From a virus, in the IMG/VR virus record IMGVR_UViG_3300029309_000046, positions 1-56,835 of that record: a stretch of 56,835 bases of DNA; one strand, written 5' to 3'. Position numbers and translations under genes: made by a program. The notes beneath the pieces were generated by a model. The model did no database searches. It was given only the letters and a program-made list of their open reading frames with translations, and was not told where the DNA came from. The first letter of the stretch is position 1. Every line of letters begins with the position of its first letter. Below are positions 1-56,835 of the stretch, in pieces.

Positions 1-426
1 GCAATTAGATTAGACATAAATAACAATCCTAATTCAGGTCAGATAGAAAAATTAAAAGCACTTTGTGAAAATATTTTACAGCCGGTACGTGATCACTTCG
101 GCAGAGTAAAAGTGACTAGCGGTTTCCGTAGCGAACAGCTGTGTTTAAAAATAGGTAGCTCAGTCAACAGTCAACATGCCAAAGCCGAGGCAGCAGACTT
201 CGAATGTATGGGCACAGACAATGCAGAATTAGCTGATTGGATCAACCAAAACCTAGACTATGATCAATTAATATTGGAGTTCTACACTCCTGGTGAACCA
301 AACAGTGGCTGGATACATTGCAGCTACACTCCTGATCAACCAAGAAAACAATTCTTGCATGCTTACAAATCTGAAGGTAAAACTAAATATAAACCAATTA
401 TAGGAAAGGCTAAGGATTTAATATAA
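1..426 (+). CDS. Peptidase M15-type endolysin (5' truncated)
   Basis: Reading frame is open from base 1, so the true start lies outside the window. The visible 141 residues carry the zinc D-Ala-D-Ala carboxypeptidase/endopeptidase signature of family M15: SGFRS, then SQHAKAEAADF (zinc ligands H59 and D66 in window numbering) and WIHCS with the third ligand H106. Such enzymes cut peptidoglycan peptide cross-links and act as phage endolysins. The stop overlaps the next ATG by one base (TAATG). Family assignment is strong; use at lysis rather than as a virion lysin is inferred. Confidence 0.9.
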   Translation, partial: AIRLDINNNPNSGQIEKLKALCENILQPVRDHFGRVKVTSGFRSEQLCLKIGSSVNSQHAKAEAADFECMGTDNAELADWINQNLDYDQLILEFYTPGEPNSGWIHCSYTPDQPRKQFLHAYKSEGKTKYKPIIGKAKDLI

Positions 427-557
427 TGCCAATAGGAAGATCACAAATAAGAAAACAAGTAGAAGGTAAATTAAGAGGCGCGAGAGATGAGAAAAAGAAG
501 AAAAAACGTGTCATCGCCAAATTATATAGCAAAAAGTCTAAGGTCTTCAAAGTTTAG
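426..557 (+). CDS. Small basic protein, 43 aa
   Basis: ATG overlaps the endolysin stop (TAATG), which implies translational coupling. The product starts MPIGRSQIRKQVEGKLRGAR and has a run of lysines and arginines in its middle. Short MP-x-RSQI proteins of this type are common beside virion genes in marine phages, but no function is known. It overlaps another short basic frame (487-630) over 71 bases, so one of the two may be spurious. Confidence 0.55.
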   Translation: MPIGRSQIRKQVEGKLRGARDEKKKKKRVIAKLYSKKSKVFKV

Positions 558-630
558 TCAAAAAGTGATACAATCTAAGAAATTGTACAACCGTAAAAAG
601 GATTTAAATGGCGACTTCAGGAACTACTAG
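487..630 (+). CDS. Small basic protein, 47 aa
   Basis: ATG at 487 opens a 47-residue arginine/lysine-rich protein containing SPNYIAKSLRSSKF and KKLYNRKK. It overlaps the 43-aa gene upstream and runs 23 bases into the next gene at 608. The pattern looks like a real small DNA- or RNA-binding virion-type protein, but there is no strong ribosome binding site and no recognised family. Confidence 0.5.
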   Translation: MRKRRKNVSSPNYIAKSLRSSKFSQKVIQSKKLYNRKKDLNGDFRNY

Positions 631-1303
631 TTTTGACCTTTCTATTGAAGAAATAATACAAGAGGCTTACGAAAGATGTGGTATGACGACAACTAGTGGT
701 CATAGTTTAAAATCTGCAAGAACGAGTTTAAATTTATTGTTTGCAGAGTGGGCTAATAGAGGTATTCACCTTTGGAAAGTTGCTCTTCATGAAAATGCTC
801 TCGTTTCTGGTCAAGCAGAATATAGTGTTAGTGCGGGTGTAAGTGATGTTTTAGAAGCTTTTGTTTCCTCTACTGCTGCAGGATCCAATAACGCAAACAC
901 ACAAGATGTATCTCTAACAAAAATTGATAGATCTGCATATGCAGCTTTACCAAACAAATTAGCTACAGGACAACCTTCACAGTATTATGTTGAAAGAGAA
1001 ACAACACCAAAAATTTATCTTTATCAAGCACCAGATTTAAATACTTACACTACTTTAAAATATTATGTTATAAAAAGAATAGAGGACGCTGGAGCGTACA
1101 CAAATGAAGCTGATGTAGTTTTTAGATTTTTACCATGTATGGTTGCAGGTTTAGCATATTATCTTGCTATGAAAAATGCACCACAATTAGTACAACAAAA
1201 TAAATTAATTTATGAGGATCAATTAAAAAGAGCATTGGATGAAGATGGTCAAAGAGCTTCAACGTATATTACACCACAATCTTTTTATCCTAGTGGAGTT
1301 TAA
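608..1303 (+). CDS. Head-tail accessory protein (P22 gp4-like)
   Basis: 231 residues, ATG preceded by AAGGA. The N-terminal half (about 8-60) contains EIIQEAYERCG, then SARTSLNLLFAEWANRG, a helical pattern seen in many marine podovirus proteins annotated as tail accessory or head-closure factors. P22 gp4 sits under the portal and is the closest known role. It is followed after 2 bases by the next virion gene. Structural role is well supported by context and pattern; the gp4 equivalence is inferred. Confidence 0.7.
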   Translation: MATSGTTSFDLSIEEIIQEAYERCGMTTTSGHSLKSARTSLNLLFAEWANRGIHLWKVALHENALVSGQAEYSVSAGVSDVLEAFVSSTAAGSNNANTQDVSLTKIDRSAYAALPNKLATGQPSQYYVERETTPKIYLYQAPDLNTYTTLKYYVIKRIEDAGAYTNEADVVFRFLPCMVAGLAYYLAMKNAPQLVQQNKLIYEDQLKRALDEDGQRASTYITPQSFYPSGV

Positions 1304-1305
1304 AT

Positions 1306-1746
1306 ATGGCAAAATACGCAACAGGAAAAAGATCACAAGCAATATCAGATAGATCAGGTATGGCCTTTCCTTACACTGAAATGGTAAAAGAGTGGAATGG
1401 CTCTCTTGTGCATATATCAGAATTTGAACCTAAGCATCCTCAAATAAGAAGAAAACACAACACAGCTGATGCAATAGCTTTACAAAACACAAGAAATATG
1501 AAGTTTCAACAACCATCAGTAAAATTTTCAAATGATGTTACCATATCAGATTCAGGCGGTGCATCTGTTGGTGTAGCAAATTTATCTTTACCTGGAGACT
1601 TTGCATTTAAAACACAGGATTTTAAAATAACAAGAAATGGTGTTACATCTATTATTCACAGCATGATTCCTGAAGATCCGTCTTTACAAAATAGAAGGAG
1701 AAAACTTTTATTTAATATAGGTCAGGTGGAGGTAAGTATTTCATAA
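1306..1746 (+). CDS. Conserved virion-type protein, 146 aa
   Basis: Contains SDRSGMAFPYTEMVKEW near residue 15 and FEPKHPQIRRK near 40, a motif seen in short phage structural proteins encoded with head-tail connectors. The usual version begins with a Cys-type zinc knuckle; here the corresponding cysteine is serine. GGAG sits 7 bases before the ATG. The gene overlaps the next one by one base. Precise function is unknown. Confidence 0.65.
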   Translation: MAKYATGKRSQAISDRSGMAFPYTEMVKEWNGSLVHISEFEPKHPQIRRKHNTADAIALQNTRNMKFQQPSVKFSNDVTISDSGGASVGVANLSLPGDFAFKTQDFKITRNGVTSIIHSMIPEDPSLQNRRRKLLFNIGQVEVSIS

Positions 1747-2408
1747 TGGCTATTACACACTCAAATTTTTTAACACAAATAAGAAACTACACAGAGGTTT
1801 CAAGTAATGTTTTATCAGATTCTCAAATACAAGAATTTATAAGAAATGTTGAACTAGATGTAGCAGGGAAAGTTGACTATGATGATTTACGTAAATATGC
1901 GACTTCTAATTTTACGGCAGGAAATAGAGCAGTGAGTATGCCGTCAGATGTTTTAGTTTTAAGATCTGTGGAACACCTTGATTCAAGTGGTAATAGAAGT
2001 TTTTTAGAAAAAAGAGATACAAGTTTTATATCAGAATTTAATGGGACTGGAGCACAAGGACAACCAAAGTATTATGCTAATTGGGACGAATTTAATATTA
2101 TAGTAGCACCTGTTCCAGCTGCCGCAGATACAGTTCAAATAAATTACATAAAAGACCCACCTGAATTTACTTCTACTAATCAAACATACTTAGCTAAATA
2201 TCAAGAATCTATGTTGTTACATGGTGTGCTTACAGAGTGTTTTAGATTTTTAAAAGGCCCCATGGATATGTACAATCTATATGAAAAGAAGTACAATGAA
2301 GAAGTACAGAATTTTGCCCTACAACAAATGGGTAGAAGAAGACGAGCTGAGTATGACGATGGGGTTCCAAGAATACAAATTCCTAGTCCTACTCCAAACA
2401 CAAATTAA
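1746..2408 (+). CDS. Phage head-tail adaptor-like protein
   Basis: 220 residues. The N-terminal helical part (LSDSQIQEFIRNVELDVAGK) followed by a beta-rich core (AVSMPSDVLVLRSVEHL, then NWDEFNIIVAPVPA) and a C-terminal helical region matches the layout of phage adaptor proteins that sit between portal and tail tube. The ATG overlaps the previous stop. The C-terminus is arginine- and proline-rich. Adaptor identity is inferred from pattern and neighbours. Confidence 0.7.
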   Translation: MAITHSNFLTQIRNYTEVSSNVLSDSQIQEFIRNVELDVAGKVDYDDLRKYATSNFTAGNRAVSMPSDVLVLRSVEHLDSSGNRSFLEKRDTSFISEFNGTGAQGQPKYYANWDEFNIIVAPVPAAADTVQINYIKDPPEFTSTNQTYLAKYQESMLLHGVLTECFRFLKGPMDMYNLYEKKYNEEVQNFALQQMGRRRRAEYDDGVPRIQIPSPTPNTN

Positions 2409-2422
2409 TAAGGAGGCCAATT

Positions 2423-2866
2423 ATGGCAATAACAACAAATGCAATCTGTGATTCTTTTAAAAAAGAATTACTACAAGGAAAGCATGACTTTGATACATCA
2501 TCTGACACTTATAAGTTAGCAATGTACACAAGTTCTGCAACTTTAGGTAAATCAACTACAAACTATACAACTTCTAACGAAGTATCATCATCAAACTACA
2601 CAGCTGGTGGTGGAACTCTTGTTAACCAAGGTGTGAAGGTTTCTTCATCTGTAGCGATTACAGACTTTGCTGATTTATCTTTTCAAAACGTTACTCTTAC
2701 TGCAAGAGGAGCATTAATCTATAATACAACTACAGACGGTGGATCTAACACTACTGACGCTGTTGCTGTACTAGATTTCGGTGGAGACAAGACTGCAACT
2801 GCAGGAACATTTACAATTCAGTTTCCTGCATTTACGACATCTGCTGCGATCTTAAGATTAGCATAA
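2423..2866 (+). CDS. Virion structural protein, 147 aa
   Basis: A strong AAGGAGG lies just before the ATG, suggesting high expression. The product starts MAITTNAICDSFKKELLQGK and is then almost entirely Thr/Ser/Gly-rich beta sequence ending in an FTIQFPAF-type strand. This protein type recurs in uncultured marine phages next to fibre genes. A role as a tail or head surface protein is likely; no enzymatic motif is seen. Confidence 0.7.
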   Translation: MAITTNAICDSFKKELLQGKHDFDTSSDTYKLAMYTSSATLGKSTTNYTTSNEVSSSNYTAGGGTLVNQGVKVSSSVAITDFADLSFQNVTLTARGALIYNTTTDGGSNTTDAVAVLDFGGDKTATAGTFTIQFPAFTTSAAILRLA

Positions 2867-2879
2867 GGATTAAAATGAT

Positions 2880-3848
2880 ATGGCCACTGGATGGGGACGA
2901 AAAACATGGGGTGCATCAGAATGGGGAGACCTTTCTGACGAGATAGTTTCCGTTAGTGGCATATCATTAACATCATCAATTGGTTCTGAAACAGTAACAG
3001 CAAACGCTGATGTAAGTGTTTCAGGAATTTCATTATCATCTACCATTGGGACTTCAGTTGGTGGAACTTCAGCATTAGTAGATCCTGGCGTAGTTACCAT
3101 GTCTATTGGTGTTGGTAGCACTATTGTAGGAATAGGAGTTCCTGTTACAGGAGTTTCAATGACATCTAGCGTAGGAGCTGCTACTGTAGATGAAACTACC
3201 CTTACAGGAGAAGGTTGGGGTAGAGGTGAATGGGGTGAGTTTGCTTGGGGTGATAATTTCTCAGTTCAAGTAACAGGGCAATCTCTAACTTCTTCTATTG
3301 GAAATGAAACTGCATTTACAGATGTTACTGTCTCAGTAAGTGGATCTCAAGCGAGCTTTACTCAAGGAAGTTTCTCACTTCAAATTGATGGAGATGTAAT
3401 TGTTTTAGCTGCAGAGGATCAATTAGATTTTACAATAGGTTCTAGTTCTTTATCTGCAGACGCTAACGTAACAGTATCTGGAATTTCTTTAACTTCTTCA
3501 CAAGGAAATACTGTAGGTGGTTTGAAAACTCCAGTTCCTGTAACAGGAAGTCAAGCATCTTTAACACAAGGAAATATTACATTAATTCAAAGCACTAATG
3601 AATCAGTAACTGGTATTTCTGCAACAATGACACTTGGTCAACATGCAGAAATACCAGGACAAATTATAGGTGTATCTGGACTCTCTATTACCTCATCTTT
3701 GGGAGAAGAAGGTATTACAGGAGATGGATTAGTAATACCAACGGGACAATCATTGACTTCTTCTGTGGGTAGCGTTAATATTACTGCGTGGTCTGAGATA
3801 GATTTAGGAGTATCAAATACTTGGACAGTGGTTGATTTAGCCGCCTAG
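2880..3848 (+). CDS. Repeat-rich virion protein with SG-x-SLTSSxG repeats
   Basis: 322 residues. Two tryptophan blocks (GWGRKTWGASEWGD at 4-17 and GWGRGEWGEFAWGD near 112) flank roughly ten degenerate repeats of the form V(S/T)G(I/Q)S(L/A)TSSxG, spaced about 20-35 residues apart. Such Thr/Ser/Gly beta repeats are typical of extended phage surface proteins. It lies between a strongly translated structural gene and the fibre gene. Function as a fibre, spike or surface-binding protein is inferred. ATG at 2880 is chosen with AAGGA ten bases upstream. Confidence 0.7.
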   Translation: MATGWGRKTWGASEWGDLSDEIVSVSGISLTSSIGSETVTANADVSVSGISLSSTIGTSVGGTSALVDPGVVTMSIGVGSTIVGIGVPVTGVSMTSSVGAATVDETTLTGEGWGRGEWGEFAWGDNFSVQVTGQSLTSSIGNETAFTDVTVSVSGSQASFTQGSFSLQIDGDVIVLAAEDQLDFTIGSSSLSADANVTVSGISLTSSQGNTVGGLKTPVPVTGSQASLTQGNITLIQSTNESVTGISATMTLGQHAEIPGQIIGVSGLSITSSLGEEGITGDGLVIPTGQSLTSSVGSVNITAWSEIDLGVSNTWTVVDLAA

Positions 3849-3884
3849 TTCATGTAATATAAAAATTATTAAGGAGAATTTTTT

Positions 3885-5147
3885 ATGGCATCAAGTTATT
3901 CAAGTGACCTAAAATTAGAACTAATGGTAACCGGTGAAAACGCTGGTACATGGGGTGATAAAACAAACACAAACTTAAACTTAATTCAACAAGCTGTAGC
4001 TGGTTTTGAACAAATCACACTAACATCTGGAGGCACTGTTGCATTAACAATGTCTGACGGTGCAATATCAAACGCAAGAAATTTAGTAATTAAATTTGCT
4101 ACAGCAACTATTGCTGCGAGTACAGTTTGTACTATACCAGATTCAATAGAAAAATTTTATATCTTTGATTGTTCAGGATTAACAAATGCCAATAATTTAA
4201 CAATTAAAACTGCATCAGGAACTGGTTTTAGTCCAACTGTTGCAGGGGCTGCTAGTTCAAAAATTTTTGCAGCATATTCAGATGGAACAAATTTAAACGA
4301 AATTTCTTTAAACACTTTAGGTGGTACAATTGCTACTGCTAATTTAGAAGCATCTGCAGTTACTACTTCAATTATTGCAGATGACGCTGTAACTTCAGCT
4401 AAAATAGCTGACGATGCCGTTGTCGCCGCTGCAATAGCTGATAATGCTGTCGTCACTGCTGCGATTGCTGACGATGCTGTGACTCAAGCCAAAATTGCTG
4501 ACGATGCAGTTGGAGCAGATCAACTTGCAAACACTACAGTAACAGCAGGGTCTTACACTGCATCAGATATTACAGTTGATGCTCAAGGAAGAATTACAGC
4601 CGCATCAGATGGATCATCAGGTGGAGGAAGTTTTTTATTTAAAGAAGCACATGGAGGTCCTTCTTCAGGAACTTACACAGCAAATGCAGCCGCAACACTT
4701 GCACAAATGTATGTATCTGGTGGTGGTGGTGGAAATGGTAGTAGCTTGCCTTTTCAAGGTTCAGGTGGGCCTGGCGGAAGAGGAGGCTTTGGGATTGTCT
4801 CTGTTGATGTAACGGCACCTTTTTCTCAACCATTTTCGGTAGGTACTGGAGGTAATCCTGCCGGCCCAGCTAATAATGCAGTACCTGGTAATGCAGGTAA
4901 TGCTACTAATATGGCATCGACATTCACAGCTAACGGTGGCGGTGGCGGTGGCGGGGCCAACTACAGAAACCCTGGTTCAGTAGGAGCTGCTGGTAACCTT
5001 AGTGTAACCTCACCATCTACTCAGTTAACACATGGATCTTACCCTAGTGTATATGCAACAGCAGGTGCAACAAGTAATAATATAATATCTTTTGGTGCCC
5101 AAGGACAACAAGGTTTAATACTTATTTTAGAAAATACAGGAACTTAA
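3885..5147 (+). CDS. Tail fibre with glycine-rich tip domain
   Basis: 420 residues, AAGGAG before the ATG. Residues 1-30 (YSSDLKLELMVTGENAGTWG) are the conserved virion-attachment segment of many marine phage fibres. Residues about 160-215 are a tandem array of AxIADDAVT-type repeats, a fibre-shaft hallmark. The last 160 residues hold poly-Gly blocks (SGGGGGNGSS, GGPGGRGGFG, NGGGGGGGANY) typical of glycine-rich receptor-binding tips. It is likely the host-recognition protein, with the glycine-rich part as the adhesive end. Confidence 0.82.
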   Translation: MASSYSSDLKLELMVTGENAGTWGDKTNTNLNLIQQAVAGFEQITLTSGGTVALTMSDGAISNARNLVIKFATATIAASTVCTIPDSIEKFYIFDCSGLTNANNLTIKTASGTGFSPTVAGAASSKIFAAYSDGTNLNEISLNTLGGTIATANLEASAVTTSIIADDAVTSAKIADDAVVAAAIADNAVVTAAIADDAVTQAKIADDAVGADQLANTTVTAGSYTASDITVDAQGRITAASDGSSGGGSFLFKEAHGGPSSGTYTANAAATLAQMYVSGGGGGNGSSLPFQGSGGPGGRGGFGIVSVDVTAPFSQPFSVGTGGNPAGPANNAVPGNAGNATNMASTFTANGGGGGGGANYRNPGSVGAAGNLSVTSPSTQLTHGSYPSVYATAGATSNNIISFGAQGQQGLILILENTGT

Positions 5148-5148
5148 A

Positions 5149-5601
5149 ATGGCAAAAATACTCTTTACAAAAAATTCTGTAAATCAAATTGGAGCTGTAG
5201 GTCACATTGCTCAAGATCAAAATTTTTTAGATTCAAATAAAAATTTTGATGAAGCTAACTTTGATATTCTAGATATTACAACAGAAGAATTTAATGACGT
5301 TAAAAATGGTGTAAAATTTGTATTAAGCCATAACGGGGAAACCGTTAGTTTTAACACAAGAGATACATCAGAAGATTTTTTTGATACAGAAAATGATTTA
5401 AAAACATACATCAATGATTTACTTGAACGTTTTGAAACATATTTACAATTTAATTCTTCTAAACCTTTAGCAAACACTGTTACTGTTTATTCAGATTGGT
5501 TAAAAAATTTAGATACTTCGTCAGTTTCTTTAAATTCAAGTTTAGAAAAATATGCAAGTGATCAAGGTGTAAATCCTGTACATCCACTTGAATTACTTTA
5601 A
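5149..5601 (+). CDS. Fibre-associated protein of unknown function
   Basis: 150 residues, starting one base after the fibre stop with AGGA upstream. The sequence begins MAKILFTKNSVNQIGAVGHI and is otherwise acidic and helical, without catalytic motifs. Proteins with this N-terminus often follow the fibre gene in marine phages, so a fibre chaperone or a fibre partner is possible. No function can be shown. Confidence 0.6.
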   Translation: MAKILFTKNSVNQIGAVGHIAQDQNFLDSNKNFDEANFDILDITTEEFNDVKNGVKFVLSHNGETVSFNTRDTSEDFFDTENDLKTYINDLLERFETYLQFNSSKPLANTVTVYSDWLKNLDTSSVSLNSSLEKYASDQGVNPVHPLELL

Positions 5602-5645
5602 TTTTTGTTTACATTTTTTTTAAGAAAATATATATATTTATTTTT

Positions 5646-6386
5646 ATGTTTGAAAATAAAATAGAATTTATTGCACACGAAGATTATGTAGACCTAAAAC
5701 AAGACCACCCAACTCCTATTAAATTAAATATTCCTAAATGGTATAAAAAATTAGAACATCAAATTTTTAAAAAAACTGTTAAGGGATGTATGCCTTTTTT
5801 AGATACATTAACATCTGGTTACCTTTTAAAGGTAGCTCAAGATTATGCTTTTAAATCATCTAAAAATGAAAAAGGAGAGGGTATACTAGAATGGCATCCA
5901 GCTAACTTAGATGGTTTACAATTCCAAGAAAAATCAATAAATTTAAATTCTTCACAGCCTAGTCTTCATTCTACAGATCAAATTTTAGGATCTCAATTGG
6001 TAGAGAAAAATAATAATGGGCCATTCATAAAAATATTAAACCCTTGGATTATTAAAACACCCCCCGGATATTCTTGTTTATTTTTACCTCCAATGAATAA
6101 CAGTGATGATAGATTTTCAATAATACCTGGAATAGTAGATACAGATTCATTTAAACAAGAAATTAATTTTCCAATAGTTTTAAATGGAGATAAATATCCT
6201 ATTATTGATACTATAATTAAAAGAGGTACTCCTTATGTTCAAATAATACCTTTCAAAAGAGAAAGTTGGTCAATGAAAATAAAATCTGTTACAACAAATC
6301 AATTAAAAAAACAAAAAATGTTTTATGAATTAAATATTATACATAATTATAAAAATAATTTTTGGAATAAGAAAAAATGGAATTAA
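5646..6386 (+). CDS. DUF6065-like protein
   Basis: 246 residues. Recognisable segments are IPKWYKKLEH, TVKGCMPFLDTLTSGYLLKV, PWIIKTPPGYSCLFLPPMN and PYVQIIPFKRESW, which match my recollection of the DUF6065 family found in marine phages and some bacteria. Function is unknown; the conserved GYS-FLPP core looks like a beta-barrel fold. No ribosome binding site is visible and the sequence is markedly more AT-rich than the upstream genes. It overlaps the next gene by 10 bases and opens the oxygenase/sulfotransferase cassette. Confidence 0.7.
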   Translation: MFENKIEFIAHEDYVDLKQDHPTPIKLNIPKWYKKLEHQIFKKTVKGCMPFLDTLTSGYLLKVAQDYAFKSSKNEKGEGILEWHPANLDGLQFQEKSINLNSSQPSLHSTDQILGSQLVEKNNNGPFIKILNPWIIKTPPGYSCLFLPPMNNSDDRFSIIPGIVDTDSFKQEINFPIVLNGDKYPIIDTIIKRGTPYVQIIPFKRESWSMKIKSVTTNQLKKQKMFYELNIIHNYKNNFWNKKKWN

Positions 6387-6937
6387 TAAATTTTATTTCT
6401 GTTTATGATGATATTTTACCCAAAAAACCTTTTGGAAAATTATTTAAAGTTTGTAAAGATTTAGACTGGCAAGATGCTTTTATTGGCAATGGATTATTAA
6501 ATAAAAACATAAGAAAAGTAAAAGTGCGTGAATTGTTGGATATTAGTAATTCAATGACTGAAGTTCATTGGTGTAACGTTATGGAAAATATTTTTAAAGT
6601 TAATATAGAAAAGTATGTGAATAGAAATAAAATTAAAAATATGTACAGCAAAGAATTAGAAGTAATACAAGTGTTAAAATATAGTGAATCAGATCACTAC
6701 GTTTGGCATTACGATGGTGGAACAAACTATCCAAGAACAATAAGTTGTGTATATTTTTTAAATGAAGATTATGAAGGAGGTGAACTTTGTTTTCAAAACC
6801 CAGATGGAACAGGTGAATTTGCAATACCTGTAAAAGAAAACAGAATGGTAATATGGCCTTCTACTTTTTTGTATCCTCATAGGGTTAAACCAGTTAAAAA
6901 AGGGGAAAGGTATAGCATCGTATCATGGTCAGTATAA
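6377..6937 (+). CDS. 2OG-Fe(II) oxygenase (prolyl hydroxylase type)
   Basis: 186 residues with a double-stranded beta-helix signature: WHYDGG supplies H111 and D113, YPHRVKPV supplies H168, and KGERYSIVSW supplies the 2-oxoglutarate-binding R178. The strand FLNEDYEGGELCF and the ENRMVIWPS segment fit the prolyl 4-hydroxylase-like fold. Such enzymes hydroxylate protein, nucleic acid or small-molecule substrates using O2 and 2-oxoglutarate. The substrate here is unknown. It overlaps the next oxygenase gene by 13 bases. Confidence 0.88.
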   Translation: MELINFISVYDDILPKKPFGKLFKVCKDLDWQDAFIGNGLLNKNIRKVKVRELLDISNSMTEVHWCNVMENIFKVNIEKYVNRNKIKNMYSKELEVIQVLKYSESDHYVWHYDGGTNYPRTISCVYFLNEDYEGGELCFQNPDGTGEFAIPVKENRMVIWPSTFLYPHRVKPVKKGERYSIVSWSV

Positions 6938-7500
6938 GAGAATTTAAATATAAAAAAATAAAAGATTTTTTAACTTTATCGGAAAAAAATCTTTTAAAAG
7001 ATTATTGTAGAATAGCACATAGATTAAATAAAAAAAATTATGATTTGGATCCAGAAAATAGTGGAACAACAAATTTTGATACATCTATTTATGCAGATCC
7101 TATCATGGAATCTTTGTTAGTAAATAAAAATTCACAGATGGAAAAAATTACTGGACTTTCTTTAAAACCAACTTATGCTTTTTGGAGAATGTATACCAAA
7201 TATGCTGAGTTAAAACCACACAAAGATCGGCCTGCTTGTGAAATTAGTGTCACTATAAATATAGGTGGTGATGGAACTGATTGGCCAATTATTATAGATG
7301 AAAATCCAATTAATTTAAAACCAGGAGAGGCTTCTGTATATTTAGGTTGTGAACTTATTCATTCTAGAAAAGAATTTTTAGGAGATTGGCAAGCTCAAGT
7401 TTTTCTTCACTACGTAGACGCAAATGGACCTTTTGCAGATCATTGGAAAGACAAAAGGGTTAAGTGGGGTACACAATTCATTAATAAAGAAGCCAGATAA
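6925..7500 (+). CDS. 2OG-Fe(II) oxygenase-like protein
   Basis: 191 residues. Iron-binding candidates are H99 and D101 in LKPHKDRP and H146 in CELIHSRKEF, with PGEASVYLG before the distal histidine. The usual arginine after the distal His is not obvious; WQAQVFLHY follows instead. A conserved type in marine phages, but the substrate is not known. It overlaps the previous oxygenase gene and precedes a 72-aa gene by 2 bases. Confidence 0.82.
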   Translation: MVSIREFKYKKIKDFLTLSEKNLLKDYCRIAHRLNKKNYDLDPENSGTTNFDTSIYADPIMESLLVNKNSQMEKITGLSLKPTYAFWRMYTKYAELKPHKDRPACEISVTINIGGDGTDWPIIIDENPINLKPGEASVYLGCELIHSRKEFLGDWQAQVFLHYVDANGPFADHWKDKRVKWGTQFINKEAR

Positions 7501-7502
7501 TA

Positions 7503-7721
7503 ATGAAATTTATACAATTTAAAGATGGTTCTTGTGATATCCTTTTTGAAGAACATGAAATAAAAATTATAAATAAAAATAAAAAACTACATTTACCTGC
7601 TGTAACTCTTAGACATTTTGGCAATGTATTGTCAAAAATGGTAATGGAGTGGAATGTTAATTTTAATGATGATGTAAAGAAATTGTTCACAGATAATTCT
7701 ACAGAGATAAAGGGAAAATAA
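7503..7721 (+). CDS. Conserved hypothetical protein, 72 aa
   Basis: Starts 2 bases after the oxygenase stop. The N-terminal half is beta-like (MKFIQFKDGSCDILFEEHEI) and the second half helical (LPAVTLRHFGNVLSKMVMEW). No metal-binding or catalytic motif is seen. Position between oxygenase genes suggests an accessory role in the same cassette, which is inference only. Confidence 0.6.
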   Translation: MKFIQFKDGSCDILFEEHEIKIINKNKKLHLPAVTLRHFGNVLSKMVMEWNVNFNDDVKKLFTDNSTEIKGK

Positions 7722-7724
7722 AAA

Positions 7725-8228
7725 TTGAATTATAAAATAATTGATAATTTTTTAGAAGAAGAAAAATTTAATAATTTGAGTAATTTTATAAAAGGCACAG
7801 ATATACCTTGGTTTGTTAACGAAGATGATGTTGAAAATAATACAAAAAATAAAAATGGTTTTTTTAGACATGTGTTTTACCACCGTTATGAATCTAAAAG
7901 TAATTGGATTACAAAAATTAATCCTATTATGGAAAAATTAAATCCTATTAGTCTCATCTCTATAAGAGCAAATTTAAATGTAAGAGATATAGATTCTGTT
8001 GAATCTTCTTATCATATAGACAACAAAAGTTTTTTAGCTCACACTGCTATTTTTTTTCTCAACGATTGTAATTCTAAAACATTTTTGAAATTACCTAATA
8101 AAGAGATAATTGTTGGAAGCAAAGAAAATAGAATGCTTATATTTAAATCATCAATATATCATAAAGTGATATATGCTACCGATATACATAAAAGATATGT
8201 AATTAATTTTAATTACATTCAAGATTAA
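7725..8228 (+). CDS. 2OG-Fe(II) oxygenase-like protein (TTG start)
   Basis: 167 residues starting with TTG; AGGGA lies about 9 bases upstream and no in-frame ATG fits the family start. Candidate iron ligands are H97 and D99 in SSYHIDN and H146 in SIYHKV, with R157 in HKRYVINFN as the 2OG contact. ENRMLIF precedes the distal His as in other members. The N-terminus (NYKIIDNFL) is shared with the next gene, so the two are adjacent paralogues. Substrate unknown. Confidence 0.78.
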   Translation: MNYKIIDNFLEEEKFNNLSNFIKGTDIPWFVNEDDVENNTKNKNGFFRHVFYHRYESKSNWITKINPIMEKLNPISLISIRANLNVRDIDSVESSYHIDNKSFLAHTAIFFLNDCNSKTFLKLPNKEIIVGSKENRMLIFKSSIYHKVIYATDIHKRYVINFNYIQD

Positions 8229-8230
8229 AA

Positions 8231-8704
8231 ATGAATTTTAAAATAATTGACAATTTTTTAGAAAAAGATTGTTTTGATAATATAAAAAAATTATCATGGG
8301 ATGCAAAAATTCCTTGGTATAAAGGAGAAGTAAATGATGTAGATGATAGTATATATTTTACTCATATTTTATTTGATGGGGAAAAATTACAAGTTTCTTA
8401 TTTATTAGAAAAATACAAACCATTAATTTCTTTACTTGAAATTAAATCATTAATAAGAATTAAAATTAATTATTATCCATCTAACAATGTAGTTAAAAAA
8501 CATGAATATCATTTTGATAAACCTTTTACTCACAAAGGCGCAATTTTTTCATTAAATACTTGTGATGGAGGAACATACATTCAAGATGAATTTGTACCCT
8601 CTATAGAAAATAGGTTATTATTATTTAATCCTGCAGAAAAACATTGTAGCACTGATACTACTGATAAAAAAGGTAGAATGAACATTAATTTCAATTATTT
8701 TTAA
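8231..8704 (+). CDS. 2OG-Fe(II) oxygenase-like protein, paralogue of the upstream gene
   Basis: 157 residues beginning NFKIIDNFLEKD, close to the start of the neighbouring paralogue. Candidate ligands are H94 and D96 in EYHFDKP, H138 in AEKHCS and R149 in KKGRMNINFNY; ENRLLLFNP precedes the distal His. Two bases separate it from each neighbour and no ribosome binding site is seen, so it may be translated by reinitiation. The reaction is inferred from motif only. Confidence 0.78.
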   Translation: MNFKIIDNFLEKDCFDNIKKLSWDAKIPWYKGEVNDVDDSIYFTHILFDGEKLQVSYLLEKYKPLISLLEIKSLIRIKINYYPSNNVVKKHEYHFDKPFTHKGAIFSLNTCDGGTYIQDEFVPSIENRLLLFNPAEKHCSTDTTDKKGRMNINFNYF

Positions 8705-8706
8705 AA

Positions 8707-9444
8707 ATGAATTTTAATTTTTTGTGTTCTCTTCCAAGATCAGGTAATACTTTACTTGGTTCGATTATAAATCAAAACGAAAATTTAAATATAACAGCTA
8801 ATACGATACTTACTGATGTTATTTATCAGCTGCATCTTTTAAAAAATAATGAAATTTTTTTAAATTTTCCTGACGAGAAATCACTTAATAATATTATTAA
8901 AAATTTATTTAATAATTATTATAAAGATTGGAAAGCAAAATTTATTATTGATAGAGGTTCATGGGGAACACCAGATAATTTAAAATTGTTAAAAACTATA
9001 ATTAAAAAACCTAAATTTATTATTTTAAAAAGACCTTTATTAGAATGTCTTGCTTCGTACATAAAAATAGAACAACCTAAAAATGTTGAAAAAAGATGTG
9101 ATGAATTGATTAGCCCTGAAGGAATGATAGGAAAAAATTTATGGAGTATTAAAAATATAATAGATCAGAAAGAAAATTTTATTATTATTAATTATAATGA
9201 CTTAGTAAATAATCCATTAAATGAAATAAACAAAATATATGATTTCTTAGATATAGAAAAATTTAATCATGATTTTAATAATATAAATCAATTTACAGCA
9301 AACAATATTAAATACAATGATGTTATCCTAAATGCTCCTTTTCATACAATAAGAACAAATAAAATAGAACTAAATAAAATTGAAGTTACAAAATATTTAC
9401 CTTATATTATTATTAATAAATATTCTGACTTAGATATTGTATAA
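8707..9444 (+). CDS. Sulfotransferase family protein
   Basis: 245 residues. LPRSGNTLLGSI at 9-20 is the 5'-phosphosulfate-binding loop of PAPS-dependent sulfotransferases, and FIILKRPLLECLASY at 105-119 fits the 3'-phosphate-binding element. IIINYNDLVNNPLNEINKIYDFL near 180 matches the late conserved segment of the fold. These enzymes transfer sulfate from PAPS to sugars, proteins or small molecules. Its placement inside an oxygenase cassette in a phage is unusual. Substrate unknown. Confidence 0.85.
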   Translation: MNFNFLCSLPRSGNTLLGSIINQNENLNITANTILTDVIYQLHLLKNNEIFLNFPDEKSLNNIIKNLFNNYYKDWKAKFIIDRGSWGTPDNLKLLKTIIKKPKFIILKRPLLECLASYIKIEQPKNVEKRCDELISPEGMIGKNLWSIKNIIDQKENFIIINYNDLVNNPLNEINKIYDFLDIEKFNHDFNNINQFTANNIKYNDVILNAPFHTIRTNKIELNKIEVTKYLPYIIINKYSDLDIV

Positions 9445-9974
9445 TGAAAATAAATTTATTTGAATCACACATTTACATAGATAATATAGATTGTTCTAAA
9501 ATTAATTTAGAAAATGAAAATTTTAAAAAAACTTGGGACTCTGAAACCTATAGCTCAAATTTATTTCAAAATAAACTAGATGAAGATTCACAATCTTATT
9601 TAATTAATAAAATTGGTAGTTTATTACAAAGTCAAATTTTAAAAGATTTTAAAATATCAATAACAGGTATTTGGCAAAATAATTATATCAAGGATGATTT
9701 TCAAGAAAAACATATGCACCCAGATTCACATTTTTCTTTTGTTATTTATAAAAAAATAGAAGAATCTAAAACTATTTTTTACCATCCAGTTCAAGATTTA
9801 ATTGCCTGTATGTATCCAACTGAATTTTTGCAAAAAACAAATTTTTTTCAACAAAAATTTGAAACGAAATGTCGTGAAAATCAAATAGTCTTGTTTCCTA
9901 GTTATTTAAAACACATGGTAAAAAAAAATAGTAATTCTATTACAATCTCAGGTAATATATTAATAACAGTGTAA
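9444..9974 (+). CDS. Putative 2OG-Fe(II) oxygenase (TIGR02466-like pattern)
   Basis: 176 residues, ATG overlapping the sulfotransferase stop. GIWQNNY, then DDFQEKHMHPDSHFSFVIY and ENQIVLFPSYLKHMV follow the layout of a family of small putative 2OG oxygenases. Ligand candidates are H90 or H92 and D94, with distal H157 in FPSYLKH. The arginine normally found after the distal His is replaced by serine (NSITISGN), so activity is uncertain. Last gene of the cassette. Confidence 0.72.
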   Translation: MKINLFESHIYIDNIDCSKINLENENFKKTWDSETYSSNLFQNKLDEDSQSYLINKIGSLLQSQILKDFKISITGIWQNNYIKDDFQEKHMHPDSHFSFVIYKKIEESKTIFYHPVQDLIACMYPTEFLQKTNFFQQKFETKCRENQIVLFPSYLKHMVKKNSNSITISGNILITV

Positions 9975-10019
9975 TATTTTAACATTACAACGTGTAGATA
10001 CTTTTGTTCTCTGCAAAAC

Positions 10020-10038
10020 TAATATATAATACAAAATT
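10020..10038 (+). promoter_or_regulatory. Possible -10 element next to the start codon
   Basis: TATAAT at 10025-10030 lies 8 bases before the ATG at 10039, in the 64-base gap after the cassette. No good -35 is seen at 16-18 bases. If it is used, transcription would start at or next to the start codon. In such AT-rich DNA a chance match is possible. Confidence 0.35.
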
Positions 10039-12198
10039 ATGCCATTAACAAAAGTAGATATAGCCCCAGGATTTAATAAACAAGTTACTCAAACAGGAGC
10101 ACAAGGAAAGTGGACTGATGGTGACTTTGTAAGATTTAGATATGGACTACCTGAAAAAATAGGGGGCTGGGAACAAATTTTAGAAAGCACATTAATTGGC
10201 GCAGCAAGAGAACAATTTATTTGGGCAGATTTAGACGGAAGAAAGTATGCTGCAATAGGTACAAATAAAGTATTAGTAATCTATTATGAAGGTGCCTTTT
10301 TTGATATTACACCTTTAGGCACAGCACTTACAGGATCCACATTTGATACTGTTAACACATCAGCTACCGTTACTGTAAACAAAGCAGCACATGGTCTTGA
10401 ACCTGGAGATATATTTTTATTTTCATCTGTTACACCTCCAACAGGTGCAGGATATGTTGCATCTGATTTTGAAACAAATCCATTTCAAGTAGTTACTGTA
10501 CCTGACAGTGATTCATTTACTGTAACTATGGCAAGCGCAGCAGGGACAACGGTCAACGGATCTGGGTCTGCAACAGTTACTCCATATATTAAACCAGGAG
10601 CTTTAAGTTCAACATTTGGATTTGGATGGGGGACAGGACTGTGGGGTGGTGGACAACAAGTGTTTAGCACATTAAACGGAGCTTTATTAGATGACACTGC
10701 TGGCACAGGAGGTTCAGGAACTTCAATTACACTTGCATCCACAACAGGATTTCCATCAACAGGAACAATAAAAGTTGGAGCAGAGTTTATTTCATACACA
10801 GGAATTTCATCTAATGATTTGACTGGTATTACAAGAGCTGCAGCGGGTACGAGATCTGCTCATTCAAGCGGAGCAGGGGTTGAAGTATTTACTGGGTGGG
10901 GTATCGAATCATTATCTCAAACTTTAACTGTTGATCCTGCATCTTGGTCTTTAGATAATTTTGGTGAACAACTTATTGCTACTATAAAAAATGGTCAATC
11001 TTTTTCTTGGAATCCTATTAACTCTAATTCTAATGCTTTAAATACAAGAGCTGTAATTATTTCTAATGCACCAACTGCATCTGTAATGTCTTTAGTTTCA
11101 GATAGAGATAGACATTTAGTTATGCTGGGAACTGAAACAACTATTGGAACTCCAGGAACACAAGACAAAATGTTTATAAGATTTTCAGATCAAGAAAATA
11201 TTTCTGATTACACACCAACATCTGTTAATACTGCGGGTACATTTAGACTTGACTCAGGAACAAAAATTGTTGGAGCAGTTAAAGGTAAAGATTATACTTT
11301 TATTTTAACTGATAATGCAGCTTATGTAATGCAATTTGTGGGCCCACCTTTTACTTTTTCAATTAGACAAGTGGGATCTAATTGCGGATGTATTGGGCAA
11401 CATGCTATGAAATATGTTAATGGTATAGTTTATTGGATGGGAGAATCTGGTGGTTTCTTTGCATTTGATGGTACTGTTAAATCTTTACCTTGCGCTGTTG
11501 AAGATTTTGTATTCACTACAAAAAATGGAAGTAATTTAGGAATTAATTATTCTGCTGGAGAATCTGTTTATGTTGGTCTAAATCATTTATACGAAGAAAT
11601 TTGTTGGTACTATCCACAAGCAACATCTGATTTTAATGATAGATATGTTTGTTATAATTACCAAGACGGCACTTGGGTAACTGGATCACTATCGAGAACT
11701 ACTTGGGTTGATGCTAATCTTTTTGAAAATCCATATGCAACAGAATTTACTTCAACTGGTGTTGGTACTTTTCCTACAGTTCAAGGAGTTACAAATATAA
11801 ATGGATCAACTAAATATTTTGAACATGAAAAAGGTGTTAACGAGGTAGACACAGCAGGTAACAAAACTGCAATTCCAGCTTTTATAGAATCTGGAGATTT
11901 TAGTTTAAATCCTCAGGGCACCAATGGTGAGTTTTTTATGAGTATGAGAAGATTTGTCCCTGACTTTAAAACTATACAAGGCAATGCTCAAGTAACAATT
12001 TTGCTTAGGGATTTTCCAAGTGATACAGAAGCATCGTCTCCACTAGGACCATTCACGGTCACCGGATCAACACAAAAGGTAGATACAAGAGCAAGAGCTA
12101 GATTTGCTAGTTTAAAAATAGCCAACACATCAACTGATGAAAATTGGCGTTTTGGAACTTTTAGAGCTGATGTACAATTAGATGGAATGAGGGGATAA
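10039..12198 (+). CDS. Tail nozzle / packaged-DNA stabilisation-type protein
   Basis: 719 residues starting MPLTKVDIAPGFNKQVTQTG. The central part is a repetitive beta pattern (ISNAPTASVMSLVSDRDRHL, VYWMGESGGFFAFDGT) compatible with a propeller, as in the tail tubular or DNA-stabilisation proteins T7 gp12 and P22 gp10. Two inserted Gly/Ser/Thr-rich domains lie near residues 95-185 and 215-285. It heads a new virion gene run after the cassette. Structural role is secure; equivalence to gp10 or gp12 is inferred. Confidence 0.75.
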   Translation: MPLTKVDIAPGFNKQVTQTGAQGKWTDGDFVRFRYGLPEKIGGWEQILESTLIGAAREQFIWADLDGRKYAAIGTNKVLVIYYEGAFFDITPLGTALTGSTFDTVNTSATVTVNKAAHGLEPGDIFLFSSVTPPTGAGYVASDFETNPFQVVTVPDSDSFTVTMASAAGTTVNGSGSATVTPYIKPGALSSTFGFGWGTGLWGGGQQVFSTLNGALLDDTAGTGGSGTSITLASTTGFPSTGTIKVGAEFISYTGISSNDLTGITRAAAGTRSAHSSGAGVEVFTGWGIESLSQTLTVDPASWSLDNFGEQLIATIKNGQSFSWNPINSNSNALNTRAVIISNAPTASVMSLVSDRDRHLVMLGTETTIGTPGTQDKMFIRFSDQENISDYTPTSVNTAGTFRLDSGTKIVGAVKGKDYTFILTDNAAYVMQFVGPPFTFSIRQVGSNCGCIGQHAMKYVNGIVYWMGESGGFFAFDGTVKSLPCAVEDFVFTTKNGSNLGINYSAGESVYVGLNHLYEEICWYYPQATSDFNDRYVCYNYQDGTWVTGSLSRTTWVDANLFENPYATEFTSTGVGTFPTVQGVTNINGSTKYFEHEKGVNEVDTAGNKTAIPAFIESGDFSLNPQGTNGEFFMSMRRFVPDFKTIQGNAQVTILLRDFPSDTEASSPLGPFTVTGSTQKVDTRARARFASLKIANTSTDENWRFGTFRADVQLDGMRG

Positions 12199-12911
12199 TG
12201 TTAACTGTAAATGATTTAATAGGGTTAAATTATTCTAATTTAAGAAATCCAATCACACCTAGACAAGACATGAATCGTAATCAACCTTTTTTAAATAGTA
12301 GTTATCCACAACCTGAATTTTTTCCAAATGATCAACAGGGTTCATTAAATGTTGACATGGGTGCTACAGGAACTATTCCAACAGCTGCAAAATTAAATCC
12401 ACAGCCTTTAATAAATGAAACATCTGGAATTGCTCCATTACTTATTTCTGATACTAATATGCCCTTAGATTATGAAGAAATGATACAAAGAGATGATTCT
12501 ATCATAACACCAAAAAGAAAAACTTCAGGTTTAGAAAATCTTTTACAATTAGCTATTTCTGCAGCAATACCGGGAGCAGGTCTTTTGATGAGAGGACCAA
12601 AAGGATTAGCGGGATTAAATAGAAGAATACAACAATCTGATTTTGGTCAAGCAACATCTTTAGCAGATTATTTAGATATGCAAAGATATGGAGGTTTACA
12701 AGGTAGATTAGATGCTGCTGCTAGAAATATGGCTCAGGCTAGAGGTATTCAAAAGAAAATAGATTCTGGAATGTATGATGATAAAGGTTCAGGAGGAATA
12801 GGTGACAGAGGAAGAGGTCAAACACCAACAAAAACAACTTCTTCAAAAAAATCAACCAGTAGACAATCAAGACAAACTTCGGGATCTGGAGGGTTACATA
12901 GTAATTATTAA
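12198..12911 (+). CDS. Putative internal virion protein, 237 aa
   Basis: ATG overlaps the preceding stop with GAGGGG upstream. The N-terminal 100 residues are Pro/Asn-rich and probably disordered. LLQLAISAAIPGAGLLMRGP near 115-134 is a short hydrophobic amphipathic segment, and the last 40 residues are Ser/Thr/Gly/Lys-rich. This layout resembles small injected or membrane-active virion proteins. No family recognised. Confidence 0.55.
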   Translation: MLTVNDLIGLNYSNLRNPITPRQDMNRNQPFLNSSYPQPEFFPNDQQGSLNVDMGATGTIPTAAKLNPQPLINETSGIAPLLISDTNMPLDYEEMIQRDDSIITPKRKTSGLENLLQLAISAAIPGAGLLMRGPKGLAGLNRRIQQSDFGQATSLADYLDMQRYGGLQGRLDAAARNMAQARGIQKKIDSGMYDDKGSGGIGDRGRGQTPTKTTSSKKSTSRQSRQTSGSGGLHSNY

Positions 12912-12913
12912 TA

Positions 12914-13078
12914 ATGGCTAGAGTTGATATAGTAATTCCAGAACCTACACCAATTTATACTGAAGAAAATCAAAGACAAGTAAGTCAGTCTTTACGAACG
13001 ATGCAAGATAAGTTAAACACTTCTTATCAGCAAGAATTAAAAAATGAACAAGATGCTTTTAATTATTTTTTATCATGA
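12914..13078 (+). CDS. Small protein, 54 aa
   Basis: ATG two bases after the previous stop; the stop overlaps the next start as ATGA. Sequence begins MARVDIVIPEPTPIYTEENQ and continues as a polar Gln-rich helix. Tight coupling on both sides supports a real gene. Function unknown. Confidence 0.6.
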   Translation: MARVDIVIPEPTPIYTEENQRQVSQSLRTMQDKLNTSYQQELKNEQDAFNYFLS

Positions 13079-13425
13079 CCATACAATATAAAAACCAAGG
13101 TTTCAAACAAGCTGGCACAGGCAAGACTACAGTATTTACTTGCCCTAGTGATGCAACATGTATAGTCAAAAGTGTTTATTGTGCAAATAACGATGGATCA
13201 TCAGCCGTGTTAGTAAATATGAATTTAGTTGATTCATCCGATTCAAGTGCAGAGTATGAATTTTTTAGAGCTGATCTTGCTGCAAAAACACAGGTCAATG
13301 CTACACCTCAAGGTTTGAATCTTGAAGCTGGTGATGCAATAACTGTGCAAGCAGCTACCGGAAGTAACACAATACAAGGTGCAATAAGTTATGCACAAAT
13401 AGATAGATCACAGGAGAATGGCTAG
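13075..13425 (+). CDS. Virion surface-type beta protein, 116 aa
   Basis: 116 residues of alternating beta strands (TTVFTCPSDATCIVKSVYCAN, split here by function as one strand pair) with a jelly-roll-like polarity and three cysteines. Gly/Thr/Ala content and neighbours suggest a structural or decoration protein. It is coupled to the previous gene by ATGA. No named family. Confidence 0.6.
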   Translation: MTIQYKNQGFKQAGTGKTTVFTCPSDATCIVKSVYCANNDGSSAVLVNMNLVDSSDSSAEYEFFRADLAAKTQVNATPQGLNLEAGDAITVQAATGSNTIQGAISYAQIDRSQENG

Positions 13426-13555
13426 ACAAAAATTTACACACTTTGTACCCAGACCAAAACCTCGTAAAAGACCGAGAAGGCATACAAAAAATGTTAATAA
13501 AAAAAAGAAGTTGCAACACAATAAGAAATATAATAGACAAGGACGTAAACAATGA
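13418..13555 (+). CDS. Small very basic protein, 45 aa
   Basis: About half the residues are Lys or Arg: MARQKFTHFVPRPKPRKRPR, then KKKKLQHNKKYNRQGRKQ. Proteins with this FVPRPKP-RKRP-R-H-K pattern ending in YNRQGR are widespread in marine phages. CAGGAG overlaps the start region. A nucleic-acid-binding virion or packaging role is plausible but unproven. It ends as ATGA with the next gene. Confidence 0.7.
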   Translation: MARQKFTHFVPRPKPRKRPRRHTKNVNKKKKLQHNKKYNRQGRKQ

Positions 13556-13752
13556 GTGATTTACCAAAAATAAAAGCAGAGGCTATAGAAACCATCAAAC
13601 ATAAGAGAACAGGTAAAGTGTATGATAGCAAAGCTGATTTTGATGCTGATGTTGCTGATCCCAACACTGATACTACTCAAGATGATTTTAGACAAGACCT
13701 TGAAATAAAAGTTACAAGAGCTGGTTCTTTGGGTGCAAAAACTAAAAAGTAA
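13552..13752 (+). CDS. Conserved hypothetical protein, 66 aa
   Basis: AAGGA eight bases before the ATG. The product is acidic in the middle (DADVADPNTDTTQDDFRQD) with a segment HKRTGKVYDSKADFDADV that recurs in small marine phage proteins. It sits between a basic protein and a glycosyltransferase. Function unknown. Confidence 0.6.
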   Translation: MSDLPKIKAEAIETIKHKRTGKVYDSKADFDADVADPNTDTTQDDFRQDLEIKVTRAGSLGAKTKK

Positions 13753-14681
13753 TGAAACCCAGAGGCGCAACTGAACTCCAACATGAGTTGCTTGAAAAAT
13801 TTGTAGATAAAAATTTATTAAGTAAATTTCAAATATGCACATCTATTCCTGGAAAAGTGCCACTGGACCCTAGTAAAATAAATATTCTTTGGCAAAAAAA
13901 TTCTTGGGATCAACCAAACCTACAAAGTTTTTTTAGAAACAAAGACAGACACCACGAATACGATTGGTATGTTTTTAATTCACATTGGTGTTATGAAAAA
14001 TTTAGATATTTTTTTCAAATACCTGAAGATAGATCTATTGTAATTAAAAATGGTGCACACCATTTCCCTAAAAGAAAAATATACAAAAAAGGTGATCCAA
14101 TTAGAATAATGCACCACTGTACACCTTGGAGGGGTTTGAACGTATTATTATTGGCTATGCAATATGTGCAAAATAAAAATATTACACTTGATGTATATAG
14201 TTCTAATGAAGTTTATGGAAAAGAGTTTGCCGATAGAGCAAACAAAGATACAGAAGGATTATTTGAACAAGCTAAAAAATTACCTAATGTAAATTACATT
14301 GGTTATAAACCTAATGAATATATATTGAAGCATATAACAGATTATGATTTATTTGTGTACCCATCTATATTTGAAGAAACATTTTGTGCTTCAGCTTTAG
14401 AAGCTTTAGCTGCAGGATTACATGTCATTACGACTAATTTTGGTGCTTTGCCTGAAACTTGCGCTGAATGGCCTGTCTATGTTAATTACACAAAAAATTT
14501 AGAATTGTTAGCAGGAAGCATAGCAGGAGCGATAGATGTAAGTGCACAATACTTACACACAGATACAATACAAAAACATTTAGATGAACAACAAAAATAT
14601 TATAAAAATTTTTATAGCTGGGATAAAAAAGCTATGGAATGGACAAACTTTTTGAAAGGAGCCCTAAGTGTCAAGCAGTAA
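13752..14681 (+). CDS. GT4-type glycosyltransferase (GT-B fold)
   Basis: 309 residues, ATG overlapping the upstream stop. The C-terminal Rossmann domain shows DYDLFVYPSIFEETFCASAL followed by EALAAGLHVI, with the EX7E pair E209/E217 that binds the nucleotide sugar. PIRIMHHCTPWRGLNVLL marks the second domain start. The N-terminal domain is shorter than usual. Likely adds sugars to a virion or host surface molecule. It overlaps the next glycosyltransferase gene by 14 bases. Confidence 0.87.
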   Translation: MKPRGATELQHELLEKFVDKNLLSKFQICTSIPGKVPLDPSKINILWQKNSWDQPNLQSFFRNKDRHHEYDWYVFNSHWCYEKFRYFFQIPEDRSIVIKNGAHHFPKRKIYKKGDPIRIMHHCTPWRGLNVLLLAMQYVQNKNITLDVYSSNEVYGKEFADRANKDTEGLFEQAKKLPNVNYIGYKPNEYILKHITDYDLFVYPSIFEETFCASALEALAAGLHVITTNFGALPETCAEWPVYVNYTKNLELLAGSIAGAIDVSAQYLHTDTIQKHLDEQQKYYKNFYSWDKKAMEWTNFLKGALSVKQ

Positions 14682-15543
14682 ATATATCAATGAGGATACA
14701 TATCAAACATTACAAGAAGTAAATATAGAAACACAATCTGATTATGAAAAAGCTACAGAACCTTTATGGAAAGAAGATCCAAATCAATATAAAGATATAG
14801 AATTATTTGTAGCGACACCTGTACATAGTGAAGTTTCTATACACTACACTCAAGCTTTAATAGAGTTTCAACAAGAGTGTTTTAAGAAAAAACTTAAAGT
14901 ATCTTTTCATTTAATAAAATCATCTTTAGTAACTCAAGGAAGAAACTTATCTGTAGCTGGTTTATTAGAGTCGAAAGCAACACATTTATTATTTATTGAT
15001 TCTGACATATATTTTCAAGGTAAATCTATATTTGCTATGTTAAATGCAGACAAGCATATTATATCTGTACCATATCCTTTAAAAACTTTAATGTGGGAAA
15101 AAGCTTTTAATAAAATGCAACAAGGTTTAATTAAATCACCCGATGATATAAGAAAAGCTTTGCACACTTATCCTATGAAAGTGCCCGATCCTAATAATAT
15201 AAAGGTTGATAAAGGTGTTATGGAAGTAACAGATTCACCAACAGGATGTATGCTTATTAAGAGAGAAGTTATAGAAAAAATGATTGAGAAATATCCTGAA
15301 AAAGAAATAGTACAAAAGACAGTCATCAACGGTAAATATGTTAACAAACCTAATATGTGGAATTTTTTTGATACTCTTCATGACCCAAAAGAAAAGACTT
15401 ACAACGGAGAAGATTTTGCATTTTGTAAACTTTGGAGAGATTTAGGGGGTAAATGCTATGCCTATATTAATGACGCGATAGTGCATGTAGGAGAGCATCA
15501 ATACCAAGGCAAGTTTCATGATGAGTTGATATCAGCCAAGTAA
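14668..15543 (+). CDS. GT-A glycosyltransferase-like protein (GTG start)
   Basis: 291 residues. GTG at 14668 is supported by AAGGAG six bases upstream. IELFVATPVHSEV opens the nucleotide-binding domain, QGRNLSVAGLLE follows, and HLLFIDSDIYFQ holds a DxD metal/nucleotide-sugar motif at 111-113. EDFAFCKLWRDLGGKCY near 270 fits the acceptor-side acidic motif. Paired with the upstream GT-B enzyme, it suggests a two-step glycan addition. Acceptor unknown. Confidence 0.82.
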   Translation: MSSSKYINEDTYQTLQEVNIETQSDYEKATEPLWKEDPNQYKDIELFVATPVHSEVSIHYTQALIEFQQECFKKKLKVSFHLIKSSLVTQGRNLSVAGLLESKATHLLFIDSDIYFQGKSIFAMLNADKHIISVPYPLKTLMWEKAFNKMQQGLIKSPDDIRKALHTYPMKVPDPNNIKVDKGVMEVTDSPTGCMLIKREVIEKMIEKYPEKEIVQKTVINGKYVNKPNMWNFFDTLHDPKEKTYNGEDFAFCKLWRDLGGKCYAYINDAIVHVGEHQYQGKFHDELISAK

Positions 15544-15588
15544 AATGGTAATATTAGAGACTTTAGATCTAAAAGGAGAATTTATACA

Positions 15589-16542
15589 ATGCTAAATGTT
15601 TTACCTTATGTACTCGCAGCTTATGGTGGATACAAAGGATATCAAGCAAATAAACAAGCAGGAGCATCGGGAATAAATCGTTTGTTAGGAGCGGTGACTG
15701 GAGCGGGTTTGGGATATTATGGAGGACAAGCAGTTCCAGGGGTAACAGCGGCAGGTTTTAAACCTATACCTGGTTTGCCAGTCCTTCCAAGTGTCTCTAA
15801 AGTTCTTAATACAAATGTAGTTCAAGATAATGAAAAAAAAGCTACGACATTAAGGGATCTTGCAAAAATTTTTACAAGACAAAGAGTTGAAAACGGTACA
15901 ATTATTGAAGGAGAAAGAGAAATCGATCCTATGAAAGCGGGTATCGGGGCAGGAGCATTAGCTTATTTATCAGGAGCATTTAAACAAAAACCTGTAGATT
16001 TATTTCAACCAACTTACAATGTTGCTTATGGTGACTTTGCACAAAAAAGACCAGACTTTAAATACATAGACCCAACCACAGGTCAAGAAAAAACATATGA
16101 AAAAATTTACATACCAGAACAAGATCGACCAGCAGATGCTGAAAGATTAGGTCCATACGAAATTTCAAGAAATAGATTTAACACTGGTGGTTTAGCTGAG
16201 ATAAAAAAATTTAATGAAGGCGGTGTTAATTATCTTCCTTCAAAAATGTCTCACGATGAAAACGATGCTAACAATTACGTTAGAGCATCGGGATATGTAG
16301 AAGATGGTTCAGGTGTTGGAGATAAAGATGAAGATACAATGTTAGCTCAATTAGCTGACGGAGAATTTGTAACGAGAGCAGATGGTGTATTGGGAGCAGG
16401 TATTATAGCGGGTGCTAATCCTAATAGTGTTAAAGATATGAGAGAAAAAGGTGCTCAGTATTTTTATGAACAACAAAAGAGATATAAAAGAGTATTTGAC
16501 ATAATCCAGGATGCTAATGAGACAAACAAGAAAAAAAATTAA
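15589..16542 (+). CDS. Conserved virion protein with DGEFVTRADGVLGAG motif
   Basis: 317 residues, AAGGAG upstream. The N-terminal 60 residues are Gly/Ala-rich and hydrophobic, so membrane contact is possible. Residues 211-275 contain GGVNYLPSK, HDENDANNYVRASGYVEDGS and DGEFVTRADGVLGAG, a strongly conserved block in marine phage proteins of unknown function. It begins the run of internal/ejection protein genes. Internal virion role is inferred. Confidence 0.7.
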   Translation: MLNVLPYVLAAYGGYKGYQANKQAGASGINRLLGAVTGAGLGYYGGQAVPGVTAAGFKPIPGLPVLPSVSKVLNTNVVQDNEKKATTLRDLAKIFTRQRVENGTIIEGEREIDPMKAGIGAGALAYLSGAFKQKPVDLFQPTYNVAYGDFAQKRPDFKYIDPTTGQEKTYEKIYIPEQDRPADAERLGPYEISRNRFNTGGLAEIKKFNEGGVNYLPSKMSHDENDANNYVRASGYVEDGSGVGDKDEDTMLAQLADGEFVTRADGVLGAGIIAGANPNSVKDMREKGAQYFYEQQKRYKRVFDIIQDANETNKKKN

Positions 16543-16981
16543 ACCTTTAGTACAGGTTATTTCTGTTGAGCCTAAAGACATAGAAAGGTTCTGGCCTTTA
16601 GCTGAGTTTATGGTTAGTGAGGCTTTAAAATATTCTGGTAAATATGCTGATGCTAAACACATATATGATTATCTTAAAAAAGATATGATGCAGTGTTTTC
16701 TTATGTTTGGCTCTGATGAATTAGAAGAAAACAAAGTTTTTGGTGTTGGGATAACTAGAATATCTGAAATGCCAAACTATCAACAATTAGAGATTGTTAT
16801 CTGTACAGGAAAAAGAAGGGACTTATGGGAGGATCAATTTGTTGATACAATAACTAAGTTTGCAAAAAATAATGGATGCAAACGTTTAAGTCTTTGGGCT
16901 AGACCTGGTTGGGAGAAAGTCTCAAAAAAATGGGGATGGCAAAAGAAACATGTGCAACTAGAAAAGTGGATAAGTAAATGA
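16511..16981 (+). CDS. GNAT-like internal virion protein (T7 gp13-like)
   Basis: 156 residues. The pattern SVEPKDIERFWPLAEFMV, then EENKVFGVGITRI, YQQLEIVICTGKRRDLWE and KRLSLWARPGWEKVSKKWGW resembles a GNAT acetyltransferase fold as in T7 gp13-type proteins, which are needed in virion assembly rather than catalysis. It overlaps the previous gene by 32 bases. ATG at 16517 is an alternative start with AGG six bases before it. Confidence 0.7.
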   Translation: MLMRQTRKKIKPLVQVISVEPKDIERFWPLAEFMVSEALKYSGKYADAKHIYDYLKKDMMQCFLMFGSDELEENKVFGVGITRISEMPNYQQLEIVICTGKRRDLWEDQFVDTITKFAKNNGCKRLSLWARPGWEKVSKKWGWQKKHVQLEKWISK

Positions 16982-17823
16982 GTTTTATAAGTAATATATT
17001 TGGTGGTGGCGGAGGTGCACCTCAATCAACTCCAGCATCTCAAACACAATATGTAAGAGAAGCTCCTGGTATTGAAGAAAGAAAATTAGAATTAATGGAT
17101 ATTGCGCGTCAGGTAGCGCAACAACCAGTTAGTATTCCAGATGTTAAAACAGCACCGTTATCAGTTTTAGAACAAAGAGGTATTAAAACTGCAGGGACAA
17201 CGGGCATCGGATCACCGACAACGGCTGCGGGTATTGGACAAATATTATCAGCGGCTCAAGCACCAAACATTTCTCAGTTTTTTAATCCTTTCCAACAATA
17301 TGTAACTGATGAAATTAACAGACAAGCACAAATGGGACAAAATCAATTATCTGCGCAAGCTGTTAGATCAGGTGCTTTTGGTGGTGGAAGAGAAGGTGTA
17401 CAAAGAGCAGAACAAGATTTAAGAAGATTAGAGGCAATAGGTAGATCACAAGCACAAGGTTTTCAAACTGCATTAGGAGCGGCACAGAATCAACAAAGAG
17501 TTGGTTTAGCAGCTGGACAACAATTAGGTGCTCTTGGACAACAGCAACAAGATATGGCAAGACAAGATATTAATCAATTATTAGCAGCTGGTGGTTTAGA
17601 AAGACAGTTAGCACAACAAGCTTTAGATGCTCAAAGAGCAACACAATTACAACAAGCTTACGAGCCATTCCAAAGAGCAGAGTTCTTAAAAAACATTTAC
17701 GCTGCAGGGCCAACTAGTCAGTCACAAATAACAATGTCTACTGCACCGACAGCAGCACCTTTAGCACAATCTATAGGAACAGGATTAGGAGCTTTCCAAG
17801 CGTTCTCAGGAATAGGAGGGTAA
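16978..17823 (+). CDS. Ala/Gln-rich DNA-ejection-type protein
   Basis: 281 residues starting MSFISNIFGGGGGAPQS. Long helical stretches are rich in Ala, Gln and Arg (SAQAVRSGAFGGGREGVQRA, then repeated QQL/QQQ blocks at 130-240), as in the internal virion and DNA-transfer proteins of podoviruses. ATG overlaps the previous stop by four bases. Likely packed inside the head and injected with the DNA. Confidence 0.75.
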   Translation: MSFISNIFGGGGGAPQSTPASQTQYVREAPGIEERKLELMDIARQVAQQPVSIPDVKTAPLSVLEQRGIKTAGTTGIGSPTTAAGIGQILSAAQAPNISQFFNPFQQYVTDEINRQAQMGQNQLSAQAVRSGAFGGGREGVQRAEQDLRRLEAIGRSQAQGFQTALGAAQNQQRVGLAAGQQLGALGQQQQDMARQDINQLLAAGGLERQLAQQALDAQRATQLQQAYEPFQRAEFLKNIYAAGPTSQSQITMSTAPTAAPLAQSIGTGLGAFQAFSGIGG

Positions 17824-19056
17824 ATGAATAAGGTTTTATTAAGACCCCTTTTTAGAGATGCTTATCTTAAAAAAGAAAAAAAATTAGATGTTAAGAAATT
17901 TAAAGTTGGTGGTTTATCTGAAGTAGAACGAAGAAACTTATTACTTACACCTATAACTTCAGCTTTATTACAAGCAAGAAAAGCACCTGGAGAATCTGAA
18001 TTAGGAGCATTGGCTAGAACTCTTGGTCAAGGTATGGCGGCAGTTCCTACAGTGGCTTCTCAGATAGCGAGTTTAGAGGAGGATGATGATGATAAAGTTG
18101 ATCAATTTGAATTAGTAGCAGACGAAGATTTACCACCTGAATTACAAGGTAAGGGAGCTTATCAAAGAAACCTTACAACAATGAAACTTGAAAAAATAGG
18201 AAGAGAAAAAGAAGAAAAAGATAAAGATAAGTTTAAAATACTAACTCCTGAAGAAGCTAGTGCAGAATTTGGCCAAGCATATAATCCTGATTTGCTATAT
18301 CAAAGAAATTTAGTTACAGATAAAATTGACATACTTGGTAAGTCTGGAACTACTGTAAATGTAGGTGGAGAAATAGATCCTTATACAAAAAAAATTGGTG
18401 AGGAGTTAGGAAAAGCTGATGCAGAAGAATTTGGAAGTGTTAGAAAAACTTTTAATAGTGCTGTTCAATTAGATAATATATTAGAGCAATTAGATATACT
18501 TGCAAAGTTACCTGACGATGAATTGAAAACAGGTGCTTTAGGAGAATTTAGATTATCTGCTACTAAATTTTTAAATGAGTTTGGTATTGAAGCTAACTTT
18601 CAAAATGTTCCTTTGGCGGAAGTTTTAAGAACTGTAGGAGGTAAATTAACAATAGATAACCTTCAAGGTTTTAAAGGAGCAATATCAAATAAAGAATTAA
18701 GTTTTGTTGCTAATGTAACTCCAGGACTAAGTATGTCTAAAGATGGTATTTTACTTAACACAGCGTTAACAAGAAGAGCAAACGAAATAAATAAAAAATT
18801 CTTTTTAGAAGTTGTAGAGCCTTTCATGGCTGCTAACAAAGGATTACAAGGTAGATATGAAGGTAAAACTTATGGACAAATGAAAGCAGAATTTCATAAA
18901 AATAATCCATTAATCACAGAAGATATACAAAAACAAATAAATTTAAATATGAACAAAGTTGATCCAGAATTTGCAGAAAATATAATTACAGATAGTGAAG
19001 GAAATCAATATATATATGTAGGTGGTCAGTACATACCTTATAACCCGGAGAATTAA
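17824..19056 (+). CDS. Internal virion protein, 410 aa
   Basis: Starts directly after the previous stop with AGGAGGG upstream. Conserved-looking block KVGGLSEVERRNLLLTPITS at 26-45, then an Ala/Gly helix (ALARTLGQGMAAVPTVASQI) and an acidic linker. Residues 200-400 are helical. Context within the ejection-protein run suggests a virion component. No named family. Confidence 0.65.
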   Translation: MNKVLLRPLFRDAYLKKEKKLDVKKFKVGGLSEVERRNLLLTPITSALLQARKAPGESELGALARTLGQGMAAVPTVASQIASLEEDDDDKVDQFELVADEDLPPELQGKGAYQRNLTTMKLEKIGREKEEKDKDKFKILTPEEASAEFGQAYNPDLLYQRNLVTDKIDILGKSGTTVNVGGEIDPYTKKIGEELGKADAEEFGSVRKTFNSAVQLDNILEQLDILAKLPDDELKTGALGEFRLSATKFLNEFGIEANFQNVPLAEVLRTVGGKLTIDNLQGFKGAISNKELSFVANVTPGLSMSKDGILLNTALTRRANEINKKFFLEVVEPFMAANKGLQGRYEGKTYGQMKAEFHKNNPLITEDIQKQINLNMNKVDPEFAENIITDSEGNQYIYVGGQYIPYNPEN

Positions 19057-19057
19057 A

Positions 19058-21688
19058 ATGGTTACTAAAGTTATAGATCCTAAAAAAATAAAAGAACTCG
19101 ATGAAATACGAAAAAAAAAGTTAGGCATTAATGATAACGCTATTACTGATGAAAATAAAATTAAAGAACTAGATAAAATAAGATTAGATAAAAAAGAAAA
19201 AAGTTTTTTGTCAGGAGTAGGTGAGGCAGTTTATGAATTTTTTTCAGGAACAAAATCTACTGAATTTTCTGATATGCCTGAAATTGGTGAATATGTAGGT
19301 GAAGGTGCTGGTAAAGTTGCCTTAGGTATGAGTATTACACCAAACATAAGAACACAGGCACAAATTATAATGGAGCAAGTACCAGGAAGTAATATAATGG
19401 AAGACAAGTTTGGTAATCCTATTGCTGTAATGCCAGACGGTCAATCTTTTTATTTAAATAGACCTGGTGCTTCTTTTCAAGATTTTATTCAAACTACTTC
19501 ACAAATTTTACAATACATTCCAGGATACTCTACAATTGCAAAAAAATTTGCAGGAAATATTTTAAAAAGATCACTCGCACAAACTGGACAAGCAGGAGCA
19601 GTTACTACCGCTCAAGAATTAGGAGCAGTAGCACTTGGAGGTGATTTTGATGTTGGAAGAGTAGGTATAACTGGTGCTATAACATTAGGATTTGAAGGTG
19701 TGCTTGGCCCTGTCGGTAGAGGAGTTCTAAAAATGTTTAGAAGTAACCCTAATTATTATAAGTTGATTACAGAAACTGTTGATGGCGAAAAGGTAAGAAG
19801 AATAGAAATTACACCTGCAGGTGAAAAAGCATTGAAAGCAGCAGGTGTAGATACGAAAAAAATGACACCAGAGTTTGCTGAAAATTTCTTTAATCAAGTC
19901 GCTAAAGGTTTTGATGATGAAGTTGCTGCTGTACAAGCAGGTGCAGGAGAATTCGGATTTGAACTTTCACAATCACAAGCGAAAAGAAATGAAGAAGGTA
20001 TTGCTGCGTTATATGAAGCTGCAAAAGGTGCCTTTGGTCCTGAAGTGCAAAAAAAAGCATTAGAGTTTTTAAGAAAACAAGAAATTGATATTGGTCTTGG
20101 ATTAAAAGCTATGATAAAAAAATTCAATCAAGGTAATGTTATTGAAGAAGGTGTAGAAGACATTGGTCAAGGATTAATCAATACTATTGAAGAAGCTTTT
20201 GACGTAGCATCTAAAAAAGTTGATGATGCTTACAACCTAGTAGATAAAGATGCTATATTTAATGGTGAAGCATCTAACATTCAATTGTTAACTAATTCAG
20301 TAAAAAAAACAATTAAGGATGAAACAAAACAACCATACAATTTTTTAAAAGCTATCGATGAAGCCACTGGTATTTTAGATACAAAACTTACACCAGCTTC
20401 TACTCAAGCTTTTAAAGAAATAAAATCATTTGTTAATAGTTTTAAGAAGAAAAAAAGTCAGAAAAAAGTACCTCCAAAAACTTTAAATGATTTTGAAATT
20501 ATGAGAAAAAAATTAGCCAATTTTATTGGTGCTGCTAAGAATGATACTGATAAAAAAACTGCTATCGCTATTAAACAAGAATTCGATAAATTATATAACG
20601 ATACAATGGATAATTTATTGTTTGCTGGAAAAGAAGGCGATGAAGTAATAAAAAATAATTTAATAAAAGCCAGAGAGGCTTTTCGTTATAAAGAACAAAC
20701 ATTTAAAAATAACCCAATTAAAAAAGGTAATGTTACTGTTCAAGATACAGCAGGGAATGCAATTCAAAAAATATTATTAGATCCAGATGTGACAGGAATG
20801 AAAGCTATAAATTATATTTATGGTTTAGGAACTGTGGGAAGAAAAAAAGATGGTGCACAAATAATAAACAGATTAAAAACGGTTTTTGGTGTAGATGATT
20901 TAACTCCTAAAGCAGCGGCTTTAAAAAATAATGATTTTGCTAAATTAAGAGGCGGGATGATTGAAAAAATGTTTAATGACTCAATAAGAAACGGAAAATT
21001 TAATCCTGCTGCAATGGTAAGAAATTTTGATTACATATTTGAAAAAAATCCTGATTTTGCAAGATCGTTATTTGATGCAACAGAAATTACTACTTTAAAA
21101 AATTTTGTAAATGAGGTTAGAAAAACTTTAAAACCTGCTGACTTAGTAAATCCATCTAATACAGCGGCTGGTATAAGTAGAATATTTCAAAGAGGTGCAA
21201 GACAATTAGTTGGTATAATTGGTTTTAAATTAGCAAACATTCAGGGTTTATTATTAGGAAGAAGTGCTTTCGATAATGCAAAAGATGTATTTGAACAAAG
21301 AGCAGCAAAAAAATTAATTAATAAAGAATTTGGTGGTGATACACCAGGATGGCTTCAAACTATGAACCGAGCTACAGGAACAGGGAAAAAACTTGCATCA
21401 ACAGTTGCTATTGTTAACCAAGCTTACGGACAAGAGATTCCTAAAGGTGGTATTGATGCAGCTCAGTTTTCAGCTGTTGAAGAAGCTTTACCTGAACCAA
21501 AAAGTAAAGAGGGTGTCATAAAAGATATCGGACCATTACCTAATCCTTTTAAACCAAAACAAGATGATCGAGTTTCTTTACCATCACCTGCAAGACAAGG
21601 TATTGAACAACTAACTGCACAAAATTATGACAATCTATTTCCTGATGATGCTTTAGGGGCTGCGATAGCTCAAAGGAGAACTGTATAA
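19058..21688 (+). CDS. Large internal/ejection protein, 876 aa
   Basis: ATG at 19058 is chosen because GGAG sits 7 bases upstream; an in-frame ATG at 19022 lacks one. The protein is helical throughout, with Gly/Ala-rich potential membrane segments near 80-215 (VGITGAITLGFEGVLGPVGR) and Lys-rich coiled regions later. Size, composition and place after smaller Ala/Gln-rich proteins match the large injected proteins of P22- and T7-like phages, which line the envelope-crossing channel. No lytic motif seen. Confidence 0.75.
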   Translation: MVTKVIDPKKIKELDEIRKKKLGINDNAITDENKIKELDKIRLDKKEKSFLSGVGEAVYEFFSGTKSTEFSDMPEIGEYVGEGAGKVALGMSITPNIRTQAQIIMEQVPGSNIMEDKFGNPIAVMPDGQSFYLNRPGASFQDFIQTTSQILQYIPGYSTIAKKFAGNILKRSLAQTGQAGAVTTAQELGAVALGGDFDVGRVGITGAITLGFEGVLGPVGRGVLKMFRSNPNYYKLITETVDGEKVRRIEITPAGEKALKAAGVDTKKMTPEFAENFFNQVAKGFDDEVAAVQAGAGEFGFELSQSQAKRNEEGIAALYEAAKGAFGPEVQKKALEFLRKQEIDIGLGLKAMIKKFNQGNVIEEGVEDIGQGLINTIEEAFDVASKKVDDAYNLVDKDAIFNGEASNIQLLTNSVKKTIKDETKQPYNFLKAIDEATGILDTKLTPASTQAFKEIKSFVNSFKKKKSQKKVPPKTLNDFEIMRKKLANFIGAAKNDTDKKTAIAIKQEFDKLYNDTMDNLLFAGKEGDEVIKNNLIKAREAFRYKEQTFKNNPIKKGNVTVQDTAGNAIQKILLDPDVTGMKAINYIYGLGTVGRKKDGAQIINRLKTVFGVDDLTPKAAALKNNDFAKLRGGMIEKMFNDSIRNGKFNPAAMVRNFDYIFEKNPDFARSLFDATEITTLKNFVNEVRKTLKPADLVNPSNTAAGISRIFQRGARQLVGIIGFKLANIQGLLLGRSAFDNAKDVFEQRAAKKLINKEFGGDTPGWLQTMNRATGTGKKLASTVAIVNQAYGQEIPKGGIDAAQFSAVEEALPEPKSKEGVIKDIGPLPNPFKPKQDDRVSLPSPARQGIEQLTAQNYDNLFPDDALGAAIAQRRTV

Positions 21689-21879
21689 TGTCTAAGTCAG
21701 CACTTGAAAGAATAGAATCACACGAAAAACTTTGTCGTATCATGCAAAAACAAACGCATGATAGAATACATAGAATTGAGTCCTCAATTACAAGGATAGA
21801 AAGAATTTTAATTGGATGTGCTGGTGGATTATTAGCAGGTATGGGATATATAATTTTAGAACTAGTGACAAGGATATGA
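21688..21879 (+). CDS. XhlA-like small membrane protein (possible holin)
   Basis: 63 residues. The first 38 form a charged helix (ALERIESHEKLCRIMQKQTH, then RIHRIESSITRIER) and residues 39-59 are one hydrophobic membrane segment. This layout matches haemolysin XhlA-like phage proteins associated with lysis. AAGGAG upstream; ATG overlaps the previous stop. Holin function is inferred, and a second holin candidate lies at 51396. Confidence 0.65.
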   Translation: MSKSALERIESHEKLCRIMQKQTHDRIHRIESSITRIERILIGCAGGLLAGMGYIILELVTRI

Positions 21880-21880
21880 T

Positions 21881-24355
21881 ATGGTCGCTCCTGTCCTTGG
21901 TTTACCCGCATTATTAAAAGCAATAGCCACTATTGGTGTTGGTGGAGCGGTAGGATATAAAGCACAAAAAGATTTACAACCACTTATAAAAGAGCTAAAA
22001 GCATCTCCGAAAGATATGGATAGCTCAGAATTAAAAATGTTAAGAGCATTATTTATGCCAGCTCAAGCTGTTGCCGCAGAATTAAAGGATATGACGACTT
22101 CAAAATCTGTAGGCACCACAGGGGAAGGCGCAGCAATAGGCCCAAGAGCTGAAGATATTGAAAGAGTGCAAGAGGAGATTAGAGAAGTATCTAAGCCTCC
22201 TGTAACACAAACACCCGTTAAACCAATCACAACAGAAACATTTCCGATCGAACCACAAATAAAACAAGATCCACCTATTCAACCAGATATAGATTTAGAA
22301 ACAACAGAAACATTTCCTGATGATTCAGAAATAAAACCTACTATTTTCTATAATAAAACTAAAGAATATGAGGGACCTATTGTTGAAACAAATAATCTAG
22401 ATAATAATTTACAGGAACAAATAGCAAAATACGCAGGCACAAGAGAACAAATAAGTGAAAGCACTAAAATGCCTCAATCGCATAAAAAGAAAATATTTTT
22501 TGCACTTGAAAAAGCTATTCAAGAAAAATATCCTACAGAACTATCTTCAGAAGAGTCAAATGTAGAAGGTGATGCACTCTTTTATATAACACAATCAGTA
22601 TACGATTCTTACACAAGTAAAGACGGTAAGGTTCCTAATAATGTTGTTATGGCTCAAGATGATGCAGGAATACCTTTAGCAGCTGCAAACATAGAGGTTT
22701 TTCCGGAGGGTAAAGTATCTTTTTATCCGAAACGTAAAGTAAAAAGAGTTAAAACTGAACCTGCAATTTACATAGAAACGATAGGTAGTTTAAATCGTGA
22801 AGCTACTGAAAATGTTTTAAATCAAATAGAAAAATTAGCTGATGCTCAAGGTATTAGGTATGTTGTAGCAGAAGATTTGACTTCTGAAGCTGCTGAAAAA
22901 GCTTTTAAGAATAGAGGTTTTGTACCTGCCAAAAAAGGTTTTTTTGAGGGAGAACAAATAAAAACTGCAGATTGGAGAGGTGGTAAAACAATAATTCAAA
23001 AAAATATGGTTTTAGATTTAGGTAAAAAAAATGAAACTACAGAAACCGAAATTGCGAAAGAAGCTGTAAAAGAACAACTACAAACTCCTGCAGTGGCAGG
23101 AACTAAAACAAATGAACAAACAAGATTTTATCCTAAAGCTCAAGAGGGAGGAAAAGAAATAACAGCAGGAATTTCAGCGCAACGGGAAGATATTCCAGAG
23201 CTGTTAGAACAAGGAAAATTAGCAGTTCCAATTAAAAATTTTTTCGAAAACACTCCTGATGTAGTTAACTACAAAATAGCAGATACAGTTGGCTCTTACG
23301 CAGAAACAGTGGAAAGAAGTTTGGATATAGAGGCTAATGTTAAATCAAATTTTAATTTGGATAAATTTGGTGATGTTATTAAGGAAAGAGCAAAAGAATT
23401 TAATCAAGATGCTGCCTTTGTAGCAGAAACAGTTCCAAGTAATTTTGAAGGTGCAAATATTGGTTTTGAAATGGATTTTGGTTCTAACTTAAAAATGCAA
23501 GATGCTCTCAATTTTGCAAATTTAATAAATGAAACAGCGACGGTAGATGGTTTTACTTTTAAAGTAAAAAATTTAGATTCATCCGGTTCATCAATTTATC
23601 TACCTCAGACACAAAAAGATTTAGAATTAATACAACAATCAATTAAAAAATTTGGAACTACTGAAAATATAAGAGAGGCAGGATTTATTATGCCTGATGG
23701 TAAAATGTTAAATTTTAGTTTAAGAGGTAGAAATTTTAGAGACACAGAACACAGAAGAGTCGCATTCTTAACTACAGAAGGGTACAACGGTGTTGATTTT
23801 GGACCTATGTATGATTGGATGCTAAAAACAGGTGGGGTTAGAGTTACAGGAAATCAGAATAGATTGTATGCTGAATTTGCAGGAAAACCTACAACTACTC
23901 AAATAAAAAAATTAACAGATGAATATAATCAAAATAGAGATAAATATGATTCAATGATCATAAGTATTACGATGCCGGGAGATGAAGATTTTTTTAGAGG
24001 TGGTTTTGGGTCAGAACAATATAGGGGTGGAGAAAAATCAGGAATAGACTTAAGAAAACAAAAATTAAGATTACCAAATGAAGCTTTTTATGAAGTAAAT
24101 GGTGAAGAGGCCAATGCTAATGATATCTATAGAAAATTTAAAGCGACAGATATTGTTGGAAAAACGTTTACTGGTTTAAGACAAATAAATTTACCAGAAT
24201 TTTCAAATCTATCTAACGAAGATGCTAGAAAAAGAATAAATGCTATTTATGAAAATATTGAAGGATTGTCAGAAAACAGTGGATTAAAAAAACTAGACAA
24301 ACCAAAAATTAAGTTTTATAACACAAAACTATATACGAAAGGGAAAGATTATTAA
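21881..24355 (+). CDS. Large multidomain protein with GNAT-like and polyvalent-type domains
   Basis: 824 residues, AAGGA upstream. Order: hydrophobic segment 5-24; helical part; Pro/Thr-rich linker 105-150; GNAT-like domain about 253-380 (VVMAQDDAGIPLAAANIEVF, then SEAAEKAFKNRGFVPAKKG); linker; region 420-600; and GFIMPDGKMLNFSLRGR followed by DTEHRRV at 601-630, which resembles a domain found in large phage polyvalent proteins. Such proteins may be injected to act on the host early. Domain calls are by eye. Confidence 0.65.
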   Translation: MVAPVLGLPALLKAIATIGVGGAVGYKAQKDLQPLIKELKASPKDMDSSELKMLRALFMPAQAVAAELKDMTTSKSVGTTGEGAAIGPRAEDIERVQEEIREVSKPPVTQTPVKPITTETFPIEPQIKQDPPIQPDIDLETTETFPDDSEIKPTIFYNKTKEYEGPIVETNNLDNNLQEQIAKYAGTREQISESTKMPQSHKKKIFFALEKAIQEKYPTELSSEESNVEGDALFYITQSVYDSYTSKDGKVPNNVVMAQDDAGIPLAAANIEVFPEGKVSFYPKRKVKRVKTEPAIYIETIGSLNREATENVLNQIEKLADAQGIRYVVAEDLTSEAAEKAFKNRGFVPAKKGFFEGEQIKTADWRGGKTIIQKNMVLDLGKKNETTETEIAKEAVKEQLQTPAVAGTKTNEQTRFYPKAQEGGKEITAGISAQREDIPELLEQGKLAVPIKNFFENTPDVVNYKIADTVGSYAETVERSLDIEANVKSNFNLDKFGDVIKERAKEFNQDAAFVAETVPSNFEGANIGFEMDFGSNLKMQDALNFANLINETATVDGFTFKVKNLDSSGSSIYLPQTQKDLELIQQSIKKFGTTENIREAGFIMPDGKMLNFSLRGRNFRDTEHRRVAFLTTEGYNGVDFGPMYDWMLKTGGVRVTGNQNRLYAEFAGKPTTTQIKKLTDEYNQNRDKYDSMIISITMPGDEDFFRGGFGSEQYRGGEKSGIDLRKQKLRLPNEAFYEVNGEEANANDIYRKFKATDIVGKTFTGLRQINLPEFSNLSNEDARKRINAIYENIEGLSENSGLKKLDKPKIKFYNTKLYTKGKDY

Positions 24356-24528
24356 TGGCAACTGTAAAAGGTGTATACGATTTAATAAAAGCTGATCAAA
24401 AAGCAGGTAAACCTTTATCTGAAATTGATCTTGCAATACTTAAAGCTGTAGAGGGTGAGAATAAAGATAAAAAAACAAAAGAAGTAGATGTTTCTTTTGT
24501 TAAGAATAAAGATGAAACGGATTCGTAA
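24355..24528 (+). CDS. Small protein, 57 aa
   Basis: ATG overlaps the previous stop (TAATG). Sequence MATVKGVYDLIKADQKAGKP then LSEIDLAILKAVEG, helical and acidic towards the end. Its 3' end overlaps the exonuclease start by 17 bases. No family recognised; coupling supports expression. Confidence 0.6.
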   Translation: MATVKGVYDLIKADQKAGKPLSEIDLAILKAVEGENKDKKTKEVDVSFVKNKDETDS

Positions 24529-25168
24529 ATATCCATATAAACATTATAATAGATTTTCAGATACTACAGGACGAAAATATCTTGTAGGAGAGGCTAAAGT
24601 TCCAAGCGTTACCACAATTTTATCAGCTACGAAGGACAAAAGATTTTTAGATAATTGGCGTAGAAAAGTTGGGAATGAAGAAGCGGATCGAATTATGCAA
24701 CAAGCATCTACGATTGGTACAGAAATGCACCAAGTATTAGAATACGCTTACAATGGAGAGGGCTATTTTAATGCAAGTGAATCGGGTAAACAACCACGGA
24801 TGATGGCCAAAATTATTTTAGATAATTTAGATATAGAAGAGGTTTGGGGTAACGAGGTGTCATTAGAATATGAAAACCAATACGCAGGCACAACAGATTT
24901 AGTTGCAATGGCCTACGGTAAACCATCTATTATAGATTTTAAACAAGCTAACAAACCCAAAAGAGAAGAATGGGTTGATGATTATAAACTTCAACTAGGT
25001 GCATACTATCTTGCACATAAGAAAAATTACGGACCAATAGAACAAGGTGTAATTAGTATTTGTACAAGAGGATTACAATATCAAGAATTTAAATTAAATG
25101 AAGCTGATCTATCTGAATATGGTGATAAGTTTTTAGAAAGAGTTGAACAGTTTAAAAAATTACAATAA
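24512..25168 (+). CDS. PD-(D/E)XK exonuclease (RecB/Cas4-like)
   Basis: 218 residues from ATG 24512; the open frame extends to 24488 but homologous proteins start near KRIRKYPY. Motifs: GTEMHQVLE (H73), TTDLVAM (D129), IIDFKQAN (D142, K144) and the QLGAYY motif (Q161), the full catalytic set of phage exonucleases of this fold. It probably processes DNA ends in replication, recombination or host DNA breakdown. Its 3' end overlaps the convergent helicase gene by 9 bases. Confidence 0.9.
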   Translation: MKRIRKYPYKHYNRFSDTTGRKYLVGEAKVPSVTTILSATKDKRFLDNWRRKVGNEEADRIMQQASTIGTEMHQVLEYAYNGEGYFNASESGKQPRMMAKIILDNLDIEEVWGNEVSLEYENQYAGTTDLVAMAYGKPSIIDFKQANKPKREEWVDDYKLQLGAYYLAHKKNYGPIEQGVISICTRGLQYQEFKLNEADLSEYGDKFLERVEQFKKLQ

Positions 25169-26617
25169 CCAATCCTTAAGTTCTTCTTCACCTAAAGTTT
25201 TCGCTGCGATCTGGCCTTTTTTAGTTAAGGCCTTCATTATCTTTTCATCAATGGTATTTTCTGTAATTATATCTATAATCACTACCGTGCCGGTCTGTCC
25301 TGATCGATGCGCTCTATCTTCAGATTGTTTTCTGACTTCTAAATTATAATTATTAGAAAAATAAACCACTGTGTTCGCGGCAGTAAGAGTTAAACCGTAA
25401 CCACCCGTTGTAGGATTACTAACAAAAAATCTAACTTTAGGATCGTTTTGAAAAGACTCTATGGCCTTTTGTCTATCCTTAACTTTAGTAGCCCCATAAA
25501 TTTCAACAAAAGAATCTTTACCATACTTAGTTGTAAGAAAATTTTTAATTTGTTCTATGTTATAAATGTAATTAGCCCAAATAATTATTTTATCATCAGT
25601 CTCTTCAATAATTTCTTCTAAAGCATTTATCTTTTGTTTTCCAAATTCAAGAATATTACCATCGTCATCTTTACAAAAACCATTTGTAAGTTGATGTAAT
25701 TTAATCATTTCAGTTAATTTATTACTAAATGATATAGTTGAATCGTTTACAATAGCTAATGCTCGCCTTCTAAGTTTTTCATAAAGAACACCTTGCTCTG
25801 TTGACATATGTACAACTCTTTTCTGTCTTACTTTTGGCTCAAGATCTAAACATTCATCTTTACGAACTCTAAAAGAAAAAACATCTAGTTTGTGTTCTAG
25901 CTCTTCTATATTTTTATAAAACTTTGGAATAGATATATATCTATTTGCACCCATCTGAATCTGTTGCATCTCTGCATATCTGTTTCTAAAAGCGTAATAA
26001 CTTTCATATCCTAACAATTTAGGGTCTAAAAAATAACACTGTGAATATAAATCAAGGGGAGATTTAGTTACAGGGGATCCTGTTAATATTCTTCTATATT
26101 TAATATGTTTTGTTAAAGATAGTATATATTTAGTTCTTTTGGCCTTAGGGTTCTTAATTGTGGTAGATTCATCAATAACAACAAAGTTCTGCGGAAATTT
26201 TTTCAAAAAAGACTCAGCTTCTTTGAATCCCGTTTTACCACTTAAAGCTTCAACATTCATAAGAAATATCTTTAGTTTCTCACTTTTTAAAAACTTATCC
26301 CACATTTTAGGTTTATCAACCTTCCATTGAAATATATCTCTTTGCACTATATCTGGTAGGTGTGCTTGTATTTCTTTACTCCATATAGTGTATACAGATT
26401 TAGGTGCCACTATTAGGACAGTATCTATTTCTTTTTTTAAATATAAATAACCAATATTATCAATCGCAGTTTTTGTTTTACCCGTACCCATCTCCATAAA
26501 ATAAGCATAAGCTAAAGAGTGAGCTGATTTATTTAAGGCAGTTCTTTGGTGATCAAACGGTTTTGTCTTGTAAGGGTATTTCCATTCCATAAAATATTTA
26601 TATTTTTTTTCTTGCAT
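25160..26617 (-). CDS. SNF2-family DEAD/DEAH-type helicase
   Basis: 485 residues. FDHQRTAL is the Q-type motif, MEMGTGKTKT the Walker A (44-48), VVIDESTTIKN the motif II with DEST at 149-152, ILTGSPV motif III, and SEDRAHRSGQTGTV motif VI near the C-terminus. The DEST..KN and HRxGQ forms are typical of SNF2-like ATPases common in marine phages. ATP-driven DNA translocation in replication or repair is likely. It is the only minus-strand gene within the 5' two-thirds of the window, tail-to-tail with the nuclease. A start at MEWKYPY (residue 10) is possible. Confidence 0.92.
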   Translation of the reverse strand: MQEKKYKYFMEWKYPYKTKPFDHQRTALNKSAHSLAYAYFMEMGTGKTKTAIDNIGYLYLKKEIDTVLIVAPKSVYTIWSKEIQAHLPDIVQRDIFQWKVDKPKMWDKFLKSEKLKIFLMNVEALSGKTGFKEAESFLKKFPQNFVVIDESTTIKNPKAKRTKYILSLTKHIKYRRILTGSPVTKSPLDLYSQCYFLDPKLLGYESYYAFRNRYAEMQQIQMGANRYISIPKFYKNIEELEHKLDVFSFRVRKDECLDLEPKVRQKRVVHMSTEQGVLYEKLRRRALAIVNDSTISFSNKLTEMIKLHQLTNGFCKDDDGNILEFGKQKINALEEIIEETDDKIIIWANYIYNIEQIKNFLTTKYGKDSFVEIYGATKVKDRQKAIESFQNDPKVRFFVSNPTTGGYGLTLTAANTVVYFSNNYNLEVRKQSEDRAHRSGQTGTVVIIDIITENTIDEKIMKALTKKGQIAAKTLGEEELKDWLL

Positions 26618-26657
26618 TAATCAAGAAAATAATTATAGACAGATTAGGAGGAAATAT

Positions 26658-27206
26658 ATGGAAAATCTAGACATCGAAAAGTTCTCGAACATTGAATTAA
26701 GTAAAGATGACGTAAAGTCTATTTCTGATAAATGTAATGAACTTAAAAATCTTCATAAAGAAATTGAAGATAAAGATAAAGAGATTTCTGAGTTAAAGAA
26801 AAAAGCTAAAGAGTATGAGGAACGAACAATTCCTGATATGATGCAGGAAGCTGGTGTGTCTAAACTAGAACTAGCTGACGGCACTAAGGTTGAAGTAAAA
26901 CCTTTTTATGCCGCAAAAATTCCTGAGTCAAGAAACGATGAAGCTTTTGGTTGGCTTAGAGATAACGGTCATGGCGACATGATCAAAAATGTCTTGACGG
27001 CAAATATAGATAAAGGGCAAGATAATCAAGTTTCAGAACTCGTAAGAATTTGTGAACAACTTGGTTTTGCTTATACTCAAAAACAAAAAGTAGAACCTAT
27101 GACCTTAAAAGCATTTGTTAAAGAGCAAGTGGAAAAAGGGGAGCAGGTTCCATTTGATATGTTTGGAGTATATATTGCTAACAAGACAAAAATAACGAAC
27201 AAATAA
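26658..27206 (+). CDS. Conserved phage replication-module protein, coiled coil N-terminus
   Basis: 182 residues with AGGAGG upstream. Residues 15-60 are a charged coiled coil (NLHKEIEDKDKEISELKKKA), followed by KLELADGTKVEVKPFYAAKI, EAFGWLRDNGHGDMIKN and TLKAFVKEQVEKGEQVPFDM. This arrangement is widespread in phages next to primase and polymerase genes, but its function is not established. A DNA-associated role is inferred from context. Confidence 0.7.
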   Translation: MENLDIEKFSNIELSKDDVKSISDKCNELKNLHKEIEDKDKEISELKKKAKEYEERTIPDMMQEAGVSKLELADGTKVEVKPFYAAKIPESRNDEAFGWLRDNGHGDMIKNVLTANIDKGQDNQVSELVRICEQLGFAYTQKQKVEPMTLKAFVKEQVEKGEQVPFDMFGVYIANKTKITNK

Positions 27207-27219
27207 TAACGGAGTAACT

Positions 27220-28011
27220 ATGAAGTTAAACGATAAAAAAGAAGTCGCTACTAGAGAAGCTGGTGGTGCTGTTGCAAATATTAATTTGGAACAATTTGCA
27301 GATCAAGGTTTTGAAAACGTAGACTCAAAGAGTCTGGCATTACCTTTTTTAAAAATACTTGGTCAACTATCTCCACAAGTAACGCAAGGAGATTCTCAAT
27401 TCATACCTGAGGCAAGACCTGGTATGATTTTCAACACAGTCACAAATCAATTATATGATGGCCAAAAAGGAATTTCAGTAGTTCCTTGTTTTTATAAGCT
27501 TGAGTATATTGAATGGAGAGATAGAGGTCAGGAAGGTAGTTCTGCGCCAGTAAATATCTATCCATCAGACAGTGATATCATGTCAAAGACAACTAGAGAC
27601 GACAAGAATAAAGACAGACTTGAGAACGGAAACTATGTCGAAGAGACTGCTTCTCATTATGTTTTAATTGTTGAAGATAAAGATGTGTCTAGCACTGCGA
27701 TGATGACAATGAAATCTACTCAAAGAAAAAAGTCTAAGAAGTGGAATTCTATGATGATGTCAGTTCGAGAGAAGAAAAAAGATGGGTCTGGTTACTTTAA
27801 GCCAGCACCATTTACTCAAATGTACACACTCAAAACGGTACTAGAAAAGAACAATCTTGGTTCTTGGTACGGTTGGGAGATTGAACATCAAGGTACAATT
27901 CAATCGAAAGATGTCTTAGAAGCGGCTTATACTTTTTACAACAGCTGTAAACAAGGGGCTGTAAAAGTTAATCACGATAAAGAAGAGTCCGTAGAGAAAA
28001 CACCATTCTAG
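27220..28011 (+). CDS. Possible single-stranded DNA-binding protein
   Basis: 263 residues, CGGAG upstream. Segments LPFLKILGQLSPQVTQG, GQKGISVVPCFYKLEYIEW and ASHYVLIVED suggest a beta-barrel core, with a basic patch (QRKKSKKWNSMMM). It ends EESVEKTPF, an acidic tail with a terminal Phe like phage SSB proteins such as T7 gp2.5. Location between replication genes fits. The SSB idea is inference; no OB-fold motif can be proven by eye. Confidence 0.6.
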   Translation: MKLNDKKEVATREAGGAVANINLEQFADQGFENVDSKSLALPFLKILGQLSPQVTQGDSQFIPEARPGMIFNTVTNQLYDGQKGISVVPCFYKLEYIEWRDRGQEGSSAPVNIYPSDSDIMSKTTRDDKNKDRLENGNYVEETASHYVLIVEDKDVSSTAMMTMKSTQRKKSKKWNSMMMSVREKKKDGSGYFKPAPFTQMYTLKTVLEKNNLGSWYGWEIEHQGTIQSKDVLEAAYTFYNSCKQGAVKVNHDKEESVEKTPF

Positions 28012-28012
28012 T

Positions 28013-29587
28013 ATGGACATACTTGACAAAACCCTGGGGGAGTTTGTAGAACTCTTCCAGGGTTCAAATACATATTTTGGAGCTTCCAAACCTCTAGGAC
28101 AAACACGTAGTCGAGACGGTAAGCAAGAGTTCAGACATTGGGTTGAGCCTAATCCAATGACCAAAGAACATTGGTTACAACATTTAAAAGGAGAAGCTTA
28201 CTATGGATCTGTCCCTATCAGAGATGATAATACATGCAGTTGGGGGGTCATCGATGTTGATCGTTATAATATACAGCATAAGGAAATTATATCGATTATA
28301 CGGAAAAGGAAATACCCATTAATTCCATTCAGATCTAAATCTAATGGATTACATTTAATATTATTTATAGATGGTGTTGTTGAAGCATCATCAATGCGAA
28401 AAAAATTAATTGAACTTGCTTCTGATTTAGGAATCAATGATTCAACAACAGATATTTATCCTGCACAAGATCAAGTTGATTTAACCCCGGAAAAGTGGGA
28501 CGACAAACACAAAGGTAGTTTTGTTAACCTACCATATCAAAAAGCACACATGACAACTAGGTTAGCAATGGATGATAATGCTAACGGAATAAAATTAGAA
28601 AATTTATACGAATTTGTATCTCAACACAGATTGACACCTGAACAATTTAAAAAATTAAAAATATTTCAAGACGATGAAACAAAAGATTATCCTCCTTGCG
28701 TAATCAACTTTATGAAAAACAAAGTTAAAAAAGGAGAAGGCCGTAACGATGCAATGTTCAATGTTGCAGTATTAAGCAAGAAAATAAACCCTGATCCCGT
28801 CATGTATCAAGATTGGACAAGAAAAATGATGAACAAGGTATGCAGTGAAGAATTACATCCAAAAGAATTAGAAAATATTTTTAGAGGCGTTGAAAACAAA
28901 GACTATGCTTATAAATGTAAAACATCTATTGCAAGAGTACATTGTGTATCTAGCACATGTGTAAGAAGAAAATACGGAATAGGTTTGAATGAAGCAATTC
29001 CTGAGGTAGGTAAATTAATTAAAGTTAACTCATACCCTGAACCATATTGGATTTTACCAATACAAGGTAAATCAGTTCGTTTATCTACAAAACAATTATA
29101 TCAACAACAACTGCTTGGAGAACAATTATTAAATTACGATATAGTTTGGAGACCTCTTAAACCATCTAAACGTGATCCTGATCCTTACAGAGATTGGTTG
29201 GAAGAGTTAGTCTCTAACAAACAAGACATGGAAGGTTTTGATGCACATGAAGAACAAAGTGATGTGTTTAATTCTAGGCTATCACAATTTCTTGAGGACG
29301 TGGAGGACACAACAGAGTTTGATCAAATCGATTCTGGTAACATTTGGATTGATAAAATAGAAATGAGATTTAAGCTAGAAACCTTTAGAAAGTTTATGAA
29401 AAAGATGGGGTATAATTGGTCAGAAAAAGATTGTACTAAATTTTTAGAAGCGGGAGGAGCAATACCTAAAAAGAAATTTCAAAACATTGACACACGTCAT
29501 TGGGTTGTAAATTTACCAAAACAAACAGAGCATAAAAATAAAGATGTCAAATTCGTTAAACAAAAAGCTGCGTGGGAAGACAATTAA
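28013..29587 (+). CDS. Archaeo-eukaryotic-type primase (TOTE/AEP-like)
   Basis: 524 residues. WGVIDVDRY gives the metal-binding pair D81/D83, FRSKSNGLHLILF at 106-118 the conserved Ser-x-His-type strand, and GSFVNLPY at 168-175 the following motif of AEP primases. A C-terminal Cys cluster (YKCKTSIARVHC, STCVRRKYG) may bind zinc. It would make primers for the family A polymerase. The last 44 bases overlap the helicase gene. Confidence 0.85.
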   Translation: MDILDKTLGEFVELFQGSNTYFGASKPLGQTRSRDGKQEFRHWVEPNPMTKEHWLQHLKGEAYYGSVPIRDDNTCSWGVIDVDRYNIQHKEIISIIRKRKYPLIPFRSKSNGLHLILFIDGVVEASSMRKKLIELASDLGINDSTTDIYPAQDQVDLTPEKWDDKHKGSFVNLPYQKAHMTTRLAMDDNANGIKLENLYEFVSQHRLTPEQFKKLKIFQDDETKDYPPCVINFMKNKVKKGEGRNDAMFNVAVLSKKINPDPVMYQDWTRKMMNKVCSEELHPKELENIFRGVENKDYAYKCKTSIARVHCVSSTCVRRKYGIGLNEAIPEVGKLIKVNSYPEPYWILPIQGKSVRLSTKQLYQQQLLGEQLLNYDIVWRPLKPSKRDPDPYRDWLEELVSNKQDMEGFDAHEEQSDVFNSRLSQFLEDVEDTTEFDQIDSGNIWIDKIEMRFKLETFRKFMKKMGYNWSEKDCTKFLEAGGAIPKKKFQNIDTRHWVVNLPKQTEHKNKDVKFVKQKAAWEDN

Positions 29588-31154
29588 AATTTTTGGACCT
29601 CCTGGAACGGGTAAGACTGAAAACTTACTCAAAAGAGTTCAAAGGTATCTCAAACAAGGGATATCACCGTCCGAAATATGTTACATATCTTTTACAAATA
29701 AAGCCGTTGATGAATGCGTTAGTAGAGTCAGAAAAAAATTTAAAGAATATGATGAGGATGATTTTATATACTTTCGAACATTACATTCTTTGGCCCGACA
29801 ACAGTTTGCTGAAATTCCCGTATTAGATCCTAGAGCAGATTTATTAATGTTCCATACTCAATACGGCACTGTAAAAATAAATTTTAAAAACGAATATGAT
29901 GAGGCTAAAGTTTATAACAATTGGTCCTTACAGATATACGACCGTGCAAGGAACATGAAAATAGATCCGATAGTTTTGTATAAACAACAACCCAGAAAAG
30001 CGGTGCGTCTACAACAATTCAAATCTATTATCGCAGGCTACGAGGAGTTTAAAACAATGGAGATGGAGAACGGCCAACGGACACCGGATCGTTTAGATTT
30101 CACTGACATGGTAAAAAAGTTTATTGATGATGCAGGCAATCTACCCATAAAAGTATTAATGGTAGATGAAGCTCAGGACCTGACACCGTTGCAGTGGGAT
30201 ATGGTTGTTAAAATTGCAAAGAATGTTTGGAGAGTTTACATCGCAGGAGATGACGATCAAGCTATTTATGAATGGAACGGGGCAGAGGTGGAATATTTTC
30301 AAAGTTTTCCAGGTAGAAATATTATTTTAAAAAAATCAGTAAGATTAAATAAGAATGTGCATTTCTTTTCTAAATGTTTATTGCAAGGGATGAAGAATAA
30401 CAGAGTAGAAAAAGAGTTTTATTCTAATGATAAAGAGGGGAGTATTCATTATTGGAATAGTTTAAAAAAGGTGCCTTGGAAAACAAAAGGAACTTGGTTA
30501 GTTCTCGCAAGAATTAACGATGTAAAGAAAGAATTACAAGAAGAGGCTAAAAATTTATCTTTGTATTATCAAGATGTAAAAGGTAATAAATCTTTTGATA
30601 TTAATCAGTTTCAAGCAATTCAATATTGGGAGAAAGTTTGTGAGGGTGGAAGCATTACAAGAGAGGAAGCTTGTATTATGTATGAGTATTTATTGAACAT
30701 AGATCACGGATTTAGATCTCAAGAAAGTAAAAAATGGTCTTTTGCCCATCCTAATCAAGTGTTTAATTTTGATGAATTACATCTCAGATGTGGTATGAGA
30801 GATGAAAAAGGATCATGGTTAAAAGTGTTTAAAAGAAAATTTAAGGAAAAAGATAAACAATATTTTTTAAAGATGATAAAAGAGGGGGTGGATTTATCTC
30901 AACCTCCTAAAATTATTATAGATACTATACATCAAGTAAAAGGTGGAGAGGCAGATAACGTTGTTTTATCAAGTAAATGTAACTTTCCATCACATTACGA
31001 AAAAAAAAATTTATCTGAAAAGATTAAAGAGCTTCGGGTTTGGTATACGGGTGCTACCAGATCTAAAGGAACATTACATTTGTTAGGCACTCATCATCAA
31101 TATAATTTTCCGTTAGGAAAATATTATAAATTATACGAGGCTAATTATGTTTAG
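29544..31154 (+). CDS. SF1 UvrD/Dda-like DNA helicase
   Basis: 536 residues. FGPPGTGKT at 17-25 is Walker A, YISFTNKAVDECVSRVR motif Ia, RTLHSLARQ next, VLMVDEAQDL (D208/E209) Walker B, AGDDDQAIYEW motif III, and DTIHQVKGGEADNVVLS with WYTGATRSKGTLHL motifs V/VI. It unwinds DNA during replication or recombination. It overlaps the primase 3' end by 44 bases, suggesting tight coupling, and its own 3' end overlaps the next gene by 8 bases. Confidence 0.92.
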   Translation: MSNSLNKKLRGKTIKIFGPPGTGKTENLLKRVQRYLKQGISPSEICYISFTNKAVDECVSRVRKKFKEYDEDDFIYFRTLHSLARQQFAEIPVLDPRADLLMFHTQYGTVKINFKNEYDEAKVYNNWSLQIYDRARNMKIDPIVLYKQQPRKAVRLQQFKSIIAGYEEFKTMEMENGQRTPDRLDFTDMVKKFIDDAGNLPIKVLMVDEAQDLTPLQWDMVVKIAKNVWRVYIAGDDDQAIYEWNGAEVEYFQSFPGRNIILKKSVRLNKNVHFFSKCLLQGMKNNRVEKEFYSNDKEGSIHYWNSLKKVPWKTKGTWLVLARINDVKKELQEEAKNLSLYYQDVKGNKSFDINQFQAIQYWEKVCEGGSITREEACIMYEYLLNIDHGFRSQESKKWSFAHPNQVFNFDELHLRCGMRDEKGSWLKVFKRKFKEKDKQYFLKMIKEGVDLSQPPKIIIDTIHQVKGGEADNVVLSSKCNFPSHYEKKNLSEKIKELRVWYTGATRSKGTLHLLGTHHQYNFPLGKYYKLYEANYV

Positions 31155-31350
31155 AAGAGTAATAATTCAAGCTTTGGAGGATAGGTACAATGCACAAATT
31201 TCTGAAGCTGAAGCAACAATAAAAATTTATTTAGAGCAACCGGTTGGAATAGGAGAACATCCTCAACATGTAGATGAGGTAGATAAATTAATTGAAAAGA
31301 TTGCAAATGCTGAAGAGAAAATAAAAGTTTTGCAGGAGTATAAGCTATGA
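31147..31350 (+). CDS. Conserved hypothetical protein, 67 aa
   Basis: GAGG six bases before the ATG. The sequence ALEDRYNAQISEAEATIKIY, then GIGEHPQHVDEVDKLIEKI, is a long amphipathic helix pair conserved among marine phage replication modules. No catalytic motif. It overlaps the DUF3310 gene by four bases. Confidence 0.7.
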   Translation: MFRRVIIQALEDRYNAQISEAEATIKIYLEQPVGIGEHPQHVDEVDKLIEKIANAEEKIKVLQEYKL

Positions 31351-31592
31351 GTGATAAAGATATGTTTGATGAAGCTTTTCCACAAGATAAGCAGATTGGG
31401 GGGAGTCATTATAAATTTTTTGAGATTCAACCGTATGAATTCATTGCAAAAAATGATTTATCGTTTTTTCAAGGCAATGTTGTTAAATATGTATGCAGAT
31501 ATAAACATAAAAATGGAATTGAAGATTTAGAAAAAATAAAACATTACTGTGATTTAGAAATTAAAAAATTAAAAGACGCTAAAAAGAAATGA
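31347..31592 (+). CDS. DUF3310 protein
   Basis: 81 residues, AGGAG eight bases upstream. KQIGGSHYKFFEIQPYEFIA followed by GNVVKYVCRYKHKNGIEDLEKIKHY is the DUF3310 signature, common in phage replication modules and often labelled as nucleotide kinase-like without proof. Overlaps neighbours on both sides as ATGA-type junctions. Confidence 0.85.
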   Translation: MSDKDMFDEAFPQDKQIGGSHYKFFEIQPYEFIAKNDLSFFQGNVVKYVCRYKHKNGIEDLEKIKHYCDLEIKKLKDAKKK

Positions 31593-31732
31593 TTGAAGAT
31601 AAAAGATTATCAAAAACACTTTTAAAAAATCATTATGAATGGTGTAAAAAAAATGGCAGAGAAACAAAATGGTATAAAGAAGCAAAAAAACAATTGTTTA
31701 AAGTGCCAAAAAAAACCCGTAATAATCCATAA
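31589..31732 (+). CDS. Small basic protein, 47 aa
   Basis: ATG overlaps the DUF3310 stop as ATGA. The product MIEDKRLSKTLLKNHYEWCK is Lys-rich and helical, with WCKKNGRETKWYKEAKKQL. It overlaps the zinc-ribbon frame at 31653. Function unknown. Confidence 0.5.
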   Translation: MIEDKRLSKTLLKNHYEWCKKNGRETKWYKEAKKQLFKVPKKTRNNP

Positions 31733-31796
31733 TAAAGTTTATTATTGTGCAGATTGTTATATAACTTACGTAATAAAAAATGACACATCAACTTAA
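31653..31796 (+). CDS. Small zinc-ribbon protein, 47 aa
   Basis: Contains CLKC and CADC separated by 13 residues, with VIIHNKVYYCADC between, a clear two-CxxC zinc-ribbon layout. The frame overlaps the 47-aa gene upstream and the first 17 bases of the DNA polymerase. No ribosome binding site is visible. Zinc-ribbon small proteins ahead of polA recur in marine phages; function unknown. Confidence 0.55.
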   Translation: MAEKQNGIKKQKNNCLKCQKKPVIIHNKVYYCADCYITYVIKNDTST

Positions 31797-33648
31797 TTTT
31801 ATATACAACGACAGTGATTGGATCTGTCCTTCAGAATATCCAGATTTATCTCAAGCAAAAGAAATAGCAATCGATCTTGAAACAAAAGATCCAAATATCA
31901 AAACAAAAGGATCAGGGTGGGCCACATTTGATGGAGGAATTGTTGGCTTTGCTGTGGCGGCCTTCGATCAACAATGGTATTTTCCAATTCAACACGATGC
32001 AGGCGGTAACATGGATTTAACAATTACGTGTGCATGGTTTCAAGATATTTTAAAAACTCCTGCAACTAAAATTTTTCATAACGCAAGCTATGATGTGGGT
32101 TGGTTGTTAGTAAATGGTTTCGAAATAAATGGTAAGATAGTTGATACAATGGTTGCGGCTGCTATCGTAAATGAAAATAGATTTAGTTTTAGTTTAAATG
32201 CTTGTGCAAAAGACTATTTAGGTGAAATCAAAAATGAAACGTTTCTAAACGAAAAAGCTAAAGAATGGGGAATTGACCCTAAAGCTGATCTCTGGAGACT
32301 GCCTGCGGGCTACGTAGGCTTCTATGCTGAGCAAGATGCAGGGTTAACCCTACGGCTTTGGCAAAGACTAAAACAAGAGATTATAAAACAAGATCTTCAT
32401 GATGTTTGGGAAATGGAAATGGAGTTGCTTCCTATCTTAATCAAGATGAGACAACGGGGAATAAGAGTGGATGAAGCAAAAGCTCACTCTTTAAAAAAAG
32501 AGTTTAAAGAAAAAGAATCTATCGTTCTTAAAAAAATAAAAGATGAAACTACTATTAATGTAGATATTTGGGCGGCCAGATCTGTCGCGCAAGTGTTTGA
32601 TCGTATTGGTGTTGAGTACCCACGGACAACGAAAACCGAAGAACCTAGCTTCACGCAAAATTGGCTAATGAACTGTAGTAACCCGATAGCGCAACTAATA
32701 AGAGAAGCAAGAGAAATAAATAAATTCCATTCAACATTCATAGACTCCATTTTAAGATACACCCACAAAGGTAGAATTCATTCTGAAATAAATCAATTAA
32801 GATCTGATCAGGGCGGAACTGTTTCAGGGCGTTTATCATATTCAAATCCGAACTTACAACAAATCCCTGCAAGAAACAAAGAGTTTGGAGATAAAATTCG
32901 TGGATTATTTTTAGCTGAAGAAGGAAGACAATGGGGTAGCTTTGATTATTCACAACAAGAGCCTAGACTTGTGGCTCATTACGCGGCCTCAGTTGCAAAA
33001 CAATTTCCGGGGGCTGACGAATTTATTCAAGCTTATGAAAATGAAGAAGCTGACTTTCATCAAATAGTGGCTGACATGGCAGGCATATCAAGAACTCAAG
33101 CTAAAACAATTAACCTTGGACTATTCTATGGTATGGGTAAGGCCAAATTAGCTAAAGAGTTAGGTATAGATAAAGACTCTGCTGAAAGGCTTTTGATAAC
33201 TTATAATGACAGAGTGCCATTTGTTAAAAAATTAGCTGTAGAGGTGACTAACAGTGCCTCAAAATATGGCTTTATTCGAACGTTAAAGGGCCGTAAATGC
33301 CGATTTGACATGTGGGAGCCATCTACCTTCGGAATGAATAAAGCTATGCACTACGAGGAGGCTAAGGCCATTTATGGAAATAACATCAGAAGGGCTTTTA
33401 CCTACAAAGCTTTAAACAGATTGATACAAGGGTCAGCGGCCGATCAAACTAAACAAGCTATGATTGATTGTTATAAAGCGGGGTTTATGCCTTTACTACA
33501 AATTCATGATGAATTATGTTTTTCAATTGGAAATGAAAATGAAATTAAAACAATAAAAGAAAAGATGGAAAATGCAGTCGACAGTCTCAAAGTACCTTCC
33601 AAAGTTGATATTGCCCTCGGACGATCCTGGGGAGAAGCTAAGGAATAA
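31780..33648 (+). CDS. DNA polymerase A family (T7-like) with 3'-5' exonuclease
   Basis: 622 residues. Exonuclease motif I is IDLETK (D32, E34), with HNASYDVGWLL and YAEQDAGLTLRLW as motifs II and III. Polymerase motif A is FDYSQQEPR (D389), motif B RTQAKTINLGLFYG (R438, K442, Y450) and motif C QIHDELCFS (H576-D577-E578). The residue matching E. coli Pol I F762 is L446. It replicates the phage genome. ATG lies inside the zinc-ribbon frame, and no ribosome binding site is obvious. Confidence 0.96.
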   Translation: MTHQLNFIYNDSDWICPSEYPDLSQAKEIAIDLETKDPNIKTKGSGWATFDGGIVGFAVAAFDQQWYFPIQHDAGGNMDLTITCAWFQDILKTPATKIFHNASYDVGWLLVNGFEINGKIVDTMVAAAIVNENRFSFSLNACAKDYLGEIKNETFLNEKAKEWGIDPKADLWRLPAGYVGFYAEQDAGLTLRLWQRLKQEIIKQDLHDVWEMEMELLPILIKMRQRGIRVDEAKAHSLKKEFKEKESIVLKKIKDETTINVDIWAARSVAQVFDRIGVEYPRTTKTEEPSFTQNWLMNCSNPIAQLIREAREINKFHSTFIDSILRYTHKGRIHSEINQLRSDQGGTVSGRLSYSNPNLQQIPARNKEFGDKIRGLFLAEEGRQWGSFDYSQQEPRLVAHYAASVAKQFPGADEFIQAYENEEADFHQIVADMAGISRTQAKTINLGLFYGMGKAKLAKELGIDKDSAERLLITYNDRVPFVKKLAVEVTNSASKYGFIRTLKGRKCRFDMWEPSTFGMNKAMHYEEAKAIYGNNIRRAFTYKALNRLIQGSAADQTKQAMIDCYKAGFMPLLQIHDELCFSIGNENEIKTIKEKMENAVDSLKVPSKVDIALGRSWGEAKE

Positions 33649-33677
33649 TAATTGCAATCACTGTAATAACACAAGAG

Positions 33678-33815
33678 TTAATCTTGTGATTGAGGATCTT
33701 GAGATTCTTCATTCATCTCCTTGTCCTCATTGTTCTCCGACTCCTTCTTACTTTCGCTCTCTTGGATTTTTTTAAGTTCTTTATAATAGTTTGGGTGTTT
33801 CCATTCAAATGACAT
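33678..33815 (-). CDS. Small acidic protein, 45 aa
   Basis: Minus-strand ATG at 33815 has AAAGGA about 8 bases upstream. Product begins MSFEWKHPNYYKELKKIQES and ends in a Glu/Asp/Ser/Gln-rich tail. It is the last gene of the minus-strand run that starts at 35490. An open + strand frame with two CxxC pairs covers the same bases (33572-33775). Confidence 0.6.
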   Translation of the reverse strand: MSFEWKHPNYYKELKKIQESESKKESENNEDKEMNEESQDPQSQD

Positions 33816-33860
33816 ATCTTTTTCCTTTTAGTTTATTTGTGAATATGGTCAAGATTGTTG

Positions 33861-34505
33861 TTATTTATTTAAACGTTTTAACTTTGCTTTATACTTTTTC
33901 AAGTAAGTCAAAGTTGTTTTATTTTTTGTTTCCCACTTTTTTACCAAAGCTTCAAAGTGTTTTATCTTTTTAAGCTTTTTGTCTTCAGGCGAGAGAACAA
34001 TTTTCTTTTTTTTCAAAGTACCATTTAACCAACCTTTGAATTGTACATACTTAATCATGTCCAATTCTAGTTCAGCTTGTTGGTAGCAATGATGGTTCAT
34101 GTTTGGCCTCAACCATTTATGAACCATGTGCGATACATCATGGATTAATCTTCTCCATCCATTATGTAAAGTTGACGGATCACCGGATAAGCAGATCCAA
34201 CATTTTCTAGTCCATGTCTCATAAGATTTTTTTCCTAAAGGTCTTATAAGCCTAATGGGCATTTTTCTATTAACCCATTTATATTCACCCCAGCCGTTAT
34301 AATTTCTAGCTGTTTTTTTTCTTCCAAACTTTCTAACTAAAAGTCGATATGCTCGTTGAGCTTCTTCTTTAGTTATGTATGGAAGAACATCGGGCAATGT
34401 TGAATTGCAATCTCGATATTTTTTCATGGTATTAAATTTGACATCTAACGATGCCATCATTGAGTCTAACTTGGTTAGAGTTTGACTGACTGATTTTTCA
34501 CTCAT
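33861..34505 (-). CDS. Putative zincin-like protein with HDVSH motif
   Basis: 214 residues, AAGGAG six bases before the ATG. Residues 117-152 read WRRLIHDVSHMVHKWLRP, then NHHCYQQAELELDMIKYV: an HxxxH pair (H122, H126) with Asp where HExxH has Glu, plus downstream His and Glu residues. KCWICLSGD adds a CxxC. This resembles a minimal metallopeptidase but the Asp makes activity uncertain. C-terminal 60 residues are Lys-rich. Not assigned to a named family. Confidence 0.6.
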   Translation of the reverse strand: MSEKSVSQTLTKLDSMMASLDVKFNTMKKYRDCNSTLPDVLPYITKEEAQRAYRLLVRKFGRKKTARNYNGWGEYKWVNRKMPIRLIRPLGKKSYETWTRKCWICLSGDPSTLHNGWRRLIHDVSHMVHKWLRPNMNHHCYQQAELELDMIKYVQFKGWLNGTLKKKKIVLSPEDKKLKKIKHFEALVKKWETKNKTTLTYLKKYKAKLKRLNK

Positions 34506-34797
34506 GTTGCTCTCCTTGTTACTTGACCATATTCACGATGTTTAATAACTAAGTGACTTTTCTTATCACTAATAAAAATTTCTCATAAAAATTTTTATAT
34601 TGACATTATACCAAATTGGGTTTTGTACTTTTTGGTAAAAATATTTTTTTGTTAAATTCTAGAGCGATGAAGTTTTAGGGTGTTTAATTATAGATGCGAC
34701 AATTCGCAACTTTCTGGGATTTTGTGGGATTTCAGTTTTTTGAGGACAAACCTCCTCTAACAATGTTTTGAAAACAAAATTTGCAAATTAATTTTTT
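34506..34797. other. Non-coding gap with promoter and small inverted repeat
   Basis: 292 bases without a convincing gene. It holds the extended -10 promoter at 34605-34613, a 5-bp inverted repeat TGCGA-CAAT-TCGCA at 34695-34708, and a TGGGATTT direct repeat near 34715-34735. The rest is A/T tracts. I see no gene or clear terminator. Confidence 0.5.
34600..34613 (-). promoter_or_regulatory. Extended -10 promoter for the 34505 gene
   Basis: On the minus strand TGGTATAAT occupies 34613-34605, a perfect -10 with the TGn extension, about 100 bases before the ATG at 34505. The -35 region is poor, as expected for extended -10 promoters. Recognition by host sigma-70 is inferred. Confidence 0.5.
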
Positions 34798-34986
34798 TTA
34801 ACTTGCTATGTCTAAAAGACCTTTTTTTGCGTCTTCGACACTTTGATCATTGATCTTAGTTCTAAGATCTTTAATCTTAATATCTATCCATTTCATATCA
34901 GGTGTCACTCTTCCTTGGCTCAAAGCTTGGTTTGCCCACTTTGATTCCAATTGGAGTTTCTCCGATATTAACTTTTGTAGTTGCAT
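34798..34986 (-). CDS. Small helical protein, 62 aa
   Basis: ATG at 34986 is chosen because GAGGAGG lies 9 bases upstream; an in-frame TTG at 34995 overlaps that site. Product MQLQKLISEKLQLESKWANQ continues helical with KWIDIKIKDLRTKIND. It overlaps the upstream 92-aa gene in another frame over about 90 bases. Function unknown. Confidence 0.6.
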   Translation of the reverse strand: MQLQKLISEKLQLESKWANQALSQGRVTPDMKWIDIKIKDLRTKINDQSVEDAKKGLLDIAS

Positions 34987-35176
34987 CTCGGTCAACCTCC
35001 TCGAAGGTTAAGAACAAATGGTCAGGATTATGATATCCAGGCCCTTCTCTTTCTGTTACAACACCTGAGGCAACCTTCTTTACAAAATCCTCAAGTACGG
35101 CCTTATCGTTCTCAGCCTCAAGCATCTCATCAATATATATATTTTTATAGTTTGCTTGGACGCGATAAAGCTTCAT
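34898..35176 (-). CDS. Conserved hypothetical protein, 92 aa
   Basis: MKLYRVQANYKNIYIDEMLE opens an alpha/beta domain (EAENDKAVLEDFVKKVASGV, then HLFLTFEEVD). No ribosome binding site is seen; a TATAAT five bases before the ATG would give a leaderless transcript if used. The last 30 residues overlap the next gene and look less ordered. Function unknown. Confidence 0.6.
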   Translation of the reverse strand: MKLYRVQANYKNIYIDEMLEAENDKAVLEDFVKKVASGVVTEREGPGYHNPDHLFLTFEEVDRDATTKVNIGETPIGIKVGKPSFEPRKSDT

Positions 35177-35211
35177 GCAAGATTATATATCAAAATGTGA
35201 TATAAATGCAA

Positions 35212-35490
35212 CTATGTTGTAATTTTAGGTTTTTTTGGCGGTATAATTAGCTTTTCTTGAGGGGTTTTAATTTCTTCACATTGAAATTTTACAACGATTT
35301 TACTGTTTTCTATATAACCACTATCAAATTCTTCGGTGTTTTCTAGATTTTTAAATGTTCCGTAAGCTATACGATATCCAAATTCAACACACTCTGTATG
35401 AGTTGGAAAAGAATGGCCCGTATAATGATACGAAGGGCATTGGCCACTTAACACACTACACATGTACAAAACCACGTAAAATTTGCTCAT
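35212..35490 (-). CDS. Conserved Cys-containing protein, 92 aa
   Basis: MSKFYVVLYMCSVLSGQCPS gives a short hydrophobic start, followed by HTECVEFGYRIAYGTF and KIVVKFQCEEI, with four Cys spaced as in a family common to marine phages. It may be exported or membrane-associated, but no clear signal peptide cleavage site is seen. First gene of the minus-strand run. Function unknown. Confidence 0.7.
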   Translation of the reverse strand: MSKFYVVLYMCSVLSGQCPSYHYTGHSFPTHTECVEFGYRIAYGTFKNLENTEEFDSGYIENSKIVVKFQCEEIKTPQEKLIIPPKKPKITT

Positions 35491-35497
35491 AAATCTT

Positions 35498-35551
35498 ATA
35501 TTATCCTATAACATTTTTTCCTTGCAAATCCCATTAAAATAATTATATAGT
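35498..35551. promoter_or_regulatory. Divergent promoter pair sharing one palindromic -35
   Basis: TTGCAA at 35522-35527 reads the same on both strands. Leftward, it is 18 bases from TAATAT (35503-35498), placed before the 35490 gene. Rightward, it is 18 bases from TATAGT (35546-35551), placed before the 35557 gene. Both -10 boxes sit within 10 bases of the start codons. Function is inferred. Confidence 0.45.
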
Positions 35552-35556
35552 AAGAG

Positions 35557-35781
35557 ATGCAAATAATAAGAGTAGCACGATTAAAAACAAAAAACAAACA
35601 CAGAGACAATATGCCAAAAAATAAAATAAAAGTCCCCGTAATTTTAACGGAGGATGAAATTATAAACATCTTAAATAGATTTTCTATAGGTATGCTATCA
35701 GATAATCTAGATGACGATGATAAAAATTTAGCGCGTAAATTAAGTTACGCGTTAAAACAATGTGAAGGCGAGGGAAAATGA
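35557..35781 (+). CDS. Conserved hypothetical protein, 74 aa
   Basis: The conserved part is VPVILTEDEIINILNRFSIG then MLSDNLDDDDKNLARKLSYA, known from marine phages without function. The first 18 residues are basic and may not be translated: a second ATG at 35611 starts the conserved part. Stop overlaps the next ATG by four bases. Confidence 0.7.
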   Translation: MQIIRVARLKTKNKHRDNMPKNKIKVPVILTEDEIINILNRFSIGMLSDNLDDDDKNLARKLSYALKQCEGEGK

Positions 35782-36029
35782 TTAAATCAAATTCCGAAGC
35801 TTTCAGAGATTGGGTTAAAGAAATGGACAAGGTACTTTCTGAAACTCAAAACTTAACCATAGATGGTCAACCGATGGAAGCATCCGATGATCATTTTAAA
35901 TCACAAACAAAAAATCTTGCAAAAGTTCCGCTAGTCCTAGATGGTCAGGCAGTTTATCCACTTAATGATTGGACCGCTTCTGATTTAGTCCATAGTGAAA
36001 TTGATGCAAAAAATACGGAGTTAGAATAA
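35778..36029 (+). CDS. Hypothetical protein, 83 aa
   Basis: GAGGG before the ATG. Acidic, mostly helical product with no motif: starts MIKSNSEAFRDWVKEMDKVL. It is coupled to both neighbours (ATGA upstream, TAATG downstream), next to the ParB-like gene. Function unknown. Confidence 0.6.
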   Translation: MIKSNSEAFRDWVKEMDKVLSETQNLTIDGQPMEASDDHFKSQTKNLAKVPLVLDGQAVYPLNDWTASDLVHSEIDAKNTELE

Positions 36030-36811
36030 TGTCTAAAACAAAAAAGAAAAACGAGGATAATGTAATTCATATCACTCGTGATTACAGTATGTTTAAAACT
36101 GTAAAAGGTAATCGTGAAATAGATAAAGGTCACGTGCAAAAACTAATTAGGGAGATGAAGAAAAAAGATCTTGATCTGCCTATCTTTATCAATGAGAATG
36201 ACGAGGTAGTTGATGGTCAACATACTTTGCAAGCTCGAAAAGAGTTAGGAAAACCGGTCAGATACATAAGAGGTAAATTCGAAAATGAATTCGATGTTGC
36301 CATCATGAATGCTAATAGAAAAAATTGGCCCATGACCGCTTATCTAAACTTTCATATTGAAAATGGTAAAAAAGATTATCAAATCATTAAAGCAATGACG
36401 AAGCAATATTCTTTACCATTGGAGTGTGCAATATTTTTACTTGCAGGCGGATACTCAATGTGGAGAGAAACTAGAGCTGATTTTAAACAAGGTAAGTTTA
36501 GAATAAAAACTTTACAGAGATGTAATGAAATTGGTGCTGATCTAATGTTTATGAAAAACAACTTTAATATTAGGTTAACAAGATCTTTCATTACTGCGTA
36601 TGCTGTTGTTTCTGAACATCCTAAATTTAAATGGGATCGTTTCAAAACTGCGTTGAAATCTAAATCTGCGTTGTTATTGCGGGGTACTAACACGGAAGAT
36701 TTTGTTAGAGTGTTCGACAAAATCTATAACGGTAACGTGCATAATAAAATAAATTTTATTCGATATTTTATTGACCGTGAGTATCAAGAGGACGAGGAAA
36801 ATAACAATTAA
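36029..36811 (+). CDS. ParB-like nuclease-domain protein
   Basis: 260 residues, CGGAG upstream. The N-terminal 80 residues fit the ParB/Spo0J/Srx fold: GNREIDKGHVQKLIREM, DLPIFINENDEVVDGQHTLQ and ARKELGKPVRYI, with GQHT in place of the usual GxRR-type box. The rest is helical, with no obvious HTH. ParB-like proteins in phages can act as transcription regulators, DNA modifiers or nucleases; which applies is unknown. Confidence 0.82.
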   Translation: MSKTKKKNEDNVIHITRDYSMFKTVKGNREIDKGHVQKLIREMKKKDLDLPIFINENDEVVDGQHTLQARKELGKPVRYIRGKFENEFDVAIMNANRKNWPMTAYLNFHIENGKKDYQIIKAMTKQYSLPLECAIFLLAGGYSMWRETRADFKQGKFRIKTLQRCNEIGADLMFMKNNFNIRLTRSFITAYAVVSEHPKFKWDRFKTALKSKSALLLRGTNTEDFVRVFDKIYNGNVHNKINFIRYFIDREYQEDEENNN

Positions 36812-36829
36812 TAGAGAGGACAAAGAAAG

Positions 36830-37045
36830 ATGGACATAAGTAAATGGAAATCCTGCGCCGTTGACATTGATACCTATTGCATTTTGCGTGCAATGGGTAG
36901 TCACGGCTTCAGGAAACCCGCTTCAATGATTGCAAAAATTACTGATGATGAGGTCAAGAAAATTGCAAAGAAGCAAAACCAACCTTATGAAAAAACAAAA
37001 GAAAATTTACTATCTCAAGGCCGAAAGCTTTTGAAGGGTAAATAG
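36830..37045 (+). CDS. Conserved hypothetical protein, 71 aa
   Basis: GAGAGG about 9 bases upstream. MDISKWKSCAVDIDTYCILR then FRKPASMIAKITDDEVKKIA suggests a small helical, possibly ribbon-helix-helix-like DNA-binding protein. Similar proteins accompany ParB-like genes in marine phages. Last gene before a structured non-coding stretch. Confidence 0.6.
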   Translation: MDISKWKSCAVDIDTYCILRAMGSHGFRKPASMIAKITDDEVKKIAKKQNQPYEKTKENLLSQGRKLLKGK

Positions 37046-37057
37046 CTGATCAGCGCG

Positions 37058-37142
37058 ACAAGGCCTGGGAGACTAGGCCTTGTTAAGAGCGGTTAGTTAA
37101 TCGGGAACCTAACCGCCCTCACTTACATATGTGATTTTTTTT
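37058..37142 (+). terminator. Three-hairpin structured region ending in a T-run
   Basis: Hairpin 1 at 37058-37083: ACAAGGCCT pairs with AGGCCTTGT (9 bp, 8-base loop). Hairpin 2 at 37089-37116: GCGGTTAG pairs with CTAACCGC. Hairpin 3 at about 37118-37133: TCAC with GTGA, followed by eight T. Together they look like an intrinsic terminator after the ParB-like operon, preceded by extra structure. No known RNA family recognised. Confidence 0.6.
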
Positions 37143-37295
37143 CAAAATTGTACCAAAAAAATTTGTTGCATTACATATTATAATCCTATAAGTATTTGAT
37201 ATCGTATTCCATTACCTTAATGAAAAAGAGGGGTTAAGCTCTTTATCTTCATGAACCGCGAAAATTAGTTAATTAACTTTAAATTGAGGTTAGGT
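37143..37295. other. Non-coding AT-rich stretch with palindrome and weak promoter signals
   Basis: TATAAT at 37179-37184 on the + strand has no fitting -35. A 6-bp stem AAAGAG/CTCTTT lies near 37225-37244, and a perfect 12-bp palindrome AGTTAATTAACT at 37267-37278. GAGG at 37286-37289 serves the short gene that follows. An operator or promoter role is possible but unproven. Confidence 0.4.
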
Positions 37296-37415
37296 ATGAA
37301 TACGGTATTTTTTGTTTTAGAAATATTTCACGGCATATTTGTGAAAAATTTACGTGCGGAGTATCCATTCCATATCTTTTCCCCTCCGCACGTGAACTAT
37401 GAAACACTTAACTGA
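37296..37415 (+). CDS. Possible small protein, 39 aa
   Basis: ATG with GAGG six bases upstream. Product MNTVFFVLEIFHGIFVKNLR has a hydrophobic start. It contains the 10-bp inverted repeat at 37352-37393 and overlaps the next gene by 17 bases. It may be a leader peptide or a real small gene. Confidence 0.4.
   Translation: MNTVFFVLEIFHGIFVKNLRAEYPFHIFSPPHVNYETLN
37352..37393. repeat. 10-bp perfect inverted repeat upstream of the 37399 gene
   Basis: ACGTGCGGAG (37352-37361) and CTCCGCACGT (37384-37393) are exact inverted repeats with a 22-base loop. It ends five bases before the ATG at 37399. As RNA it would form a GC-rich hairpin next to the start codon; as DNA it could be an operator. Confidence 0.6.
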
Positions 37416-37590
37416 ACTTGCTCAGGAAAACATCGAAATCTGTAAAAATTTAGAGGGCGAAGATCGATCTGATTTTATTCAAACTCACCTGGATGATTAT
37501 TATTTTGCGATGAACGTAGTCACTGCACCGAAAGTATTAAGGTATTATCGTGAATTATTCGTTAAACTTGTTAAAAATTTTGGGCATTAA
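37399..37590 (+). CDS. Hypothetical protein, 63 aa
   Basis: Begins MKHLTELAQENIEICKNLEG, all helical and acidic. No ribosome binding site; the start is directly after the inverted repeat at 37352-37393. Overlaps the next gene by 41 bases. Function unknown. Confidence 0.55.
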   Translation: MKHLTELAQENIEICKNLEGEDRSDFIQTHLDDYYFAMNVVTAPKVLRYYRELFVKLVKNFGH

Positions 37591-37987
37591 TATATCACGG
37601 GAACTGATAGACGGACAACGGACACCGGAAGAACGGTTGTTTCAGGCCATAATACTGCAAGCGTTTGAAGATGCACTGAACATGGGCCAACACAAACATG
37701 ACGCTTATGCGAAGCAAGACAGTTATGATTGGTTTACAAATGATACACAAAATTTTACTAATATTTGTTGGTTTGCTAGCTTTGAGCCTGAGATAATTAG
37801 AAGCAAATTCAATGAGTTAATATCAAATAAGACAATAAGCTATACCAAAATTCAATTGAAATGGCTAAGGTATAGATGGTTATATAAGCAATACAGACAA
37901 AGCCACGATAAAGCTGAACGTAGAAAAATATTAAAAGAGATTAAAAGTATTGGGGGACTAAAGAAAACCCCCGAGGAAAAAATATAA
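37550..37987 (+). CDS. Conserved phage protein of unknown function, 145 aa
   Basis: The segment RLFQAIILQAFEDALNMG, then SYDWFTNDTQNFTNICWFAS and FEPEIIRSKFNEL is a pattern found in phage proteins from several hosts, often near terminase or regulatory genes. The C-terminus is a basic helix. Start is uncertain because the first 15 residues overlap the previous gene. Function unknown. Confidence 0.7.
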   Translation: MNYSLNLLKILGINISRELIDGQRTPEERLFQAIILQAFEDALNMGQHKHDAYAKQDSYDWFTNDTQNFTNICWFASFEPEIIRSKFNELISNKTISYTKIQLKWLRYRWLYKQYRQSHDKAERRKILKEIKSIGGLKKTPEEKI

Positions 37988-38080
37988 TTATAACAACTAA
38001 AAACCTCAGGGGTTAAGAGAGCAAATAATGAAAAACACTATTTCATTAATTTTACCAAAAATAATTGATCACGTAAACTA

Positions 38081-38140
38081 ATATCCTCCCCGAAACCCTG
38101 ATATCCTCCCCAAAGCCCCGATATCCTCCTCGAAGCCCGG
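38081..38140. repeat. Three 20-bp direct tandem repeats
   Basis: Units ATATCCTCCCCGAAACCCTG (38081), ATATCCTCCCCAAAGCCCCG (38101) and ATATCCTCCTCGAAGCCCGG (38121). Neighbouring units match at 17 of 20 bases. The repeats are unusually GC-rich for this genome. Iteron, pac site or protein-binding array are possible roles. Confidence 0.85.
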
Positions 38141-38200
38141 AATTTTATCTATATAGATTATCTAGACCTCCACTAATAAAAAAATACCCTCAGGGGTCAA

Positions 38201-38307
38201 TATGGTGTCCCTCGTGTCCCTAAAGACAAAAAAGATAGTAATAACAACCTTTTAAGACGTTTTTATGGTGTCCCTATGGTGTCCCTATGGTGTCCCTCAG
38301 GGACACC
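38201..38307. repeat. TATGGTGTCCC repeats ending in an inverted repeat
   Basis: TATGGTGTCCC occurs once at 38201-38211, followed by a partial copy, and then as three perfect tandem copies at 38264-38296. The last copy leads into GGTGTCCCT-C-AGGGACACC (38289-38307), a perfect 9-bp inverted repeat. Likely binding sites for a DNA-binding protein. Confidence 0.85.
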
Positions 38308-38349
38308 TAAACAATAATATTGCTAATATAGATACCCTTCGCAACTATT

Positions 38350-38377
38350 TTGAACTGTTTTAATGTGTTAAAATAAT
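38350..38377 (+). promoter_or_regulatory. Possible promoter for the terminase small subunit
   Basis: TTGAAC at 38350-38355 and AATAAT at 38372-38377, spaced 16 bases, precede the ATG at 38393. Matches to the sigma-70 consensus are moderate and the background is AT-rich. Confidence 0.35.
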
Positions 38378-38392
38378 CTATATAGTAGAAAA

Positions 38393-38917
38393 ATGGCGCA
38401 AATTAAAAAAACAGACAGATCTGAAAAAGACTTAACACCTAAGCAAAGATTGTTTGTTGACATTCTCGTTGCAAATTGGGGTGAAATTTCATATGCTGAA
38501 GCTTGCAAACAAGCAAAGTATGAGTGCAAAAATCCTACAGATTATTCCGCCATAGCTTCCAGATTGTTAAATCGAAGATTAAATCCCCACATAGCAAAAT
38601 ATCTCGATAAGAAATACGAGGAAGAAGTAAATAAATTTTCAAAAGACAAATTAAAAAGATTTAGACGTTTAGATAAATTATCTAAAGAAGCTGAAAAAAA
38701 TAAACAATTTAATGTATCCGTTCAAGCTGAATATAGATCAGGACAATTAGCGGGTCTGTATGTTGATAAGAGAGAGGTAAAAGTTTCAGGCCTTGAAGGT
38801 ATGAGTAGAGAAGAATTAGAAAATAAACTAAAAGAATTATCAAATAAAATAGACGGATACAATGCAAAGACTATCGAAGCCGAAGCGGTTGAAACAAAAA
38901 AGATTAAAAACGTCTAG
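38393..38917 (+). CDS. Terminase small subunit
   Basis: 174 residues. KDLTPKQRLFVDILVANWGE then SYAEACKQAKYECKNPTDYS and ASRLLNRRLNPHIAKYLDKKY is the N-terminal helix-turn-helix layout of small terminase subunits, followed by coiled and acidic segments. It would recognise the phage DNA for packaging. Direct position after the repeat region makes those repeats candidate binding sites. The large subunit lies 6.7 kb away, beyond the minus-strand island. Confidence 0.82.
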   Translation: MAQIKKTDRSEKDLTPKQRLFVDILVANWGEISYAEACKQAKYECKNPTDYSAIASRLLNRRLNPHIAKYLDKKYEEEVNKFSKDKLKRFRRLDKLSKEAEKNKQFNVSVQAEYRSGQLAGLYVDKREVKVSGLEGMSREELENKLKELSNKIDGYNAKTIEAEAVETKKIKNV

Positions 38918-39017
38918 TTTTAGTGAGTTTATAAAAGTATTTAATGAAATACATAATAAACATTTGGAAACAAAAATTGGTCAAGTAAATGTTAAAACGA
39001 AAAATTACCGTAAATAA
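38862..39017 (+). CDS. Possible small basic protein, 51 aa
   Basis: An ATG inside the terminase small subunit 3' end opens MQRLSKPKRLKQKRLKTSSF, continuing SEFIKVFNEIHNKHLETKIG. It fills the 71-base gap but overlaps both neighbours. No ribosome binding site. Low certainty. Confidence 0.35.
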   Translation: MQRLSKPKRLKQKRLKTSSFSEFIKVFNEIHNKHLETKIGQVNVKTKNYRK

Positions 39018-39282
39018 AAAATCAAAAAATTGGCAAGACCGTTATCCAATGGTTTCTGTTACATGGAAAGATATTTTGAGTGATAGTTCATGGCAATCTA
39101 TTGATAGCTTAATGAAATTAGATTTAGCAACGTGTGTTACTAAAGGCCACTTACTTTCTCAAACAAAGGGTGTTACAAGAATTTTTGGGGATTACTCTGC
39201 GAATGAAAAAGGGGAAATTGAAGAAATAGGTAATACAACAATTATTCCAAATAGTGTAATTGTAAATATTAAAAAAATTTGA
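38989..39282 (+). CDS. Conserved hypothetical protein, 97 aa
   Basis: Contains VTWKDILSDSSWQSID, LATCVTKGHLLSQTKGVTRI and GNTTIIPNSVIVNIKKI, a compact beta-rich domain known from marine phages without function. It is the last + strand gene before the convergent minus-strand island. Confidence 0.68.
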   Translation: MLKRKITVNKKSKNWQDRYPMVSVTWKDILSDSSWQSIDSLMKLDLATCVTKGHLLSQTKGVTRIFGDYSANEKGEIEEIGNTTIIPNSVIVNIKKI

Positions 39283-39288
39283 CGAGGT

Positions 39289-39356
39289 GAAAAGTTTGCT
39301 TACAACTGTTAGAGTACCAATGCGAACTAAATAAATTACTAACAATCGAACTTTTC
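39289..39356. terminator. Imperfect inverted repeat between convergent gene blocks
   Basis: GAAAAGTT (39289-39296) pairs with AACTTTTC (39349-39356), and inside it TGTTAG (39307-39312) pairs with CTAACA (39339-39344). It lies between the stops of the + gene at 39282 and the minus gene ending at 39404. A bidirectional terminator is possible, but the stem is interrupted. Confidence 0.35.
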
Positions 39357-39403
39357 TAGGTAATCAGGATCATTACCAGACCCCCTCGCCTGAGCCAATT
39401 CGT

Positions 39404-39946
39404 TTAATTCATTTTTTTAGCTTTTCTACCTTGAACCAAAATATTATCCTCCCCAAAATTTTTCTTTAACATTTTTCCAATTTGAGAAACCATTTGGACC
39501 TCAGTATGTTTTAATTGTTTTGGATAAGAATAATCCTCATGTTCTTCTATTGGTATGTATTTAGTGTGGTAGACAATATAATTATCATAACAATCTTTAG
39601 GTTTTCTTTTCATGGTTTTCATTTCTGAAACGTACCATTTATTGTTTTTAAAAAGATAAAGATACTCAATCATGATCTCTCCCCGCATATCATACATCCA
39701 ACAATATTCGTTATTATGTTTTACAAAACTGTCCTCTTTTGTTTCATAAAAATTACATTCATCTAAAGTTTCGGCAATGTAAGAAGCACTCCCCCTATTT
39801 ACTAACATAGAAGCACTATCATAATCGTTATAATGTTTTAAAAGCACATCTCCAACACCATCAGGATATCCATCTGAGTGTACATAAATAACTTTTATTT
39901 CTTTTGTGTTTGGGTCCTCAATGGCTACATTACTCCTAGTCGACAT
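39404..39946 (-). CDS. Conserved STRSNV-type phage protein, 180 aa
   Basis: ATG at 39946 has GAGGAGG six bases upstream and gives MSTRSNVAIEDPNTKEIKVI; a TTG at 39952 is the alternative. HSDGYPDGVGDVLLKHYND and the SASMLVNRGSASYIAETL segment match a phage family present in several marine phages, of unknown function. The C-terminus is basic. It is the last gene of the minus-strand island. Confidence 0.72.
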   Translation of the reverse strand: MSTRSNVAIEDPNTKEIKVIYVHSDGYPDGVGDVLLKHYNDYDSASMLVNRGSASYIAETLDECNFYETKEDSFVKHNNEYCWMYDMRGEIMIEYLYLFKNNKWYVSEMKTMKRKPKDCYDNYIVYHTKYIPIEEHEDYSYPKQLKHTEVQMVSQIGKMLKKNFGEDNILVQGRKAKKMN

Positions 39947-40130
39947 TTTCAACCTCCTCAGTTAATCGCAACGGGGTTTCACAAATGTAAAAAAATACAT
40001 TCCCCTTGTCCTCAATTACTCTGAAGGCCGTTCTTTTTTCTTCTGCTATTTCTTTAGTCTTGTATTGGCCTACAATCCTAAAACTGCTTTCCATATTACT
40101 GAAAGTTTGCTCTCTTATTATTAAAAACAT
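39936..40130 (-). CDS. Hypothetical protein, 64 aa
   Basis: GGAGG about 9 bases upstream of the ATG. MFLIIREQTFSNMESSFRIV, then EIAEEKRTAFRVIEDKGNVF, a small alpha/beta protein. Its stop lies inside the start of the next gene downstream on the minus strand. Function unknown. Confidence 0.65.
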   Translation of the reverse strand: MFLIIREQTFSNMESSFRIVGQYKTKEIAEEKRTAFRVIEDKGNVFFYICETPLRLTEEVENVD

Positions 40131-40132
40131 AT

Positions 40133-40321
40133 TTATTTCCTCCTTCTTTGTAAGTTAAATATGTATTGGACAAAATTAGGGTCGTCCGTTGCCCTACTTG
40201 CAAACATGACGGGACAATCCTCCAACCATGTTTGAAATTTTTTTCGTGTTTCATTTTCATATCTCTTAGCGTGATTTTCCGATATGACCTCAGGTATTCT
40301 CCATTTTGTTTGATCACTCAT
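40133..40321 (-). CDS. Hypothetical protein, 62 aa
   Basis: Starts MSDQTKWRIPEVISENHAKR and ends in NFVQYIFNLQRRRK. ATG overlaps the stop of the gene upstream (ATGA). A 73-aa frame overlapping on the same strand (40096-40317) lacks support. Function unknown. Confidence 0.65.
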   Translation of the reverse strand: MSDQTKWRIPEVISENHAKRYENETRKKFQTWLEDCPVMFASRATDDPNFVQYIFNLQRRRK

Positions 40322-40557
40322 GTTCTTATTAACCTATCCTCCCCCGTATGTTCATCAAAATGACTGAAACCAAACCAATCATGAAATTGTTTCAGCTTCC
40401 AATTTTTCATTTCTTCAAAAAATTCTTCATTTTCTTTCTCTGCCATCTCCCAACTTATCGGCCTTCCATTATGTTCTGAAGCCCTAAAAATATCCTCCGT
40501 ATAATCAAAAGCCTCTGCATAGCTGAGAAAATCTTTTTTGGTATATTTTTTCATCAT
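40318..40557 (-). CDS. Hypothetical protein, 79 aa
   Basis: MMKKYTKKDFLSYAEAFDYT then WEMAEKENEEFFEEMKNWKL; acidic, aromatic-rich and helical. Overlaps neighbours by four bases on both sides. Function unknown. Confidence 0.62.
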   Translation of the reverse strand: MMKKYTKKDFLSYAEAFDYTEDIFRASEHNGRPISWEMAEKENEEFFEEMKNWKLKQFHDWFGFSHFDEHTGEDRLIRT

Positions 40558-40868
40558 GCTGACCTTTCTATGATTTCAAAAGAAATTGGTTTTAACTCTC
40601 TAGGAACTAAGTTGTTAAAATAATCATTCGCATAATTATCAAAGTCAAAGATAAAATCTGCAACATCGCTTTCGTGCATATGATTAACTTGGAATTTCCT
40701 ATCATCTATTTCTATACACACATCCCCCGTTTCATCACTTATCGTTGTTTTAGTTTCCTCAGTATTAAATTCCCTCCTCAATGCCTGAGAGATTGCACAA
40801 GCCCTACAATCTGAAGGTATTCCATTTTTTATATCTTCTTCATTTACATTGATTTTAAATTTCATCAT
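40554..40868 (-). CDS. Tandem paralogue B of CAISQALRREF protein, 104 aa
   Basis: KINVNEEDIKNGIPSDCRAC, AISQALRREFNTEET, KFQVNHMHESDVADFIFDFD and FEIIERSA are shared with the next gene upstream on the minus strand, so this is a tandem gene duplication. The C-x2-C pair in DCRAC could bind metal. A related pattern (NG-x-P-x-DC-x2-CAI) occurs in phage proteins of unknown function. ATGA overlap with its neighbour. Confidence 0.75.
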   Translation of the reverse strand: MMKFKINVNEEDIKNGIPSDCRACAISQALRREFNTEETKTTISDETGDVCIEIDDRKFQVNHMHESDVADFIFDFDNYANDYFNNLVPRELKPISFEIIERSA

Positions 40869-41155
40869 GCTGACCTCTCTATAATTTCAAAAGTCATTGG
40901 TTTTACTTTTGACCATCCATCCTCTTGATCAAAGTCATAGATAAAATCTGCAACATCACTTTCGTGCATATGATTAACTTGAAATTTTTTGTCATCTATT
41001 TCTATAGACACATCTCCCGTTGCGTCATCAATCATCGTATAAGTTTCATCAGTATTAAATTCCCTCCTCAATGCTTGAGAGATTGCACAAGCATTACAAT
41101 TAGACGGAATTCCGTTTTTTATATCTTTTTCATTTACATTGATTTTATATTTCAT
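40865..41155 (-). CDS. Tandem paralogue A of CAISQALRREF protein, 96 aa
   Basis: ATG at 41155 is chosen because it aligns with the paralogue start and has GGAGG 10 bases upstream; the frame is open to 41176. KINVNEKDIKNGIPSNCNAC and AISQALRREFNTDET mirror the neighbour. It is shorter in the C-terminal linker. First gene of a sub-operon behind one copy of the 20-bp promoter-like element. Confidence 0.75.
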   Translation of the reverse strand: MKYKINVNEKDIKNGIPSNCNACAISQALRREFNTDETYTMIDDATGDVSIEIDDKKFQVNHMHESDVADFIYDFDQEDGWSKVKPMTFEIIERSA

Positions 41156-41174
41156 TTTTTCTTTTCCTCCTCCC

Positions 41175-41194
41175 ATAAGATATCATAAGACACT
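41175..41194 (-). promoter_or_regulatory. ATAAGA element, copy B
   Basis: ATAAGATATCATAAGACACT on the + strand, 20 bases upstream of the minus-strand gene at 41155. It holds ATAAGA twice with a 10-bp period and matches the copy at 44876 in 18 of 20 bases. Read on the minus strand it offers TATGAT as a -10-like box. Confidence 0.55.
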
Positions 41195-41205
41195 AAAATT
41201 GCAAA

Positions 41206-41424
41206 CTATTTTTTTAGCGTTATTCCATCCCCTTCTATGTTATCTAATAGATTTAATGCCTCTGCCACTGCTTGAGCCGTATGTTTATTATTACAAAATG
41301 CAAGGCAAATTGAATTACCATTTTGTTTATCAAACCAAACTCCATTGTCCCTAGCATAGTTCAACCCATCAAAGTTTTCTTTTTCCACCATTTGTTTATC
41401 AACTATATTATCATCAAGTATCAT
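41206..41424 (-). CDS. Hypothetical protein, 72 aa
   Basis: Product starts MILDDNIVDKQMVEKENFDG and has GVWFDKQNGNSICLAFCNNKHTA broken by a helix AVAEALNLLDNIEG. ATGA overlap with the 59-aa gene upstream. Function unknown. Confidence 0.62.
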   Translation of the reverse strand: MILDDNIVDKQMVEKENFDGLNYARDNGVWFDKQNGNSICLAFCNNKHTAQAVAEALNLLDNIEGDGITLKK

Positions 41425-41600
41425 TGGTCCTCTCCTTCGTCCTCATACGCATCTGTAATTTCAAAGTGATCTCTGTCTATTATTTCATCTCCAGAAAAAT
41501 TACCACTATTCACGATTTCTTTTGCTTTTTCTAGTGTTTCAGCTTCTATCCTAACTTGTGATTTAGTTTCTTCAACAAATGTTATGTTAAAGGTTTTCAT
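41421..41600 (-). CDS. Small acidic protein, 59 aa
   Basis: GAGAGGG precedes the ATG at 41600. MKTFNITFVEETKSQVRIEA then a helix and an acidic tail (YEDEGEDQ). Overlaps the downstream gene by four bases and the upstream gene by four. Function unknown; small beta-alpha-beta proteins of this type recur in phage accessory regions. Confidence 0.65.
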   Translation of the reverse strand: MKTFNITFVEETKSQVRIEAETLEKAKEIVNSGNFSGDEIIDRDHFEITDAYEDEGEDQ

Positions 41601-41773
41601 TTTCCCTCTCTTTCTTTTTGTTTATCAAAAGATTTTTTTAAACGTATTTGATATTCTAAATTTTTCTGCTCGATAACCTCCTCAACTCCCTTGTAGCCTA
41701 AATAGGCTACAAGAAGAATTATAAAAATTATGAATGCTACAAATCCAAAAAACATCTCAATTAACTCTGACAT
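41597..41773 (-). CDS. Small membrane protein, 58 aa
   Basis: ATG 41773 with GGAG 9 bases upstream; TTG at 41779 is the alternative. A hydrophobic segment FGFVAFIIFIILLVAYLGY spans about residues 8-27, followed by a charged helix. Single-pass membrane protein, function unknown. Confidence 0.68.
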   Translation of the reverse strand: MSELIEMFFGFVAFIIFIILLVAYLGYKGVEEVIEQKNLEYQIRLKKSFDKQKEREGK

Positions 41774-42182
41774 TCTCAAATACTCCTATTGTAATTTGAA
41801 ATTGCCCCTCTGATATAATGCCAAAACCTAAATCTGATCTCTGAGTTAGTAATTGAGCCATCACATCTAATAATTGGTCCACCGTTAGCGCGGGTTCATT
41901 GTCTGAACCAAACCCCGAACTATCAACAAATAGACCCCCTTTATCCAAAAATTTAAATGAATATGGTAGATCCCATTCTTCAACCCATTTATTAACATCA
42001 AACCGTCTCCAACCTTTTGGGGTATAGTTTCCGATATTCACTATATCCCTCAAGCATTCGATTTGACCATCTTTAATTTTAGAAATCCCACTTTCTGTAA
42101 AAGTCGTAGGTTTCATTCCGTGTCTTTTTGCTTTATTGCCTGCCTCTTTATTTAATGCAACAATAGTATCTATATCCATCAT
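41757..42182 (-). CDS. Hypothetical protein, 141 aa
   Basis: MMDIDTIVALNKEAGNKAKR, then GKYTP-like turn NIGNYTPKGWRRFDVNKWVE and a C-terminal beta part GFGIISEGQFQITIGVFENV. Overlaps the membrane-protein gene by 17 bases. No family recognised. Confidence 0.62.
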   Translation of the reverse strand: MMDIDTIVALNKEAGNKAKRHGMKPTTFTESGISKIKDGQIECLRDIVNIGNYTPKGWRRFDVNKWVEEWDLPYSFKFLDKGGLFVDSSGFGSDNEPALTVDQLLDVMAQLLTQRSDLGFGIISEGQFQITIGVFENVRVN

Positions 42183-42379
42183 TGTTTTACTCCTCTCTTT
42201 CTTTTTTTACATATGCCTTGTTTAATTAAACTCTCTGCGGTCCTCCCAAACCAACCCTGCAAATTCCAGGCTAGGCCCGTATCTATTAAATGTTGCCAGG
42301 CTTTATTGATTGTTTTTTGGTCTTTACATTCAATAAAACCTTCAGCAATTCCAACTGCATTATAGTTATTTATTTTCAT
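42179..42379 (-). CDS. Conserved hypothetical protein, 66 aa
   Basis: INKAWQHLIDTGLAWNLQGW followed by FGRTAESLIKQGICK is a conserved pattern in small phage proteins of unknown function. Basic C-terminus (KKRKRGVKQ). ATGA junctions with both neighbours. Confidence 0.68.
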   Translation of the reverse strand: MKINNYNAVGIAEGFIECKDQKTINKAWQHLIDTGLAWNLQGWFGRTAESLIKQGICKKRKRGVKQ

Positions 42380-42519
42380 GATTGCCCCTCTCTGTATTCT
42401 TTAAATAGTTTTTTTACAAACTTGATTAGGTCTTTATAACCTTCTGCACTTTGTAAAGGTATTTCAGCCTCAATCTTAATTGCTTTTATTATTTCTTTTT
42501 CTATTTGTTTTATGTTCAT
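42376..42519 (-). CDS. Small helical protein, 47 aa
   Basis: GAGAGGAAAAG precedes the ATG, itself preceded by the first GNRA hairpin (42539-42554). Sequence MNIKQIEKEIIKAIKIEAEI with an amphipathic C-terminal helix. Function unknown. Confidence 0.62.
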   Translation of the reverse strand: MNIKQIEKEIIKAIKIEAEIPLQSAEGYKDLIKFVKKLFKEYREGQS

Positions 42520-42538
42520 CTTTTCCTCTCTGTTGTTT

Positions 42539-42554
42539 GGGGGCTTGCGCCCCC
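42539..42554 (-). repeat. GNRA-tetraloop hairpin 1
   Basis: Minus-strand RNA GGGGGC-GCAA-GCCCCC: a 6-bp GC stem closed by a GCAA tetraloop. It lies in the short gap between the genes at 42565 and 42519, 19 bases from the start codon, with AAACAACA and a ribosome binding site between. Two near-identical copies are at 44136 and 44343. No T-run follows, so it is not a classical terminator. Confidence 0.85.
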
Positions 42555-42564
42555 GCCTCCATTG

Positions 42565-42852
42565 TTATTTTGGTTGTTCCCACTCGTATTCATCAAATAT
42601 TGATATTAATGGCGATCCGCTCATATCGAAATCTGCCTTGTGTCCATATTTGAAAAACACTTTGTGGACCATTCGGGCTAAAATTTTTCTTACTCTCATC
42701 ATCTTAGCCTCTGAATACTCATCCCCGATTTGTTCTAACTCAGTTCTAACTTGACTGTTGTTAGTGTCTAAGGCCTCAGCTAAAGCATTCATCATGATTT
42801 CTCTAGCCATCTGCCCGTCTGTATAATCTTGAAACTTTTTTTGTTCCGACAT
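42565..42852 (-). CDS. Hypothetical protein, 95 aa
   Basis: ATG at 42852 is used because GGAG lies 8 bases upstream; an in-frame ATG at 42894 has no such site. MSEQKKFQDYTDGQMAREIM, then helical NNSQVRTELEQIGDEYSEAK, ending in SIFDEYEWEQPK. Function unknown. Confidence 0.62.
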   Translation of the reverse strand: MSEQKKFQDYTDGQMAREIMMNALAEALDTNNSQVRTELEQIGDEYSEAKMMRVRKILARMVHKVFFKYGHKADFDMSGSPLISIFDEYEWEQPK

Positions 42853-42915
42853 ATTTTTTTCTCCTGTATTTATATTTTTTAATTTATTAAACATAACCCA
42901 CCATATCCCATCTAA

Positions 42916-42935
42916 TTAAGATAATCAAGGACATT
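42916..42935 (-). promoter_or_regulatory. ATAAGA element, diverged copy C
   Basis: TTAAGATAATCAAGGACATT on the + strand matches the copy at 44876 in 15 of 20 bases. It lies 64 bases upstream of the minus-strand gene starting at 42852, and TGTCGCA follows at 42938. Promoter or operator role inferred. Confidence 0.4.
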
Positions 42936-42988
42936 ATTGTCGCACCTTTATTCAATCTCAGGTTGTAGTAGTTTAGAATCATTCTAAT

Positions 42989-43168
42989 CTACTTACCCGC
43001 GCGGATGCCCTGATTATCTTTAACCATCTTATCGATCACATCCCAAAGTCTATTCCAATCCCCTTTGCTCGCGATCCATTCTGCAAGCTTAAAATTACCC
43101 TCAGGATGTATTACTGTGATCTTACCTTTTTTTAATCGTATCTTTATCTCTGCTTGTCCTTCTTCCAT
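42989..43168 (-). CDS. Small protein, 59 aa
   Basis: ATG 43168 with a GGGGGG run upstream. MEEGQAEIKIRLKKGKITVI then HPEGNFKLAEWIASKGDWNR, a beta-strand pair followed by an amphipathic helix. Function unknown. Confidence 0.6.
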   Translation of the reverse strand: MEEGQAEIKIRLKKGKITVIHPEGNFKLAEWIASKGDWNRLWDVIDKMVKDNQGIRAGK

Positions 43169-43170
43169 AG

Positions 43171-43380
43171 CTACCCCCCATATTTTAGTGCTTCAAGTTT
43201 ATCAATCACCCTATCAAACTCTCCACAAGTACAAGTTGTATCCTCATCAGTGTCAGGCTCGCCTTTGGCTTGCCATTCACTGTATTTACAAACATGAAAA
43301 TCAGCGTCCCTGAGATCCCTGATTTCTTGCATGATGTCCTCGATAGTATCATCATGCAATTGATCTGATTTATCTAACAT
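43171..43380 (-). CDS. Small Cys-containing protein, 69 aa
   Basis: MLDKSDQLHDDTIEDIMQEI, then FHVCKYSEWQAKGEPDTDED and TTCTCGEFDRVIDKLEAL. The C-x20-C-x-C pattern with a nearby His could bind zinc. GGGG precedes the start. Function unknown. Confidence 0.6.
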   Translation of the reverse strand: MLDKSDQLHDDTIEDIMQEIRDLRDADFHVCKYSEWQAKGEPDTDEDTTCTCGEFDRVIDKLEALKYGG

Positions 43381-43382
43381 AG

Positions 43383-43631
43383 TTACCCCTCAAATGATCC
43401 TTCAATTTGACTTAGTGATGGTAACGGCTCATAATGATATCCGTAGTTACAACCTACAGTTGTACTACTATAACTCACCTGACCCGCTAAACTTTTTAAA
43501 TGCCAATCTATAAAATTATTATTTGCGAAATCCTCTCGGCAATTTTTAAAATAGACATGTCTATTTCTTCTCGACATTTTAAGCTTCTGACATTGTAGTT
43601 TTAAAAAATGTAGATCTTTATTTATTTTCAT
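43383..43631 (-). CDS. Hypothetical protein, 82 aa
   Basis: Basic N-terminal half (KLQCQKLKMSRRNRHVYFKN) and a Tyr/Ser/Gly-rich end (VGCNYGYHYEPLPSLSQIEG). Stop overlaps nothing; ATG overlaps the upstream stop by one base. Function unknown. Confidence 0.58.
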   Translation of the reverse strand: MKINKDLHFLKLQCQKLKMSRRNRHVYFKNCREDFANNNFIDWHLKSLAGQVSYSSTTVGCNYGYHYEPLPSLSQIEGSFEG

Positions 43632-44113
43632 TATTCCCCCAATCCAAATTGTTCAGCTTTGTTTATTCTTTTTGTCTTTTCCTCAAGGCTTAGACTGTCC
43701 CAATCCTCAGGGAATGTACAGCCCGCGATTTCAAAAAATCTTTTTTTCTGTTCCATCGCTCGCTCATCCCCCGTTGATAGCAATCCAAACAATTTTGAAA
43801 CCATCGCTGTTGTTTTCAAATGATTGTCTTGTCTTGCCTCTGTCATATCTTGACCGTCTTTTGATTGTCTAAATTTTAAACTATCTTTAAAGACTGAGTT
43901 TTTGGTCCTTGATTGTTTTCTCTCTACCCCGCAAAAATCCTCAATCCAATTAAGGTGTTTTGCTGTAGTCACTGACCATACATTTTCTGAAATAACCAAT
44001 GTATTGTCACTGTCTATAAATGCAACGGGTGTACTGTAAGAATAAAAAATTCTTATCCCGTCCTCGTCTCTATAATAGAGATTTCTAGTTGATCTTATGT
44101 ATTGTTTTTTCAT
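43631..44113 (-). CDS. DUF8033-like phage protein, 160 aa
   Basis: Residues 8-55 (STRNLYYRDEDGIRIFYSYS, then TPVAFIDSDNTLVISENVWS and VTTAKHLNWI) resemble a phage domain I recall as DUF8033. The C-terminal half is helical and basic. It starts 22 bases after GNRA hairpin 2, with AAAGGGAAAAG as the ribosome binding site. Function unknown; family name from memory. Confidence 0.62.
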   Translation of the reverse strand: MKKQYIRSTRNLYYRDEDGIRIFYSYSTPVAFIDSDNTLVISENVWSVTTAKHLNWIEDFCGVERKQSRTKNSVFKDSLKFRQSKDGQDMTEARQDNHLKTTAMVSKLFGLLSTGDERAMEQKKRFFEIAGCTFPEDWDSLSLEEKTKRINKAEQFGLGE

Positions 44114-44135
44114 CGTCTTTTCCCTTTGTTGTTGT

Positions 44136-44151
44136 GGGGGCTTGCGCCCCC
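44136..44151 (-). repeat. GNRA-tetraloop hairpin 2
   Basis: Same GGGGGC-GCAA-GCCCCC element on the minus strand, 22 bases upstream of the ATG at 44113, followed by ACAACAACAAAGGGAAAAG. Same stem as hairpins 1 and 3. Confidence 0.85.
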
Positions 44152-44159
44152 GTGTTGAT

Positions 44160-44324
44160 TTACCATAATTTTTTTGATCCTTTTAAATCATGGGCTTTTC
44201 TTAGATCCGATCTTTTTTCTTCTTTTAAAAAGATCTTTTCTAATTCTTTTAAAACTTTTGGATCATTAAGCTTTTTAAAATTTATAGCTTTTGTAAATCC
44301 AAATGGGTCGTTTATTTTTTTCAT
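44160..44324 (-). CDS. Small basic protein, 54 aa
   Basis: ATG at 44324 follows AAAGGGAAAG; the longer open frame to 44381 would translate through GNRA hairpin 3 and is unlikely. MKKINDPFGFTKAINFKKLN, then a charged helix ending in KGSKKLW. Function unknown. Confidence 0.6.
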   Translation of the reverse strand: MKKINDPFGFTKAINFKKLNDPKVLKELEKIFLKEEKRSDLRKAHDLKGSKKLW

Positions 44325-44342
44325 CTTTCCCTTTGTTGTTGT

Positions 44343-44358
44343 GGGGGCTTTCGCCCCC
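44343..44358 (-). repeat. GNRA-tetraloop hairpin 3
   Basis: GGGGGC-GAAA-GCCCCC on the minus strand, 18 bases before the ATG at 44324. The loop differs from copies 1 and 2 by one base but stays GNRA, while stem and spacing are kept. Confidence 0.85.
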
Positions 44359-44364
44359 GTTGGT

Positions 44365-44835
44365 TTATATTTCACAAGCATGATCTAAAATGCCCGTCAT
44401 TGAGTGATAGGGTTCAAACATCATTCCATATTTAGCCATATCTTTTTGAAGGCCCTCAACTGCCTTGCCGTTATTTAATACCCCGTAGCCCGTGCTATCA
44501 CAAAAATAATCTTGTGAAGGTAACCCGTCTATTGAGTAGAAAAATTTATTGTTATCATTTTTATCAATTCCAAATTGTACCCATTTGACATTGAATTCAT
44601 CGTTTTGTTTTAGGTTGTCCCCTTTTTTCCATTCAATCCAACCCGTGTACTCTGGCCCTTCTTCCCATTTTTTATGGTCCTCTTTAGCTATAAAATCTGG
44701 ATATCTAATATCGCAAAGCACATAAAATCTTTTGTCATCTATTTTTTGCACCCTGATATTTTCAGCGTGTTTTTGATTGTCTTTAACTAGTTTGATCATT
44801 ATTTTTTCTAGTTTTTTTAGTGTTAGTTTTTGCAT
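44365..44835 (-). CDS. Hypothetical protein, 156 aa
   Basis: ATG at 44835 with GAGG upstream; an in-frame ATG at 44871 is less well supported. MQKLTLKKLEKIMIKLVKDN, then a beta-rich part (RVQKIDDKRFYVLCDIRYPD, FFYSIDGLPSQDYFCDSTGY). First gene of the minus-strand island, about 40 bases after a copy of the ATAAGA element. Function unknown. Confidence 0.62.
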   Translation of the reverse strand: MQKLTLKKLEKIMIKLVKDNQKHAENIRVQKIDDKRFYVLCDIRYPDFIAKEDHKKWEEGPEYTGWIEWKKGDNLKQNDEFNVKWVQFGIDKNDNNKFFYSIDGLPSQDYFCDSTGYGVLNNGKAVEGLQKDMAKYGMMFEPYHSMTGILDHACEI

Positions 44836-44875
44836 TGTTTCCTCTGTGTTGTTTGTTTTATTATTTCTCATAATG

Positions 44876-44895
44876 ATAAGATATTATAAGACATT
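44876..44895 (-). promoter_or_regulatory. ATAAGA element, copy A, with TATAAT -10
   Basis: ATAAGATATTATAAGACATT on the + strand. Its minus strand contains TATAAT (44888-44883) with TTGATA 19 bases upstream (44913-44908). It lies about 40 bases before the first gene of the island. Two further copies are at 41175 and 42916. Confidence 0.55.
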
Positions 44896-44988
44896 ATTTT
44901 TTTATACTATCAAAAGTGTCGCACCCCTAAATTAATTACGCGTATAAGTTGTGTTGTATTTTTACAACAGATGTTGTAATTAAATCAC

Positions 44989-45384
44989 ATGTCAGGATCT
45001 GAAGCGCAACTCTGGAAACAAGTTAAAAACGCTCTCAATGATCAGGGATATTTTTTAACTAGAATTGAAACCCTGACTGTCTCAGGTGTTCCAGATGTTT
45101 TTGGAATATATAAAAGCAAATCTTTTTGGTGTGAATTAAAATCAAATCAGGTCAATTATCCGACATTAAATAAATATCAAATTGTATGGATCAATAGAGC
45201 CGTTAAGCATGGCGCAACGGTGTTGATCTTGGTTAAGGGCCAAAAGCACAAGGCCCTTAAAATTTACAGAGTTCGATCTTTTTTCACTGATCCGCGCGCC
45301 CTCGAGCCTGATTTTGTTATTAAAATTCCGATCCGATGGCCGTTGTTTGTGGACCATTTTACGCGCTTACTGTTGACCGATTAA
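44989..45384 (+). CDS. VRR-NUC-like PD-(D/E)XK nuclease
   Basis: 131 residues. VSGVPDVFGIYKSKSFWCELK gives D36, E49 and K51, and LNKYQIVWINRA the Q64 helix, the VRR-NUC/endonuclease layout. A structure-specific nuclease or Holliday-junction resolvase role in replication or packaging is likely. It lies between the minus-strand island and the large terminase gene. Confidence 0.82.
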   Translation: MSGSEAQLWKQVKNALNDQGYFLTRIETLTVSGVPDVFGIYKSKSFWCELKSNQVNYPTLNKYQIVWINRAVKHGATVLILVKGQKHKALKIYRVRSFFTDPRALEPDFVIKIPIRWPLFVDHFTRLLLTD

Positions 45385-45619
45385 CTGACCACGTACAGCG
45401 CACCGTTGACCGCTGTTTTACCGTTGTCCGTTGTGCATTTAGAAGGCTCATTGGCCAACGCAAAACGAAACACGTTGCATTTAAAAAAAAGCACCCCGCA
45501 CGCGACTAGGTACTTTGTTAAGACTAGCTAGAGCTAAGTCGAATACATGCACAGGGGACCCAAATGAAATGGAATAGTTGAAAGTGTTTTTGTATTAGTC
45601 TATGTTGAAAAGGGGCACC
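45385..45619. other. Non-coding gap before the terminase large subunit
   Basis: 235 bases with GTTGACCG twice (near 45371 and 45408), GTTGTCCGTTG near 45426, and a GTTG(T)GCATTTA direct repeat at about 45430 and 45472. AGGGG before the terminase ATG is at 45611-45615. No gene or good promoter is seen. Confidence 0.45.
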
Positions 45620-47098
45620 ATGAATTTAGATCAATTAACAGATGAAGAACTAAAGGATTTAGTTTTAAAGAAGCAGTTAGAATATATTAAAATTTGCCAG
45701 GATGATTTCTTAGCTTTTGCTAAAGCAGTTTGGCCTGATTTCATTTATCGTAAAACAAAGGACCCAAAAAGATATGGGCACCATCAAATAATTGCAAAGT
45801 CATTTGAAAACATTGCAAACAATAAAGAAAAAAGATTGATTATCAACATGCCTCCTAGGCATACTAAATCAGAGTTTGCTTCATATTTATTTCCTGCGTG
45901 GATGATTGGCCGTAATCCTAAAATGAAATTGATGCAAGTTTCACATAACGCAGAACTTGCAACAAGGTTCGGTAGCAAAGTTAGAAACTTAATGGAAACC
46001 GAAGAATACAAAATGATTTTTGGAGATGTTAAACTAAGAGAAGATAGTAAAGCAAAAGGTAGGTGGGAAACCAATCACGGTGGTGAATACTTTGCAGCGG
46101 GTGTGGGCGGATCAATAACTGGTCGAGGGGCCGATTTGCTGATTATCGATGATCCACATACTGAACAAGACTCAATGTCAGACTCAGCGATGGATCGTGC
46201 ATACGAGTGGTACAGTTCAGGACCACGACAACGTTTACAACCAGGCGGAAGAATTGTAGTGGTTATGACTCGTTGGGCGACAGACGATCTAACCGGAAGA
46301 TTAGTGAAGGCTCAATCAGAACCAAAAGCAGATAAGTGGAGAGTAATTGAGTTCCCTGCAATCATGCCATCGGGTAAACCTGTTTGGCCTGAATATTGGA
46401 ATATAAAAGATTTAGAAGCGGTCAAAGCATCGGTGTCCACGAAAAATTGGAACGCACAGTATATGCAGGACCCAACGTCAGAGGAAGGTGCGATCATCAA
46501 AAGAGAATGGTGGAACAACTACGATAAAGAATACCTCCCTAAATTGCTACACGTCATACAAAGTTACGATACTGCATTCAGTGCAAAAGAATCTGCAGAT
46601 TACTCTGCAATTACAACATGGGGAATATTTCAACCTGTAGAAGGATATGAGGATCATATAATTTTATTAGATGCAATAAAGGGAAGATATGACTTTCCTG
46701 ATTTGAAGAATCTTGCTTTAGAGCAATATCATTATTGGGAACCTGAAACAGTTATCGTTGAGGCCAAAGCATCAGGGCAACCATTGATACATGAGCTAAG
46801 ACGAGCTGGTATCCCTGTTATAGATTTTGTCCCTGCAAAAGGAAGAGATAAGCATACTAGGATAAATAGCTGTGCACCGGTGTTTGAGTCTGGTATGGTT
46901 TGGGCTCCTACAGATGAAAAGTTTGCACAAGACGTTGTTGAAGAATGTGCTGCTTTTCCTAACGGACAATACGATGACTATGTTGATTCTATGACCCAAG
47001 CTGTGTTAAGATATCGACAAGGTGGATTTGTTACAACGTACTCGGACGATTGGGACGACCCGCCAATAAAATTTGAAAAAGAGTATAAATATTATTAG
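45620..47098 (+). CDS. Terminase large subunit
   Basis: 492 residues; ATG at 45620 has AGGGG 5 bases upstream, while an in-frame ATG at 45602 does not. LIINMPPRHTKSE (78-84) is the variant Walker A of this family, LLIIDDPH (173-180) Walker B, and MTRWATDDLTGR the coupling segment. The nuclease domain shows IQSYDTAF (D317) and DDYVDSMTQAVLRY near the end. Packages DNA through the portal. Family assignment is secure. Confidence 0.95.
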   Translation: MNLDQLTDEELKDLVLKKQLEYIKICQDDFLAFAKAVWPDFIYRKTKDPKRYGHHQIIAKSFENIANNKEKRLIINMPPRHTKSEFASYLFPAWMIGRNPKMKLMQVSHNAELATRFGSKVRNLMETEEYKMIFGDVKLREDSKAKGRWETNHGGEYFAAGVGGSITGRGADLLIIDDPHTEQDSMSDSAMDRAYEWYSSGPRQRLQPGGRIVVVMTRWATDDLTGRLVKAQSEPKADKWRVIEFPAIMPSGKPVWPEYWNIKDLEAVKASVSTKNWNAQYMQDPTSEEGAIIKREWWNNYDKEYLPKLLHVIQSYDTAFSAKESADYSAITTWGIFQPVEGYEDHIILLDAIKGRYDFPDLKNLALEQYHYWEPETVIVEAKASGQPLIHELRRAGIPVIDFVPAKGRDKHTRINSCAPVFESGMVWAPTDEKFAQDVVEECAAFPNGQYDDYVDSMTQAVLRYRQGGFVTTYSDDWDDPPIKFEKEYKYY

Positions 47099-47106
47099 GA
47101 TTCAAT

Positions 47107-48357
47107 ATGGAAGAAGCTAAAGATTATAAAAAATATTTAAAAGGTTTAAAAAAAGCTACCTCTAGAAGACCGGAAAAAGTTAGTCTAAGAAAATTAATTG
47201 GTATTTCAGGTATGATTCCTGGCATGGGAATTCAAGGTACTTTACTTTCAAGAAAATCAAAAAAAAGAACAGGAGGAGCGATGCTCAAAAACCCAGGCAA
47301 AGCAGATTTAGATAAAGACGGAAAACTTTCCGGTTACGAAAAGAAAAGAGGAATGGCCATTGAAAAAGCTATGGGTGCTAAAAGAGGTAAGTTTGCAAAA
47401 AGAAAAAAATTGGGAAGACCTACACTGCCTGATCTAGAATTTGAATCTTATAATAAAATGAGAGACACGATGGATTCTCAAAGAAAACAAGAACAAAGAA
47501 GAAAAGAAATGGAAAAAGATAAACAAAAAATTTCTGAAAAGAAAAAAGGTATTGCAGTTAAATCTGGAGGTATGATGAAATACAATAAAGGTGGTGGTGC
47601 TGACACGGGCAAAGTTGGTGAAATGAGAAGTAAGCTCAGAGTAGCTATTGATAAAATAAAAAGAATTAATAAAAATTTTAAAGGAGCTATGTCATCAAGA
47701 GAAGGTAAACTTTTAAAAAGTATGCTCCCAGGTGGAGCAGCTTCAGTAGTAGGCTCAGAAATTGCAAAAAAAGTCAAAGCTAAAAAAATGGGTGGTGGCA
47801 TGATGAAAAAATACAATAAAGGTGGTGGTGCTGATACAGGCACAAAAGGTGAGCTTAAAAGTAAACTAGCTGTGGGCAGTGATAAAATGAAAAAAATAAA
47901 TGAATTTTTAAAAAGACAAAGAAAAAAACCAAAGCTTCAAGCTCCAGAAAGAGGACCAATGAAACCTTTAAAAGCTAAAGAAGGTAAAGCAGTGAAAAAC
48001 GATCCAAGAACTAGAGACGAAAGAGTTAAAAAAGCTTTTCCTAAGAAAAGCCCAAGAGGAAGAGGTGTCATATCTACTTTAGGTTCACAAAACCCAATGA
48101 AAAGAGATAGACTAATGGAAGGTGCAAAAGCAAGAAGAAGAAAAATGTTTACGGATGCTTTAAGAAAATTAGGAGCTGCTGGAAGATCATTAACTCCCGC
48201 AGGAGCTGCAGGTCCTATTGCTAAAAAAATAGGTGAAAAGATTTCTAAAAAAATGGGCGGTGGAATGATGATGAAACCTATGGGTTATAAATCAGGAACG
48301 TCTGTTATGGCTAGAGGTTGTAAACTTGGCAGAAAAAAAGCAACTAAAATAATGTAG
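47107..48357 (+). CDS. Basic virion-type protein with an EF-hand-like loop
   Basis: 416 residues, about one-quarter Lys/Arg. DLDKDGKLSGYE at 67-78 is a full 12-residue EF-hand-type calcium loop (D67, D69, D71, E78) in the context KNPGKADLDKDGKLSGYEKK. GGMMKYNKGGGADTG occurs at about 154 and again near 228, and the C-terminus is SVMARGCKLGRKKATKIM. AGGA upstream. It sits between terminase and portal genes. Function unknown; a packaged basic protein is plausible. Confidence 0.7.
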   Translation: MEEAKDYKKYLKGLKKATSRRPEKVSLRKLIGISGMIPGMGIQGTLLSRKSKKRTGGAMLKNPGKADLDKDGKLSGYEKKRGMAIEKAMGAKRGKFAKRKKLGRPTLPDLEFESYNKMRDTMDSQRKQEQRRKEMEKDKQKISEKKKGIAVKSGGMMKYNKGGGADTGKVGEMRSKLRVAIDKIKRINKNFKGAMSSREGKLLKSMLPGGAASVVGSEIAKKVKAKKMGGGMMKKYNKGGGADTGTKGELKSKLAVGSDKMKKINEFLKRQRKKPKLQAPERGPMKPLKAKEGKAVKNDPRTRDERVKKAFPKKSPRGRGVISTLGSQNPMKRDRLMEGAKARRRKMFTDALRKLGAAGRSLTPAGAAGPIAKKIGEKISKKMGGGMMMKPMGYKSGTSVMARGCKLGRKKATKIM

Positions 48358-48397
48358 TTGATATTCAGCCATGACAAGGCTAAAAGGATAAAAATAT

Positions 48398-50728
48398 ATG
48401 GCTGTTGAAAAAAACGAAACTACTGTCGAAGAAGAATTAAAAGCTACAGATCCTGAGAACAACGAGGTTGAAGAGGAATTAGAAGTTTCTGTTGAAGGAG
48501 AAGAGCCCGAAGAAGAATTAAGACCTCAAGACGATTTCAATGCTAATCTTGCAGAGGCAATGGACGAGAGAACATTATCTCGTATGGCCAGTGAATTAGT
48601 TCAAGATTACAAAAAAGATAAAGAATCTAGAAAAGAATGGGAAGATGCTTACATAAAAGGTTTAGATCTTTTAGGTGTTAAGTACAGAGAAGTAAGTAGA
48701 CCATTTAAAGGAGCTTCCAATGTCACTCATCCGTTGTTAGCGGAAAGTGTTACACAATTCCAAGCTCAAGCATATAAAGAATTAGTACCTAGCGATGGCC
48801 CGGTTAGAACACAAATAGTAGGATTACAAACCCCGCCAATTGAACAACAAGCAGACAGAGTAAAGGATTACATGAACTACATGCTCATGGAAAAAATGGA
48901 GGAGTACACAACTGATATGGATCAGATGTTATTCTATTTACCATTGTCCGGTAGCACTTTTAAAAAAATCTATTACGATGAACTAATGCAAAGGCCTGTA
49001 TCTAAATTTATTCCAGCAGAAGATTTAGTGGTGCCATATTATGCGTCTGATCTTAAAGATACAGATAGAATTACTCACGTACAACGGCTAACGGAAAACG
49101 AAGTCGTAAAACAAATGGCGGCAGGATTTTATCGTGAGGTAGAATTAACAGGATCAGTAGATGACACAGATGAAGTTCAGAAAAAAATTAATGAACTTGA
49201 AGGTGTGAAAAAAGCAGGTAGTGATGATCTTCACACTATTTTAGAAATGCACGTTGATTTACATTTAGATGATTACGAAAAGTTTGATTCTCGTGCACAA
49301 AGTATAAAAATTCCCTACGTGGTCACCATTGACGAAGGCAGTGGTGAAATATTATCAATCTATAGAAACTATAGACCAGACGATCCAACATACAAACGTA
49401 TAGAATATTTCGTTCATTACAAATTTTTACCTGGTTTAGGTTTTTATGGCTTTGGCCTTACACATATGATTGGTGGTTTATCTCAAGCAGCTACACAATC
49501 ACTAAGACAATTAATTGATGCAGGTACTTTAAAAAATCTACCAGCAGGATTTAAGTCTAGAGGTATTAGAGTAAGAGATGATGACCAACCAATTCAGCCT
49601 GGAGAGTTTAGAGATGTAGATGCACCGGGCGGAAATATAAGAGAACAGTTTTTTAACTTACCATTTACTGAACCATCAACAACTTTATTTAACCTTTTAG
49701 GTTTTTTAGTACAAGCAGGACAAAAATTTGCAGCGATTACTGACAACAATATTGGAAATGATGCTCAAAACAGAGCAGTAGGCACAACTGTAGCCATGAT
49801 GGAGCGTGGTTCAAGGGTAATGAGTGGTGTTCACAAGCGTTGTTATTACGCAATGAAGATGGAATTTAAGATTTTAGCAAGAATTATGTCTGAATCGCTC
49901 CCACCGGAGTACCCATATGACGTTTATGGTGGTCCAAGATTTATAAAAGCGTTAGATTTTGATAATCGTGTTGATATTTTACCTGTTGCAGACCCAAATA
50001 TCATGAGTATGGCACAAAGAGTGATGCTTGCACAGACACAATTGCAAGTAGCAAGTTCAAATCCTGCAATTCATAACATTCATGAAGCATATAGACGTGT
50101 TTATGAGGCATTAGGGACAAAACAAATAGAAGCTCTGCTTAAACCAGCACCAAAACAACCTGAACCTATGGATCCTGCGAAAGAAAATGCACGTGCATTA
50201 CAAATGCAACTACTTACAGCGTTTGAATTTCAAGATCATGATGCACATATCGCTGCTCACATGGCATTTATGCAATCAAGAATGGTTCAAATTAATCCAT
50301 CAGTTTATGCGTTGTTACAATCACATATTTCTGATCACATTTCTTTTAAAGCGAAGATAGAAGTACAAGAACAATTGATGGGTGATCCAAATATGGCTGC
50401 GTTAGCACAACAGGACCCACAACAATTTCAAATTCAGTTTGATAAAGCAGTTGCAACTGCAGTTGCAGAGATAACTGAACAACTAGTTAGAGGCGAGATG
50501 CAAGCACAAGCTGGTAAACAAGATCCTTTAGTTAGATTAAAACAACAAGAAATAGATTTAAGAGCTATGGACTTACAAAGAAAAGCTGCAGAGACAAAAA
50601 TGAGAGCTGAAATGGATATGCAACAAGAAGCGTCTAAACTAGATTTTCAATATGATAAACTTGCGGAGCAGGCTGCACAATCAGACGAGAGATTAGAAGT
50701 AGCTAGAGAAAAACTTGCAAAAAAATAA
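48398..50728 (+). CDS. P22-like portal protein
   Basis: 776 residues, AAAGGA upstream. RMASELVQDYKKDKESRKEW opens the core, followed by FKGASNVTHPLLAESVTQFQ, MDQMLFYLPLSGSTFKKIYY and the wing/stem segments, matching large P22-type portals. The C-terminal 150 residues are Gln/Met-rich helix, as in P22 gp1's barrel. It forms the dodecameric DNA channel and holds terminase during packaging. Confidence 0.9.
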   Translation: MAVEKNETTVEEELKATDPENNEVEEELEVSVEGEEPEEELRPQDDFNANLAEAMDERTLSRMASELVQDYKKDKESRKEWEDAYIKGLDLLGVKYREVSRPFKGASNVTHPLLAESVTQFQAQAYKELVPSDGPVRTQIVGLQTPPIEQQADRVKDYMNYMLMEKMEEYTTDMDQMLFYLPLSGSTFKKIYYDELMQRPVSKFIPAEDLVVPYYASDLKDTDRITHVQRLTENEVVKQMAAGFYREVELTGSVDDTDEVQKKINELEGVKKAGSDDLHTILEMHVDLHLDDYEKFDSRAQSIKIPYVVTIDEGSGEILSIYRNYRPDDPTYKRIEYFVHYKFLPGLGFYGFGLTHMIGGLSQAATQSLRQLIDAGTLKNLPAGFKSRGIRVRDDDQPIQPGEFRDVDAPGGNIREQFFNLPFTEPSTTLFNLLGFLVQAGQKFAAITDNNIGNDAQNRAVGTTVAMMERGSRVMSGVHKRCYYAMKMEFKILARIMSESLPPEYPYDVYGGPRFIKALDFDNRVDILPVADPNIMSMAQRVMLAQTQLQVASSNPAIHNIHEAYRRVYEALGTKQIEALLKPAPKQPEPMDPAKENARALQMQLLTAFEFQDHDAHIAAHMAFMQSRMVQINPSVYALLQSHISDHISFKAKIEVQEQLMGDPNMAALAQQDPQQFQIQFDKAVATAVAEITEQLVRGEMQAQAGKQDPLVRLKQQEIDLRAMDLQRKAAETKMRAEMDMQQEASKLDFQYDKLAEQAAQSDERLEVAREKLAKK

Positions 50729-51002
50729 AGATCCAAAAGTAGGAACAGGAAAAAAACCGAAAGGTTCAGGAAGAAGACTCTATACTGACGAGAATCCAAA
50801 AGACACAGTAAGAATAAAATTTGCAACACCAGCAGATGCAAGTGCAACGGTTGCAAAAGTAAAAAGAATTAACAAACCATTTGCTAGAAAGATACAGATC
50901 TTAACAGTAGGTGAACAACGTGCTAAAGTAATGGGTAAATTAAAAGTGGCATCAATATTTAAGGCAGGAAAAAATGCGATCAGAAAAACAAAAAAAACGT
51001 AA
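50715..51002 (+). CDS. Conserved small basic protein, 95 aa (TTG start)
   Basis: TTG at 50715 inside the portal 3' end. GTGKKPKGSGRRLYTDENPK then DTVRIKFATPADASATVAKV is a conserved marine phage pattern located after portal genes. The end is Lys-rich. Function unknown; no strong ribosome binding site. Confidence 0.68.
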   Translation: MQKNKDPKVGTGKKPKGSGRRLYTDENPKDTVRIKFATPADASATVAKVKRINKPFARKIQILTVGEQRAKVMGKLKVASIFKAGKNAIRKTKKT

Positions 51003-51117
51003 GGGACTTAGTGGAGGAGTAAGATATGGACCGCCCCCTAAAAAAGGGCCTAACCCACAAGGAATAAAAGTAAGTGAACGAAAAAAACTCTTACGAAAAC
51101 TTGCCGGAAAAGTATAA
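50974..51117 (+). CDS. Small basic protein, 47 aa
   Basis: GGCAGGAAAA precedes the ATG. KKRKGLSGGVRYGPPPKKGP and NPQGIKV are a conserved block in small marine podovirus proteins. The stop lies inside the homing endonuclease gene. Function unknown. Confidence 0.7.
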   Translation: MRSEKQKKRKGLSGGVRYGPPPKKGPNPQGIKVSERKKLLRKLAGKV

Positions 51118-51415
51118 ATTAATTTTTCTTGCAGGACTGTTTGACGGCGAAGGAAGCTTCGGTATATGGGGCAAAGGGGATGGTAGAAAATCATTTCAAT
51201 GTTCTGTTGAAATGTGTGATCAAGATTCAGTACAAAAATTTGCAGAATTTTTTGGTGGAAGAGTAGTAAAACCTAGACTAAGAAAGAGTCATTGGACACA
51301 AACCTATAAATGGAAGCTATCGGGTGGTAGGGCTTACGAATGTATTGAGATGATGATAGAATATATGTGTTTACGAAGACAGGAGAAATACGCAAATGTG
51401 GTTTCAAGCAATTAA
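51074..51415 (+). CDS. LAGLIDADG homing endonuclease (GTG start)
   Basis: 113 residues. FLAGLFDGEGSFGIWGKG (LAGLFDGEG at 19-27) is a single LAGLIDADG motif, followed by VEMCDQDSVQKFAEFFGGRV and the WKLSGGRAYECIEMM segment typical of free-standing phage homing enzymes acting as homodimers. GTG start lies within the upstream small gene, and the 3' end overlaps the holin-like gene by 20 bases. Likely mobile and inserted in the late gene cluster. Confidence 0.87.
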   Translation: MNEKNSYENLPEKYKLIFLAGLFDGEGSFGIWGKGDGRKSFQCSVEMCDQDSVQKFAEFFGGRVVKPRLRKSHWTQTYKWKLSGGRAYECIEMMIEYMCLRRQEKYANVVSSN

Positions 51416-51776
51416 ATTAGCAGTATCTGCAGGAAGTAAGATATACGCTAACAAACAAAAAGCTAAAGTAGCGATGTCTGATGCACAATTGCTACATGCA
51501 GAACGTCAAGCCCGAGGTGAGGAAGCTTACCAGGGTAAATTATTAGAAGCTCGTCAATCAGATTACAAGGACGAGGCCGTTCTCATAATTCTCACGTTGC
51601 CCATATTGGTGCTTGCATATGGAGTTTTTTCAGATGACGTGCAAGCTATGGACAAGATAAAAGTTTTCTTTGAGCATTTCCAGTCGCTCCCGAGCTGGTT
51701 CACAAATTTGTGGATTCTTGTCGTAGCGAGCATTTATGGTATTAAGGGAACTCAAATATTTAAGGGTAAGAAATGA
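51396..51776 (+). CDS. Holin-like membrane protein, 126 aa
   Basis: N-terminal amphipathic helix (MWFQAIKLAVSAGSKIYANK), then charged helix with MSDAQLLHAERQARGEEAYQ, then two hydrophobic segments at about 61-80 (AVLIILTLPILVLAYGVFSD) and 100-118 (FTNLWILVVASIYGIKG). This layout is widespread in marine phages and commonly called holin. It would release the endolysin or sense membrane state; function inferred. Confidence 0.72.
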   Translation: MWFQAIKLAVSAGSKIYANKQKAKVAMSDAQLLHAERQARGEEAYQGKLLEARQSDYKDEAVLIILTLPILVLAYGVFSDDVQAMDKIKVFFEHFQSLPSWFTNLWILVVASIYGIKGTQIFKGKK

Positions 51777-51928
51777 ATTTAATTAGAGACTTACAGAAAC
51801 AATTTAAAGAAAAAAGAATGAAAGATTCTGCAATAGCTCAACTTCGTAAAAGAAGTAAAGACTCAGTGGCTAGACCTAAAGCAGAAAAAAATATATTATC
51901 AACAGATAAAAGGATGCAACAGATATGA
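51773..51928 (+). CDS. Small basic helical protein, 51 aa
   Basis: ATGA junctions on both sides. MNLIRDLQKQFKEKRMKDSA then IAQLRKRSKDSVARPKAEKN. Found in this position in related phages in my reading of such clusters, but function unknown. Confidence 0.6.
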   Translation: MNLIRDLQKQFKEKRMKDSAIAQLRKRSKDSVARPKAEKNILSTDKRMQQI

Positions 51929-52629
51929 CAAAATTATGCCCAAGAGGAAAAGCTGCAGCAAAGCGTAAGTTTAAAGTTTACCCGTCTGCATATGCGAACG
52001 CATACGCTAGCAAAATTTGTGCTGGTAAAATAAAAGATCCATCAGGTGTAAAGAGAAAAGATTTTAGGGGACCAAAACCAAAAGGTGCAAGTGAAGGTGA
52101 GTTTATTAAAAAACCACAACCACCTTTGAGAAATAAAAAGAATATCAGAAGAGTTTTAAGTCCAAGAGAAATTGAATATCAAAAAAAGAAAAAAGCTTAT
52201 GATGTTTTAACAGGTAATGAAAATAGAAGACCAAGACCAAAAAGGATGAAAGTTGGTATGGCTGTTTCTGCCGGTTCACAATCAGGTATGGGTAGATTAC
52301 AGAAGTCAGGGTTGATGAAAGCTAAAAAAGGTAAAATGATGATTATGATTGCTGTGGGTAAACCTGAAAAAAAATCTAAAGGTGGTGATGCTAAAATAAA
52401 AAAAGTAATTAAGGGATTACATAAAGCATCAGCTCTTCATAAAGGACAAGCAAAATCTTTACAAACTGTTGTAAAAAAAGCAAATAAAGGTGCAATCATG
52501 AATGTTGCTAACAAATTAGAAAAAGCATCAAAAGCACATGCGGGTCAAGCTAAAATTTTAAAATCACTAAAACTATCAAGAGGTGGTGGTGCTGCAATTA
52601 GAGGAACAAATTTTAAAGGTGTTTTCTAA
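51925..52629 (+). CDS. Conserved basic virion-type protein with CPRGKAAAKRKF motif
   Basis: 234 residues, AAAAGGA upstream. LCPRGKAAAKRKFKVYPSAY then ANAYASKICAGKIKDPSG is a strongly conserved block seen in marine phages and some large algal viruses. The rest is Lys-rich, with AKIKKVIKGLHKASALHKGQ and a related repeat near 190-210. Ends GGGAAIRGTNFKGVF, a tail shared with the gene at 53115. Function unknown. Confidence 0.72.
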   Translation: MTKLCPRGKAAAKRKFKVYPSAYANAYASKICAGKIKDPSGVKRKDFRGPKPKGASEGEFIKKPQPPLRNKKNIRRVLSPREIEYQKKKKAYDVLTGNENRRPRPKRMKVGMAVSAGSQSGMGRLQKSGLMKAKKGKMMIMIAVGKPEKKSKGGDAKIKKVIKGLHKASALHKGQAKSLQTVVKKANKGAIMNVANKLEKASKAHAGQAKILKSLKLSRGGGAAIRGTNFKGVF

Positions 52630-52973
52630 TGTACAAGAGAGGCACTTGTTGGGAAGGTTATGTTCAAGCGGGCATGAAAAAGAAGGGGAGCAAAATGGTT
52701 CCCAACTGTGTTCCAGCAGGTTCCAAAAAAATGAAAGAAGGTGGACTAACTAAGTGGTTCAAAGAAAAATGGGTAGACATTGGAGCAAGAAAAAAAGGTG
52801 GCAAGTTTCAGGAGTGTGGAAGAAAATCTGCCAGTGGTTCAAAAAGGAAATATCCGAAGTGCGTACCACTTGCAAAAGCCACAGCGATGACAAAGTCGCA
52901 AAGGGCTTCTGCTGTTGCCAGAAAAAGAGCGGCTAGTAATACTGGCCCTAAACCAACAAACGTGAGGACATAA
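52629..52973 (+). CDS. Conserved basic Cys-containing protein, 114 aa
   Basis: MYKRGTCWEGYVQAGMKKKG, then GGLTKWFKEKWVDIGARKKG and CGRKSASGSKRKYPKCVPLA, ending in a Ser/Ala/Lys-rich NTGPKPTNVRT. The WVDIGA-to-YPKCVP block recurs in cyanophages and algal viruses without assigned function. Four Cys could bind metal. ATG overlaps the previous stop by one base. Confidence 0.72.
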   Translation: MYKRGTCWEGYVQAGMKKKGSKMVPNCVPAGSKKMKEGGLTKWFKEKWVDIGARKKGGKFQECGRKSASGSKRKYPKCVPLAKATAMTKSQRASAVARKRAASNTGPKPTNVRT

Positions 52974-52974
52974 T

Positions 52975-53115
52975 ATGTGGATATGGAAGTGGATAAAAAA
53001 ATGGTTTACACCAAAAAAAGAAATTGTAATAGGTCAACCTGAGAATCCAAAGGTAGACTTAACAGGTCTTACTAAAGGTGATATAAAGAAATTAAAAGCA
53101 CAAGGAAAATTATAA
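52975..53115 (+). CDS. Small protein, 46 aa
   Basis: MWIWKWIKKWFTPKKEIVIG: a Trp-rich amphipathic start that may bind membranes, then KVDLTGLTKGDIKKLKAQGK. TAATG junction with the next gene. Function unknown. Confidence 0.58.
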   Translation: MWIWKWIKKWFTPKKEIVIGQPENPKVDLTGLTKGDIKKLKAQGKL

Positions 53116-53435
53116 TGAGTGAAATGTTTTACGCAGAATCTGAGGATAGTAAAAAAAAGTTTGCTGATCAAAGAAAAAAAAGAAAAAAATTAAAAGAAGG
53201 TGTTGATAAAATTATTAAAGATATTTACTCAAAGAAAAAACCTAAAAAGAAATACGAGCGTTTACCTCAAACAAGAAATAAACAACAACCATCAAGATCT
53301 ATGACTATTGACACTACTACTAGTGCTTATGGAGACTCTGCTAAAGGAAGACCTGTTCCAAAGTTGAAAGAAGGTGGTATGTGTAGAGGTGCAGGAGCAG
53401 CTATAAAAGGCACTAAATTTCAAGGTGTTTTTTAA
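53115..53435 (+). CDS. Basic protein with shared C-terminal GAAIKGT tail, 106 aa
   Basis: Lys-rich middle (KKRKKLKEGVDKIIKDIYSK) and a C-terminus KEGGMCRGAGAAIKGTKFQG plus VF, matching the tail of the gene at 51925. The shared tail suggests a common packaging, targeting or maturation signal. No enzymatic motif. Confidence 0.65.
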   Translation: MSEMFYAESEDSKKKFADQRKKRKKLKEGVDKIIKDIYSKKKPKKKYERLPQTRNKQQPSRSMTIDTTTSAYGDSAKGRPVPKLKEGGMCRGAGAAIKGTKFQGVF

Positions 53436-53470
53436 TTGCATCTAAATACTTATTAATATAAAAAACCTCT

Positions 53471-54070
53471 ATGATCCGTGGAGATAGCTCCGAATATGAA
53501 TTATTAAAAAAATGGTGCGAAACATTACCCTTTTTTGAAAAACCAAAATTAGTTACGACTTGTGAAGTTGGTGTGCGTGAGGGTTTAGGTTCACAAATAA
53601 TAATGATGAGTTTAGTCCCTAGACTTGGTAAAGTAGAATATCAACATTATGCAATAGATCCCTATGGAGATTTAGAATACAAACACTTTGATAATCATCC
53701 TCAATGGAAAAGGGATGGCAAATGGAGTTCCGAGGCCCCTAAATATTCTAATGAAATGAGAGATCAAATGATAAAAGATTTTGCAGGCAATCCACATTAC
53801 AAATTCTATAATATGACTGATATTGAATATATGGATATATTCAATTTAAGCAAAACCATATATGATTTAGTATTTCTAGATGGTCCACACACAACAAAAG
53901 ATATTTTAAGAGAGGCTTTATGGTTTGCAGAAAGATCAAGAAAAGGAACAAGAATAATTATTGATGATTATAATTTATGTAATTTTGAAGTTATAAGAGC
54001 AGCTATTTCTTACTGGGATTTTAAAATTAATGAAAAAGGCAAACATAAAGTTTGTTTAGAAAAAATATAA
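53471..54070 (+). CDS. Class I SAM-dependent methyltransferase
   Basis: 199 residues. TTCEVGVREGLGSQIIM is the SAM-binding motif I (E32-G40), and YDLVFLDGPHTTKDILREAL near 135 matches the acidic motif of the Methyltransf_24 type; TRIIIDDYN follows. Substrate unknown; sugar or small-molecule methylation is possible. It lies between virion genes and overlaps the next by one base. Confidence 0.8.
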   Translation: MIRGDSSEYELLKKWCETLPFFEKPKLVTTCEVGVREGLGSQIIMMSLVPRLGKVEYQHYAIDPYGDLEYKHFDNHPQWKRDGKWSSEAPKYSNEMRDQMIKDFAGNPHYKFYNMTDIEYMDIFNLSKTIYDLVFLDGPHTTKDILREALWFAERSRKGTRIIIDDYNLCNFEVIRAAISYWDFKINEKGKHKVCLEKI

Positions 54071-54285
54071 TGGATATAGATACAATTTCATTTATACAAA
54101 GAAGGTTAAAGAAAAGAATTGATCAATTAAAAGATCAGGCCTTCTACGGAGTTGACACTATGGAAAAACTGCAATATGCTAGAGGCCAAATCAGATCACT
54201 AGAGGATCTGCAACAGGATCTTAAAGACCTGCTGTTAACAACGGAGTATGAAGATGAAGTCCACGGAAGTACCGAAGAGGACTGA
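54070..54285 (+). CDS. Conserved hypothetical protein, 71 aa
   Basis: ATG at 54070 overlaps the methyltransferase stop; the frame is open to 54052. MDIDTISFIQRRLKKRIDQL, then QYARGQIRSLEDLQQDLKDL, a coiled-coil pair conserved in marine phages. Acidic end. It overlaps the co-chaperonin gene. Function unknown. Confidence 0.66.
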   Translation: MDIDTISFIQRRLKKRIDQLKDQAFYGVDTMEKLQYARGQIRSLEDLQQDLKDLLLTTEYEDEVHGSTEED

Positions 54286-54697
54286 GGCACTTTTGAACGC
54301 GTATAAAAACGAGGAAGAAGTGAAAACAGTTCTAGATCCAAAAGCGATCGAACAATCAACATTAGATAAATTACCAAGTCCTACAGGTTATAGACTTTTA
54401 GTCTTGCCTTATGCTGGTCCTAAAAAAACCAAAGGCGGTATTTACTTATCTGATACAACACAAGAAACAATACAGATGACTACAGTTTGTGGTCTTGTGC
54501 TAAAAATGGGAGATCTTTGTTATCACGATAAAGATAAATTTCCAAAAGGACCATGGTGTAAACTAAATGAGTGGATAATATTTAGTAGATACGCTGGTTC
54601 AAGATTCAAAATAGATGGTGGTGAAGTAAGAGTGTTGAATGACGATGAAGTTATTTCAACTATTTCTAATCCAGCAGATATTTTGCACCATTATTAA
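54254..54697 (+). CDS. GroES-like co-chaperonin
   Basis: 147 residues from ATG 54254, with GGAG 7 bases upstream (ATG 54248 also open). PTGYRLLVLPYAGPKKTKGG IYLSDTTQ (in two pieces) and the later GLVLKMGDLCYHD, WCKLNEWIIFSRYAG and VRVLNDDEVIS form the Cpn10 beta-barrel with a mobile-loop region. Like T4 gp31 it may help host GroEL fold the capsid protein. Position directly before scaffold and head genes supports this. Confidence 0.85.
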   Translation: MKSTEVPKRTEALLNAYKNEEEVKTVLDPKAIEQSTLDKLPSPTGYRLLVLPYAGPKKTKGGIYLSDTTQETIQMTTVCGLVLKMGDLCYHDKDKFPKGPWCKLNEWIIFSRYAGSRFKIDGGEVRVLNDDEVISTISNPADILHHY

Positions 54698-54707
54698 GGA
54701 GGAATAA

Positions 54708-55709
54708 ATGGCAGAAGAAAATAAAAGTCCAGAAGTAGAAATTGATACTGATGGCGTTAACGAAGAAACAATAAACGTAGATGCACCAGAAGTATCTAAT
54801 GAAGCCTTTGAAAAAAAACAAGATGTTGACTTAGGGTATACAGATGTAACTGGTGGTAAAACTGCAAAACAACTTTTAAAAGAATCTAAAGAAGAACCAA
54901 AAGAAGAAGTCCAGATTGAGGAAAAACAAGAGAAAAAAACTCAATCCGATGAAGAAGGTTTGGAGGATTATTCTGAAAAAGTTAAAAAAAGAATTTCTAA
55001 GTTAACTTTTCAGGTAAGAGAAGCTGAAAGAAGAGAAAAAGCAGCTACTGAGTATGCAAAAGGCTTAAAAGATAAATATGAATCAATTTCTAAAAAGTTT
55101 GATGAAACTGATACAAATTATCTTAAGGAATACGGTTCACGTGTTGATGCAGAAAGAGAAAAAGCAAAAAACGCTCTTAAAACTGCATTAGAAGCAAACG
55201 ATGTGAATGCCATAGCTGATGCTCAAGATGTTTTAGCTAAGCTTTCAGTAGAAAAAGAAAAAGTTGCTTTAGCACAAGCTGAAAAAGAAGTGAAAGCTAA
55301 AGAAGCTGCTGAAAAGAAAACTGACGAAACACCTTCACAACCACAACCTCAAATATCACAAAGAGCTCAAAGTTGGGCTGAAGATAATGAATGGTTTGGC
55401 TCTGATAGAGTAATGACCTCAGCTGCTATGGGTATCCATGAGGATTTGATACAGCAGGGAATTGACGCAGAGAGTGATGAATACTATAATCAAATAAACA
55501 AACGTATGAAGGAGTATTTCCCTCAAAAGTTTGCTCAGAGTTCTACGGAAGAAACACCTATGAAGCAACCCGTCCAAAACGTAGGTTCAGTTAGTAGAAG
55601 ATCTGGAGGACGCAAGTCTGTGAAACTCACCAAATCACAGGTAGTTATCGCTAAGAAATTAGGGGTGCCACTAGAGGAATACGCAAAATACGTGAAGGAA
55701 GGAGCCTAA
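54708..55709 (+). CDS. Scaffolding protein
   Basis: 333 residues, AAGGAGG upstream. Acidic, disordered N-terminus; long coiled coil at about 95-200 (VREAERREKAATEYAKGLKD, EKVALAQAEKEVKAKEAAEK); then SWAEDNEWFGSDRVMTSAAM and a basic C-terminus (RRSGGRKSVKLTKSQVVIAK). This composition and the basic end fit phage scaffolds that bind capsid protein. It precedes the head genes. Confidence 0.82.
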   Translation: MAEENKSPEVEIDTDGVNEETINVDAPEVSNEAFEKKQDVDLGYTDVTGGKTAKQLLKESKEEPKEEVQIEEKQEKKTQSDEEGLEDYSEKVKKRISKLTFQVREAERREKAATEYAKGLKDKYESISKKFDETDTNYLKEYGSRVDAEREKAKNALKTALEANDVNAIADAQDVLAKLSVEKEKVALAQAEKEVKAKEAAEKKTDETPSQPQPQISQRAQSWAEDNEWFGSDRVMTSAAMGIHEDLIQQGIDAESDEYYNQINKRMKEYFPQKFAQSSTEETPMKQPVQNVGSVSRRSGGRKSVKLTKSQVVIAKKLGVPLEEYAKYVKEGA

Positions 55710-55710
55710 T

Positions 55711-56178
55711 ATGAATAAAGTAAAAACTTCACGCGAGTCTGAATCTAGAACAAAACTTTCTAGAAAGAAAGATTGGACTCCACCATCCAGTTTGGATGCG
55801 CCAGCTGCACCGCAGGGTTATGCACATAGATGGATAAGAACCTCTGCGAATGGCTTCGAAGATCCAGGTAATGTATCTAAGAAGTTACGAGAAGGTTGGG
55901 AATTCGTTAAAGCCGAAACCATTTTAAATGAAATCGGTGAAAATGATTACCCAGTTATTCACGAAGGAAAACATGCTGGCCTGATCGGAATTGGTGGCCT
56001 TGTGTTGGCAAGGATACCGGAGGAGATATTGAAAAGTCGTGCTGAGTATTTTAGAAAAATAACTCAAGACAGAACAGACGCGATTGATCGGGATCTTATG
56101 AAGGAACAACACCCGGACATGCCTATCAATATTGATAGACAGTCTAGAGTTACCTTTGGTGGTAGTCGTAAAAAATAA
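55711..56178 (+). CDS. Conserved head-module protein, 155 aa
   Basis: AAGGAG upstream. KKDWTPPSSLDAPAAPQGYA, then HRWIR, REGWEFVKAET, HAGLIGIGGLVLARIPEEIL and DRQSRVTFGGSRKK form a conserved marine phage pattern. It lies between scaffold and head genes. A structural or decoration role is inferred; no enzymatic motif seen. Confidence 0.7.
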   Translation: MNKVKTSRESESRTKLSRKKDWTPPSSLDAPAAPQGYAHRWIRTSANGFEDPGNVSKKLREGWEFVKAETILNEIGENDYPVIHEGKHAGLIGIGGLVLARIPEEILKSRAEYFRKITQDRTDAIDRDLMKEQHPDMPINIDRQSRVTFGGSRKK

Positions 56179-56236
56179 TTTTTTTGCATTACCTACCCGA
56201 TGTAGCTTGGATTAATAACTTAAAGGAGAAACAACT

Positions 56237-56815
56237 ATGGCTAATGTCGAAGAAAAGTTTGGTCTAAGACCTTACAGAAAACTAGACGGTACACCTTTAG
56301 CTGGAGCTCAAAACAGATATACGATTGCATCAGGATACGCAGACGCGATTTTCCAAGGAGAAATGGTTGAACCATTAGGAACTGGAAATATTCAAAGACA
56401 CGGTCCTAATACTTCGGATGCTGTTATTGGGGTTTTTAACGGATGTTTCTATACAGATCCAACTACTCAAAAGCCAACTTATAGCAATTACTACCCAGGT
56501 GGTATTGCTGCTTCTGACATCACTGCATTTGTCATTGATGATCCAGATGCAGTATTCTTAATTGATGCTGATGCGGCTTTCACTAGAGCAGATTTGTACA
56601 AGAACTACTCTGTTACAAACACTACTGGTGTTACACAAACAGGAATATCTAAACAGCAACTAGATGTAAGTGTATCTGGTACAGCAACTACTTTTGCTAT
56701 TCAAGCAATTGATATTTGCCAAGACCCAGATAACTCTGACACGTCTTCTGCTAATGCAAATATTCTTGTTAGAATCAACAATCACTTCTTTAGAAGTGGT
56801 ACAGGTATAGCGTAA
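56237..56815 (+). CDS. Virion structural protein, 192 aa
   Basis: AAAGGAG upstream. FGLRPYRKLDGTPLAGAQNR opens a beta-rich protein with ASGYADAIFQGEMVEPLGTG and VIGVFNGCFYTDP. Such proteins lie next to the major capsid gene in marine phages and may decorate the head. It ends in ILVRINNHFFRSGTGIA. The next gene starts after 15 bases. Confidence 0.72.
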   Translation: MANVEEKFGLRPYRKLDGTPLAGAQNRYTIASGYADAIFQGEMVEPLGTGNIQRHGPNTSDAVIGVFNGCFYTDPTTQKPTYSNYYPGGIAASDITAFVIDDPDAVFLIDADAAFTRADLYKNYSVTNTTGVTQTGISKQQLDVSVSGTATTFAIQAIDICQDPDNSDTSSANANILVRINNHFFRSGTGIA

Positions 56816-56835
56816 TAAAGGAGAATAACTATGGC
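56816..56835 (+). other. Start of the next gene, cut by the window edge
   Basis: AAGGAG at 56818-56823 and ATG at 56831 mark the start of another strongly translated gene. Only five bases are present. By gene order this could be the major capsid protein; that is inference. Confidence 0.4.

Follow-up and report, generated by a model that had tools for sequence, protein, structure and literature searches.

Between its tail fibre and tail nozzle genes, the 56,835-nucleotide viral DNA analyzed here (IMGVR_UViG_3300029309_000046, positions 1 to 56,835; hereafter the window) carries a cassette of eight genes (5646-9974), the products of which probably hydroxylate the fibre-tip adhesin and, in some phages, sulfate, halogenate or carbamoylate it, with a part of the virion as presumed substrate. 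Such enzyme genes travel with tip genes across about 230 related phage loci, the comparison set used here. This suggests a chemical modification, by the phages themselves, of the protein that attaches them to the host. Judged from homologous structural genes and gene order, the phage of the window is a relative of HTVC023P-type pelagiphages, presumably an ocean phage of the SAR11 type; its nozzle protein is 59% identical to HTVC023P gp72, and the gene order around the nozzle gene is similar.

Enzymes encoded by the cassette

The cassette of the original prediction is real. All eight ORFs are intact, lie on the plus strand, and nearly all touch or overlap one another, encoding a DUF6065-family protein (p1), five 2OG-Fe(II) oxygenases (p2, p3, p5, p6, and p8), a PAPS-type sulfotransferase (ST), and one small ORF product (p4). 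The claimed AT-richness was found as well (GC content of 24.2%, versus 33.7% for the whole record). Ribosome binding sites had been described as mostly absent; five of the eight genes indeed lack a Shine-Dalgarno-like core, but this is not specific to the cassette and constitutes a weak argument, because the nozzle gene and several others lack it too. Promoters and terminators in the cassette region showed no excess over shuffled sequence. The position between the fibre and nozzle genes holds overall, except that an additional gene, f2, intervenes between the fibre gene and p1.

The enzyme classes originally proposed (oxygenases and sulfotransferase) were borne out by Pfam, profile, and p3 structure matches. 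Five oxygenases with an HxD..H signature had been described, which is the case for p2, p3, p5, and p6, whereas p8 has HxH..H. The gene p2 (6377-6937; PF13640, 8.5e-20) encodes a putative 2OG-Fe(II) oxygenase of the PKHD/prolyl-hydroxylase type, with all four catalytic residues (H111, D113, H168, and R178) in 29 of 29 family members and with profile matches to PKHD hydroxylases, prolyl 3-hydroxylase 1, and EGLN1. Similarly, p3 (6925-7500) encodes a 2OG-Fe(II) oxygenase, the iron triad of which (H99, D101, and H146) is present in 34 of 35 family members. Its AF2 model (pLDDT 93.5) displays the double-stranded beta-helix fold, and PHD/P4H prolyl hydroxylases rank top in a Foldseek search against the PDB (E-values from 5.8e-7 onward), at a low identity of 10-17%. 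EGLN/PHD, PKHD, and P4H prolyl hydroxylases appear to share their Fe/2OG residues with p2 and p3, and their fold with p3. Structure-model alignments left out rows from annotated phage records. The paralogues p5 (7725-8228, with a TTG start; phrog_274, 2.3e-38) and p6 (8231-8704; phrog_274, 3e-33) are predicted 2OG-Fe(II) oxygenases too. The iron motif of p5, HID..H..R, was read directly from the sequence, and H94, D96, H138, and R149 of p6 are kept in 36-38 of 43 family members (the HxD..H triad in 36-37). In the p5 family, PF13640 is matched by 21 of 43 members (best 8.4e-11), and the best PDB match of the p6 family, a weak one, is EGLN1 (0.007). Finally, p8 (9444-9974) is a predicted member of the 2OG-FeII_Oxy_5 family (PF13759, 3.1e-11; 44 bits, with a cut-off of 27), with profile matches to 3bvc (9.2e-26) and 2rg4; its noncanonical HxH..H motif (H90, H92, and H157) is invariant in 26 of 26 homologues. 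Two PHROG labels were rejected, namely ferrochelatase for p3, which has the prolyl-hydroxylase fold and of which 0 of 35 family members match Pfam ferrochelatase, and endonuclease V for p5 and p6, as their family matches PF13640 and none of its members matches endonuclease V.

The ST gene (8707-9444) encodes a putative PAPS-dependent sulfotransferase, closest to protein-tyrosine sulfotransferases, that exceeds the cut-offs of both PF13469 (1.3e-10) and PF00685 (5.6e-9). Its 5'-PSB loop (PRSGNT) is conserved, and in the 3'-PB region R109 and S117 occur in 23 and 24 of 24 sequences, respectively. TPST1 is the best PDB match of its profile (5.6e-12, positions 4-200 of 258), the similarity of this bacteriophage protein to TPST1/2 being distant. 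In relatives, the genes that come after ST encode an APS-kinase-like protein and a nucleotidyltransferase, which probably supply PAPS. Two further sulfotransferase families also pair with an APS-kinase-like gene; a sulfotransferase of one of the three families lies near a close APS-kinase-like homologue in 52 of 53 untruncated loci. No APS-kinase match was found in the window, nor did any of its called ORFs match the other PAPS-supply gene; because the kinase gene is absent, the PAPS source of this phage can only be presumed. When 84,980 species genomes were scanned for two peptide patterns conserved in ST, a single MAG contig (L149) was returned, on which ST has no adhesin or 2OG neighbours, so that this subfamily looks viral.

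Regarding the remaining genes, the label DUF6065 for p1 (5646-6386; phrog_7084, 5.9e-47) stands at the family level, because 11 of 22 aligned homologues match PF19541 (best 2.6e-38), although the window copy itself has no Pfam match. A fold search with its AF2 model (pLDDT 87) gave a weak dUTPase-like barrel match alone. The 72-aa product of p4 (7503-7721), with 25 relatives, has no family match in Pfam or PHROG searches; p4 is a conserved companion of p3 in loci with an f2-type gene.

Coupling of enzyme genes to fibre-tip genes

The tail fibre gene (3885-5147, plus strand; phrog_892 tail fibre, 2.8e-16) encodes a conserved N-terminal part of about 239 aa, mostly 77-82% identical to relatives, and a hypervariable glycine-rich C-terminal tip of 181 aa (4602-5144; 43 Gly), 36-43% identical to relatives. 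The fibre scores 23.2 bits against PF21722 (Gly_rich_2), slightly below the cut-off of 24.3. The tip is presumed to be the adhesin and the substrate of the cassette enzymes. The next gene, f2 (5149-5601, plus strand; 150 aa), is hypervariable as well, with merely 28-34% identity even against near relatives, and belongs to a family of 23 loci, all of which (23/23) also carry p2 and p3; its product may be a partner of the fibre tip, a chaperone or a tip component. The nozzle/stabilisation structural gene (10039-12198, plus strand; phrog_3287, 3e-86), outside the cassette, is conserved (91-94% aa identity to L009-L012) and bounds the variable block on its right side. Downstream of it, the window contains two glycosyltransferase-like genes.

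Tip, f2, and enzyme genes together form one sharply bounded hypervariable block, with 24-57% aa identity, versus mostly 85-99% for the flanks. Compared with the near relative L012, the upstream structural genes are 85-99% identical, the N-terminal part of the fibre 77%, and the nozzle 91%, versus 37% for the tip, 29% for f2, and 54, 37, 46, and 24% for p1, p2, p3, and p5, respectively. The nearest relatives (L009, L010, and L012) already hold f2-p1-p2-p3-(p4)-p5, p6-ST-p8 alone being extra in the window. The original idea of a single inserted cassette is hence an oversimplification: an oxygenase core normally occupies this slot, and its composition alone varies. Within f2-type loci, tip identity did not predict p2 or p3 identity given nozzle identity (partial correlations of -0.02 and -0.06); f2 and p3 identities covary after nozzle correction (0.32, p 0.004), the sole such pair.

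Related phages keep the cassette genes linked and tied to receptor-binding genes, the enzyme genes lying directly behind fibre-tip genes and relocating with the tip module where the tip lies elsewhere. With the enzyme classes borne out as well, the original prediction withstands the check that it had set for itself. Of the 247 enzyme genes in nozzle-selected loci, 213 are situated inside the slot between tip and nozzle, which corresponds to 1.23-1.32 enzyme genes per kb, versus 0.06 downstream and 0.23 upstream. Between fibre and nozzle genes, 47 loci contain both an enzyme and a tip gene, 8 neither, 3 a tip gene only, and 2 an enzyme gene only (Fisher 2.6e-6, the loci not being independent). 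When TIP-WKQ lies upstream of n2880-fib (L002, L003, which is the cultured HTVC023P, L064, L087, and L140), the enzyme genes are found there, directly behind TIP-WKQ; in addition, another Gly-rich tip, accompanied by a p8 of its own, is present in L003 and L064. Furthermore, a TIP-WKQ-ST module recurs in other phage backgrounds (L089-L092, L096, L097, and L104-L108), and one ST of these modules is 87-88% identical to that of the window at the nucleotide level. Among 60 ST-selected loci, 54 have 2OG genes next to ST. Tips with ST differ weakly in composition from those without, with slightly more tyrosine (2.6 versus 2.1%, uncorrected p 0.02), several other residues shifting too. In some loci, the slot also contains genes for flavin halogenases (L110, L111, L113, and L115; PF04820, 1.2e-80) or for carbamoyltransferases and a glycosyltransferase (L080, L061, L062, and L181). 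It is not a random moron site. Some p6/p8-type genes are located elsewhere in the genome, and not every fibre gene is followed by an enzyme gene.

Probable tailoring of the adhesin and alternative explanations

The cassette probably represents the tailoring half of a receptor-binding module. Within infected cells, p2, p3, p5, p6, and p8 would hydroxylate residues of the glycine-rich tip or of its partner f2, either ahead of tail assembly or while it proceeds, and ST would move sulfate from PAPS to a hydroxyl of the same adhesin (on tyrosine, on serine/threonine or on a residue hydroxylated beforehand). The surface that binds the host would hence vary chemically beyond the 20 amino acids, co-diversifying with the tip. 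In favour of this reading are the enzyme families, their catalytic residues, the linkage to tip genes, the common hypervariable block, and the pairing of sulfotransferases with a probable PAPS kinase in relatives; we infer the adhesin as substrate, the identity of the modified residues, and the activity of the window's copy. Against it speak the uncoupling of tip from p2 and p3 identity within f2-type loci given nozzle identity, the weak shift in tip composition with ST, the absence of matches to PAPS-supply genes in the window, the p6/p8-type genes located elsewhere, and the fibres that lack a following enzyme. A narrower scheme, in which the oxygenases make the very hydroxyl that ST then sulfates, as first proposed, is highly improbable. 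That ST mostly neighbours 2OG genes in ST-selected loci fits it, but the oxygenases of most relatives occur without ST, the window type of which is present in merely about 3 of 80 nozzle-selected loci, and ST adjoins other enzymes too, so that a single pathway is unsupported. Moreover, there are five oxygenases per one ST, and a TPST-like enzyme would need no prior hydroxylation.

Alternatively, the enzymes may act late in infection on the polysaccharide, lipid or outer-membrane protein that serves as the receptor on the host surface, against superinfection or the sticking of progeny to debris, and adjoin the tip genes since both concern one receptor. This predicts the same genomic coupling, and the glycosyltransferase and carbamoyltransferase genes of the slot (L080, L061, L062, and L181), typical of surface-glycan chemistry, as well as the two glycosyltransferase-like genes behind the window's nozzle gene, agree with it. 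It is nevertheless rather unlikely, as p2/p3-type oxygenases and ST are closest to protein-acting enzymes (prolyl hydroxylases and TPST) and the genes lie within the structural-gene array, not in an early or lysogeny region. Less likely still is a hot spot where unrelated useful genes for 2OG/nitrogen signalling, DNA repair, iron/haem or sulfur metabolism gather between tail genes. Earlier papers point that way: as far as their available text goes, 2OG genes of cyanophages were read as 2OG modulation or DNA repair (PMC3037559; PMC2984593), and colocated 2OG and 'ferrochelatase' genes of HTVC023P-type phages were noted as partner AMGs (Wittmers 2022, PMC9599517). However, the slot content is non-random, mostly enzymes that modify proteins or glycans; the sulfotransferase has a matched cofactor supply; the enzymes are tied to tip genes wherever located; and the supposed ferrochelatase has the prolyl-hydroxylase fold, this partner itself being a 2OG oxygenase, unlike in the earlier AMG view.

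Many oxygenases are encoded by phages that infect the ocean's most abundant bacteria, and their purpose has lacked an explanation ever since cyanophage genomes were first sequenced. If tip tailoring holds true, supposed auxiliary metabolic genes become part of host recognition, the needs for O2, iron, 2OG, and sulfate link infection to the chemistry of the ocean, and adhesins evolve in a chemical dimension as well. More tentatively, marine phages may widely carry adhesin-maturation islands, each a mobile module of a fibre-tip gene with its own modification enzymes, comprising hydroxylases, a sulfotransferase with dedicated PAPS synthesis, a halogenase, and a carbamoyltransferase. These would decorate the receptor-binding surface chemically and so add to host-range variation a second layer beyond protein sequence; this broader reading is quite possible.

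Similar genes in known phages

Literature searches returned no published description of hydroxylation or sulfation of a phage adhesin, and the available text of papers on marine-phage 2OG genes gives no link to an adhesin, a sulfotransferase or PAPS supply. The same 2OG-Fe(II) oxygenase families occur in T4-like cyanophages and HTVC023P-type pelagiphages. The phages HTVC023P and HTVC027P, cultured on SAR11, contain 2OG oxygenases in the same tail region as the window, and S-RSM4 has the order tail fibre, WKQ-type gene, 2OG genes. Homologous Sulfotransfer_3 proteins are found in S-SKS1, S-SRM01, and OM43 phages, and the S-SKS1 gene likewise adjoins repeat fibre-like and 2OG genes. The role of phage-encoded sulfotransferases has been called unclear (PMC10580990); their coupling to adhesin and APS-kinase genes is new here. 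Flavin-dependent halogenases of the PrnA/VirX type, known from cyanophages, are of the same class as those in the slot of relatives and are absent from the window. One such cyanophage enzyme is VirX1 of Syn10. In HTVC008M, a flavin-dependent halogenase gene adjoins a 2OG gene.

Identity of the cassette genes

The 56,835-base IMG/VR record fits the type of the cultured Pelagibacter phage HTVC023P, given its nozzle/stabilisation protein (10039-12198; 59% identity to HTVC023P gp72) as well as its TerL, portal, primase, helicase, DNA polymerase, and two glycosyltransferase-like genes behind the nozzle gene. The eight cassette ORFs (5646-9974, plus strand) proved real and intact with the coordinates of the original prediction, and the AT-richness claimed was borne out (GC content of 24.2% versus 33.7% for the whole record). 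The first protein, p1 (5646-6386), was assigned to DUF6065 through its family; a structure comparison yielded no convincing fold match. Many haloarchaeal tailed viruses carry a DUF6065 homologue, and 52 phage records match. In halophage HF1 (L008, 5902-6786), baseplate genes lie within a few genes of the homologue; in L103, L109, and L114, it directly precedes the sulfotransferase gene (ST); and in L143/L144 (L144:7214-9495; 107-kb contig), two opposite-strand DUF6065 genes flank ST, away from recognised tail genes.

Pfam and profile comparison identified p2 (6377-6937) as a PKHD/prolyl-hydroxylase-type oxygenase. A Pfam search with p3 (6925-7500) gave no match; its AlphaFold model (pLDDT 93.5) matches prolyl hydroxylases in the PDB (PHD, P4H), and the HxD..H triad is retained in 34 of 35 homologues. 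Hence, p3 is a 2OG oxygenase, and its PHROG label 'ferrochelatase' (phrog_2954, 3531) was rejected. Accordingly, the 'ferrochelatase' partner genes reported in a published analysis of HTVC023P-type phages (PMC9599517) should, if they belong to the p3 family, as HTVC023P gp67 does, be re-read as oxygenases. Similarly, p5 (7725-8228) and p6 (8231-8704) are paralogues whose family carries the label 'DNA endonuclease V' (phrog_274); 2OG-FeII_Oxy_3 is matched by 21 of the 43 members, the label thus sitting on 2OG oxygenases (7725-8704). Both labels have spread through phage annotations, for instance in HTVC023P gp67 and 023Pt_psg01. Of the five HxD..H oxygenases predicted, p8 (9444-9974) is indeed a 2OG-FeII_Oxy_5 member, and crystal structures of homologues are available (3bvc, 2rg4), but its motif reads HxH..H.

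Coupling to tip genes and shared hypervariability

Relatives were compared in 80 IMG/VR loci, chosen on the nozzle protein alone, and three phage records. The cassette enzyme families stay grouped rather than scattered: 213 of their 247 genes, 68 of these on contigs ending on the tip side, occupy the slot that starts behind a tip-type gene and runs to the following structural gene. Enzyme density is 1.2-1.3 per kb in this slot versus 0.06 downstream of the nozzle gene and 0.23 upstream. The tip-type gene comes in four versions, namely a glycine-rich fibre C-terminus followed by a 150-aa gene, f2 (here 3885-5147 and 5149-5601); a separate glycine-rich protein with a 125-165-aa 'WKQ' protein (TIP-WKQ); RCC-type repeat proteins; and tail-collar proteins. 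All 23 f2-type loci contain p2 and p3, and 19 contain p1. The fibre-nozzle interval held both tip gene and enzyme in 47 loci, neither in eight, and was mixed in five, p-values being guides only for these mutually related loci. In HTVC023P, 023Pt_psg01, L064, L087, and L140, TIP-WKQ lies upstream of the gene pair that includes the fibre gene (n2880-fib), with oxygenases directly behind it, and fibre and nozzle genes abut in three of the five, indicating that the enzymes move with the adhesin, as distinct from gathering at a hot spot before the nozzle gene. The T4-like cyanophage S-RSM4 (L234, 3874-9244) shows the same order of tail fibre, WKQ-type gene, and three 2OG genes.

The upstream structural genes of L012 share 85-99% identity with those of the window, and its nozzle 91%, but identity falls to 77% for the fibre N-terminus, 37% for the tip, 29% for f2, and 54, 37, 46, and 24% for p1, p2, p3, and p5, respectively. 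The dN of p1-p3 is about ten times that of the nozzle gene at similar synonymous divergence (synonymous sites being near saturation). In their evolution or exchange, the enzymes thus keep pace with the adhesin tip. Among f2-type loci, however, tip identity did not predict p2 or p3 identity.

Sulfotransferase and probable PAPS supply

The ST protein (8707-9444) matched two sulfotransferase families above cut-off, its family profile being closest to TPST1. In a separate ST-seeded search (60 loci), a 2OG gene lay at most four genes away in 54, and an adhesin-type gene at most eight genes away in 52 of the 56 with upstream sequence. In many loci (L100:3673-4390, L102:6860-7586, L113:7526-8734, and about 20 others), the genes directly behind ST encode a 129-aa P-loop kinase and a 114-aa HxGH nucleotidyltransferase. 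The kinase scores 21.8-22.3 bits with APS_kinase (cut-off 21.1), and its longest-covering PDB matches are APS kinases; the L119 member matches TIGR00455 (E 5.5e-10, far under that model's cut-off score). Among 55 close homologues from a kinase-seeded third search, 46 have ST at most three genes away, three pair with a different 'FHTS.CGST' protein (PDB matches up to E = 1 exclusively sulfotransferases), three (L166, L199, L202) pair with a Sulfotransfer_2 gene above its cut-off, two lie at contig ends, and one (L168) is without a sulfotransferase. That a single kinase family pairs with sulfotransferases of three families is strong evidence that it makes PAPS. The nucleotidyltransferase, closest to NMN adenylyltransferases, may, we infer, make APS, both genes probably forming a phage-carried PAPS supply. 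PAPS production by the phage is consistent with a SAR11 host that has neither sat nor cysDNHIJ, even though cysC, cysQ, and aprA are retained in strains (PMC5069961). The window itself gave no APS kinase match although ST is present, and the host would therefore have to supply its PAPS; the f2-type relatives L167, L181, and L182 have both ST and kinase.

Proposed adhesin tailoring, further chemistry, and mobility

The simplest account is that the cassette encodes tailoring enzymes for the fibre-tip adhesin. It builds on enzyme families, catalytic residues, tip coupling, shared hypervariability, and an ST with PAPS-kinase coupling; the enzymes would then modify the tip, for which we infer substrate, residue, activity, and timing. 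Modification of the host receptor instead, the main rival, predicts most of the same genomics. Glycosylation of phage virions is a known kind of modification. Literature searches, covering few subscription journals, gave no account of oxygenases, sulfotransferases, and halogenases united in a module coupled to the adhesin; singly, such enzymes are known in marine phages, with functions called unclear or metabolic (PMC9599517, PMC10580990, PMC3037559, PMC2984593).

The tip-nozzle slot also contains enzymes of other chemistry. A flavin-dependent halogenase (PF04820, 1.2e-80) lies there between 2OG genes in L110, L111, L113 (4711-6147), and L115, which may be relevant to the question of what cyanophage halogenases act on. 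Furthermore, the slot holds a carbamoyltransferase in L062 (4918-6351) and L181 (3971-5622, split into two genes) by Pfam and in L061, L065, and L078 by eye, and a glycosyltransferase in L080. L089, from another phage background, carries an ST that is 87-88% identical to that of the window at the nucleotide level and likewise lies behind TIP-WKQ, and in L092 the module follows a tail-tip-like protein, indicating that it crosses phage lineages.

Behind the nozzle gene, a 237-aa gene (12198-12911) constitutes a second variable spot: L010 and L011, though near relatives, have no recognisable homologue of it, and in other relatives identity is about 30%. An adjacent group-1 glycosyltransferase and weakly Anp1-like gene (13752-15543), conserved in HTVC023P-type phages, possibly modify virion or host glycans.
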